Source: an uncultured Alphaproteobacteria bacterium (GTDB lineage: Bacteria > Pseudomonadota > Alphaproteobacteria > UBA7985). From it: 43,702 bases of DNA. The notes under the pieces are model-generated. The model was given only the letters and a program-made list of their open reading frames with translations, searched no databases and was not told where the DNA came from. Positions within the stretch are counted from its first letter, which is position 1. The number at the start of each line of letters is the position of its first letter. The stretch lies in contig CAJQLX010000035.1 in assembly GCA_905479265.1 (NCBI GenBank), forward strand, positions 1-43,702, read 5' to 3'. The translations under genes were made by a program, and so were the position numbers. This document shows, piece by piece, positions 1 through 43,702 of this stretch.

Positions 1-9
1 TTACGGCCG

Positions 10-31
10 CTTACAAGTCCTACTTACAAGT
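10..31. repeat. short 9-bp direct repeat
   Basis: CTTACAAGT occurs at 10-18 and again at 23-31, a period of 13 bases. It lies in the otherwise featureless 265 bases downstream of the GntR gene. Its function is unknown and it may be chance. I recognise no gene between 1 and 265. Confidence 0.35.
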
Positions 32-265
32 ATGATTTATAAGCCGAGAGATAAAATTGGGCCCAAAGGTTGCTGAGATTAGCGGCGTGCTAAAATTGAC
101 ACGCATCACACGCCGCCCCCGGGTAAATCGGAGGAAGAAGATCAATTATGGCGTACTTCTCGCCAAATCGTTGACTCCAACTCGCTTCGTGCAGACCCAA
201 ACGGGCAGAATCGATCACAACGGGTTCGCCAGATGGCGAAACCATCGGACTGAGGACAAAGACGT

Positions 266-1024
266 CTACATAAGACTTTTGGAGCGAGCCAGAATGAGAC
301 GACAACTAAGGTTGGCTTCGTCCCCGTTGCCCGAGCTGATGTGGCGGAGGAGGTCACTATATAAAACGTCACTCCGGCTGGGCTGTTCTTCAAACTCTTG
401 TGTCAGCCGTATCATCTCGTATGTCAGCGCTTTAAATTGCCGGAACATGCTCGATTGAGGGGCTTCTAGTATTTGCACCCAAATTGTGAATTCTGCCTGC
501 AGACGCTGTTCAGGGGCAGCATCGTGGCTCTGAAGCACGCTGACGGCCATATCGGACAAGTCATTCATTTGTGCGGGCAGGCGATTCAGGGCCGCATCGA
601 CAGACTGAGGCAACATGATCGAGAGCAATTGCACAAGCTCGCGGAAGATCAGATTGACCTGTCCGTCGCCTTTCTTGTGCCAGCTGACGATATCGGCATC
701 GAGTAAATTCCAATCATCCAGCGGATTAACGACTGTGCCGTAGCGTCTCGCTGTTTTGAGAACGCCTTTGGCCGTTAGAACTTTCACCGCCTCCCGGATA
801 ACGGTGCGAGATACACCGACTCGTTCGCCCAGCTGGTTCTCCATGGGCAAAGTCGCGCCAATGGGAAAATGGCCAGAGGCCACGGCTCGACCCAGCCAAT
901 CGATGACGTCACTAACGGCGCCGGTGGCAATTGCAGATTCGGGACGATTTAACAGTCTTAGCGTCGGGTTCTCGCCGCGCCGTAAGTGCTTATACGCGTC
1001 AAGGGGTGGGGCTGCGGTGGGCAT
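266..1024 (-). CDS. GntR family (FadR/FCD type) transcriptional regulator
   Basis: Predicted DNA-binding repressor or activator of 252 residues. The N-terminal winged helix-turn-helix covers about residues 35-100, with the typical GntR run from a VASGHFPIG-like segment through ENQLGERVGVSRTVIREAV and a GTVV wing. The C-terminal helical part (about 110-250) fits an FCD ligand-binding domain, whose members usually sense small carboxylates or sugar acids. The ATG at 1024 is used because no better start with a ribosome site is visible. A 19-base palindrome about 30 bases upstream could be its own operator. It lies beside the polyol operon, but nothing in the sequence proves it controls that operon. 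The ligand cannot be told. The family call is secure. Confidence 0.88.
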   Translation of the reverse strand: MPTAAPPLDAYKHLRRGENPTLRLLNRPESAIATGAVSDVIDWLGRAVASGHFPIGATLPMENQLGERVGVSRTVIREAVKVLTAKGVLKTARRYGTVVNPLDDWNLLDADIVSWHKKGDGQVNLIFRELVQLLSIMLPQSVDAALNRLPAQMNDLSDMAVSVLQSHDAAPEQRLQAEFTIWVQILEAPQSSMFRQFKALTYEMIRLTQEFEEQPSRSDVLYSDLLRHISSGNGDEANLSCRLILARSKSLM

Positions 1025-1054
1025 AGATTTATCAATTAACCATCATGATGAAAT

Positions 1055-1073
1055 AGGAGATAAGAAATCTCCT
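1055..1073. promoter_or_regulatory. palindrome upstream of the gntR-type gene (candidate operator)
   Basis: AGGAGAT at 1055-1061 and ATCTCCT at 1067-1073 form a perfect 7-base inverted repeat with a 5-base spacer. It is flanked by direct copies of ATGAAAT at 1048-1054 and 1076-1082. The position, 31-49 bases upstream of the start codon, suits autoregulation. It does not match the TNGTNNNACNA pattern usual for FadR-type sites. Confidence 0.4.
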
Positions 1074-1618
1074 CCATGAAATGATAAATCATATTTGTTT
1101 TCAACAAAAAAGATAAAGGCCAAAAAAAATGTCCGACCCGTGAGGGCCGAACAAGTGAATCATATGGAAAAGCAAACTAGAAATCAGAAACCTGATCAAA
1201 GCGTTGCAAAACTTATCGCCATGGCCACCCATTTAACGATCTGCGCCCTGTTGTGCGTTACACGGCCTGCAGATCTAAGGTCACCCCTAACAATACATCA
1301 TACTTAAAGCGGACTGCATTATGCTGCAAGGCAATTTGCAGCGGATCCTTAGAAATCAGCGCAAAAACATAATGACGTAAGCAGAGTCTGGCCGAATACC
1401 GGTCTGGATCCTACTTTCGTAGGCTGTCGCGCCCATCCCGGTTTTGCGGTCCTAAGCGCGTAGGCCATTCTCCAACGGATTCTGATGCAAATTGGAGAAA
1501 AACATAAGCATTTTGCATTCGAAACTTGCGAGCCACAAAGGCGTAATGCATTATCTCAAGGCGCTAAGCGTGATTGAATTGTACATGCGAATTTATCATC
1601 TCAACCAGAGGCCGACCC
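1074..1618. other. intergenic stretch without a recognisable gene
   Basis: I see no convincing coding region here. The open frames are short, lack ribosome sites and resemble nothing known to me. Two perfect hairpins are visible: CCTAC/GTAGG with a TTTC loop at 1410-1423, and TTCTCCAA/TTGGAGAA at 1468-1499. Neither is followed by a T run. Confidence 0.5.
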
Positions 1619-1912
1619 ATGACTTTACTCCAGGACGTTTCGCCTTCATCCCGAGTTTTGGACAGCGGTGCGGATTGCTTTGCTCAGCAACCAGAAGATC
1701 TAGCACAGCGGATGCAAAGCCTTGTTGAGCGGAAGCGACTGAAGCTCGTAGTGCTCGATGGTGCCGTGGGAATCATGGCACAGGCGGTAAATGGGCCATG
1801 CCTCTATCTGGCGGGAAACGCCGCCAGCGAAAACAAAACACGCAGCAACACGTGGCAGCTGCGTGCTTTTATCGACGCCCTAGAAGCCTCAGAAGCGTGT
1901 GGGCTGGATTAG
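1619..1912 (+). CDS. small hypothetical protein (97 aa)
   Basis: Not recognised. The ATG at 1619 is preceded by AGAGG about seven bases upstream, a fair ribosome site. The stop codon (1910-1912) overlaps the stop codon of the convergent mannitol dehydrogenase gene (1909-1911). The product has a charged middle (an ERKRLKLVVLDG segment near residues 51-62) and an acidic C-terminus. There is no signal peptide, membrane segment or clear motif. It could be a remnant of a longer gene. An upstream in-frame ATG at 1574 exists but has no ribosome site. Confidence 0.4.
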   Translation: MTLLQDVSPSSRVLDSGADCFAQQPEDLAQRMQSLVERKRLKLVVLDGAVGIMAQAVNGPCLYLAGNAASENKTRSNTWQLRAFIDALEASEACGLD

Positions 1913-3330
1913 GCCGGAATGCTGCTGCTGCTCAAATCGTAGGATTTGATCGCTTTGTTCAGCTCTTCTGAAAACGCTGGGTATAGCGTTGAGAGATCGC
2001 CCCACAGCTGATTGTTTGTCGTAAAGGCCGACGGATCATCTGCGCTGACCAATGACTTCAGCGCCTCGATGTTCGGTTCCCGGTACGGCACGTTCATTGT
2101 CCCGTTCAGGCTTTTGCGCGTGAAGTGATACCAGCTCGCAATCGATTTCAAGCTGTAGTGCGGGATATAACCCTGTTCCAGGCAGCCGCGAATCGTCGGA
2201 CGGATGAATTGCGGGAACTTGGCATAACCATCGGACACAATGCGCTCAACGCTGTCTGCAATATGTTCATTGCAAAAGCGGTTCGACACGGTTTGCACGT
2301 AGGTTGCGACGTCAAAGGGCAGGGATGCGGGCAAGGCGCGCATGACCTCTTCTTTTTCAAACCGTTGAAAGTGGTTAGCCGCTTCGGGATGGGCCATCAC
2401 TTCGTCAAAACGCTCAAAACCACCAAGCGCGCCGATGTAAGCCAATGCTGTATGACCGCCGTTCAACACACGGATTTTGGTTTCCTCGTATGGGTCCACG
2501 TCTGGCGTGTACGTCACGTCCTCTGGCCGAAGGTCGGGAAAATCAGTGGCGAAGTTATCTTCGATGACCCACTGAATAAAATCTTCCGCGTGAATGGTCG
2601 GGCCGAGCTTATGGCTTTCACCATAGAGCGCCTGTGCCTCAGCGTGATGCGTCGGCGAAGGCTGCGGCGTGATGCGGTCCACCATGGATGAGGGAAAGGT
2701 TACATTCTGTTCCACCCAAGACACCAAATCGGTATCTCCGAGAGCCTCAAGATATGCCAGCAGGTTGCGAGAGAGCATCTTGCCATTTCGGCGGATGTTA
2801 TCGCAATTCAACAGCGTAATCGGCTGATCCAACAGTGCCGCGCGCTGTCTGAGCCCTTGGGTCAGGAAAGCATAGACGGTTTGGCCGGTTTTTCCGTCGA
2901 TCTCGGCACGAATCATGGGGTCGGAAAGATCCAACAAACCCTTGCCGTCGAGGTTATATCCGGCTTCGGTCACGGTCATGGTCACCGCTTTGACATTGGG
3001 TTGCGCCATGGCCCGCTCGGTCGCGTCGCGGTCAGCGCTCCAATCCATAAATCCAGCATGACAGCGGATGAGCCGATCATCGATTTCACCAGCGTTGTTC
3101 AAGCGCCGCAGGATGTAGCCGTCCTGTTGCGCGGCTTGGGCAAACGCTGCTTGGTCTGCGGCGCGCAAGTTAATGGGGGTGATGCCCCACCGGGTATCGC
3201 CAGTTCGCTCGATATGGCGGTCAAAATACTCTGCCTGATGCGCGCGGTGGAAAGCCCCAAAGCCCAGGTGAAGAACGCCTGTTTCAAGCGTCAGTGTATC
3301 GTTTGTCGATTTATGAAATTTGCGTGACAT
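1909..3330 (-). CDS. mtlK: mannitol 2-dehydrogenase family protein (polyol to ketose)
   Basis: NAD-dependent long-chain polyol dehydrogenase of 473 residues, close to the family length. It would oxidise D-mannitol (or D-arabinitol/sorbitol) to the ketose in the cytoplasm. The N-terminal Rossmann segment HLGFGAFHRAHQ spans about residues 21-32. The catalytic pattern K-x4-N-x2-H is intact as Lys285, Asn290 and His293, the same spacing as Lys295/Asn300/His303 of the Pseudomonas fluorescens enzyme, and an NCDN segment lies near 175-178. Its ATG shares one base with the TAA of the upstream AraC gene, which implies translational coupling. It is the last gene of the polyol operon. Fructuronate or tagaturonate reductases are relatives, but the neighbouring transporter and SmoS-like enzyme favour a hexitol. 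Confidence 0.88.
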   Translation of the reverse strand: MSRKFHKSTNDTLTLETGVLHLGFGAFHRAHQAEYFDRHIERTGDTRWGITPINLRAADQAAFAQAAQQDGYILRRLNNAGEIDDRLIRCHAGFMDWSADRDATERAMAQPNVKAVTMTVTEAGYNLDGKGLLDLSDPMIRAEIDGKTGQTVYAFLTQGLRQRAALLDQPITLLNCDNIRRNGKMLSRNLLAYLEALGDTDLVSWVEQNVTFPSSMVDRITPQPSPTHHAEAQALYGESHKLGPTIHAEDFIQWVIEDNFATDFPDLRPEDVTYTPDVDPYEETKIRVLNGGHTALAYIGALGGFERFDEVMAHPEAANHFQRFEKEEVMRALPASLPFDVATYVQTVSNRFCNEHIADSVERIVSDGYAKFPQFIRPTIRGCLEQGYIPHYSLKSIASWYHFTRKSLNGTMNVPYREPNIEALKSLVSADDPSAFTTNNQLWGDLSTLYPAFSEELNKAIKSYDLSSSSIPA

Positions 3331-4253
3331 TAGAAATTGAGACTTTCGATACTTTTGGGCTCTAGTGATACGGCTCGATTGGCGGATAAACCGCTTCGTG
3401 TTTGCTCGCGGAACTGGGTGGGCGTCAGTCCTTTCAATTTCATAAACTGGCGATTGAAGTTCGCCAGATTCTGAAACCCAACATTAAAGCAAATGTTGGA
3501 AACCTGATCCTCCGTCTCGACCAACATGCGACAGGCCTCGCCCACGCGAACGCGGTTGACGAACTCCGTGAAGCGGTGACCGGTGATGTTTTTGAAGTGC
3601 CGGGTGAAACTGGTTTCTGACAGACCAACGATGTCAGCCACGCGAGACACGGAAAGCTCGTCTTCAAAGTGGGCCACAATGAAATCCACAGCTTCGCCAA
3701 TCTGGGATTGACGCTTGCCACCGCTGACGGTGCCAGCCTTGCCGACAGACAAAACCTCAAGACGCGCCGAGGCCTCTATCTCTTCCATGAACTCAAGAAA
3801 GGCGAGGACACGGCGAATTTGGCTGGAGGCGCGAATGTTCTTGAAGTGCTGCACCGCGCGGCTTGTCGGAAAGTTGTTAAACTTCAAACCAGCCCGTGAC
3901 AGTTCCAGCATGCCAGTCAGCCCGCGGAACTCAGGAAAAGCGCGGATCAGGCCTTGCATGTTTTCGTCGCTAAACTGCACCAGCATATCGCGGGTTTCAA
4001 CGATGGGATGATTGTAGCTGTCCGTGACCCAGTTGTGGGGCAGGTGCGGCCCGGTGAGGAAGAGGTCGCCGGCCTGGAAATCACCGATGTAATCGCCCAC
4101 AAAGGCGCGACCCTTGGTTTCCAGAATCAAGTGCAGCTCATATTCCGCATGCGCGTGCCAGCGACACAGGTCGGTTGGCCAACCGTGTTCGAGATAGCGA
4201 ATGCTCTCTTCGGACCGATCAACGTACTCAATCTCTGGACTGATGATGGACAT
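3330..4253 (-). CDS. AraC family transcriptional regulator inside the polyol operon
   Basis: 307 residues. The N-terminal half (about 10-100) looks like a cupin-type sensor domain, with a WHAHAEYELHLI segment and LPHNW. The C-terminal AraC/XylS DNA-binding domain (about 190-290) has two helix-turn-helix units, around ADIVGLSETSFTRHF and CFNVGFQNLANFNRQF. GGAGG stands seven bases before the ATG and overlaps the end of the SmoS-like gene. The gene ends one base into mtlK. By analogy with MtlR of Pseudomonas it probably activates this operon in response to a hexitol. It sits inside the operon rather than beside it, so activation would increase its own synthesis. The inducer is inferred, not shown. 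Confidence 0.9.
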   Translation of the reverse strand: MSIISPEIEYVDRSEESIRYLEHGWPTDLCRWHAHAEYELHLILETKGRAFVGDYIGDFQAGDLFLTGPHLPHNWVTDSYNHPIVETRDMLVQFSDENMQGLIRAFPEFRGLTGMLELSRAGLKFNNFPTSRAVQHFKNIRASSQIRRVLAFLEFMEEIEASARLEVLSVGKAGTVSGGKRQSQIGEAVDFIVAHFEDELSVSRVADIVGLSETSFTRHFKNITGHRFTEFVNRVRVGEACRMLVETEDQVSNICFNVGFQNLANFNRQFMKLKGLTPTQFREQTRSGLSANRAVSLEPKSIESLNF

Positions 4254-4265
4254 TTTCGAGCCTCC

Positions 4266-5045
4266 CTAGCGCAGCACGTTGCCGCCATCGACCCCAATGG
4301 TCTGTGCGGTCAAGTACGCTGAAAGGTCAGAGGCGAGGAAGCACACCACGCGCGCCACGTCGATCGGGTCACCCATTCGTCCCAGTGGGACAGCTTCGCC
4401 AACCATCCGCTTCTTTTCTCCCAGTTCCAAGCCTTCGGCACGGGCGAAAAGGGCGTCAACTTGCTTCCACATGGGCGTATCGACCACGCCCGGGCTGATC
4501 GCGTTTACGCGGATGCCGTGGTCGGCCAGGGCAAGTGCGGCGGATTGGGTGTAGCTGATGACCGCTGCTTTGGTTGCGCAATAGTGGGCCACCAAGGCTT
4601 CGCCCCGGTGTCCGGCTTGACTGGAGAAATTGATGATCGAGCCGCGTTTTTCCGCGGCCACCATGGACTTTGCCGCCGCTTGCATGAGCGCGTAAAACCC
4701 GCGGACGTTAATGGAGAACAGGCGGTCGTATTGATCCAAGCCGGCATCCAAGACCGACCCGAGATCGAACAGCGCGGCGTTGTTGACCAGAATGTCTGGA
4801 TTTGCTGCCGTGATCCAAGCAGCGCACGCGTTGAGCTGGGCATCATCGCTGAGATCAGCGGCGTGGTAGGAAGCGAGGACACCGTCACCCAGATTGGTCG
4901 TTGTCGCCAAATCAGTCCCATGCACCTCAGCCCCCAAGGCGCGCAAATGCTGCGCCGTGCTTTGCCCAATGCCGCCGTTGCAGCCGGTGACGACTGCAAC
5001 TTTGCCGGACAAATCAAGGTCTTGAAGGGGGGAGGGCGACGACAT
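4266..5045 (-). CDS. smoS: SmoS-like sorbitol dehydrogenase (SDR family)
   Basis: Classical short-chain dehydrogenase of 259 residues, likely oxidising D-sorbitol to D-fructose (or galactitol to tagatose) with NAD. The cofactor motif TGCNGGIG is at residues 20-27, followed by VNNAALFD, the catalytic Ser in NFSSQAGHRGEALV, and YCATKAAVIS with the Tyr and Lys of the YxxxK motif. The run from NNAALFD through SQAG.RGEALV to GEKKR and the final VDGGN resembles Rhodobacter SmoS as I remember it, so the substrate call rests on that plus the operon. The gene starts four bases after the stop of the upstream permease and ends inside the ribosome site of the AraC gene. Confidence 0.85.
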   Translation of the reverse strand: MSSPSPLQDLDLSGKVAVVTGCNGGIGQSTAQHLRALGAEVHGTDLATTTNLGDGVLASYHAADLSDDAQLNACAAWITAANPDILVNNAALFDLGSVLDAGLDQYDRLFSINVRGFYALMQAAAKSMVAAEKRGSIINFSSQAGHRGEALVAHYCATKAAVISYTQSAALALADHGIRVNAISPGVVDTPMWKQVDALFARAEGLELGEKKRMVGEAVPLGRMGDPIDVARVVCFLASDLSAYLTAQTIGVDGGNVLR

Positions 5046-5049
5046 GGCG

Positions 5050-5958
5050 TTATTTCACCGCGCCAAAGGTCAGGCCCTGAACCAACTGGCGCTGTGTGAG
5101 CCAGCCAAAGACAACAATAGGTGCAACCGCGAGCGTTGAAGCGGCGCTGACCTTGGCCCAAAACAGGCCTTCAGGCGCCGTGTAACCGGCGATAAAGGTG
5201 GTGAGCGGTGCGGCCTTGGTCGTGGTGAGGAGAACAGACCAAAACGCTTCATTCCATGCCAACACAATCGACAGCAAACCCGTAGACGCCAACCCGCCCC
5301 ACGCCAAAGGCAGGACAATCCGACGGAGCTCGTCCCACGTCGTTGCACCGTCAATCCGGCCAGCTTCCAGGATCTCACGCGGGATTTCTTTAAAGAAGTT
5401 GTACAAGATCAGCATGATGATCGGCAGGTTCATCAGGGCGTAGATGATGATGAGCAGCAGATGCGTATCCAGCAGCTTCAGCGTCTGAGCGATCAAGTAA
5501 ATCGGCATCAAAACGCCCACTGCGGGAAGCATCTTGGTCGATAGCATCCAAAGCAAAATGCCCTTTGTGCCCGGTCCACCGGCAAAAGCCATCGCGTAGG
5601 CAGAAGGGATTGCAATCGTCATGGCCAGCAGCGTGGAGCCAACACTGACAATCAAGGAGTTTGTGAGGAACTTGAAGTAGCCTTCGCGCTCAAACACGGT
5701 TTGGTAGGAGCCAAATGTTGGTTCAAACACAGCGGTTTTGAGCCAACCCAGCCAGCCGGGTAAATTGGACCCTTGGATCGCCTCCACAGCAAACCCCGGC
5801 AGCGGGACGGCGCTCGGGGGCAGGGATACGGCTCCGCCTTCGGTTTTGAACGACGTCATGAACATCCAGATGATTGGGAAAAAGACCAGGAAGGCCACAA
5901 TCCAACAGAACGTTACCGCGATAAACTCGAGGATTTTCTTTCGTGCCAGGTAAGTCAT
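5050..5958 (-). CDS. smoG: sugar-alcohol ABC transporter permease (MalG/SmoG type)
   Basis: Inner-membrane permease of 302 residues with about six hydrophobic segments, the first near residues 11-32. The cytoplasmic EAA loop, which contacts the ATPase, reads EAGRIDGATTWDELRRIVLP near residues 195-220. As in MalG-type subunits there is a long periplasmic loop after the first helix. A purine-rich GGGGGCGAG precedes the ATG. It follows the partner permease by nine bases and leads into smoS after four bases. With the partner and the binding protein it would form the hexitol importer. The ATPase that should dock on the EAA loop is not encoded nearby. Confidence 0.92.
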   Translation of the reverse strand: MTYLARKKILEFIAVTFCWIVAFLVFFPIIWMFMTSFKTEGGAVSLPPSAVPLPGFAVEAIQGSNLPGWLGWLKTAVFEPTFGSYQTVFEREGYFKFLTNSLIVSVGSTLLAMTIAIPSAYAMAFAGGPGTKGILLWMLSTKMLPAVGVLMPIYLIAQTLKLLDTHLLLIIIYALMNLPIIMLILYNFFKEIPREILEAGRIDGATTWDELRRIVLPLAWGGLASTGLLSIVLAWNEAFWSVLLTTTKAAPLTTFIAGYTAPEGLFWAKVSAASTLAVAPIVVFGWLTQRQLVQGLTFGAVK

Positions 5959-5967
5959 GCTCGCCCC

Positions 5968-6921
5968 CTATTCAGCCAAGTTGTCGCCGACGAAGCGGAC
6001 GAGGAAGATTGAAACCAGATTGGCGAGAATGATGGCGAGTACGCCGCCAGCCGCTGCGAGGCCGTAGTTAAACCCTTCCAACGCCTTTTTGTAGATCTCA
6101 TACGTCAGCGTCGCCGAGGCTGAACCCGGTCCGCCTTTGGTGGAAATGAGGATCTCTGCAAAAACGCCCAGATGGAAGATCATCTGGATCAGGATGACGA
6201 CAGCGATTGCGCGCGCCAAATGAGGCAGCGTCAGCAACAAGAAAATCTGAATGAAGTTGGCACCATCCAAGCGGGCAGCTTCATGCTGTTCCCGGTCTTC
6301 GCTTTGGAGCGATGTCATGAAGATCAGAATCGCGAACGGTGTCCACTGCCAAGCAACCATCGTGATGATGCCTTGCAGGGGGTAGAGCTCAAGCCATGGC
6401 ACGGGCTCCGCGCCGAACATTGTCCAGATCACGTTGATCAGGCCGTAAATCGGGTCGAACATCATGTTCTTCCAGATGATCGCGTTCACCGCTGGCATGA
6501 TGAAGAACGGAGAAATCAGCATTACGCGAACGATACCCCGACCAGCAAACTCGCGGTTCACCAAGACGGAGATGGCCAAGCCAAAGACAACGGTGATGAA
6601 CAACACGGAGCCAACGAGCAGCAGCGTATTGCCGATGACCGTGACAAAGCTGGTGGCGAAGGGGGTCGCGATGGCGAGATCAGTCAGCCATTGGACGTTA
6701 AGGAAGTCGAGGAACTCAAGCTCCCAGACCCAGCCTTTACCCTTTCGGGCGAAAATGAAGTTTTGGTAGTTTTTAAACCCGGCCCAGCTTTGGATATGCG
6801 GGCGCAGCAGGTGGTACTTCCGGAACGAAAAGTACAGCGTCATTGAGAGTGGAACCAACATCCAAACCAAAAGAACGGCGATGCTCGGCAACTGCAAAAG
6901 TCTAGAAAGAGTGCGTGACAT
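5968..6921 (-). CDS. smoF: sugar-alcohol ABC transporter permease (MalF/SmoF type)
   Basis: Inner-membrane permease, 317 residues from the ATG at 6921, chosen because GGAGG lies six bases upstream. An in-frame ATG at 6936 overlaps that ribosome site and is less likely. It has six or so membrane segments, beginning near residues 10-30. The EAA loop EAARLDGANFIQIFLLLTLP lies in the second half. It pairs with the downstream SmoG-type subunit. It is separated from the binding-protein gene by 148 bases that hold two hairpins, so its transcript level may be lower than that of the binding protein. Confidence 0.92.
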   Translation of the reverse strand: MSRTLSRLLQLPSIAVLLVWMLVPLSMTLYFSFRKYHLLRPHIQSWAGFKNYQNFIFARKGKGWVWELEFLDFLNVQWLTDLAIATPFATSFVTVIGNTLLLVGSVLFITVVFGLAISVLVNREFAGRGIVRVMLISPFFIMPAVNAIIWKNMMFDPIYGLINVIWTMFGAEPVPWLELYPLQGIITMVAWQWTPFAILIFMTSLQSEDREQHEAARLDGANFIQIFLLLTLPHLARAIAVVILIQMIFHLGVFAEILISTKGGPGSASATLTYEIYKKALEGFNYGLAAAGGVLAIILANLVSIFLVRFVGDNLAE

Positions 6922-6977
6922 TGCGTTTCCTCCCAATGGGACTGGGCTTCTATCGACCCTTAGTCCAGAAATAACAA

Positions 6978-7046
6978 TGGGAGCGTCACCAAAACAATGC
7001 CGCTCCCAGTGAAGGCTTGTTGGTGTGACATCAGAGAGGCCACACC
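6978..7046 (-). promoter_or_regulatory. intercistronic hairpins between the binding protein and permease genes
   Basis: On the transcript two hairpins follow the binding-protein gene. GGTGTG/CACACC occupies 7022-7046, and TGGGAGCG/CGCTCCCA occupies 6978-7008 with a 15-base loop. No long T run follows, so these look like 3'-end stabilisers or a partial terminator of the kind that often raises binding-protein mRNA above permease mRNA. The ten bases GCCGCTCCCA (6999-7008, plus strand) recur in the leader hairpin at 8370-8379. Confidence 0.55.
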
Positions 7047-7069
7047 GCCAAAGTAGCTAAAGAGCTCGC

Positions 7070-8344
7070 TTAGTTGCCCATGATTGCTTCTGCAGCAGCC
7101 TGAGCTTCAGCAAGAGCATCTTCGATGGACATGGAACCAGCCAGAGCAGCAGACATCAGCTGACCAACTTCAGAGCCGATTTCCTGGAACTCAGGAATAG
7201 CAGCAAACTGAACGCCGGTGTAAGGCTTCACGTCGGTTGCGCCAGGAGCAGCAGACAGGATCGCGGACAGTTCAGCGTCAGCGAAGGCAGCAGCAGCCTG
7301 GAAGTTAGCGTTGTCGTAGGTGGACTGACGCGTACCTGTTGGTACTGCACCCCAGCCGTTAGCATCAGCAACGAGCTCGATGTAGGACTTAGAAGTAGCC
7401 CACTCGATGAAGCCCTTAGCAGCGTCAGCTTTCTGGGTACCAGCTGGAACAGCCAGAGCCCAAGCCCAGAGCCAGTTTGCACCAACAGGGTTGGTTGCGT
7501 TTGGAGACTGAGCGTAACCAACCTTACCAGTTACCTTCGAACCGTCGCCTTCGAGGAAGGAAGCAGCGATGGTTGCATCGATCCACATGCCACACTTGCC
7601 TTCACGGAAGAGAGCCAGGATTTCGTTGAAGGAGTTACCGGAGGAGCCTGGAGGGCCGTAGGAGGTCAGCAGGTCAACGTAGAAGTTGATTGCTGCGTGC
7701 CACTCAGGGGTATCCAGAGATGGGTTGCCGTCAGCGTCGAACCAAGCGCCACCGAAGGAGTTAACGACGGTCGTAATGAACGCCATGTTGTCACCCCAAC
7801 CTGGCTTACCGCGCAAACATACGCCGTATACGCCGTCACCGGTGATTGCTTCAGCAACCTTAGCAACGTTGCCCCAGGAATCCATGTCACGGATGGACAT
7901 GCCAGCAGCTTCAACGAGGTCCTTACGGTACATAACCATAGAGGATTCGCCGTAGAATGGTGCAGCGTACAGGTTGCCGCCCTCAGACAGGCCGCCGCGC
8001 ATTGCTGGCAGAATGTCTTCTACGTCGTAGTCAGCGCCGAAGTCGAGTGCTTCGAGCCAGCCCAAAGAACCCCAGATTGGAGCTTCGTACATACCAATGG
8101 TCATAACGTCGAAAGCACCGCCCTTAGTAGCGATGTCAGTCGTAACGCGCTGACGCAGTACGCCTTCTTCCAGCGTTACCCAGTTCAGGGTGTTGCCGGT
8201 TTCAGCTTCGTAAGCAGAAGAAAGCTTCTGCATTTCGATCATGTGACCGTTGTTAACGGTCGCGATGGTCAGTTCTTCTGCCTGTGCAGCAGAAAAGCTC
8301 ACCAGTGCGCTAGCCACGAGGGCAGCGGCGGTCATCTTTTTCAT
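7070..8344 (-). CDS. smoE: periplasmic sugar-alcohol-binding protein of an ABC importer (SmoE/MtlE type)
   Basis: 424 residues, typical for family 1 solute-binding proteins. The ATG at 8344 has GGGAGG eight bases upstream. The frame is open further upstream, but that part covers the leader hairpin. A signal peptide spans about residues 1-22 (MKKMTAAALV...AQA), giving a mature N-terminus near EELTIATVNNG. A sorbitol/mannitol ligand is inferred from the operon and from likeness to SmoE (APFYGESSMVMYRKDL and GKPGWGDN segments). Codon choice is strongly biased (GTT, GCA, AAC), as in highly expressed genes. It is the first gene of the operon, and hairpins on both sides suggest separate control of its mRNA. 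Confidence 0.92.
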   Translation of the reverse strand: MKKMTAAALVASALVSFSAAQAEELTIATVNNGHMIEMQKLSSAYEAETGNTLNWVTLEEGVLRQRVTTDIATKGGAFDVMTIGMYEAPIWGSLGWLEALDFGADYDVEDILPAMRGGLSEGGNLYAAPFYGESSMVMYRKDLVEAAGMSIRDMDSWGNVAKVAEAITGDGVYGVCLRGKPGWGDNMAFITTVVNSFGGAWFDADGNPSLDTPEWHAAINFYVDLLTSYGPPGSSGNSFNEILALFREGKCGMWIDATIAASFLEGDGSKVTGKVGYAQSPNATNPVGANWLWAWALAVPAGTQKADAAKGFIEWATSKSYIELVADANGWGAVPTGTRQSTYDNANFQAAAAFADAELSAILSAAPGATDVKPYTGVQFAAIPEFQEIGSEVGQLMSAALAGSMSIEDALAEAQAAAEAIMGN

Positions 8345-8360
8345 GATAATCCTCCCAAGG

Positions 8361-8385
8361 AAAAAAGGAGCCGCTCCCACGGCTC
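8361..8385 (-). terminator. terminator-like hairpin in the smoE leader (candidate attenuator)
   Basis: Read leftward, GAGCCG (8385-8380), loop TGGGAG, CGGCTC (8373-8368), then C and six T's (8366-8361). That is the form of a Rho-independent terminator, yet it ends only 16 bases before the smoE start codon and just before its ribosome site. The CTCC at the end of the stem could alternatively pair with the GGGAGG ribosome site. It cannot serve the Sel1 gene well because it lies 380 bases beyond that stop. Confidence 0.6.
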
Positions 8386-8762
8386 GGATGCACTCTAGGC
8401 GAGACACGTTCGCTCCAGCCAATACCATCACGTCAATCGTTAGTACATTTCTGCAGCAAGTCGCCGTAATTTCCACATTTAGTCGTAGAAAAGTACAAAT
8501 CCTGCAAAGAACGCTCTTGTACTAGAGCGCGTTGTTCCGGTGAGATGTAAAATCTGCCCGGGAAACTTTTGTTTTTGACGGGGAAAATGGGGGGGTGTCC
8601 TTATCGCGGGAGGAGCACGATTCCCTTTGATTTAGCTTTAAGACAAACACCGTCTCTGCTCAAAACCCCTAGAGGCGATTGAATTACCGGTCGGGGAAGG
8701 GGGGCTTACTGCTTTGCAATGGTTGGGCGAGCAAGCGCCCCCTTGTCGGTTTTACGCCGCGC
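8386..8762. promoter_or_regulatory. upstream control region of the polyol operon
   Basis: No gene is seen in this stretch. AGTACATTTCTGCA (8442-8455) and AGTACAAATCCTGCA (8492-8506) form an imperfect direct repeat 50 bases apart, the kind of tandem site AraC-type activators bind. I could not find a convincing -35/-10 pair, as expected for an activator-dependent promoter. GGGCG/CGCCC at 8725-8740 makes a small hairpin after the Sel1 gene without a T run. Confidence 0.4.
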
Positions 8763-9971
8763 TTAACGGCGGAAGCAACTTGGGAAATTTTGGCCCTGAC
8801 ACACCACGATCAATCTTTCGCGCGCTTTTGCAAAGCCCAGGTCCGTCGCTGCTCGGTATAGTTTTGCGGCTTCTTCCGCATTGGCTTCTGCACCCTGGCC
8901 CGTTTCATAGATCTGACCCATGTTGTACATGGCGATGGGGTTTTTGGCGCGAATGGCTGCAACGAAGAATTCAATCGCAGCACCAGGATTGGCTTCAATG
9001 CCGACCCCCATAAGCAGGCGCTCGCCGGTGACATTCATCGCCACGGGATTGCCGAGCTTCGCAGCAATTTCGTAGTAACCCAGTGATTGCGCAAAGTCTT
9101 GCTCGACACCCTGACCTGAATCGTAAACAGCTGCCAAATCCATGATCGCCGGCACGTGACCCTTTTCTGCGGCCGCCGTCATCAGTGCGAGGCCAGCTTC
9201 GGCGTCGACGGTGATGCCATATTGGCCGGTCAGCGTCGCTACACCCATATGCAAAAGAGCCGGTGGAAAGTCTTTCTTGGCGGAGGCTTTGATGCGTTTC
9301 ATGCCCAATTCGACATCCGCTTCAACCGCCTTGCCTTCGAGCAGCCTGAGTCCCAAGATATATAAGGCTTCTGGCGATCCGGCTTTCGCGGCGGCTTGAT
9401 ACCGGTTTATAGCTGCCATAGGCTTGCCCAGCTGATCCAAGACTTTCGCGTGCGGTAACAGGGCGATATCCATGCCTTGTGCTGCTGCTTTGCGATAAAG
9501 CACCGCCGCTTGAGCCTTGTTCGTTGCAATACCTTCGCCATTGTCCAGCATGACGGCTAAGTTGTATTGCGCAACCATGTTGCCCTGTTTCGCGGCCGCT
9601 GCAAACCACTTTGCTGCTGCGATATCGTTCTCTTCCGTGCCGCGGCCCAAGTCGTACAGCGCGCCGAGGTTGGTCTGTGCCTCTTCGACGCCTTGCTCGG
9701 CAGCTTTGGTGTACCACTCAAGAGCCAGAACGGGGTTTTCCTCTGTTCCTTCGCCACGATCATACAGTCGGCCAAGGCGATATTGCGCTTCCGCGTTGCC
9801 CTTCTCCGCTGACTTCGTCCAAAGCTGCAGGGCTTTTTCATAGTCCTCTTTATCGTAGGCGTCATAGCCCTTCTGGAGCGCGCTTTTAAACAAGCCAAAC
9901 TGAGCCTCGGCTGAGCGGGTTGTCAGCGACAACGCAAAAACAAGTGCAGTGGCGACCTGAAGCAGCTTCAT
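8763..9971 (-). CDS. exported Sel1-like repeat protein (SLR/TPR superfamily)
   Basis: 402 residues with a signal peptide (about 1-23, ending SAEA before QFGLF). About ten Sel1-type repeats of roughly 36 residues follow, recognisable by the A-x-W/Y-x-x-AA-x-x-G-x-x-x-A-x-x-x-L-G-x-x-Y-x-x-G-x-G pattern. The clearest are at about 40-150 and 265-375, and repeats 4-6 are degenerate. Such proteins are helical scaffolds for protein-protein contacts, here in the periplasm. A Cys pair near the C-terminus (CQGQNFPSC) could form a disulfide. AAGGA stands about 10 bases before the ATG. The partner is unknown. It is probably a single-gene unit. Confidence 0.88.
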   Translation of the reverse strand: MKLLQVATALVFALSLTTRSAEAQFGLFKSALQKGYDAYDKEDYEKALQLWTKSAEKGNAEAQYRLGRLYDRGEGTEENPVLALEWYTKAAEQGVEEAQTNLGALYDLGRGTEENDIAAAKWFAAAAKQGNMVAQYNLAVMLDNGEGIATNKAQAAVLYRKAAAQGMDIALLPHAKVLDQLGKPMAAINRYQAAAKAGSPEALYILGLRLLEGKAVEADVELGMKRIKASAKKDFPPALLHMGVATLTGQYGITVDAEAGLALMTAAAEKGHVPAIMDLAAVYDSGQGVEQDFAQSLGYYEIAAKLGNPVAMNVTGERLLMGVGIEANPGAAIEFFVAAIRAKNPIAMYNMGQIYETGQGAEANAEEAAKLYRAATDLGFAKARERLIVVCQGQNFPSCFRR

Positions 9972-10084
9972 CGTCTCTATCCTTCGTGGTTTGGCGCTAT
10001 ATGAGCCTGAAATGTGGCAAAGACGTAGAAAAAAAATCCAAATCTTTTAGCTTTTGGCGCATGTCTGGTGACGAGCCTGAAATC

Positions 10085-10852
10085 CTAACCCTTCGAACGG
10101 GGCGCTGAACGACGCACCCACATATTCAATCCTTCGACCAAAGCGGCAAAGGCCATAGCACCGTAAATATAACCCTTTGGAACGTGGCGACCAAAGCCTT
10201 CGGCGATCAGGACCATGCCAATCATCAACAAGAAGGCCAGCGCGAGCATGACAACCGTTGGGTTTTCATTCACGAACCGGGTCACTGGACCGGCGGCTAG
10301 AAACATCACGGCAACAGCGATGACGACGGCGGCGACCATGACGGGGATGTGCTCCGTCATTCCGACCGCGGTTAGAATTGAGTCGACGCTGAACACAACA
10401 TCCAGCAGGACAATCTGCACAATTACCGCCGCAAACGCGGACGTCGCCCCCTTGCTAAAGACCGTATCGGCGGGTTGGGGCTGAACTTTGTGTTGGATCT
10501 CGGTTGTTGCCTTCCAAACCAGAAACGCACCGCCGCCGATCAAAATCAGATCGCGCCACGAAAACGCGGTATCGAATGCCGGCTCACCATGGGCGCCCGT
10601 GCCGCCACTCCAGCCCAGGTCAAAAACGGGCTCCGTCAGACCAACAATCCACGCGATGCCGGAGAGTAACACCAGCCGAAGGACCAGCGCCAAGCCAATG
10701 CCGATCCGGCGCGCCGTACCTTGCTGGGCCTCCGGTAGCTTTGCCGACGCAATCGAAATGAACAGCAGGTTATCAATGCCCAGCACAATTTCCATTGTGA
10801 CGAGCGCGAAAAAAGCCATCCAGACTTCTGGAGCCGTTAAGAGTTCCATCAT
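10085..10852 (-). CDS. TerC family integral membrane protein
   Basis: 255 residues from the ATG at 10852. The frame opens 20 codons earlier, but that part lacks a ribosome site, and family members usually begin MMEWL or similar, as MMELL does here. It has about seven membrane segments. Conserved acidic motifs sit in the membrane: [12 protein letters not shown] near residues 20-31 and [14 protein letters not shown] in the second half, the two Asp-containing segments typical of TerC. Relatives are linked to tellurite resistance and to metal, chiefly manganese, export. The role here is inferred from family only. It is a short distance from, and in the same direction as, the Sel1 gene, with 113 bases between. 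Confidence 0.88.
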
Positions 10853-10991
10853 GGATTTAGGGTGTCCTGCCTTGTTGCTATGAACCCACCCCAAAGCGTC
10901 GGGGCAGCGCATTCGTTTGGTTCAGCGGACGGGCAGTATTTTCGTCGGTGAAGGCCGTGTCAATCAATCCAACTCAAATGAGACGGATCGT

Positions 10992-11651
10992 CTATCGCAT
11001 GGACTGAAGGCGGCCAGAAACGCTGTGTTTTTCGCGCGGCGGTATCAAGCGATGGCGCGGCTGGCTGGTATTGAGCTGGCTCAGAATCGCTTTTGCCAAA
11101 ACGGTGCTGTGATCTTTATACGAAACCCCCGCACTGCTTGCGACTTGATACCCGTTAAGCATCGCGTGAAAGCCAATCAGCTGCTGAAGCTGGGCTTCGA
11201 GCATATTGACGTCCGCGGCCGCAGCCGTTGGGCCCAGGGTATCTTGCGCCAATCGGCGGCAGAAATTTTGGCTCAATATCGCAGGAGAGCTGGCCGAAAT
11301 GTCGGCTGTTAAAGCAGCGCGCATCAACTCTTTGATAAAGTTTAGGTGCGTGTGAACATAAGCGTTTTGCAAGTCGATGATTGCGGTTAGCCGATCCGCC
11401 AAAGTCGCGTGCTTATCCCACGTTGACTCCAGCCCACTGTAGAAGGGCTTAGCGTAGTCTCGCGCCGCCATACCCGAAAAGCAGTTTCGCTGCGCGACTT
11501 CAAGATCTGGATAGAACCGAAACAGAGTGGCAGGGGAACACGGGGTTTCGCTGCAAACCGTCGCCTTTGTCAGTTTTTTACCTGACAAAATTATCTCCAA
11601 AGTCGCTCGAAGGATGGCTTCATCTGTTCTTTGTCGGCGAGAAAGTGACAC
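10992..11651 (-). CDS. TetR family transcriptional regulator
   Basis: About 219 residues from the GTG at 11651, which has GGGGG seven bases upstream. An earlier in-frame GTG at 11684 has no ribosome site. The N-terminal helix-turn-helix (about 5-50) reads DEAILRATLEI, then TKATVCSETPCSPATLFRFYPD, a somewhat unusual recognition helix with two Cys residues. The remaining all-helical part is the ligand-binding and dimer domain, too divergent to predict a ligand. No obvious target gene adjoins it: TerC lies downstream in the same direction and the upstream side is a 550-base gene-free stretch. Confidence 0.75.
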   Translation of the reverse strand: MSLSRRQRTDEAILRATLEIILSGKKLTKATVCSETPCSPATLFRFYPDLEVAQRNCFSGMAARDYAKPFYSGLESTWDKHATLADRLTAIIDLQNAYVHTHLNFIKELMRAALTADISASSPAILSQNFCRRLAQDTLGPTAAAADVNMLEAQLQQLIGFHAMLNGYQVASSAGVSYKDHSTVLAKAILSQLNTSQPRHRLIPPREKHSVSGRLQSMR

Positions 11652-12061
11652 GTAAAAACCCCCAATACGGAATCTGGAACTCACAGGGCAGGGACGACCT
11701 GACCAACGCGCACAATACAGTATGAGTTATGGATAAAACTTACAGGGTATTATTTATAAAAAATAGGCTAATTTACTAAAGTCCCAAAAATTACGAAAAA
11801 TCCCTCAATTGATCTCAGAAAACAGGAATATTTTGCGTCGATTTGATTGGTCGTAGTGATTCGACAGCAGGCCAAGCGTCTGCCCAACTAAATATTTACG
11901 ATTCGCGTTTCCGGACTGCAAAATAACAACAATGCACTTCAAATTCGATATTTATACGCAAAGCTTGTGTGAAAATCAATTTCACCCAAGGTCATGGCGC
12001 ACTTGGATTATCAACAATGATAGCCAGAAGAATTGTAGACAAAATTCCTTGGCGTTGGTGC
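11652..12061. other. AT-rich gene-free stretch
   Basis: I find no open frame with a ribosome site and no recognisable RNA gene. The base composition is more AT-rich than the flanking genes, especially around 11700-11830. It separates two leftward TetR genes and leads into the candidate small RNA. Confidence 0.5.
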
Positions 12062-12076
12062 GTAATGCAATAATCT
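12049..12076 (+). promoter_or_regulatory. candidate sigma70 promoter of a small RNA
   Basis: TTGGCG at 12049-12054 and TAATCT at 12071-12076 are separated by 16 bases. GTAATGCA (12062-12069) and TGCATTAC (12093-12100) form a perfect 8-base inverted repeat around the -10 and the expected start, so a regulator could bind here. Confidence 0.35.
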
Positions 12077-12082
12077 AGCGGC

Positions 12083-12169
12083 CGGTTCGGAATGCATTAC
12101 TCTTTCAAACCGATTTGCTTAGGAAAACTCAAGGCCTGCACCGTCCAACGGCGCAGGCCTCTTTTTTTT
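12083..12169 (+). ncRNA. candidate small regulatory RNA
   Basis: A strong Rho-independent terminator ends this stretch, yet no gene on the plus strand precedes it. The predicted transcript of about 87 bases has a 5' stem CGGTT/AACCG (12083-12087 with 12108-12112), a single-stranded middle (12113-12131) and the terminator hairpin. A plausible promoter lies just upstream. I recognise no known family and see no CUCCC-type loop typical of some alphaproteobacterial small RNAs. The exact 5' end is inferred. Confidence 0.45.
12132..12169 (+). terminator. Rho-independent terminator
   Basis: AGGCCTGC (12132-12139) pairs perfectly with GCAGGCCT (12153-12160). CCG/CGG extends the stem inside, and the loop is TCCAA. 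C and eight T's follow (12161-12169). This is a textbook plus-strand terminator. Confidence 0.88.
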
Positions 12170-12210
12170 GAAGCGTGACAGGGACACCCGCGGACACAGC
12201 ACAGGCGCGC

Positions 12211-12873
12211 TTAGATCGAGCGGAAGTCGGTGCGTGGGCCAGCGGCTGGGCCTAAATAGCGATCGAGCAGGACATCAATGCCGATCCGAATGGTCTCATT
12301 CGCATCAACGTCGAAAACCACGGCGCGGTCTTGATGGATCAGGAAGCCGTCATACAGGAGGTAACCCGATAGCAGGGCGGAAAGCTGCTTGAAGTCTTGC
12401 ATCGTTAACCGGTTCCGCACGGGTTCCATCGCGCCATAGATCATTTGTTGAACGGCCGGCAGCAGCCATTCGGGTCGCTCACCGGCTTTACGGTAGTGTT
12501 GCGTCATCAGCCCGCGCAGGAAAGCACCATTGGTTTCGAGCAGCTGCGGCAGAAGCTCCGCCATGCGCTGGATCCGCACGCGAACGTCCGCATTGTCTGC
12601 GATGATCTGCTGCACTGCGGTCACAAAACTCGCACCGCGCTCGGCCCCGAGTTCACTCAAGAAAGCATCACGTTCGATTTCTTCAGGCGAATTGTAATAG
12701 CGGTAGATGGTTGGTTTCGACACGCCGGACTGATCGGCAATAGCCTGCACAGTCATAGGCCGACCGGCTTCCACAAGCTCCAGTGCTGCTCGTAAAATAT
12801 CTTTTCGGGTCCGAGACCGCCGGTTCGAGGTGACTCTGTCATGCGGAGTTACGCTGATCAATTCTTGGTACAT
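12211..12873 (-). CDS. TetR family transcriptional regulator
   Basis: 220 residues from the ATG at 12873. A GTG five codons earlier is possible, and neither start has a clear ribosome site. The N-terminal DNA-binding domain (about 20-65) is a typical TetR helix-turn-helix, RKDILRAALELVEAG then TVQAIADQSGVSKPTIYRYY. The C-terminal helical domain (about 75-215) would bind a ligand and dimerise. The gene-free stretch upstream contains the candidate small gene at 13139, and the flavin reductase-like gene lies beyond. Control of either is possible but not shown. Confidence 0.88.
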   Translation of the reverse strand: MYQELISVTPHDRVTSNRRSRTRKDILRAALELVEAGRPMTVQAIADQSGVSKPTIYRYYNSPEEIERDAFLSELGAERGASFVTAVQQIIADNADVRVRIQRMAELLPQLLETNGAFLRGLMTQHYRKAGERPEWLLPAVQQMIYGAMEPVRNRLTMQDFKQLSALLSGYLLYDGFLIHQDRAVVFDVDANETIRIGIDVLLDRYLGPAAGPRTDFRSI

Positions 12874-13138
12874 TTTGCAGTATCGCACGCCTTACGGCGA
12901 TTGCCCCCTTCCTATTGAATTGCTTTGGATGCCGGCGCGAAGACTGGAACCAAATAATCGCCGTGCCAAAGAAGGGTCAGATCAAGTGGAAAGGGCATCA
13001 AGTGAGTTTTTGCGATTCAAGTGAGATTTTTTCTAAGAAAATCAAAATGATGAAAATGAACCAATACTTTGAAAAATGACGGTCTAAATGACGTTCAATT
13101 GGATTTTTCTCGTAAATTTTAGAGTTTTGGAGATCAAA
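12874..13138. other. gene-free stretch upstream of the TetR gene
   Basis: No coding region is evident. The right half (about 13010-13138) is AT-rich. A weak promoter-like pair, TTGAAA at 13069-13074 and TTCAAT at 13094-13099, has a 19-base spacer, longer than ideal. Confidence 0.4.
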
Positions 13139-13207
13139 ATGAGCAATATGTATTGGACAGTCATCTCAGAACGAACTCCGATTCGCGATGCAAGGCATTC
13201 GAATTGA
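13139..13207 (+). CDS. candidate 22-residue small protein or leader peptide
   Basis: ATG at 13139-13141 with GGAG six bases upstream (13129-13132) opens a frame that stops at TGA 13205-13207. The product is MSNMYWTVISERTPIRDARH followed by SN. It begins with a hydrophobic and aromatic stretch and ends basic. A 15-base-pair hairpin follows 71 bases later, which implies that something on the plus strand is transcribed here. It could be a microprotein, a leader peptide or chance. Confidence 0.35.
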   Translation: MSNMYWTVISERTPIRDARHSN

Positions 13208-13278
13208 TACAGTCACATTGATCAATTCGTCGGTGGTTCAGCCCTCTTATTTGCGCAAAAAGCCGGGCGCCAAAATGC

Positions 13279-13315
13279 AAACAACCCCGCGAGTGTCGCG
13301 CTCGCGGGGTTGTTT
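13279..13315. terminator. 15-bp perfect hairpin, probable bidirectional terminator
   Basis: The arms at 13279-13293 (AAACAACCCCGCGAG) and 13301-13315 are perfect reverse complements with a 7-base loop. A-rich and T-rich ends sit inside the stem, so either strand would end in TTGTTT. The only candidate transcript on the plus strand is the small gene at 13139. Confidence 0.65.
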
Positions 13316-13627
13316 ACTGAAGGGAGGAGGTTCTTCTGAGAGAGATATGAAAACAACGGGAGAAGAGACCGTTGATAATGATCGTCAATTAACTCAGCCG
13401 ATTGTCACTGAAAAGACGGCGAAACGAGAAGCAGCTTTGCTCGTTCCGCAAAGATAGATGCTTCATTACGTCTTTTTTCGCACTGACATGCGTTTTACGA
13501 ATGGCTTAAGGGGAGTCGCAGGAGTCGTTTTAACCAATCTTTACGGCTCGATTAATTTTCATCGCCATTTGGTCAGCTTTGCGTTCAATGTTTCTTTGAA
13601 CCATATTTTGCACTCTGGGGGATGACG
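13316..13627. other. intergenic stretch before the flavin reductase-like gene
   Basis: A 36-codon frame starts at ATG 13347 and ends at 13457 (MKTTGEETVD...). It has only a weak GAGAGAG site before it and no recognisable motif, so I do not call it. The rest shows no gene, and no promoter clear enough to name. Confidence 0.4.
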
Positions 13628-14224
13628 ATGTTTTTTGATCCAAACGGGAAAGCCGAAGGTTTGGCTCACAACCCGATGAAGGCCTTGGTCGCCCCCCGTC
13701 CCATTGGTTGGATTTCCAGTGTCAGCCCAACGGGCACAGCAAACCTGGCGCCTTACAGCTTCTTCAATCTGATTGCCGATCGGCCATTCATGATGATGTT
13801 CGCGACATCGGGTCATAAAGACAGCTTCTTTAACGTGGTCGCAACGGGGGAGTTTGTTTGGAATCTCGTCAGTCACGATCTTTTGGAGGCGATGAACCGC
13901 AGCGCGGCGAATGTTGATGCCAATGTCGACGAATTTGAGTTGGCCGGCGTCACCAAAGCGCCAAGCGAAACGGTCAATGTTCCGCGTGTGGCGGAGGCTA
14001 AGGCCGCTTTGGAGTGTAAAGTTGACCAGTTCATTCCTTTGAAATCAGACACCGAAGGCCGGCATAACACGATGGTGATTGCGACGGTCACACGGGCTTT
14101 TATCCAAGATGATTTGATCCGCAATGGCCGCTTCGACAACCAGAGCGCGCGAGCGGTGTCGAGGCTGGGATATATGGACTACGCCGTGATCGACACGGTA
14201 TTTGAGCTCGATCGCCCTGACTGA
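13628..14224 (+). CDS. flavin reductase-like domain protein (FMN-binding)
   Basis: 198 residues. GGGGG lies six bases before the ATG at 13628, so I prefer it to the ATG at 13622, which abuts the G run. The split-barrel flavin reductase-like fold is seen in PMKALVAPRPIGWISSVSPTG near the N-terminus, the NLAPYSFFNLIADRP segment, and KDSFFNV then EFVWNLVS. Members of this family (the DIM6/NtaB group) bind FMN and either reduce flavin with NAD(P)H for a monooxygenase or act in unknown oxidations. No monooxygenase gene adjoins it. It probably forms a single-gene unit, with 130 bases before the next gene. Confidence 0.85.
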   Translation: MFFDPNGKAEGLAHNPMKALVAPRPIGWISSVSPTGTANLAPYSFFNLIADRPFMMMFATSGHKDSFFNVVATGEFVWNLVSHDLLEAMNRSAANVDANVDEFELAGVTKAPSETVNVPRVAEAKAALECKVDQFIPLKSDTEGRHNTMVIATVTRAFIQDDLIRNGRFDNQSARAVSRLGYMDYAVIDTVFELDRPD

Positions 14225-14287
14225 CGGGGGTATCAAGAGGCGCTTTCCGCCGTTTGCTTTAAAGCCCTGTACCCCTTCAGTTTTTTC

Positions 14288-14339
14288 TTGATGTTCACTT
14301 TTGTTCTCACTATAGATGTTATGAGAACAAATAGAGATC
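14288..14339 (+). promoter_or_regulatory. promoter with operator for the radical SAM gene
   Basis: TTGATG (14288-14293) and TATAGA (14311-14316) with a 17-base spacer form a near-consensus sigma70 promoter. TTGTTCTCA (14301-14309) and TGAGAACAA (14322-14330) are a perfect 9-base inverted repeat centred on the -10, so a bound repressor would block it. GAAC-N7-GATC (14325-14339) matches seven of eight fixed bases of the alphaproteobacterial LexA site GAAC-N7-GAAC, so damage control is possible but unproven. Confidence 0.6.
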
Positions 14340-14354
14340 ATCTTGTGGGGCTTT

Positions 14355-15587
14355 ATGAAACAGCTAGAAACTGTCGGCTTGGCCGAAGGTTACAATGCGG
14401 CGAATCATTCCAATTCAAGACCACTGAATTCGGCCCGCAAGATTGCCGTGGAAACCCATCGGGATGGCCGGTATCGCCACCGCGCCAATCAATCGCAAAC
14501 CGAAGCTGCCCGAGCCAAAGGCTATCGGAAAGGGCGCGGCGCAGCTGACGGACCTGCGGGGCGGTTTGAAGTCACTGAACATGTGGCTTTTGATGATGGA
14601 TGGGAAAGTGGACAGGCGAGGCTCGAAGACTTGATCCAGCGCCCAACGACGGTATCGGAAGATCGAGCCAAGTCGGTGCTGACGTTTAATGAGTCCCCGG
14701 ATCTGGGTTTTGATCGCTCGGTCAACCCTTATCGGGGGTGCGAACATGGTTGCACATATTGCTATGCCCGCCCAAGCCACGCCTTTATGGGGTTATCGGC
14801 GGGTTTGGACTTTGAGACCAAGCTTTTCGCTAAATATGACGTTGCTCGGTTGCTGGAAGATGCGCTGCGGAAACCGGGTTATCAGGTCGCCCCCATTGCA
14901 CTGGGCACGAATACAGACCCTTATCAGCCAATCGAACGAGAGCTCAAACTGACCAGCTCGATTCTCGCCGTGCTGGATGACTGCAATCACCCCGTAACGA
15001 TCGTCACCAAATCAGCCGGAATTTTGCGCGATTTGGACCGTTTGAGCCGTATGGCTCGACGCGGCTTGGTGAGCGTGGGGCTGTCGGTCACGACGTTGGA
15101 TGCGGCGTTGTCCAGGCTGATGGAACCGCGCTGTTCCTCGCCAGCACGCCGGATCGATACCATCCGCCACTTGGCTGACGCCGGGATTCCGGTGCGGGTC
15201 ATGGCTTCGCCCATGATTCCGGGACTGAACGATTGTGAGCTCGAGGCCATCCTCGAGGCCGCACGGAAAGCAGGCGCTAGGGCTGCTTCGATGATCCCGC
15301 TACGACTGCCGCTGGAGGTTAAAGACGTTTTTCGGGATTGGCTGGAAGCAAACTTCCCGGATCGGGCGAAAAAGGTGATGTCGCAGGTCACGTCCATGCA
15401 CGGGGGAAAAGTGTATCGCGCCAACTTTGGTGAGCGGATGCGGGGCAGTGGGCCACTGGCGCACATTCTGCGGCACCGCTTCCAGGTCGCGTGCGGACGC
15501 AATGGCCTTTCGGAGCATTTGCGGCCCTTGGTGCGGGACGCGTTTTGCCCGCCCGAGCGCGCAGGGGACCAGTTATCGCTGCTCTGA
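14355..15587 (+). CDS. PA0069 family radical SAM protein
   Basis: 410 residues from the ATG at 14355, with GTGGGG four bases upstream. A TTG four codons earlier is less likely. The radical SAM iron-sulfur motif C-x3-C-x2-C is Cys129, Cys133 and Cys136 in NPYRGCEHGCTYCYARP. The protein is related to spore photoproduct lyase-like enzymes, but its reaction is unknown. The first 75 residues are basic and low in order (RYRHRANQ, KGYRKGRGAA), which hints at nucleic acid binding. Transcription probably starts near 14323 at a promoter covered by an inverted repeat. A structured RNA region and a small basic protein follow in the same direction. Confidence 0.9.
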   Translation: MKQLETVGLAEGYNAANHSNSRPLNSARKIAVETHRDGRYRHRANQSQTEAARAKGYRKGRGAADGPAGRFEVTEHVAFDDGWESGQARLEDLIQRPTTVSEDRAKSVLTFNESPDLGFDRSVNPYRGCEHGCTYCYARPSHAFMGLSAGLDFETKLFAKYDVARLLEDALRKPGYQVAPIALGTNTDPYQPIERELKLTSSILAVLDDCNHPVTIVTKSAGILRDLDRLSRMARRGLVSVGLSVTTLDAALSRLMEPRCSSPARRIDTIRHLADAGIPVRVMASPMIPGLNDCELEAILEAARKAGARAASMIPLRLPLEVKDVFRDWLEANFPDRAKKVMSQVTSMHGGKVYRANFGERMRGSGPLAHILRHRFQVACGRNGLSEHLRPLVRDAFCPPERAGDQLSLL

Positions 15588-15603
15588 GTGCCACCACGCG
15601 GAC

Positions 15604-15713
15604 GCATTGCCGGCTTTCTGGGAGGAAAAGCGGGCAATGCTGTCTGTGGTCACCCATCGTTCTTGGGTGACGATCGGCGTGCCGGTGGGGTGATGAGAGA
15701 CCATCCCACCGGC
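15604..15713 (+). ncRNA. three consecutive hairpins, candidate structured leader RNA
   Basis: Within 110 bases there are three stems. The first is GCATTGCC/GGCAATGC (15604-15611, 15633-15640) with an inner GCTTT/AAAGC across a single mismatch and a GGGAGG-bearing loop. The second is GTCACCC/GGGTGAC (15649-15655, 15665-15671). The third is a 12-pair stem 15681-15692 with 15702-15713, containing one G-T pair. No T run follows. The region lies between the radical SAM stop and the ribosome site of the small basic protein, so it may act as a leader or an mRNA-processing element. Confidence 0.5.
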
Positions 15714-15767
15714 GCGGATCCCTTCAGCACGGCCAAAAGCCTGCGATCGACAAAAAAGGAGAGTGCT

Positions 15768-16010
15768 ATGTTTGTTGCGTTCGAGCCCCAGACAACCAAC
15801 CGCCGCCGCCCGTTGCGCGGAAATGAGCCATTTCAAACGGGGACCGAGATGCTGGACCGGGTGGTTGCGGCAAGTCGCATGATTTGGCGGCGCAAGTGCA
15901 ACGCCATCATCCGATCGCGGATCCTGCGCCATCAGCGGCAGATCCAATCAGCGGATCCACACGGCTCGGCAACAAAACTGCATGCCCTGTACGTTCACAA
16001 ACCCATGTGA
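15768..16010 (+). CDS. small basic hypothetical protein (80 aa)
   Basis: Not recognised. AAAAAAGGAGAG directly precedes the ATG at 15768, a strong ribosome site. The frame is open back to a GTG at 15588, right after the radical SAM stop codon, but that part covers the three hairpins and is unlikely to be coding. The product is rich in Arg and Lys (NRRRPLRG near 11-18, WRRKCNAIIRSRILRHQRQ near 40-58) with one Cys and no membrane segment. It may bind nucleic acid. It lies 180 bases downstream of the radical SAM gene on the same strand and may share its transcript. Confidence 0.5.
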   Translation: MFVAFEPQTTNRRRPLRGNEPFQTGTEMLDRVVAASRMIWRRKCNAIIRSRILRHQRQIQSADPHGSATKLHALYVHKPM

Positions 16011-16045
16011 TGAGGGTCGGTGCGCGACCTGGAGGCGTCTGTGTT

Positions 16046-16897
16046 CTAGGCCAGAGGATCCTTGATCACGCGCATGGACTGCGTGCCCAATCCCGGGCTG
16101 GAAAGCTCGATCGTATCGCCGGGAACGAGATATTGCGGCGGCTTCAACCCCATGCCGACACCCGGCGGGGTGCCGGTGCAGACGAGGTCACCGGCCTCAA
16201 GCGTTTGATACTGAGAGAGGTGTTCAATGATGCTTGGAATGTCGAAAATCATCGTTGCCGTCGTCCCAGATTGGCGAAGGTCGCCGTTGACGGAGGCTTG
16301 CAACGGGTGGTTTTGCGGCGTTGAAATCTCATCGGTCGTCACCAGATAGGGCCCGGTCGGGCCAAAGGTGTCGAAGGACTTGCCCTTGCTCCAAAGACCG
16401 CCGCGATCCATCTGAAACGTCCGTTCTGAGATATCGTTCACCAGCGTATAGCCCGCAATATGGTCCCATGCGGCCTCGCGCCGGATGTACCGCCCACCGG
16501 TGCCAATCACAAAGGCAAACTCGACCTCGTAATCAAGGCGATCTGAGCCGCGGGGGTGGAGAATATCGTCGTTCGGCCCGCTGATGCAGGACGATGCTTT
16601 GTAGAAAACAATCGGCTGCTCTGGAATGGGAAGGCCAGCTTCTTCGGCGTGGTCGGCATAGTTCAATCCGATACCGATAAATTTACCGGGCCGAGGAATG
16701 GGAGCGCCGAGGCGCACGTTGCTGGGGACCAGCGGCAGCGACGCGGGATCAAGAGCAGAAAGCCGGGCCAAGCCCGCAGGCGAGAGAGCCTGTGCATCGA
16801 AGTCTGCGATGTGTTCTGACAAGTCGCGAATGGCGCCGTTTTGGTCCAACAAACCGGGCTTCTCCGCGCCAATATTTCCGTGTCGCAGCAACTTCAT
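16046..16897 (-). CDS. fumarylacetoacetate hydrolase family protein
   Basis: 283 residues, the usual length for the short FAH proteins (ureidoglycolate lyase, acylpyruvase and 5-carboxymethyl-2-hydroxymuconate isomerase groups). Family marks are GIGLNYADHAEEAG near residues 75-88, the metal-binding E-x-E in DYEVEFAFVIG, an Asp in YTLVNDISER, WSKGKSFDTFGPTGP, and CTGTPPGVGMG near the C-terminus. It would use Mg or Mn to cleave or isomerise a 2-oxo-acid-like substrate in the cytoplasm. GGGGGAG stands about 12 bases before the ATG. No pathway neighbours narrow the substrate. It is convergent with the small basic gene and divergent from hemC. Confidence 0.9.
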   Translation of the reverse strand: MKLLRHGNIGAEKPGLLDQNGAIRDLSEHIADFDAQALSPAGLARLSALDPASLPLVPSNVRLGAPIPRPGKFIGIGLNYADHAEEAGLPIPEQPIVFYKASSCISGPNDDILHPRGSDRLDYEVEFAFVIGTGGRYIRREAAWDHIAGYTLVNDISERTFQMDRGGLWSKGKSFDTFGPTGPYLVTTDEISTPQNHPLQASVNGDLRQSGTTATMIFDIPSIIEHLSQYQTLEAGDLVCTGTPPGVGMGLKPPQYLVPGDTIELSSPGLGTQSMRVIKDPLA

Positions 16898-17054
16898 AGG
16901 TGCCGTACTCCCCCAATAGGTTTTCTATCTGTCTGATTTGGAGCATGACAGTTTCGGGTATGGGTGTCACCACTGATGCTGACTGCTTGCAGATGAGTGC
17001 AAGCTTCAATATGAATAAATCGCGTCAATTTTTTTCTAGTTCGTAGGGCTTGAG

Positions 17055-17966
17055 TTGAATAATTCTGATTTGAAGATCGGCACACGTGGTTCTGTATTGG
17101 CCCTGGCGCAAACGGATTGGGCTTTGGGCGAGATGCGGCGGCTCGCGCCCGCGCGGAACATTGAGCGGGTGATCATCGAGACGCAAGGCGATCGTGACCA
17201 GACCTCCTCGCTGGCCAGTTTTGGCGGTGTGGGGGTTTTTGTCGCTGAGTTGCAGTCCGCGATTTTGGATGGTCGCGTTGATGCGGCGGTGCATTCCTAC
17301 AAAGACATGGCCAGCCGTCCAACGGATGGGCTGAAGCAGTATTTCCCGCCGCGTGAAGACGTCTGTGATGTCCTCGTGGGCTGTCCTTTGGACGAGCTGA
17401 GAGAGGGCGCAGTGGTTGGCACAGGCAGCCCGCGCCGCGTCGCCCAGCTCAAGCGGCGACGTCCGGACTTGGACATTCGACCCCTGCGCGGCAACATCAC
17501 AACGCGCCTGTCCAAGCAGATGGACGGCACCTTTGATGCGGTGGTGTTGGCAAAGGCAGGGCTTCGGCGCGCGCGCATGTTTGACCCCCTGCGGGATTTT
17601 GATTTGGACCCGATGGATTTCACGCCAGCGACGGGGCAGGGCCAGTTGGCGCTGGAATGTCGGGAAAGCGATGAGTTGCCCATGGAAGAGGGTGTTTTGA
17701 CCAGCGCTCTGGATCGTCGATTGGCGGCTGTGGAGCGGTTTTTTGCGCTAGAGCTGGGCTTTGGCTGTCACACGCCTGCTGCGGTCTGGGCGCGGGTTGA
17801 AGGACGGCGTATTGCCGCTGTGATCGACGTGCTCAGCCATGATGGGCAGGAAAGTCTGAAGATCGAGGTTCCGGTCTCCTTGTCTCACAAAGACGGTGAC
17901 TTGCAGGCGGCCTTGGCTCAAGTGGAAGAACGCGGCATTCGGGCGTTCTTGCGCGACGTCACCTAA
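17055..17966 (+). CDS. hemC: hydroxymethylbilane synthase, divergent (actinobacterial-like) form
   Basis: 303 residues, typical length. It joins four porphobilinogens into hydroxymethylbilane for haem and chlorin synthesis. Recognisable marks are KIGTRGSVLALAQ (7-19), HSYKDM with Lys83 and Asp84, GTGSPRRVAQL (122-132), RPLRGNITTRLSK (142-154), DAVVLAKAGLRR, PATGQGQLALECR, and GCHTP with the dipyrromethane cofactor Cys238. The segment aligned with E. coli LAKVGGKGLF reads LASFGGVGVF, so the two Lys residues (55 and 59 in E. coli) are missing, as I recall for actinobacterial enzymes. The start is a TTG at 17055 with AGGG upstream. It stands alone, without hemD or other haem genes. Confidence 0.85.
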   Translation: MNNSDLKIGTRGSVLALAQTDWALGEMRRLAPARNIERVIIETQGDRDQTSSLASFGGVGVFVAELQSAILDGRVDAAVHSYKDMASRPTDGLKQYFPPREDVCDVLVGCPLDELREGAVVGTGSPRRVAQLKRRRPDLDIRPLRGNITTRLSKQMDGTFDAVVLAKAGLRRARMFDPLRDFDLDPMDFTPATGQGQLALECRESDELPMEEGVLTSALDRRLAAVERFFALELGFGCHTPAAVWARVEGRRIAAVIDVLSHDGQESLKIEVPVSLSHKDGDLQAALAQVEERGIRAFLRDVT

Positions 17967-17983
17967 GCGCTGCGCTGAGGGCT

Positions 17984-18562
17984 CTAGATCGCAAAATTGG
18001 CTTTAACGGTGACCAAATACTCGGCCAATCGTTGCCGAGCGCGCCAGAATTCAGCAGATAAGCCGAATACCAACATTTTCTGCCGCCCCCGATAGAAGCT
18101 CTGCTCAAGGGTGAAGCCGAGGTCTTCGGCGAGAGCTTGGCTGGCTTTGTTGTCGTCGCTAAGAACCGCAACGATGCGCGCCAATCCGCCATCTTCGCGA
18201 AGGGCGAAATCTGTAATCTCCATCACCGCTTCACGCGCATAGCCTTGGCCTCGCGCAGCGGGTAGAAAGCTATAGCGGATGGCCAGCCCCAACCCATCTG
18301 GGCGCAGCATGATCCCCGCTTCGCCGATAAAGCGATCATCTTCGCGCGTGAATACCCCGAACATGCCTATGCCTTGGGTGGTCCAAAAGGCGTCAAAGGT
18401 CTTGAGCGTTTCGAGCGCGGCGCGATGATCCTGCACCCCTTCGAGCATGCGCTCCATCGCAGCGGCATCGCTGCGCAAGGGCATGACGGTCTCAATATCC
18501 GTCGGACCGAGTGCGCGCAGGTATAGGCGAGGCGTGTTGAGCACGGGGCGTGAAGTCTTCAT
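17984..18562 (-). CDS. GNAT family N-acetyltransferase (RimJ/RimL-like)
   Basis: 192 residues. It begins with the usual RLYLRALGPTDIETVMPL segment. The acetyl-CoA-binding loop ARGQGYAREAVMEI lies near residues 108-121, and the C-terminal DLGFTLEQSFY region is also typical. It would acetylate an amino group on a protein N-terminus, antibiotic or small molecule. The substrate cannot be told. It starts nine bases after the pbpC stop codon with no strong ribosome site, so it is probably translated as the third gene of the yfhM-pbpC transcript. Confidence 0.85.
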   Translation of the reverse strand: MKTSRPVLNTPRLYLRALGPTDIETVMPLRSDAAAMERMLEGVQDHRAALETLKTFDAFWTTQGIGMFGVFTREDDRFIGEAGIMLRPDGLGLAIRYSFLPAARGQGYAREAVMEITDFALREDGGLARIVAVLSDDNKASQALAEDLGFTLEQSFYRGRQKMLVFGLSAEFWRARQRLAEYLVTVKANFAI

Positions 18563-18571
18563 CAGATGTGC

Positions 18572-20644
18572 TTAGCGGCTCTGCGCCGAATTGCCAAACC
18601 CCGCTGTGATTTCCACCCTTGCAGAAACGCGTTTCCCATCGCTGTCGAGCACGGCGAGATCGAAGAAGCCGGGGCTGTTGGGCATCCATGTCATTTGACG
18701 GCCAATGGCTTGTGAGCGGGGTGTGCCGTCAACGAACAGGCGAAACGGGCGCTGCCCGCCACTGAGTTTCAAAGCCACGCCCCCGCCTTCCCGAAGCGGC
18801 ATGACAGAGCCATCGGTGGGAAAGGTCAAACGGAAGGGATCGGCTTCATCCGCTTGCAAGCCGGCGTGGTTTTGCAGCGCCAGCGGGGTGTCATCTAAGA
18901 TATGTTTCAGGCCACCAGCAGGCAGAGTGAGCGGACGGGTGTCGTCCAGCTCCTCAAAGGCATGGAACAGCAGGGGTGCGGCGTCTACCAATCCGACAAG
19001 GGTTTCTGTTGGTTGGTTGTCGGGGCGCCCAAGCCAAGCGGCGATGACATATTTCCCATCATAGCCCACGGCCCAAGCATCCCGGTTTCTCGCCGACGTA
19101 CCCGTTTTAAAAGCCAAGCGAGGGGCGTTGCTTTGTTGAAAGGCATAGGGCCGTTCGATATCGCTCAAGATCGCGGTGATGTGCCCGGCTGTTTGGTGAC
19201 GGATGAAGCGTTTGGGGCTGGTCTTGGCGCAGGCCGCGGGGGTCTCGCAGAGGGGTCGGATGCGGCCATCTGTGGCAAAGGCGGTGTACACCTGAACCAA
19301 GTCTTCCATCGTCAGGCTGACCCCGCCAAGCATCAGCGAGAGCCCAATGCTGCCCGGTTCCCCAATATTGGCTGGCGCGACGCCGACCCGGGTCAGGGCT
19401 TCTAGCGCGCGTTCTGCGCCGTATTCGTTGAGGATCGCAATGGCGGGAGGGTTAAGGGACTGTTGCAGGGCGGCGTAGGCTTGCACGCGGCCTTGGCGGG
19501 TGTCGTGAAAGTTCTCTGGTTGGTAGCCGGCAAAGTTGCGCCGGTCGTCAGGCAGCCACGTCCCCGGATGCGCTTTTCCGGCATCAAAAGCCAAGGCGTA
19601 TAGAGCCGGTTTGAGGGCCGAGCCGGGGGAGCGCAGGGCTTGTGTCAGGTCCAGCTTTGCTCCCGCCCTTGGCGCGAAATACCCCGATGAACCAACCCGC
19701 GCCTTCACCGCCCCGGTTTCTGCGTCGAGCACCAGCAAAGCGCCATTGATGTTTTCGTCGTAGGGGCTGACATAGCGATCCATGAGCCATTCCAGCCGAC
19801 GCTGCGTTGGTCCATGCAAGGTTGTTTGGATTTGTGCCGTGGGTGTGTTGGACCAGTAGGCTTCCGCCAATGTTGGCGCGTAAAAGGGCATGTCCAGCCG
19901 CGCATTCGGCACGGGTTCGCGCTTGCCGCGTGTCGCCTGTACCTCCGTGATAACGCCCCGGCGCACCAGAACGTCGAGCACGCGATTGCGCGCCGCCTCC
20001 GCGCGGTGTGAAAACCGGTCGGGGCGTCGGCGCACGGGGCTTTGTGGGAGCGCAACCATCAGCGCGCTTTCAGCCCACGTCAAATCAGCTGGCTTTTTGC
20101 CGAAGTACCGCCAAGCCGCTGCACCAGCGCCTTCGATATTGCCGCCAAAGGGCGCTGTGGTCAGATAGAAGTTGAGGATTTCATCCTTGGTAAATCGGCG
20201 TTCCAACTGCCACGCGCGCAAGATCTCCATGACCTTGGCCCCGATCGTGCGGTTCGGGCGCGGTTCGAGCAAGCGCGCGGTCTGCATGGTCAGTGTGGAT
20301 CCGCCAGAGACCAAGCGCCGGGCCTGCAAGGACGTGACAACGGCGCGCGCCATCCCTCGGTAATCCACGCCGTCGTGCCGATAGAACCGCTGGTCCTCAA
20401 ACGCCAAAAGCGCTTGGACATAATGGCTGTCAACATCGGCAAGTTCCGTGGATAGCCGCCAATATCCGGCGGGAGAAATACCGGCGCGGAGCAACCGACC
20501 ATCGACATCCGTCATGGTCGGGCTGAGGTCATAGGCACGCGTCATGGGGGGCGGGAACAGTCTGTCTGCCAGAACAAACCCGCCCAACATCACCACCGCG
20601 ATCCATAGCGGCATCCAATCCAGAAAGCGGCGCAACCGGTTCAA
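18572..20644 (-). CDS. pbpC: penicillin-binding protein 1C
   Basis: Bifunctional class A-type PBP of 690 residues anchored by one N-terminal membrane helix (about 12-28). The glycosyltransferase 51 domain (about 50-210) has the catalytic Glu83 in AFEDQRFYRHDGVDYRG and GGSTLTMQ at 114-121. The transpeptidase domain (about 300-550) has Ser342-x-x-Lys345 in SPGSALKP, S-x-N at 396-398, and KTGTS from Lys513. A C-terminal BiPBP_C-type domain covers about 615-685. All active-site residues are present. The start is a TTG with GGAAGG eight bases upstream, 16 bases after the macroglobulin stop codon, and pairing with that gene is usual for PBP1C. Confidence 0.95.
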   Translation of the reverse strand: MNRLRRFLDWMPLWIAVVMLGGFVLADRLFPPPMTRAYDLSPTMTDVDGRLLRAGISPAGYWRLSTELADVDSHYVQALLAFEDQRFYRHDGVDYRGMARAVVTSLQARRLVSGGSTLTMQTARLLEPRPNRTIGAKVMEILRAWQLERRFTKDEILNFYLTTAPFGGNIEGAGAAAWRYFGKKPADLTWAESALMVALPQSPVRRRPDRFSHRAEAARNRVLDVLVRRGVITEVQATRGKREPVPNARLDMPFYAPTLAEAYWSNTPTAQIQTTLHGPTQRRLEWLMDRYVSPYDENINGALLVLDAETGAVKARVGSSGYFAPRAGAKLDLTQALRSPGSALKPALYALAFDAGKAHPGTWLPDDRRNFAGYQPENFHDTRQGRVQAYAALQQSLNPPAIAILNEYGAERALEALTRVGVAPANIGEPGSIGLSLMLGGVSLTMEDLVQVYTAFATDGRIRPLCETPAACAKTSPKRFIRHQTAGHITAILSDIERPYAFQQSNAPRLAFKTGTSARNRDAWAVGYDGKYVIAAWLGRPDNQPTETLVGLVDAAPLLFHAFEELDDTRPLTLPAGGLKHILDDTPLALQNHAGLQADEADPFRLTFPTDGSVMPLREGGGVALKLSGGQRPFRLFVDGTPRSQAIGRQMTWMPNSPGFFDLAVLDSDGKRVSARVEITAGFGNSAQSR

Positions 20645-20660
20645 ATCCAGGGCCTTCCCG

Positions 20661-23600
20661 CTAGCGCAACTGTGTCGAGGCGGATCGCGCTCGGGTTTCT
20701 GGAACGTACATGGCTTCGACGTAAGCGCCCGGTTGGGTGACGTGGCCTGCTTGAGTGCGGCGCATCACGTAGTGCAGGGCAAAGTGCTCCTTTTGCCCTT
20801 CAAAACCAAAAATGACCCGGTCAGCTCGGGCTTCGGCGTACTCAGTCCCGGTTTGCTGGAACGCCTTTTGGCCGTCTAACAAGCAAATTCCAGCAACAAG
20901 GGTCTGTTGACCGGTCTGGCAATTACCGACGGAACCGCCGGCGATAAGAACCGTGGCGGGCAGGCTTGTTTGTTCGACCTCGAAACCCGCTGGCAGCAGG
21001 TCCGCGAGGACGTAATCAAGCATCGTATCTTCAAAAACGGTCCCAACCAGACTGACCAAGACGCGCTGGCCCGGTGCCGGGTTTTCGACAGGCTGCAGCG
21101 TTTCGAGATCGTGCATCAGGCGCTGGAGGGTCACGCCCTTGCTGGTCACTGACGTTGGGCTGCTTGGCGTGCCGGCTTGCCACAGAGAGACCAGCACCGG
21201 TGATGACCCGGTGTTCAGGACGCCTTTGGCCCCATCAAAGTCTGCCTGCTCAAGGCTTTGCTGTGCGGTCATGGTGCCCTCCAAACCGCCTAGGCCTGCG
21301 AAGGCAACGTCGCCCTGTCCCAAGTGCTGAGCCAAGCGCAGCGCCCATGCTTCTTCTTGCGTGGTTAGCCAGTTATCTTGAAGCGCCAGCGCCACGAGGG
21401 GCAGATGGACGGTGAGATAGGTTTCCACAGCAGGGTGATCGAGCAAGCCGCCCTCGGCCAACAAAGCCAGCGCCGCGAGTTGATCGCGCAGAGACGTGCC
21501 GTAGTCTTCGAGGACATTGGACGCATCGGACGTCGCCGGCGCGTTCAGCGCATCCAGCAGGGCATCACGGTCAGACTTATCGCCCACCGCCTCTGCAGCA
21601 ACAGCCAGCGCTGCTTTCGCCATAACGTGGCCCTCTAGCTCCAGCAGTTGATCGAACAGCAGTCGCTGTGCAGCGATGTTCGCTTCACCGGCTCGGGCCA
21701 GCACAGCGAGGCTGTAGGCTTCGGCCCGTGGTGTGATGCTGATGGCGTAGTAGGGGTCCGCCACACGCGCCAAATTGCGCTTCAAGTTTTGAATAAACGT
21801 GCCGCGAACGGTTGTGGCGGCTTCGTATCCCCGATCGGCAGCGAGGCCCAGCAGGTCGCTGGCATAGGCGTGCAGGAACATGTCACCGCTTGACCCGTTG
21901 GGCCACAAGCTGATGAGGCCTGAGTATCCTTGGCGGTTTTGCAGCGTGACAAAGGCGTCGTTCAACTCTCGATTCCGGCGCTCGTCGGACATCTTGATGC
22001 TTTGCCCCAGCAACAGGCCCGTGGCGCGGGACGTTGTCTGTTCCGAGCACCGGTAGGGGTAGTTGGCCAGACTTTGGGCCAGGAAATTGGCGTTGATTTG
22101 GTTCAGCGGGGTCACACTCATTTCAATAGTTGGGTCGTGCAGATCAGCCAGCAGGCTCGGGTCGAGGGTCAGCGACTCACCAGCTTCGACAATAAAGGCA
22201 TCGCGGATGATATCGCGGGGCGCAATGGCCCGAACTTCGATCGGGAATGACCGCGATAGGGTCTCATCCTCCAGCATCACAGTGACTTCAACGCTTGTTG
22301 CGCCGAGCGCCCCTTCTGCTTTGATCCGCAGGGGAATGGTTTGCTGGCCCTTTGCATCCAGCGTCAGCGACATGCTCTCGACGCCTTGGGCGAGGGTAAG
22401 ACCGCTTTCCGGGTTAAGGTGAACAGTGGCTGAAAGTTCGCGGTCCTGCGTGTTGCTCAGCAACAATTTCACGTCCACCTCGTCACCGGGCGCGAGAAAG
22501 CGGGGCAGAAACAGGTCAGCGACCACGGGATCACGGATTACCAGCATGTCACTCGCCGCGCCCATGCGCCCTTGGTCGGTCCACGCCATCGTCATCAGGC
22601 GTCCGCGGCCCACAAAATCCGGCAGATCAAATGTCAGCGCCGCAGACCCCTGCGGCGACAGGGGAACAATGGTTGAAGAAAGTGCCAGCGTTTCCTTGAT
22701 CCGCGTGGTCAGTCCCTGCGCGAGGGAGAATTCGGCCAGATCCGCAGACGTCGCCCGCATGGCCATCGCAAAGGCGCCGTCATAGCCCTGCTGCAAAGGG
22801 GCAGCGCTCAGACCCGCAGAGGCAATCAACGACGCGAACGTATCGCGCAGATCGGCAGGCAGGGCGTAAGGCGCGAGGAAGTGCGCGGCGGGGTTAGGGG
22901 ACTGGTAGTTGGTCATCTGCAAAACGCCGTCGTCAACGATCCAAGCCAGCACAAAGCCCGTCTCATCATCCTGTAATCCGCCAACGGAGACGGGGACTGT
23001 CAGCGTTTCGCGAGGGCGGATCTCGGCTTCGGTCCGGGTTGCGACATCGAGCAGTACAGGGCTTTGATCAAACCCAACAAAATGCGCGCCGACGGCTCGG
23101 CTTGGCAGTTGATCGACACTAATCGCGCCCGTGCTGTAGACGACGGGCAGAATCCACAGCCCTTCAACGTCGTTCCAATCGCTCGGAATGGTCAGGGAAA
23201 GGGTGTTAACCCCCGATTCAAACGCGCCCAGATCGATGACACTGGTTTTGGAGCCAACCAGATACGCCAGTCCTGAACCGGCGTGAGGGCTGTCGATCAC
23301 CAAATCAATCACGTCGCCGGGGCGGGGATCCGCGCTGCTGACCGTCACGCCAAGGCGGCTGGGTGCGCGGTCAACTTGGGGGCGTGCGCGCCATCCCGCG
23401 TCAAAGCGCAGTGACGTTGCGCTGCGGCCGTCATCACTGACAAATTCGACCCGGTAAGCACCCCAATCCACGTTCAACGCTAGGATTGTTTCGCCATCCA
23501 AAGACAGCATGCCTTCTGACACAGGCAAGTCGATGTAACTGCTTTCGTAGTTCCAGCGTCCTCCGTCGAAGTACCAGTTGTAGTCATAGATCTCGCGGTA

Positions 23601-25937
23601 GAGGATCCAAGTCGCGTCCCCCGACGTGATCTCGCCCCCGCTGGTCAGCGCGGCGGCTGCGAAGCGGACGGTGCTGTTTTCCGCAACCGGGTATTCGATG
23701 TCGAACTCAGGCTTGAGGCCGATCAAAATTTGATCGCTGTCGATCGCAGCACGCGTGGCGATGCGCTCTTCCCGTCCGGCAGCATCGGTGACGACAGCAT
23801 TAATGGTGACCATGCTCAGCGCTGTTTGGTCGGGCAGGGCAAAGGCTGGGATATCAAAGGAAGCCCGACCCTCTGCGTCCGTATCGAGCGTGAGGTTAAA
23901 GGGGCGGGTGAGGACGAATTCTTCTTGGCTCAGACCGACATCATAACCCCCCAGTTTCGCTTCACGAGACAGCATACCGGTGAGTGTGACCTGCAAGTCT
24001 TTGGCGGGGGCGCCGTAAAGATAATCGACGCGAACATCGACGGTATCGCTTCCATCAAATTTGAGGGCGCTCACAGGATCAATTTTGATTTCAACAGATG
24101 GCGGTACGAAATCCGCGACCCGCAACGAGACGGACTTGAGCACGGGCATGCCTCGTCCTAGCGTCAGGTCCAACGACCAACGCCCTTGTCTGGCGCCAAA
24201 GGGCAGCGTCACTTCGGTTTCGAAGCCCAAGCCTTGGGCTAAGCTGATGTCGTAGCTTTCAATAACATCGCCATTGGGGTCAATCACCCGCGCCAAGAGT
24301 GTTTTGGGCGTGAGAACGTCCGCAGCCGGGTCGGTTTGGCGCAGCAGCCCCACAACCCGTGCCACTTCGCCTTCGCGGTAAGTCCCACGATCGGCCTGGG
24401 CCCAAAGCTCCAGCGCGTCGGATTCCAGCGTGCTCAACCCAACGTCGGTCGCGATTTCAATCGGCGCACGGCCAAGCGCGAGGAAAGCATCGCCCAATGT
24501 CGGGTGGCTGGCATAGAGGTACAGCGGCTCATCCGCGTTCTTCCCGCGCAATTGTGCAGCGTTGAAAAATCCGGCGGTTGCCGCTTCGGTGGAGAAGGGC
24601 TCAAGCGTCCTGTTGCCTCGGGTGACCAGCTGCACGGCGACATCATCAATCACCGGTGTGCCCGTGCGCGTGTCGATGGCGTTGATGAACAGACCTTGGG
24701 GCGTGTCCACGGTGGTCAGGGCCAGGTCGCTGACCATGATCCACTTAATCGCATCGGCGGCGTCACTGCCCGGTTTGTGCACCGTCAGCAGGTACAATCC
24801 CCGCTGCGCTGGACCGTCTAGCATCTGCGAAATCGAAATCCCGTCCCGGCGGCGTTGGTGCTTGAGTGCATTAATCGACAGGGTGCCTTCGAACACAGGG
24901 CTGACTTTGTCGTGGAAAGTCCCTGAGCGCTCATTGACATATTCGTATGCGTTCCGCGCCCCGGCGATGCTGTAGGTGTCGCGGGCCAGAACGCCGCGAT
25001 TGAGCACTTGAGTGATATTCCGCTCATCCAAGTGGTAAAACCCAACGTCGAGTTCTTCGATATTCACCGTTTCAATCGGCACCAATTGCGCGCCCGAGGC
25101 GGGCAGCACATAGCCTTGATCAGGCAGTCGCATTTCCGCCTTCCGTCCGGGTGTGGCTTGCGAAAAGCGCGTGGTTTCACGCAGCCGGTCCCCGTCTGTG
25201 CTCAGCAGGCCGGCTTGAACGGTCATGGTGTATGTTTGTTCAAACTCGGCTCCAACGACGCACAGTTGGTAACCGTTCTTGAGCACCACAAAGCGTTGAA
25301 CCGGTGGCGTGGGTGTGACGCTCACAAGGTCACGATAATCCACGCGATGCGAGGCTTGAACAGGGCGAGAGAACTGCAGACACAGGCGGGTATAATCGCC
25401 CTCCTGCTCGGCGGTAGAGGCGAAGGGGCCAAAGACGCCCACTTGTCGACTCAGCTGCCAAATTCGGTCGCGCGCTGCGTTCGAATATCCCCGTTTTGTC
25501 CGACCTGAGAGTTGATCCAGAATGGCTGAGGCGAGGGCTTTATCATCCTCCTCAACCAATTCACTCCGCGCTTCCAAAGCCAACGCAGTCGCATGGTCAT
25601 CCCGGCTAGCATTCATCGCTGCTGCGGCGGCGAGCAGGGTCGCAACGCCGCGATCATTTTCTTGCAACGATAGCGCCAACAGCAGGCGATAGTTCTGTGT
25701 CTGCATCGCCCATTCAGACTCAGAGCGCGGCGGATTGAAGAAAAGGCCATAGGCATCGCTGGAAATGGCACGCGAGGCACCTGCCAACTCCGTGAAAGCA
25801 TAGCGCCCGGCGGTTTCTTCGCGCGCCGTTTGCACGTCCTTGCCGGGAAGCAGTTGCTGCGCGTGCAGCGGCAGGGCAAATGCAGATGAGATCAGAATGG
25901 CAACCAGAGTGGATATTACGCGCGAAAAAGAAAACAC
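20661..25937 (-). CDS. yfhM: bacterial alpha-2-macroglobulin (YfhM-like)
   Basis: 1758 residues, slightly longer than E. coli YfhM (about 1650). A signal peptide covers about residues 1-26 (ending PLHAQQ). There is no lipobox, so it is probably free in the periplasm rather than a lipoprotein. The thioester motif C-S-E-Q is at Cys1297 to Gln1300 in a YPYRCSEQ context, so covalent trapping of attacking proteases is possible. The rest is the usual run of macroglobulin beta domains followed by the helical thioester domain. It starts at GTG 25937 with GAGGAG nine bases upstream. It is the first gene of an operon with pbpC and the acetyltransferase. Confidence 0.95.
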   Translation of the reverse strand: MFSFSRVISTLVAILISSAFALPLHAQQLLPGKDVQTAREETAGRYAFTELAGASRAISSDAYGLFFNPPRSESEWAMQTQNYRLLLALSLQENDRGVATLLAAAAAMNASRDDHATALALEARSELVEEDDKALASAILDQLSGRTKRGYSNAARDRIWQLSRQVGVFGPFASTAEQEGDYTRLCLQFSRPVQASHRVDYRDLVSVTPTPPVQRFVVLKNGYQLCVVGAEFEQTYTMTVQAGLLSTDGDRLRETTRFSQATPGRKAEMRLPDQGYVLPASGAQLVPIETVNIEELDVGFYHLDERNITQVLNRGVLARDTYSIAGARNAYEYVNERSGTFHDKVSPVFEGTLSINALKHQRRRDGISISQMLDGPAQRGLYLLTVHKPGSDAADAIKWIMVSDLALTTVDTPQGLFINAIDTRTGTPVIDDVAVQLVTRGNRTLEPFSTEAATAGFFNAAQLRGKNADEPLYLYASHPTLGDAFLALGRAPIEIATDVGLSTLESDALELWAQADRGTYREGEVARVVGLLRQTDPAADVLTPKTLLARVIDPNGDVIESYDISLAQGLGFETEVTLPFGARQGRWSLDLTLGRGMPVLKSVSLRVADFVPPSVEIKIDPVSALKFDGSDTVDVRVDYLYGAPAKDLQVTLTGMLSREAKLGGYDVGLSQEEFVLTRPFNLTLDTDAEGRASFDIPAFALPDQTALSMVTINAVVTDAAGREERIATRAAIDSDQILIGLKPEFDIEYPVAENSTVRFAAAALTSGGEITSGDATWILYREIYDYNWYFDGGRWNYESSYIDLPVSEGMLSLDGETILALNVDWGAYRVEFVSDDGRSATSLRFDAGWRARPQVDRAPSRLGVTVSSADPRPGDVIDLVIDSPHAGSGLAYLVGSKTSVIDLGAFESGVNTLSLTIPSDWNDVEGLWILPVVYSTGAISVDQLPSRAVGAHFVGFDQSPVLLDVATRTEAEIRPRETLTVPVSVGGLQDDETGFVLAWIVDDGVLQMTNYQSPNPAAHFLAPYALPADLRDTFASLIASAGLSAAPLQQGYDGAFAMAMRATSADLAEFSLAQGLTTRIKETLALSSTIVPLSPQGSAALTFDLPDFVGRGRLMTMAWTDQGRMGAASDMLVIRDPVVADLFLPRFLAPGDEVDVKLLLSNTQDRELSATVHLNPESGLTLAQGVESMSLTLDAKGQQTIPLRIKAEGALGATSVEVTVMLEDETLSRSFPIEVRAIAPRDIIRDAFIVEAGESLTLDPSLLADLHDPTIEMSVTPLNQINANFLAQSLANYPYRCSEQTTSRATGLLLGQSIKMSDERRNRELNDAFVTLQNRQGYSGLISLWPNGSSGDMFLHAYASDLLGLAADRGYEAATTVRGTFIQNLKRNLARVADPYYAISITPRAEAYSLAVLARAGEANIAAQRLLFDQLLELEGHVMAKAALAVAAEAVGDKSDRDALLDALNAPATSDASNVLEDYGTSLRDQLAALALLAEGGLLDHPAVETYLTVHLPLVALALQDNWLTTQEEAWALRLAQHLGQGDVAFAGLGGLEGTMTAQQSLEQADFDGAKGVLNTGSSPVLVSLWQAGTPSSPTSVTSKGVTLQRLMHDLETLQPVENPAPGQRVLVSLVGTVFEDTMLDYVLADLLPAGFEVEQTSLPATVLIAGGSVGNCQTGQQTLVAGICLLDGQKAFQQTGTEYAEARADRVIFGFEGQKEHFALHYVMRRTQAGHVTQPGAYVEAMYVPETRARSASTQLR

Positions 25938-26216
25938 GATGCAGGCTCCTCGACGATGGGGGATCGGGCAATGCTGAAAAGAGAAATCCTCCTAAGCATA
26001 GCAAGGAATAGGGCGCAATGACGGCAAAAGACTGCAACTTTGCTTTGGTTTCCTTGTAAACTTCGGCATTAAATCGCTCTGCGCCGTGCACGAAAGGGTG
26101 TCATATCCCCGTGAAAATGGGGTCACACGTTGCGCGGTACAGATCAAACGCTTAGTGTCCGCTCCAAAGTGCTTGGAGGAGCATTCAACGTTAACCGGGC
26201 GGGAGGAGAATTCGCC

Positions 26217-27845
26217 ATGTCCAACACGATTCCTGCGGATATTAATCCGAAGGGCTATACCCATATCCTAGACATGCTCGAAGATGCTGTCGCCACATAC
26301 GGCAACAAGCCGGCGTATACGTCCATTACCCAGACGTTCACCTATCGCCAGTTTGCCACCATGGTTGACGACTTTTCCAGTTACTTGGCGAGCCTTCCGG
26401 GGATGGAGCCAGGTGATCGTGTGATGGTGCAAATGCCGAACCTGATGATGTCGCCGGTCACGTTCCTTGCGATCTGGAAAGCTGGCTTTGTGCCGGTGCC
26501 TGCGAACCCGCTCTACACGGCGCGGGAAATTCGCGTGGTGCTCGAAGACAGTGGCGCAAAGGCAGTGGTGGCGTATCGAAGCGCGACCTTTAACGACGAG
26601 ACGCTGAAAGACACCAGCGTGCAGCATCGCATTGCCGTGGGCCGGACAGATTGTCATCCAACGCCGAAAAAATGGCTGATCGACTTCGTCTTGAGCCGCT
26701 CTGGTGCGCCTGCTTTGGGTGATCTGCCGACCGGCGCCGTTGAGTTCCGTGATGCGATGAAGCAAGGCCGTTCACTGCCGACGCCAAACCATGAGCGGGC
26801 CTCTGACCAGCTCGCGCTTTTGCAGTACACCGGCGGCACGACGGGTGCGCCAAAAGGGGTGATGCTGACACAGGCCAATATCATTTCCAACGCCCTCCAG
26901 AACCTCGCCCTGACGCCGGGCGCGTTTGCCTATGGCGGGGAGACGATGGTTGGCTGTCTGCCGATGTATCACATCATGCCGCTGTACGCGCACATCCTGC
27001 TGCCTTTTGCCATCGGTGCGCATACCTTGTTGATCGCGGATCCGCGCAACAACAAAACCTTTGTCACAGCATTGAAATCCACGCCTTTCACGATTTTTGT
27101 GGGCATCCATACGCTGTTTAACAATTTGCTGGGCGATGAAGACTTCCAGAATTTGGACTTTTCGACCCTCAAGTTCTCGACCTCTGGCGGGATGGCGCTG
27201 CCAAAGGCGACCGCAGAGCGTTGGCAGGAAGTGACCGGTTCTCCGATCACGGAGGGCTATGGCCTTTCCGAAACCTCTCCGGTCTTGACGGCAAACCCAA
27301 TCACCGCGATCCAGCTGGGGACTGTCGGGGTCAAGTTGGCGCATACCGAAATCCGCATCGTGAAAGACGACGGCACGGAAGCGGGCATCGAAGAGCCCGG
27401 TGAGCTTCAGGCGCGGGGACCGCAGGTCATGCGCGGTTACTGGAACCGTCCTGACGCGACCGCTGAGGTGATGACCGAAGATGGTTTCTTCAAAACGGGC
27501 GATGTGGCGGTTATTCAGGATGACGGATATTACCGTATTGTGGACCGGATTAAGGATCTGATCCTCGTTTCCGGCTTTAACGTCTACCCCAACGAAATCG
27601 AAGACGTGATCTCCGGCATGGATGGCGTCCTTGAGGTTGGCGTTGTGGGCGTAAAGAGCGATGACGGCAATGAAACGGTCAAAGCCTGTGTGGTTCTCGA
27701 ACCCGACGCGTCCGTGAGCGAAGAGGCGATTAAGGCCTACGCCAAAGAAAACCTCGCTGGCTACAAATGCCCACGCATTGTGGAGTTCATTGAAGAACTG
27801 CCCAAGTCTGCCGTCGGCAAGATTTTGCGCCGCGAGTTGCGCTAA
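26217..27845 (+). CDS. fadD: long-chain fatty acid-CoA ligase (AMP-binding family)
   Basis: 542 residues from the ATG at 26217, which has GGGAGGAG eight bases upstream. The frame extends 29 codons further up to a TTG but without a ribosome site. It activates a fatty or other carboxylic acid to its CoA ester via an adenylate. The ATP-binding P-loop QYTGGTTGAPKGVML is at about 203-217, followed by GYGLSETSPV, then the TGDVA and DRIKDLILVSGFNVYPNEIED hinge region. The catalytic Lys is Lys535 in SAVGKILRREL. A strong terminator follows, so it is transcribed alone. Chain-length preference cannot be read, and fadD is used as a family symbol. Confidence 0.88.
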   Translation: MSNTIPADINPKGYTHILDMLEDAVATYGNKPAYTSITQTFTYRQFATMVDDFSSYLASLPGMEPGDRVMVQMPNLMMSPVTFLAIWKAGFVPVPANPLYTAREIRVVLEDSGAKAVVAYRSATFNDETLKDTSVQHRIAVGRTDCHPTPKKWLIDFVLSRSGAPALGDLPTGAVEFRDAMKQGRSLPTPNHERASDQLALLQYTGGTTGAPKGVMLTQANIISNALQNLALTPGAFAYGGETMVGCLPMYHIMPLYAHILLPFAIGAHTLLIADPRNNKTFVTALKSTPFTIFVGIHTLFNNLLGDEDFQNLDFSTLKFSTSGGMALPKATAERWQEVTGSPITEGYGLSETSPVLTANPITAIQLGTVGVKLAHTEIRIVKDDGTEAGIEEPGELQARGPQVMRGYWNRPDATAEVMTEDGFFKTGDVAVIQDDGYYRIVDRIKDLILVSGFNVYPNEIEDVISGMDGVLEVGVVGVKSDDGNETVKACVVLEPDASVSEEAIKAYAKENLAGYKCPRIVEFIEELPKSAVGKILRRELR

Positions 27846-27890
27846 AATTCAGCGATGCGGGGCATTGCCCCGGCGTTGACGTGTTTGGAA

Positions 27891-27931
27891 GGAGTGGAAA
27901 GCGGCGAAATGCAGGCTTTCCGCTCCTTTTT
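27891..27931 (+). terminator. Rho-independent terminator after the acyl-CoA ligase gene
   Basis: GGAGTGGAAAGC (27891-27902) pairs with GCTTTCCGCTCC (27915-27926) with one G-T pair in the 12-pair stem, then five T's (27927-27931). A small CGGGGC/GCCCCG hairpin precedes it near 27858-27872. Confidence 0.85.
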
Positions 27932-28084
27932 CATGACAGCGTTAGAGGCGCGACTGTTTCTTTGTTGTTTTTGCCGATTTTCGCAAAAATTGGTTGGTCG
28001 AAGCCTCACTTGGCTTTCTTATGAGTCTAGCGCGCTAGTTTAGTGCCTAGCTTTTCCTAAAACAGCGGCAGGTTTGCGTGACAT

Positions 28085-29857
28085 ATGAGTGTTAGTGTTT
28101 CCCTTTCTGAGTTTCGGCTTGAACTGCGCCGACAGGGTTTGAATGCGTTTCTGGTCCCGATGGACGATGCCCACATGGGGGAGTATTCGCCCCGTTCCGA
28201 ACGCCGCATTACCGCCCTCAGCGGTTTTAAGGGGTCGGCTGGTTTTATCGTTGTAACGCTCGACAGCGCGATGATTTGGACGGACAGCCGATACTTGATC
28301 GCCATCAAAGCCGAAGTGGATGAGAGCCAATGGACCATCCGCAACAGCACCACCCAAGCGCCGATGACATGCGTCGCAGACTATCTGAAATCTGGCGACA
28401 TCGTCGGCTATGATGCCGCCATGCAGACGGTGAGCAGCGTGGAGCACTGGTCCAAAGCCTTGGCTACCGTTCAAGCGCAGCTAAAGCCGGTCGAGATGAA
28501 CCCTGTTGACGCCATTTGGACGGACCAGCCAACGCCCCCGGCAACCGCGGCTGTCCCCCATAGCCGGGACTTCACGGGCAAAAACAGCGCGGAAAAGCGC
28601 GAGGCTTTGGCCGCTGAATTGGTCAAAAACGACCTCAAGGCTCAGGTGCTGAACCAGTCAGAGTCGGTTGCTTGGCTGCTCAATGTCCGCGGTGACGATA
28701 TCGAAGGATTGCCCGTCGCGCGGTCCTTTGCGACGTTGCACGATACGGGCGCTGTTGATTGGTACATCGCGCCAGATCGCGTGTCTGAAGCCATGCACCA
28801 GACGTTGGACAATCAGGTTGCGATTTTTCACCCCGATGAGATGCCGGCACGCTTAGGCCTTATCAGCGGTGCAGTTGGACTGGATTTCAAAACCTGCAAC
28901 GCGGCGATTGCCAATGCACTCAAGGCGGGGGGCGCGGTCGTCAAGAACAACACCGACCCCGTAGTTTTGCCCCGCGCCATCAAAAACGAGACCGAGCAGC
29001 AGGGCGCGCGCGATGCCCAGCGCCGCGATGCGCGCGCCGTCATTCGTTTTGGCCGCTGGTTGAGCGAGCACGCTGACATCACGACAGAAAGCGAACTGTC
29101 CGCCATCGATAAAATCCTCGCCCTGCGCGAAGACAACGTCGATGCCGTACCGATGAATGGTGCGAGTTTTGGCACCATCGCAGGCTTTCGCGGCAATGCC
29201 GCAATGGGGCACTATTCTGCTGATGCAGCGAGCAACGCAGCGCTTGCGCCGGGCGGCATGTTGTTAGTGGACAGCGGCGGTCAATATTACAACGGTACGA
29301 CGGACATCACGCGTGTTTGGGCGGTTGGTGGCAAGTCGACACCGCGGCAACGCCGTGATTATACATTGACGCTCCAAGGGCATTTGGCGCTTGAACGTGC
29401 GGTGTTTCCAAAGGGGACGCACGGTTGCCATTTGGACGTGCTGGCCCGCCAGTTCATGTGGGCCGAAGGCATCGACTTCCAACATGGGACCGGCCATGGC
29501 ATTGGGTCTTATCTGGGTGTGCACGAAGGCCCGCAGCGGATCAGCAAGAACCAGGATGCGGCGGCTCTGGTTGCCGGAATGATCGTCACAAACGAGCCGG
29601 GCATCTATCGCGAAGGCGAGAGTGGGGTTCGGATCGAAAATGTTGAGTTGGTCATCGAACGCGAAGACGGCTTCCTTGCCTTTGAGACGTTGACGCTGGT
29701 TCCCTATGATCGCGCCTTGATTGAAGTCTCAATGCTTTCAAATATTGAAATTGAGCAGGTAGACGCCTACCACGCTCGTGTGCTGGCCGAAGTTGGGCCA
29801 GACCTCGACGGCGGCGATCTCGCCTATCTGGAACAAGTAACGAGCCCCCTTGCATGA
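28085..29857 (+). CDS. pepP: M24 family Xaa-Pro aminopeptidase (aminopeptidase P-like)
   Basis: 590 residues, the three-domain length of long aminopeptidase P proteins. It removes an N-terminal residue before proline in the cytoplasm. Two creatinase N-like domains (about 1-310) precede the pita-bread catalytic domain. The dinuclear metal ligands are visible: Asp396 and Asp407 in VDSGGQYYNGTTDITR, His471 in HGTGHG, a Glu in TNEPGIY and a Glu in RIENVE. Its ribosome site is weak. Its stop overlaps the start of the aminotransferase gene in ATGA, so the two are translationally coupled. Confidence 0.92.
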   Translation: MSVSVSLSEFRLELRRQGLNAFLVPMDDAHMGEYSPRSERRITALSGFKGSAGFIVVTLDSAMIWTDSRYLIAIKAEVDESQWTIRNSTTQAPMTCVADYLKSGDIVGYDAAMQTVSSVEHWSKALATVQAQLKPVEMNPVDAIWTDQPTPPATAAVPHSRDFTGKNSAEKREALAAELVKNDLKAQVLNQSESVAWLLNVRGDDIEGLPVARSFATLHDTGAVDWYIAPDRVSEAMHQTLDNQVAIFHPDEMPARLGLISGAVGLDFKTCNAAIANALKAGGAVVKNNTDPVVLPRAIKNETEQQGARDAQRRDARAVIRFGRWLSEHADITTESELSAIDKILALREDNVDAVPMNGASFGTIAGFRGNAAMGHYSADAASNAALAPGGMLLVDSGGQYYNGTTDITRVWAVGGKSTPRQRRDYTLTLQGHLALERAVFPKGTHGCHLDVLARQFMWAEGIDFQHGTGHGIGSYLGVHEGPQRISKNQDAAALVAGMIVTNEPGIYREGESGVRIENVELVIEREDGFLAFETLTLVPYDRALIEVSMLSNIEIEQVDAYHARVLAEVGPDLDGGDLAYLEQVTSPLA

Positions 29858-31098
29858 CCCGTACACGACTGGAACAGCTTCGCGACTACACCTACCGAAA
29901 AGTTCCGGTGGTTTTGGGTGAATGTCAGACCGATTTGCCGCCTTTGAACTTGTCCGTAGGTGAGCCAAAGTTTGGCGCCTATGAAACCGTTGCCGAAGCC
30001 TTGGCTGCGACAAATCCGGCAGACTGGGGGAAATATCCGCCGGTGAACGCGGGACCAGCGCTGAGGCAGGCGATGGCCGACTGGTTGCGGTCTCGCTATG
30101 ATCTGCCGGACGGCATGCTGGATACCGAAGCACACGTGCATCCGGTTTTTGGCACCAAAGAGGGGCTGTTTTCAGCGATTTTGACCTCTGTTTTGCGCAA
30201 AGAAGACCGGTTGGAGCGCGCTGGGCGGGGGCACCTGCGCCCTATCGTCGTGCTGCCCAATCCGCTCTATCACGTCTATGTTGGCGCCGCGCTGACGTCA
30301 GGCGCGGAGGTGGTTTACGCCCCTTGCACCGCCGCGACAGACTTCGCACCGGACCTGTCTGTGGTGCCCGAAGACGATTGGGAGCGGGTGGCGTTGGTGA
30401 TTGCAACCAATCCCGGCAATCCGACCGGAACGCTGCTTTCCGCCACCTTTATGAAGGCAGCGATCGAGAAGGCGCGGACGCACGATTTCACCTATCTCTC
30501 CGATGAGTGCTACAGCGAGCTGTATTTCGAGACAACGCCGCTGGGTGCGATGGATGTTTGCCGAGATATGGGCGGTTCGCTCGATAATGTCTGGGTCGTA
30601 AACTCGCTTTCGAAGCGTTCTGGGCTGCCCGGGCTGCGGTCTGGGTTTATCGCGGGTGATGCGGACCGGCTTGAAGATCTTTATTACATGCGCGCCTATG
30701 GTGGTGCGCAGACGCCTGTGGCGTTGCAGGAAGCGGCCATTCAGCTTTGGCGTGATGAAACGCACGTGGAAAAATTCCGTGCGAAATACGCTGCAATCAA
30801 CGCTATGGCTTGCAATATTTTTGGTGAATTGCCGGGTTTCCGAGCGCCAGAAGCGGGGTTTGTGCTGTGGCAGCCGGTTTCCAGCGGCAATGGTGATCAC
30901 GTGGCACGACGGCTGTGGCAGGAACAGGCGGTTCGGACACTGCCGGGCTCAATCTTATCGCGCCCCATGCCGGATGGCTCTTTGCCGGGGCAGGGGTTTG
31001 TTCGCTTTGCCTTGATTTACGCAGAAGATGTCACGCGGGAAGCGCTCTTGCGGTCCGTGGATATCCTTGCGAACGATAACCGGCATGGGGCGGTCTAA
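29854..31098 (+). CDS. dapC: PLP-dependent aminotransferase (DapC-like)
   Basis: 414 residues of fold type I, class I/II. The PLP Lys lies in SLSKRSGLPGLRSGF, a run characteristic of proteobacterial succinyldiaminopimelate aminotransferases, which work in lysine and diaminopimelate synthesis. Also visible are LSVGEPKF near the N-terminus, KYPPVNAGPALRQAM, ATNPGNPTG and LSDECYSELYF. It overlaps the upstream peptidase gene by four bases (ATGA). Other class I aminotransferases (aspartate or N-acetylornithine type) are less likely. Assignment to DapC rests on motif likeness, with no other dap gene nearby. Confidence 0.82.
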   Translation: MTRTRLEQLRDYTYRKVPVVLGECQTDLPPLNLSVGEPKFGAYETVAEALAATNPADWGKYPPVNAGPALRQAMADWLRSRYDLPDGMLDTEAHVHPVFGTKEGLFSAILTSVLRKEDRLERAGRGHLRPIVVLPNPLYHVYVGAALTSGAEVVYAPCTAATDFAPDLSVVPEDDWERVALVIATNPGNPTGTLLSATFMKAAIEKARTHDFTYLSDECYSELYFETTPLGAMDVCRDMGGSLDNVWVVNSLSKRSGLPGLRSGFIAGDADRLEDLYYMRAYGGAQTPVALQEAAIQLWRDETHVEKFRAKYAAINAMACNIFGELPGFRAPEAGFVLWQPVSSGNGDHVARRLWQEQAVRTLPGSILSRPMPDGSLPGQGFVRFALIYAEDVTREALLRSVDILANDNRHGAV

Positions 31099-31215
31099 AA
31101 GTTACCCCAAGAAATCATCACCGCGCCTTGTAAAGGCCGTGGATTCACCCGTGTTACCCGCGTTAACAATCACCCCATAACTGCGCATTATGCGCCAAAA
31201 TGGGGAGATCGAAAG

Positions 31216-31989
31216 ATGCGATCGTGTCTTATGATGATGCTAGCGGCGATGATTGTTGGTTTGGTGGGGTGCAGTAAGCCCGATCGAATGCAACAGCATG
31301 GCCGTCAATCCGCAGACAAGCAGGTGGACCGCCTAGACCACCGGACGTGGTCCCTTGCGGGCTTTGGTGGCTTAGCCGAGGGCACGGATCCACCTATTCT
31401 GGCATTTTTTCGCGACGAGTATATTTTCTTCAAACGCAAGTCGGGTGAGGTTGAGAAGTTGGAGTTCTTTACCAATTTCCAAGGCTCGGAGATTTGCTTG
31501 AAGGAAGTCGGCGATTGCTATGCCTTTATGCCCATCAATCTGCTGCAAAAGGTTCTGGCCGCAAACACAAGCGTCGCGACCAGCTCGGACACTGCGACAA
31601 ACACACTATCCCGACAGCGATCGGTCGCGATGGGGCCGGCGTGGCCGTGCGCCGAGGGCAGTCCAAACCTTGCGGATTGTCCCGAGCGTGCCTCACTGAC
31701 CAAAATCCAGCGCAGTGTGGCGCAGTTCATTGATCGGGACAGCGCAGAGGTTTCGCACATCCTCGTGGCTGGCGATTTTGATGATCCTGATCGGCCACCA
31801 AAGTTCCTGATTTTTGGACGTGGGTTTGAAGGGGATGCGTTTGAACTCCGCAAAGCCAGCCGAAGAGCGGGAAATGCTGAGTTCTTGGGGGGCTCGTGGG
31901 AGGCTGCGTTGGATGAGGGGCCAGCGGTGCTGGGATTGGCCAGTGCAGCCGTGACACTGTGGGCGGCGGTTGATCGTCTAACCCGCTAA
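31216..31989 (+). CDS. putative outer-membrane lipoprotein, family unknown
   Basis: 257 residues. The N-terminus MRSCLMMMLAAMIVGLVGC ends in a lipobox (LVGC, Cys19), and the residue after Cys is Ser, so sorting to the outer membrane is likely. GGGGAG stands eight bases before the ATG. The rest shows no motif known to me. It has a Cys pair (EICLKEVGDC) and another (PCAEGSPNLADC) that could form disulfides, and a hydrophobic patch near the C-terminus (VLGLASAAVTLWAAV). It is convergent with the small gene at 32006. Function unknown. Confidence 0.75.
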   Translation: MRSCLMMMLAAMIVGLVGCSKPDRMQQHGRQSADKQVDRLDHRTWSLAGFGGLAEGTDPPILAFFRDEYIFFKRKSGEVEKLEFFTNFQGSEICLKEVGDCYAFMPINLLQKVLAANTSVATSSDTATNTLSRQRSVAMGPAWPCAEGSPNLADCPERASLTKIQRSVAQFIDRDSAEVSHILVAGDFDDPDRPPKFLIFGRGFEGDAFELRKASRRAGNAEFLGGSWEAALDEGPAVLGLASAAVTLWAAVDRLTR

Positions 31990-32005
31990 GCCCGCGAGGG
32001 CCGGA

Positions 32006-32263
32006 TCAGCCTTGCCAGCCGGTCCGGCGGGTATAAACGGTTAACACTTCTTTGGACCAGCCACCCTTGGTTGGTCCGCCGTGCGCTTCGACGCAGTCGC
32101 AAAGAAGGTCTTCCAGACGGACGATCTCGGCGATGAGCGCCTCGCTTTCCTTCTGGTAATTGGGGTCAATCGGGCTGTTCTGCTGGCGAAAAGCCACCAG
32201 TCCGTTTTCCAATGTTGTAATCTGCTCGACCAGCCGAGGAAGTTGTTCCACCGGATAAAGCAT
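32006..32263 (-). CDS. small helical hypothetical protein (85 aa)
   Basis: Not recognised. GGGGAAG lies six bases before the ATG at 32263, so it is probably translated. Residues 1-60 look like two amphipathic helices, acidic and rich in Leu and Glu (PRLVEQITTLENGLV, ESEALIAEIVRLEDLL). Then comes a CDCVEAHGG segment and a basic, Trp-containing tail. It follows the DUF6932-like gene by 36 bases on the same strand, so the pair is probably co-transcribed. A partner role is a guess from that layout only. Confidence 0.6.
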   Translation of the reverse strand: MLYPVEQLPRLVEQITTLENGLVAFRQQNSPIDPNYQKESEALIAEIVRLEDLLCDCVEAHGGPTKGGWSKEVLTVYTRRTGWQG

Positions 32264-32299
32264 ATGTTCTTCCCCTTACTACCTATATTCCGCAGGGCA

Positions 32300-32731
32300 T
32301 TACATGAGGCTCAGCGCAACCAAACCGCGTTGGCCCGCAGATGAGTCCGATGACAGGTAGTGCAACCACGTTGCACCTGTTCCTTTTGCTCTAAATGAGG
32401 CAGGAAAAAAATGCCCACCCCACTGATTTTTAGCAATTAGTCGCGAATTCTTGTCAAAATGACTCAAGCGGGCATCAAGCGTTTCTATCGATAGCGAATC
32501 ACAGTCGTAAAGCACCTTGAATTCAGAAGGATGCTCTGCCTTCGAAATGAACTCACCGCCCACAATCAGCATGCGATAGCCTGATTCGTGCAGGACACCC
32601 AGGCCTTGCAACATCTGCTGGTACAGGGCGCGTCGCCGAGCAGACCAAACGAATGTTTCCTCAAACACCGCCAGCTCGCAATGATGAACGCCGCCGGGCA
32701 GCATACCATTGGTCAAAAAAGCAGGCAGCAT
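32300..32731 (-). CDS. DUF6932-like protein (possibly degenerate nucleotidyltransferase fold)
   Basis: 143 residues, start ATG 32731 with GGGG seven bases upstream. The order of segments fits what I remember of DUF6932: LPGGVHHCELAVFEETFV at the start, then MLIVGGEFISKAEHPSEFKVLYD in place of the usual LDGSFVT-K-P-DYD, and GGHFFPA and GQRGLVALSL at the end. In nucleotidyltransferases the GS and DxD positions hold the active site. Here they read GGE and EFK, so activity is doubtful. It is followed by a small helical gene, which resembles toxin-antitoxin pair layouts. The family call is moderate and any function is inference. Confidence 0.5.
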   Translation of the reverse strand: MLPAFLTNGMLPGGVHHCELAVFEETFVWSARRRALYQQMLQGLGVLHESGYRMLIVGGEFISKAEHPSEFKVLYDCDSLSIETLDARLSHFDKNSRLIAKNQWGGHFFPASFRAKGTGATWLHYLSSDSSAGQRGLVALSLM

Positions 32732-32868
32732 CGGAAACCCCGCTGGTTATACAAATCGATGAGCAACACAGTATTTGACCGCATCAAGATCGCTCCACGG
32801 CCTGTAAATCGAGATGCCAACGCCCAAGGTCAAGAGCAAAACGAGCATTGCGCGAGCGTCAGACTGTT

Positions 32869-34143
32869 TTAGTTGCTTCGTTGTTCGGCAATTTGATTGT
32901 CAGAGGGGAGCGGAACATCCTTTGGCCGGTAGTCTGGTAAGGGCGGCAAGGCGACTTCGATGGGGCCGGAACAATCAACGTTGTCGCAAACCTGCAGACC
33001 GCTGAGGCCACGCCATAGCTTCGCGAGCGTGGGCATGGATTTGGGCAGTTTTGACGGCGTTTCACTGCTCAGGTAACCAACGATCATCTCCTTGCCTTTG
33101 AACCGAGCGCTCAGCGACAGGAGGGCTGAGTCGGGTTCGGCCAAAGACACCAATCGCAGGCCCAAATCGTCAGGGGCGCGTTTGATGAAGTCTAGCAGCA
33201 TTTGGTCAAGCCGTTCTTGCGCGCGAAGCTCCTGACACAGTTTGCCGGTGTCTGTGATTTCCGTGGGATCAACCGTGAGGCCGATGGCAATCAGATCCCC
33301 CGCGGCTGTACCGGGACTGGGCAGGGGCGCAAAAGACCAGTTGGGGGCGCCGCCCTCGACCGTGAGGAGGCCGTCCAACACGAATTCACACTTGTCTGCG
33401 GCCGACATGGCCGCCCATGCATCATCGTGTAAACAAATGTAAGACCAGCGCCACTGAGAGCGCTCAGCGCATGAAGCCTTCGCCACCGTAAATCCGCGTT
33501 GATCGAGGTATCGCAAGGTAAACCGCATGCCGGTCACAACATCCCGCGCCGAAAGCAGGCGGTCGCCCGTAACGGCATCCTTATCGCCCGGCCAGAGGTC
33601 ATATCCAATCCGCAAGCCCGTCTCGGCCTCCATCTCTTTGAGAAAAGACGCTGACGGGTTTTCACCGCCGGGAACATTCAACGCAATCGGGGCGTTGCAC
33701 CGATAGGCGAGATTATGCTGGCTATGCTCTCGCGTCGCACAGCCCAGTTCGCTGATCTCCGGCTGGCCTGTGTAACCCGCAACAACAAGGGTAGGGGTTG
33801 CCAAGGGAGCGCGGTCCAGAATGGCAAATTCGTCCGGCAAGACGTAGCGCTGCTTCAAGGGTGGGTGAGGGCGGATGCTTGGTAGGATATCGATGCTCAA
33901 ATCACGAAAGGGAGCATCGGTTTTCGCCGACGCCAAATCCGCCGACGCCTTCTGCCGCTCAGCGACCAAGAGGTCGAGGCTGCGAATCCCAAACAGGTGA
34001 TGGAATTCCGTTTCCGAGACCGGTTCGAGGATGGCGGCATTGGTCTGCGCTTTACCCTGTGCCGCAATAAGAACGAACAGAGCTGCCAGACTTATGAGAA
34101 TCAGCCGCCAGAGTGGCGGTTTCCATGCAGTGGACTGGTGCAT
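32869..34143 (-). CDS. secreted or membrane-anchored hypothetical protein (424 aa)
   Basis: Not recognised. The N-terminus has a signal peptide or anchor (about 12-32, WRLILISLAALFVLIAAQGKAQ). The mature part has no repeats or known catalytic motif. Cys residues recur (CATREHSQHNLAYRC, CAERSQWRWSYIC, CDNVDC), suggesting disulfides in the periplasm. The C-terminal 20 residues are proline-rich (PLPDYRPKDVPLP). The ATG at 34143 has no clear ribosome site. It is divergent from the large exported protein at 34434, with 290 bases between them. Confidence 0.7.
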   Translation of the reverse strand: MHQSTAWKPPLWRLILISLAALFVLIAAQGKAQTNAAILEPVSETEFHHLFGIRSLDLLVAERQKASADLASAKTDAPFRDLSIDILPSIRPHPPLKQRYVLPDEFAILDRAPLATPTLVVAGYTGQPEISELGCATREHSQHNLAYRCNAPIALNVPGGENPSASFLKEMEAETGLRIGYDLWPGDKDAVTGDRLLSARDVVTGMRFTLRYLDQRGFTVAKASCAERSQWRWSYICLHDDAWAAMSAADKCEFVLDGLLTVEGGAPNWSFAPLPSPGTAAGDLIAIGLTVDPTEITDTGKLCQELRAQERLDQMLLDFIKRAPDDLGLRLVSLAEPDSALLSLSARFKGKEMIVGYLSSETPSKLPKSMPTLAKLWRGLSGLQVCDNVDCSGPIEVALPPLPDYRPKDVPLPSDNQIAEQRSN

Positions 34144-34433
34144 AGGGTCGAAAATCCGATCAAGCCTCTGAAAACAGACTGTAATTGGGGATAAGTCGCC
34201 AATTCAAAGGTGGTGTAGGGTTGGTGTTAGAGCTTAGTCTTCAATAAACTATGCGCGTTATATGCCATGAACTTAACGTATTATGCGTTCTTTTCTGACG
34301 GACAAAACACATTTTTGCCGGACGTGATTGTCAAAACAACCACCAGCCTTCGCAATATGAAATCAAAGCGTTATCGAATTGCAAAGCAATGCTTTGTTTT
34401 TGTGGCCGAAGAAAAAGTAAACTGGGAGACGAT

Positions 34434-37037
34434 ATGCAGCGGGTTCTGACGCGAGGATTGGCGTTTTTGATCGGGGTGACCGGGGCCGTCACGCTGACCT
34501 TTTCGGGGACAGCGCAGGCAGATTTGGCCGTTTCTGCGCGCTGTGCGGACATCCCACTCAGCGGGCAATATGACCGTGCTGCTGCTGCTGCTGCGCTCCC
34601 CACGTTCGTTGGGGCTGATCAGATTTGTGTGCTGCAGGCGCTTTTAGCGACGATTGGATCCTTGCCGGGTTCTCGGGTCGTTGACGGGCGCTATGATCGT
34701 CAAACACGCAATGCGCTCAAGACGTTTCAGCTGTCAAAAGCCTTGCCGGGCAATGGCTTGGTCACGCCGGATACCCTGACCGCGCTTGCCGATAGCGCGT
34801 TGGAAGAGATTTACGCCAATGAAGATCCCATCGAGGCAGCTGCTGCAACCGTCGCTGAGGTGGCGAGCGCCCTTGAGACACCGGGAGAGACAGAGCTCGA
34901 TGCGACTTCAAATACAGCCGTTGAGCCCACAATTTCCGAAAGACTTGCCGCGCTGAAACTTACTGCGCCGACGGCAGCGCCCGTATTGAACCTGGCACCC
35001 GCAGGACGCACGATCGAGCTTCCTGCGCTAACGTCCATCACTGAGTTGGCGACGACACCCCAAGCCGACGCAACACCGAGCCCAGACCCTGCAGCCGCGC
35101 CTGCAGCCGCGCCGGTGCTGTCGTCGGTCAGTGATGGGGAAGGGGGCACGATTTCTCGGGCAACCTCAACCGTGGTTGTGACCGCGGAAGACGCCGAAAG
35201 CGCTGGGACGATGATCGAAGAAGAGCCCGCGCTGATCACCACGACGACAACGACGACGACATCCACCACGACCACGGCCATTGTTTCAAATGACGATGCC
35301 GGTCTGGAGACAGCGCGGGAGGCCGAGCCACGCTCGACAAGCTCGGGCTTTAAGTTGGACCCGCTGGCTAACTCAACCGTCACAGACTTTGTCGAGCCAA
35401 GCATTTGTCATGCGCCGGGATCGGTTCAAGACCGCGATCTCATCCGCAATCTATCGCGGCTGCCACAGGCAACGTGCCTGAGAACCTTCGTCGGCGCAGG
35501 AAACCTGCCTTATCGCGCTTACAGCTTGGAAGTTCTGGCTGATGGGCCGACGTTGGTCGTTCTCCATGATGGCGAAGATGCCACGTTTGATGCGGCGATC
35601 ACTGCGTTGAACGAATTTGGCGGTCGCCTGGTTGTGCTTCAATCGGCTGAGAACACGCGAACGACTGTTTTGGGCGCTAACCCGGAAATCATGATTGTGT
35701 CGCCGTCTTCTAATTCTGGCTGCCAGTGGTCCGATGACGAGCGACCGTTGGCTTTTGCGCTCCACGATTACGTGGTTGCCGGATCAAAGCCCATACTGCT
35801 TTTGCGGCGCAACGAGACGCGTCAGTCGGTTCTCGATCGGTTCAGCGATGGCACGGTTCGGTTTGAACTGAGCGCGATGGGGCCGGTGCGGGAGCTGTTC
35901 GACCCTCTGGTTGAGCCCTTGGCGTCCCAAGCTTTCGCCGAACTGATGGTCACCTCAAGCAGCCGTCGCTCTCCACAAACGCGGGCGATCATCCGGTCGG
36001 GCATCGAGGTTGGCTTGCCGGTCGCACTTACGTTGGTGGATGCGCTGGGCATGCGGGATCAGTGCGCGATTGAAGCGCTTTCGCTGCAAACTGATTTGCC
36101 GGTCCTACGCGTTCTGTTAGGGCGCGCTCAGGGGGAGCCGGCAACACGCATCATTTCCACGGCCATTCGTGCCGTTGGATTGCGGGAAAATGCTCAAATC
36201 GCTGAAGCGCGTGCATCGAATCCGGCCCGTGCTTTGGGGGCTGAGGGCGAAATCCCGGCTTCGGTCCTAGCGCTTGCCGCCGGTGGCCTGGATTTGCAGC
36301 TGGAAACGGATGTGACAGACGATGCAGACCTCGCTGAGCTACGGACAATTGCCAGCGCGCTTGCGCCGGGTTTGCCGCCACTGCCACTGGGACGTCCGCC
36401 TGAATATGAAGATTCGCTCTTCGCCGACACCGTAATTTCCACCGACGAGGCGACTATCAATCGTGTCTCCGCCGGTATTGCTGTAGGAACGGGTATCGAC
36501 GCCCTAGCTCCGGTCGCCATTGGCGGTGACGATGGGTTTGTTGTTACCGCCGAGGTGGTTGGGAACAGCGACAACTTCATCGTTGAGGAATCGGTTGGAC
36601 CCGTCTTGGCCCTGCCGCCACGCCCCATCTTGAGACCCTTTGCCGACATTGCTTATCGGTTGGTTCCGGATGGAACGGATCCCGTTCTGGCGATGGAGGG
36701 TGAGCAGTATTACGTGGGTACCGGCGTCAACAGCGGCACGACTATAACGACCGGTACGGTCTACACGATCGACGGCCAAGTCTATGACCCGAATGCGCAA
36801 CCGCGTGTCATCTCCTCGCGCACGATCCAGACGACGGTTCCAACGAACCCTTACGCGGTCCCGTCATCTCAAACGGATTACAACGCCAACACGTCAACGA
36901 TCTATACGCAGCAGCAGCCCCAGTCCGGGAACGCCTCGGGCGTGTCTGGACCGCTTTATGGCTCGGGACAAAACACTTTGGCCGTGCCGCAGCCGCCGAG
37001 CAATGAAACGATTATCATCAACAATTCGATTTATTGA
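34434..37037 (+). CDS. large exported protein with peptidoglycan-binding domain and Thr-rich linker
   Basis: 867 residues from the ATG at 34434, which has GGGAG seven bases upstream. A signal peptide covers about 1-29 (ending GTAQA). Residues about 50-112 resemble a PG_binding_1 domain (VDGRYDRQTRNALKTFQ then GLVTPDTLTAL), which would hold the protein to the cell wall. A long Ala/Thr/Pro/Glu-rich linker (about 115-320) includes eight threonines, a serine and four threonines. A folded domain of about 250 residues follows (from SICHAPGS), with segments such as LVVLHDGEDATFDAAITAL that I cannot assign. A disordered tail rich in Thr, Gln and Asn ends IIINNSIY. It lies 13 bases before an SDR gene. 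Function unknown; an envelope role is inferred. Confidence 0.72.
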   Translation: MQRVLTRGLAFLIGVTGAVTLTFSGTAQADLAVSARCADIPLSGQYDRAAAAAALPTFVGADQICVLQALLATIGSLPGSRVVDGRYDRQTRNALKTFQLSKALPGNGLVTPDTLTALADSALEEIYANEDPIEAAAATVAEVASALETPGETELDATSNTAVEPTISERLAALKLTAPTAAPVLNLAPAGRTIELPALTSITELATTPQADATPSPDPAAAPAAAPVLSSVSDGEGGTISRATSTVVVTAEDAESAGTMIEEEPALITTTTTTTTSTTTTAIVSNDDAGLETAREAEPRSTSSGFKLDPLANSTVTDFVEPSICHAPGSVQDRDLIRNLSRLPQATCLRTFVGAGNLPYRAYSLEVLADGPTLVVLHDGEDATFDAAITALNEFGGRLVVLQSAENTRTTVLGANPEIMIVSPSSNSGCQWSDDERPLAFALHDYVVAGSKPILLLRRNETRQSVLDRFSDGTVRFELSAMGPVRELFDPLVEPLASQAFAELMVTSSSRRSPQTRAIIRSGIEVGLPVALTLVDALGMRDQCAIEALSLQTDLPVLRVLLGRAQGEPATRIISTAIRAVGLRENAQIAEARASNPARALGAEGEIPASVLALAAGGLDLQLETDVTDDADLAELRTIASALAPGLPPLPLGRPPEYEDSLFADTVISTDEATINRVSAGIAVGTGIDALAPVAIGGDDGFVVTAEVVGNSDNFIVEESVGPVLALPPRPILRPFADIAYRLVPDGTDPVLAMEGEQYYVGTGVNSGTTITTGTVYTIDGQVYDPNAQPRVISSRTIQTTVPTNPYAVPSSQTDYNANTSTIYTQQQPQSGNASGVSGPLYGSGQNTLAVPQPPSNETIIINNSIY
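35238..35276 (+). repeat. ACN trinucleotide tract coding a polythreonine linker
   Basis: Thirteen codons encode eight Thr, one Ser and four Thr, using ACC, ACG and ACA mixed. The tract could change length by slippage in steps of three, altering linker length without a frameshift. Confidence 0.8.
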
Positions 37038-37050
37038 GGCGCGCTAAACA

Positions 37051-37821
37051 ATGAGCTTGGCAGGCAAAACGATCATCATTACCGGCGCAAGCAAGGGCAT
37101 TGGTGAGAGAGCCTGCCGGGTCTTTGCACAGGCTGGCGCATCGGTCGTGGGCGTGGCGCGCGGTCGCGAAGAGCTGGAAAACCTGCAGGAATCCATTGTC
37201 GCAGACGGGCTGGACTTCACGTATTCTGTTATCGATTTGGTGGCGCCCGACGCGCCGGAGCACCTTGCCGCCTTAATGAAGCGGCGGGTGCCTGATGTCT
37301 TCATCAACAACGCAGGCGCGACGCGTCCAGCTGCGTTTCAAGACGTCACCGTCGAAGATTTCGACGCTATTATGCGGCTGAATCTGAAGGCGGGATTTTT
37401 CGCGTCTCAGGCAGCGGTAAAGGCCATGATTGCCGGCCCAAAAAGCGATCAAACGCGCAGTGTCATCCACATGAGCAGCATGTTAGGCCGTGTCGCCCTG
37501 CCGGGCCGGGCGGTTTACGCAGCGACCAAGCACGCGCTCGAGGGCTTAACCAAGGCCATGGCGCTTGATCTCGCGCCAGAGCGGATACGGGTAAACTCCA
37601 TTTGCCCCACGTATATCGAGACGCCGCTGACCCGGCCTTTGATGGAAAATCAGGCTTTTAGAGCCTTTGTCTCTGAAAGAATGCCTCTTTCAACACCCGA
37701 GCAGCCCATTGGTCACGTTGGTGATCTCGACGGTGCCCTGCTTTACCTTTCCGATTCGTCATTATCAGACCTCGTTACCGGAACGAACATCGTCGTAGAT
37801 GGAGGTTGGGGCGCACAATAG
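37051..37821 (+). CDS. SDR family NAD(P)-dependent oxidoreductase
   Basis: 256 residues, a classical short-chain dehydrogenase. The cofactor motif TGASKGIG is at residues 11-18, then NNAGAT, the catalytic Ser in HMSSMLGRVALPGR, and Tyr/Lys in YAATKHALEGL. The C-terminal TGTNIVVDGGWG is also typical. It resembles 3-oxoacyl-ACP reductases and gluconate 5-dehydrogenases, but the substrate cannot be told. It starts 13 bases after the large exported protein gene with GAGG upstream, so co-transcription is likely although no functional link is evident. Confidence 0.88.
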   Translation: MSLAGKTIIITGASKGIGERACRVFAQAGASVVGVARGREELENLQESIVADGLDFTYSVIDLVAPDAPEHLAALMKRRVPDVFINNAGATRPAAFQDVTVEDFDAIMRLNLKAGFFASQAAVKAMIAGPKSDQTRSVIHMSSMLGRVALPGRAVYAATKHALEGLTKAMALDLAPERIRVNSICPTYIETPLTRPLMENQAFRAFVSERMPLSTPEQPIGHVGDLDGALLYLSDSSLSDLVTGTNIVVDGGWGAQ

Positions 37822-37837
37822 TGTGAAAACCCTTAAC

Positions 37838-38042
37838 CTAGTGGCATTTTGTACACACCTACGTTCGATTCGCCCTCACTTTTCCCCAAGTCTTGTTTTA
37901 GCCACGGTTAAATAGCTTGAGTGCCCTCACTAGCTAGTGCTACCGACCTAATTTAGGTGGGCATTACGCGATCCCTAGTGGGCGCTACTCTCGTATGCCT
38001 CGCAACAATTTTATTTTCGCCAAGATTTGAAGTGCATATGCA
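37838..38042. promoter_or_regulatory. palindrome-rich control region of the surface protein gene
   Basis: Perfect palindromes lie at 37928-37939 (CACTAGCTAGTG), 37946-37958 (ACCTAATTTAGGT, odd centre) and 38033-38042 (TGCATATGCA). CTAGTG occurs three times, at 37838-37843, 37934-37939 and 37975-37980. No strong -35/-10 pair stands out. The 318-base gap between the SDR and the surface protein gene holds no gene. Confidence 0.5.
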
Positions 38043-38066
38043 TTAATAACTTGGTCAGATTGAATG

Positions 38067-38126
38067 TCGTTGGCGCGCGCCGCGACGCGCAAAACGACTT
38101 CCGACCGGCCCATTGCCGGAAGGGCC
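38067..38126 (+). promoter_or_regulatory. structured 5' leader of the surface protein mRNA
   Basis: One hairpin pairs TCGTT and GCGCG (38067-38077) with CGCGC and AACGA (38086-38097) across a small bulge. The next pairs CTTCCG (38098-38103) with CGGAAG (38117-38122). An alternative stem GGCCC/GGGCC (38107-38111, 38122-38126) excludes the second. Together they end 10 bases before the GGAG ribosome site and could stabilise the message or gate translation. Confidence 0.5.
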
Positions 38127-38148
38127 ATGATAAACGGAGATGACGAAT

Positions 38149-41100
38149 ATGATGTTCGACAGTCAGCATGATGCAGGTACCGCTAGCCGCGCGACCTCTT
38201 TTGAACCGATGACGCGTTCTGCTGCTGCTGCAAGGAAGAGCTTGCGTGGACGCGCAGGTGCTCTTTTGACCACCACCGCTTTGGTAACCGCTGCTTCTGC
38301 AATGGTTGCTTTGGAAGCAGGCGCACAGGTCGGTGTTCCGACCGGATTTGCGCCAGCGCCAGCTGACGTTGTTTCATACGTCCAGCTGTCAAACGGTTCG
38401 GTACTTGTCCAGCTTGCAAACCAGCAGTCGTTGCTTGTCACCTCCAACAACTTCTTCATTGATGGTTCTGGCGTCCTCTACCTCAGCCCCACAGTCTCCT
38501 CCGGTATTTCCGGCGGCGATGTCAGCTCGGGTGCGATGATTGGCGGAGCGCCTGCTCCCATGGCGCTACCTGCGCCATCGATGGGCACAACCAATGTCGG
38601 TGCAACCTCGTCGGGTGTGATTTTTGACGATTCCAGCGCCGCTTCATCTTCTGGCGGGATCCTGGGCATGATTACCGGCGGACCGGGCCTGTTTGGTCTT
38701 GGTACGCTGGGTACGGTCGCGGCTGTTGGCCTTGGCGCTGGTGCGCTGGTCCTCGTTGCGAACGCTGTGCGTTCCCGTTTGGGCGATGGTGATGACGACG
38801 ATGGCGGCGATACGAACAGCGCAGCGCGCCTGGACGTGATCGACAATGACATCGTCAAAGGCGAGACCTCCTCGCTGACCTATGCGATTACCGATCAAGA
38901 CGGCATTGACGAGAGCGACCTGATCGCAGCCGTCGAAGCAGCCGTTGGCGGCGCAGCGACAATCGCCTCTGTATTCGATACCGGTGCGACGGTCACAACG
39001 GAGCGTTCCGGCTCTGGCTTGATGGACGGTACAGAAGACAGCTACCGTTCGATTAACGTCACAATCGAAGGCCTTATTGCTGACGGTTTGAACACGGGCG
39101 AATTCGACGGCCCCGCAATGACGTTTACCGACGCTGCTGGCAATGAAGAGACCGTGAACCTTTCGCTCAACATCTCAGAGTCCGACGATGGCTCTGGCGG
39201 TGGGCAGACGGGCGCGCTTGAGCTGAACGAGACTGATGGTGCGACGTTCTCCATCACGCAGGGCGGCTCCAAGCTGTTCCGCGCAACGGATCCAGAAGGC
39301 GACACGATTTCCTACGAGATTTCCAACAACCCATCCGGCATCGGCATCGACAGCAACACAGGTTTGGTTGTTGTGAGCGCTTCGGTTGCTGTTGGCTCGT
39401 ACTCGATCACCGTTAAGGCGAGCTCGACCAACGCTGACGGCACGGTCGAAAACGACACAGAAACCTACAACATCAACGTCACCGCAGGTTCCGGCGGCGC
39501 GGGCAGTGGGGGCGGGAATAGCGTCAACGCTGACTTTGACTCCGAAGGCGCTGGTTTCTCCACGCTAACCGGTGTTCGCGTTACCAATTCCGATCTGACC
39601 ACGAACGACGATGACGAATTCGAAGTTCCAGAGGCAGCGCACCTTGCGAACTCGTTCGTCATGGACGGCTTGGGCGGTGATGATACGGTTTACTTCTCCG
39701 AAGCGAACGCGACGTACCACCTTGATCCAACGTGGGTAAACGGCTTCGAAGACGTTTCCGGCTTTGAAACGCTGGTCCTGATGGAAGACGTCGATCTTGA
39801 GCTGAACGGCGGCGTTCTGGACAGCACGGGTTCTGGTGACATCGAGCACCTGCGCGGCGAAGGCAACAACGACGTTACATTGGTAAACGCCAATGCTGAT
39901 CTCGGCCTGGACGTGACAGTGACGAACATCGCCACCATCGACATGAACAACCGCGATTTGACGATTGATATCGCTGATCTGACGGGCATCGACAAGGTCA
40001 TGGGCGACACGCAGTCCACCTTGGTCTTCACCGGTCAGTTCACGTACGACTTTGCAACCGGCGATCTGGCAACAGAAGCGGTCACGCGCATTGGTCTGGA
40101 CGGCGGTAACTACAACTACAGCCTGACACTTGATGGCGTAGCGGACGAAGACGTGCGCGAGATTGTTGCTTACGGTTCGCTTGAAATCGAAGGCGACGTG
40201 ATGATCGACACGCGCGAAAATCCAAAGATCACCTTGATCGACATGGCCGGTGACAGCTTCACCACGCCGGGTCTGGACGGTGACTCGAACATTTTCGCAA
40301 CCTACGACGACATGCTGCGCATTCGTGGTGGTGACAACGACGATGACGTGGATCTGATCCTCGACAGCGACATCGAAGACGGTGAGTTCAAGTTCGATGG
40401 TGGGGGAGACGAAGAAGATTCCCTGAACGTCAACCTGAACGGCGACGAAATTGATACCAGAGGCTATGGCCGTGATATCGATCACGTTGAATACATCGAC
40501 ATCGACGCACCGGGCGGCGACGGTGAAGCGCACTTGCAGTTCAACGGCTCTGGCGATGACAAAAGCACGCTGCGCGCTGTTGACCTGTCGGATCTGTCCG
40601 AAGACGGTTCGATCTACTTGCGCGGTGACTTGTCCGAGAACATTCCGGGCTTCTCCATCGCCATCGACGAAACCGATGCATTCTCACCGTTTACGGCAGC
40701 CGCCGCGACGGGCGTTTCGGGCATTCGACTGATTGATGGTTACGTCAGTGACGACGATCTGGAAGTTCAGATGACGCCGGGCGACGACGTTGTTGATCTG
40801 GTTGTTGGTGAATCTGAGTACACGGTGACCGTTGGTGCGGGTACGCTCGCAACCGGTACGCTGACGATGCTGCAAGTCATGTCATCCAGTGCACCGCTAA
40901 CCGGTGCAACGTCGGTGAGTGTTCAGACAACAACGAACTACGCCGAAGCGGCCAAGGACGTTGACGTCTATCTTGGTGGTGGCGATGACACCGTGAATCT
41001 GATCCTGGGTTCCGCGCAAGTTGAAGACGTAACGCTTCACATCGCACGGGCAAACCATGACGACCACGACACCGTCAGCATTGATGAGCTCGAAGATCTG

Positions 41101-41535
41101 GGCGCACTGGCGAACGCTAACTTGGCGGCCACCACGGTGAACGTTGCCACGGTCAATGACTTTGGCCGTGCCACCGGCATGCGCTTGGATTTCGAAGATG
41201 ACGTGACAACCGTTCTCACCGATGCCGGTGCTGTTGACGCCAATGGCGTGAACATCGGCAACTCAGAGCAGGGCGCGGTGATTGTCTTCGGCATGAACGC
41301 CGGCGCTGTCCAGCGTGGCTTTATCTACGATTACGACGGGAACGGTGAACTTTCTGACGGTGACACACTTGTCGACCTGACGGACTCGTTGCTTCCAGCT
41401 GGCGTTATCAACTTCGCCGGTTCGGCCATGACCTCCGCACAAATCATCAGCGCGGACTCTGGCTCAATCGGTCTGATTACCGACGGCTTGGACTACGTTC
41501 AGTTTAACCTCTCCGAAGGCGATTTGGTTGCTTGA
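38149..41535 (+). CDS. large acidic exported surface protein, S-layer-like
   Basis: 1128 residues from the ATG at 38149, nine bases after GGAG. The ATG at 38140 abuts that site. A basic extension precedes a signal-like hydrophobic segment (about 30-59, ending EAGAQVG). A second Gly/Ala-rich hydrophobic stretch (about 180-207, GLFGLGTLGTVAAVGLGAG) leads into DGDDDDGGD. The rest is Asp-, Gly- and Thr-rich: a cadherin-like domain (about 350-440, LFRATDPEGDTISYEI), then beta-rich segments with GLGGDDTV and GGGDDTVNL resembling calcium-binding repeats. An EF-hand-like loop (DYDGNGELSDGD) lies near the C-terminus. Codon use is strongly biased, suggesting high expression. It is not matched to a named family; an S-layer or adhesin role is inferred. 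Confidence 0.7.
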   Translation: MMFDSQHDAGTASRATSFEPMTRSAAAARKSLRGRAGALLTTTALVTAASAMVALEAGAQVGVPTGFAPAPADVVSYVQLSNGSVLVQLANQQSLLVTSNNFFIDGSGVLYLSPTVSSGISGGDVSSGAMIGGAPAPMALPAPSMGTTNVGATSSGVIFDDSSAASSSGGILGMITGGPGLFGLGTLGTVAAVGLGAGALVLVANAVRSRLGDGDDDDGGDTNSAARLDVIDNDIVKGETSSLTYAITDQDGIDESDLIAAVEAAVGGAATIASVFDTGATVTTERSGSGLMDGTEDSYRSINVTIEGLIADGLNTGEFDGPAMTFTDAAGNEETVNLSLNISESDDGSGGGQTGALELNETDGATFSITQGGSKLFRATDPEGDTISYEISNNPSGIGIDSNTGLVVVSASVAVGSYSITVKASSTNADGTVENDTETYNINVTAGSGGAGSGGGNSVNADFDSEGAGFSTLTGVRVTNSDLTTNDDDEFEVPEAAHLANSFVMDGLGGDDTVYFSEANATYHLDPTWVNGFEDVSGFETLVLMEDVDLELNGGVLDSTGSGDIEHLRGEGNNDVTLVNANADLGLDVTVTNIATIDMNNRDLTIDIADLTGIDKVMGDTQSTLVFTGQFTYDFATGDLATEAVTRIGLDGGNYNYSLTLDGVADEDVREIVAYGSLEIEGDVMIDTRENPKITLIDMAGDSFTTPGLDGDSNIFATYDDMLRIRGGDNDDDVDLILDSDIEDGEFKFDGGGDEEDSLNVNLNGDEIDTRGYGRDIDHVEYIDIDAPGGDGEAHLQFNGSGDDKSTLRAVDLSDLSEDGSIYLRGDLSENIPGFSIAIDETDAFSPFTAAAATGVSGIRLIDGYVSDDDLEVQMTPGDDVVDLVVGESEYTVTVGAGTLATGTLTMLQVMSSSAPLTGATSVSVQTTTNYAEAAKDVDVYLGGGDDTVNLILGSAQVEDVTLHIARANHDDHDTVSIDELEDLGALANANLAATTVNVATVNDFGRATGMRLDFEDDVTTVLTDAGAVDANGVNIGNSEQGAVIVFGMNAGAVQRGFIYDYDGNGELSDGDTLVDLTDSLLPAGVINFAGSAMTSAQIISADSGSIGLITDGLDYVQFNLSEGDLVA

Positions 41536-41569
41536 ACCGGGTTTTAATGATCGTCGTTAAATAAGAATG

Positions 41570-41601
41570 GGTTAGAGGGCCGCCGCAGCTGTCCTCTAAC
41601 C
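41570..41601 (+). promoter_or_regulatory. intercistronic hairpin after the surface protein gene
   Basis: GGTTAGAGG (41570-41578) pairs perfectly with CCTCTAACC (41593-41601) around a GC-rich 14-base loop. No T run follows, so it is more likely an mRNA 3'-end stabiliser or processing site than a full terminator. The adhesin gene begins 25 bases later. Confidence 0.55.
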
Positions 41602-41626
41602 GCTACTCCAAAGGGAGGAATAAAAA

Positions 41627-43702
41627 TGTCGTTAGGTACCAAAGTTTCGCTGTTTGGCGGATCATCCATCACAACGCTTTCATCATCTGGCGCCGGTAGC
41701 GGCGGTGGTTATGGTGGAACACTGTTGGGAGGGTCTGGCGGATCTTCACTCTTCGGTGGCTATGGTTACGGCCAAGGGTTTGGTACGTCGGGTCTCTTCG
41801 GTTACGGCAGCAGCTCGTCTTCTGGTGCTGGTGGTCTTGGAACCACGACACCGACAGCACCACAGGTCGGTCCGCAGGGCGTGGATATTGCCAAGCAAGT
41901 GGCAGAAGATTCGGTTGCCGGCTATGGGTTCCTCGCAAGCGACTTTACCGTCTCGGACGCCTCTGCCGTGGACAGTATGCAGGTCACTTCGTTGCCTGCG
42001 AACGGCACGCTTGAGCTTTCTTCCGTCGCAGTCGCACTGAACCAGATCATCGATTCCGATGATTTTGGGAACCTCGCTTACATTCCTGATGCTGACTTTG
42101 ACGGCGTTGAAACCTTTACCATTGCCATGAGCACAGATGGCACGGACTACGACAGCACACCGTCCAACGTGCAAATCACGGTTTTGGCCAGTGACGACGA
42201 CGCGCCAAGCGTTGCGGCTGTTCCAACGGTCGCCGTTGCCGAAGGTGAGACAGCGAGCAATCTCGGTTCGCTGATTGTTGCCAGCTACACCGACCCCGAC
42301 ACGAACGACACCTTGGATCAGGTTCTGATCAACGCTGTACCAACCATGGGTACGCTCAGCTACACCTCGGGCGCGGGCGGCGTTATCACTCTGGCGGGCG
42401 CCGCGACCATTTCGGCGGCCGAAGCAGCGACGCTTGTTTTCACCGCTGATGCTGACAACGGTGCGGGCGAAAGCGCAGCGACCACGGATACCTTTACGTT
42501 TGATCTCGTTGATAGCAGCGGATTAACCTCTGCGACGGCGGGTACGGTTAACATCCAGATCAACGATGGCAACGACGCGCCAGTCATGGCGGCGACCGAC
42601 AGTTATTCGGTCAACGAAAACGTCACGGCGATTGATGCGGTCGTCAATCCGGCAACCGACAATGAAACCCCTGATACCTTGGTCTACAGCATCACAGGCA
42701 CGGATGCGGCGCTGTTCAACGTCGATGCTGCGAATGGCGATTTGTCGTTCAAGGCTGCGCCCGATTACGAGGACGCAAAAGATTCGAACAAAGATAACAT
42801 CTACCGGCTGAACCTTGTTGCCACGGACGATGGCGGTGAGACAGCAAAGCAGGCTGTAGACGTTGAGGTTAACGATGAATCGTCAAACTTAGCGATCTCA
42901 GCGGCTACGGTGTCAGTCGACGAAGGAACCACCTTCGCCCTCACGGTTGGGGCAGCGACCAACAACGATCCAATCGGTGATGTGACTTACAGCATCGCGG
43001 GCGGCGCTGATTCGGCGCTGTTTACCATTGACGATGAAACGGGCGTTCTGAGTTTCATCTCCGCGCCAGACTTCGAAGATGATCTTTCCGCTGGTTCGAC
43101 GAATTCCTACGTCGTTGACATTGCTGCATCCATTGATGATGGCGATGACGGTGCTGTTTCCACCGACACGCAAACCATGACAGTGGACATCACTGACCTC
43201 GACGACGAGAAGCCGAGCTTCATCACTGCAGCATCTGGCGCTGACGCGCTCTCAGCAAATAACGTGAGCACCGCCGAAGGGGCTTTGAGTTTTGAAGTTG
43301 AAGAGCTCGCGAATGCGGTCTCGGCCATCGAAATTCTGGATATCAACTTCGGTGATGGTGAGGACGGCGCTACATCGGATACGGGCATTTCCTATTCAAT
43401 GAGCTCATCGGCTGGCACCAGCAATCTCACGATAACAGCGGCTTCGGGTAAGATTTCGCTCGGCGCGGGACTTGATCTCGACTTCGAAACCCGGTCGTCG
43501 ATCACGTTGACTGTGACCGCGGAAGACGCTTCTGGCGCAACGGCGAAAACCACTGTTGATGTGACTGTAACCGATGTTGACGAAGACCCCGAGTACACCG
43601 CTCCGTCCAACATATTGAGCGTGGATTCTGATCAAGACTATGACATTGGGGATGACATCAGCGACGCTTTTGAAGACCCTGAGTCCACGGAGATGACGTT
43701 CG
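41627..43702 (+). CDS. cadherin/tandem-95 repeat adhesin, 3' end outside the window
   Basis: An open frame from the ATG at 41627, with AGGGAGGA six bases upstream, runs 692 codons to the window edge without a stop. Residues 1-75 are Gly/Ser/Tyr-rich (GGYGYGQGFG, FGYGSSSSSG) and form no signal peptide, which fits type I secretion through a C-terminal signal not seen here. About 92-190 is a tandem-95 (cadherin-like) repeat, with EDSVAGYGFLASDF and TSLPANGTLEL. About 191-320 is a related Ig-like repeat. About 321-417 and 418-530 are cadherin repeats with YSITGTDAALFNVD and PDFEDD calcium-site segments, and another begins near 531. It likely mediates adhesion or biofilm. It may be co-transcribed with the surface protein upstream. 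Confidence 0.82.

What the first reader, a model, noticed from the sequence alone, without database searches (positions are those of the whole stretch)
15604..15713. Three packed hairpins between a radical SAM gene and a small basic protein
A 110-base stretch holds an 8+5 pair stem, a 7-pair stem and a 12-pair stem with short loops and almost no spare sequence, directly before a strong ribosome site. That density is unlikely by chance and differs from a terminator because no T run follows. It may be a new leader RNA, a protein-binding RNA or a processing element; the downstream basic protein is a candidate binder.
Basis: partly seen in the sequence, partly recalled or inferred. Interest (0 to 1): 0.6.

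Follow-up and report, generated by a model that had tools for sequence, protein, structure and literature searches.

The report
Hairpin cluster between two bacterial genes
Between a radical SAM enzyme gene and a small uncharacterised gene of a marine alphaproteobacterium lies a genuine cluster of three strong RNA hairpins, most likely an ordinary spacer that blocks or protects the message between the two genes, since only one of the three hairpins is kept in related species.

Summary
The three hairpins are real and extreme. The stretch 15604-15713 folds to -65.7 kcal/mol (z -6.9, 0 of 200 shuffles as good). It is the most stable + strand 110-mer of the window, and ranks 1st in energy and 2nd in z among 67 stretches after stop codons sampled from the same genome. 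Correct extents are H1 15597-15648, H2 15649-15671 and H3 15678-15716. There is no U-tract, no Rfam match and no second copy in the genome.

Six genomes of the genus keep the flanking radical SAM and FAH genes. Only three carry the small basic ORF, and those same three carry a homologue of H3 (covariance model E 7e-9, 4e-9, 5e-7). H1 and H2 are not kept: G003 has a different hairpin there, and G001 has no packed structure (z +0.5) and a weakened H3. Covariation cannot be claimed from three sequences. The long frame from 15588 is not conserved.

Best reading: an intercistronic hairpin cluster just after a stop codon, acting as a transcription/decay roadblock that separates the radical SAM message from the small ORF. 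The kind is known (hairpin-cluster terminators; puf-type intercistronic hairpins). A leader RNA bound by the small protein is not excluded, but nothing supports it directly.

The parts
14343..15587 (+). PA0069-family radical SAM protein gene; its stop codon lies 9 nt before the first hairpin
   Evidence: NF033668 E 6.7e-149; Pfam Radical_SAM E 1e-18; kept in all six genomes of the genus
15597..15648 (+). Hairpin 1 (7+8+5 pairs, GGGAGG-containing loop), -32.9 kcal/mol; not conserved
   Evidence: no counterpart in G001 or G003
15649..15671 (+). Hairpin 2 (8 pairs, 7-nt loop), -12.8 kcal/mol; replaced by an unrelated hairpin in G003, none in G001
15678..15716 (+). Hairpin 3 (15 pairs, 9-nt loop), -29.7 kcal/mol; homologous hairpin in the three genomes that carry the small ORF
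15752..15761 (+). Shine-Dalgarno region AAAAAAGGAG of the small ORF; AGGAG kept in all three carriers
15768..16010 (+). Small basic ORF (80 aa), orphan, conserved core WRR(E/K)C...IRxRIL.HQRQ, one predicted long helix
16046..16897 (-). Convergent fumarylacetoacetate-hydrolase family gene, syntenic neighbour on the far side
   Evidence: Pfam FAA_hydrolase E 7e-65

Best explanation
The hairpins are an intercistronic RNA hairpin cluster on the transcript of the radical SAM gene. They begin 9 nt after its stop codon, form behind RNA polymerase as ribosomes leave, and act as a roadblock: they stall or partly terminate transcription without a U-tract and/or shield the 3' end of the radical SAM message from 3'-5' exonucleases. 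This lowers or separates expression of the downstream small ORF, which is either reached by read-through or starts from a promoter not recognised here. Shown: the structures, their rarity, their position, and the kinship of H3 among the carriers of the small ORF. Inferred: transcription, termination or protection, and co-transcription with the small ORF.
For: Cluster starts 9 nt after a stop codon, with hairpins 0 and 6 nt apart, as described for termination clusters (hairpins less than 15 nt apart, mostly within 20 nt of the stop, U trail not needed, favoured in GC-rich genomes; PMC8355165). Extreme stability. No recognisable promoter between the genes. G003, despite a different sequence, again has strong tandem hairpins 18 nt or so after the stop (z -2.9), so the architecture persists while most of the sequence changes. 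Another three-hairpin cluster follows a stop codon elsewhere in this genome (L118). In non-carriers no same-strand gene follows, and no such cluster is present.
Against: Clear intrinsic terminators in this genome carry U-tracts, including the L118 cluster. G001 keeps both genes but lacks the cluster (z +0.5). The cluster tracks the small ORF rather than the radical SAM gene. No expression data were available.
Confidence: 0.47

Rival explanations
1. A cis-acting leader of the small ORF's own message: H3 (with or without H1 and H2) stabilises the 5' end or is bound by a regulator, possibly by the small basic protein itself.
For: H3 homologues occur in exactly the three genomes with the ORF and in none of the three without it. 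H3 is better conserved than the rest of the spacer (79% column identity against 55-57% for longer spacer alignments). The small protein is basic and helical.
Against: H3 lies 48-51 nt from the start codon in two genomes and about 146 nt in the third, so it has no fixed relation to it. H3 is weak in G001 (-17.3 against -31 to -33). No promoter was recognised. Three carriers of one lineage may simply share descent.
Confidence: 0.2
2. Fast-evolving spacer palindromes without a selected function, kept for now by common descent.
For: H1 and H2 are not conserved and G001 shows no excess structure. Covariation is not above shuffles.
Against: z of -5.8 to -6.9 and top rank in the genome sample. G003 independently has strong tandem hairpins, and H3 keeps 86% of cells paired against 41-55% for slid partners.
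Confidence: 0.25
3. A stand-alone small RNA, for example a 3' UTR-derived RNA of the radical SAM gene, whose purine-rich loops (GGGAGG in H1, GAGAG in H3) pair with targets.
For: Compact, stable and intergenic. A purine-rich loop with an invariant GAG is present in H3 of all three genomes.
Against: No U-tract at a 3' end, no promoter, no Rfam match at the gathering threshold and only an implausible snoRNA at E 0.92. Most of the body is not conserved.
Confidence: 0.07

Closest known systems
Hairpin-cluster intrinsic terminators (Gupta and Pal 2021, PMC8355165)
   Same: Several hairpins less than 15 nt apart, starting within 20 nt of a stop codon, no U trail, GC-rich genome
   Different: Those were defined in inter-operon regions with RNA-seq; here a same-strand small ORF follows, no RNA-seq is at hand, and H1 (15 outer pairs) and H3 (15 pairs) have stems longer than the 2-10 bp called short in that paper
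[quoted passage not shown]
   Same: Several hairpins within a polycistronic message of an alphaproteobacterium, proposed to give the two sides different stability
   Different: Unrelated genes; co-transcription and decay are not shown here; the original paper could not be read
REP/BIME-type repeated palindromes
   Same: Extragenic palindromes after a gene
   Different: Single copy: no second copy in its own genome by BLAST or covariance model

Membership tests
Hairpin-cluster terminator | Contiguous hairpins less than 15 nt apart | tested here: met
   Gaps of 0 and 6 nt
Hairpin-cluster terminator | Nearest hairpin close to the stop codon (mostly within 20 nt) | tested here: met
   9 nt
Hairpin-cluster terminator | Short hairpins (stems of 2-10 bp) | tested here: not met
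   Only H2 (8 bp) is short; H1 and H3 have about 15 or more pairs
Hairpin-cluster terminator | RNA-seq coverage falls at the cluster | not testable with these tools
   No expression data held
Canonical intrinsic (U-tract) terminator | GC-rich hairpin followed by a run of T | tested here: not met
Structured leader RNA (riboswitch- or r-protein-leader-like) | Structure conserved with covariation across homologues | tested here: inconclusive
   H3 is alignable in 3 of 3 carriers but covariation is not above shuffles; H1 and H2 not conserved
Structured leader RNA (riboswitch- or r-protein-leader-like) | Match to a described RNA family | tested here: not met
   Rfam 15
REP/BIME repeat | Many copies in the genome | tested here: not met

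The most novel reading that the evidence does not exclude
H3 and the small basic helical protein form a lineage-specific autoregulatory pair, in which an orphan protein binds a hairpin in its own leader within one marine alphaproteobacterial genus.
Probability: 0.08. Interest if true: 0.45.

Novelty: new member of a known kind. Interest (0 to 1): 0.22.

Why it matters
It adds an example of a dense hairpin cluster without a U-tract between two genes of an uncultured marine lineage, and suggests that such clusters turn over quickly while one hairpin persists together with a lineage-specific small gene. The orphan small gene with a conserved WRREC...IRARIL.HQRQ core is worth annotating.

Tried and rejected
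Translated long frame from 15588: rejected (G003 has in-frame stops; the open frame of G001 shows no similarity, p 0.81).

Repeat family: rejected. The palindrome pattern found nothing, but it does not match H3 itself exactly, so it is uninformative.

Rfam families: none.

Leader peptide MLSVVTHRSWVTIGVPVG (start at the end of H1, stop in H3): by reading the sequences, no start codon is placed comparably after the GGGAGG of G003 or G001.

Fourth small hairpin after H3 (15731-15741): too weak (-3.4 kcal/mol, z -0.6).

Wider search for H3: one weak hit in a class-level genome (G063, E 0.004), judged chance (it lies in sequence that looks coding by eye).

Small ORF elsewhere: none in the other families of the order, nor in viral contigs. 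One class-level hit, G389 at E 3e-4, covers 26 residues and has a stop inside, so it was judged chance.

PDB by sequence and by fold: nothing useful.

Full report
OBSERVATION. The hairpins exist as described, with slightly different limits: H1 15597-15648, H2 15649-15671, H3 15678-15716. 15604-15713 folds to -65.7 kcal/mol against a shuffle mean of -40.5 (sd 3.7; z -6.9; 0 of 200). Among 8719 + strand 110-mers of the window (step 5) it is the most stable. In a sample of about 407 kb of the same genome (window plus 20 contig stretches), it is more stable than the best 110-mer of all 130 roughly called intergenic spaces. It ranks first in energy and second in z among 67 stretches of 135 nt after stop codons. 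The only better z, in L118, is also a three-hairpin cluster after a stop codon, but that one ends in TTTTT. At the window locus no U-tract follows any hairpin, and the promoter/terminator scan finds nothing here.

SURROUNDINGS. Upstream is a PA0069-family radical SAM gene (14343-15587, NF033668 E 6.7e-149). Downstream is an 80-residue basic ORF (15768-16010), then a convergent FAH-family gene (16046-16897, -). The named records that appear to correspond to the sister genomes are marine metagenome bins labelled Geminicoccus, Rhodospirillaceae and Kiloniella.

COMPARISON. Five other genomes of the genus are held; all keep the radical SAM and FAH neighbours. The small ORF is present in the window genome (G000), G003 and G001. 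It is absent from G002, G004 and G005, where the interval is only 132, 65 and 151 nt. The ORF core is conserved as protein, with WRR-C-A-IR-RIL-HQRQ invariant in the three. In that core the second codon position changes least (6, 6 and 9 differences, against 12-15 at the first and 14-20 at the third position), as expected of a translated gene. It has no Pfam, NCBIfam or convincing PDB relative. It is predicted as one helix, residues 25-61, with pLDDT of about 90 over residues 31-60, and has no fold match.

[quoted passage not shown] Its fold z-scores are -5.8 (G000), -2.9 (G003) and +0.5 (G001); the intervals of the non-carriers G002, G005 and G004 give -1.0, -0.3 and +1.2. H3 aligns in all three carriers: 79% mean column identity over 44 columns, against 57% and 55% over the longer spacer alignments. 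On the H3 stem 86% of cells pair, against 41-55% when the partner is slid. But only two pairs have a change on both sides, and 199 of 500 shuffles reach that, so covariation is not established. G003's hairpin is as strong as the window's (-33.2 against -31.1 in 44-nt pieces) and G001's is weak (-17.3). A covariance model of H3 finds only these three loci in the genus at E < 0.1 (6.9e-9, 4.4e-9, 4.5e-7); those loci also trained it, so the result speaks to the absence of other copies, not to independent discovery. In a class sample of 289 genomes it finds one weak match, in sequence that looks coding by eye. H1 and H2 have no sequence counterpart: G003 has a different hairpin just before its H3, and G001 has none.

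(a) 'Homologues that keep the protein genes but lack base pairing': largely met by G001, not by G003. (b) 'Long frame from 15588 translated': rejected, because G003 carries in-frame stops there and the open frame of G001 is not similar (p 0.81).

MECHANISM. The position (9 nt after a stop), spacing (0 and 6 nt) and absence of a U trail match a published description of termination hairpin clusters, which are commonest in GC-rich genomes (PMC8355165), although two of the three stems are longer than that paper calls short. Intercistronic hairpin groups that help set decay of a polycistronic message are known from the puf operon of another alphaproteobacterium (Klug and Cohen 1990, as cited in PMC7509114; the original was not readable here). 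I therefore take the cluster as a transcription/decay roadblock between the radical SAM message and the small ORF (0.47). Selection on the exact sequence seems to act, if at all, only on H3. The main tension is that the cluster follows the small ORF's presence rather than the radical SAM gene: non-carriers lack it. Either a roadblock is needed only when a same-strand gene follows, or H3 belongs to the small gene's leader (0.20). With three sequences and no expression data these cannot be separated, and neutral turnover (0.25) remains possible.

NOVELTY. The element is not in Rfam and the small ORF has no named family, but the kind of element is known. I score it low to moderate.

Noticed in passing
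window 13277-13317: A 41-nt near-perfect palindrome (GCAAACAACCCCGCGAG...CTCGCGGGGTTGTTTAC, -30.6 kcal/mol) without a T run, followed by TGAAGGGAGG, in a long gap upstream of the flavin reductase gene.
   Followed up: no
window 15768-16010: Orphan 80-aa basic ORF found only in three genomes of the genus, with no Pfam or NCBIfam match.
   Followed up: partly
L118 1160-1295 (- strand): Another three-hairpin cluster after a stop codon in the same genome (z -7.6), ending in a canonical TTTTT terminator.
   Followed up: partly
L107 2148-2331: Short near-repeated units (GTCGGCGGGTGCCGA...GGATAATATGTCGGCGGGTGCCGA) that fold into nested hairpins in an intergenic space of the same genome.
   Followed up: no
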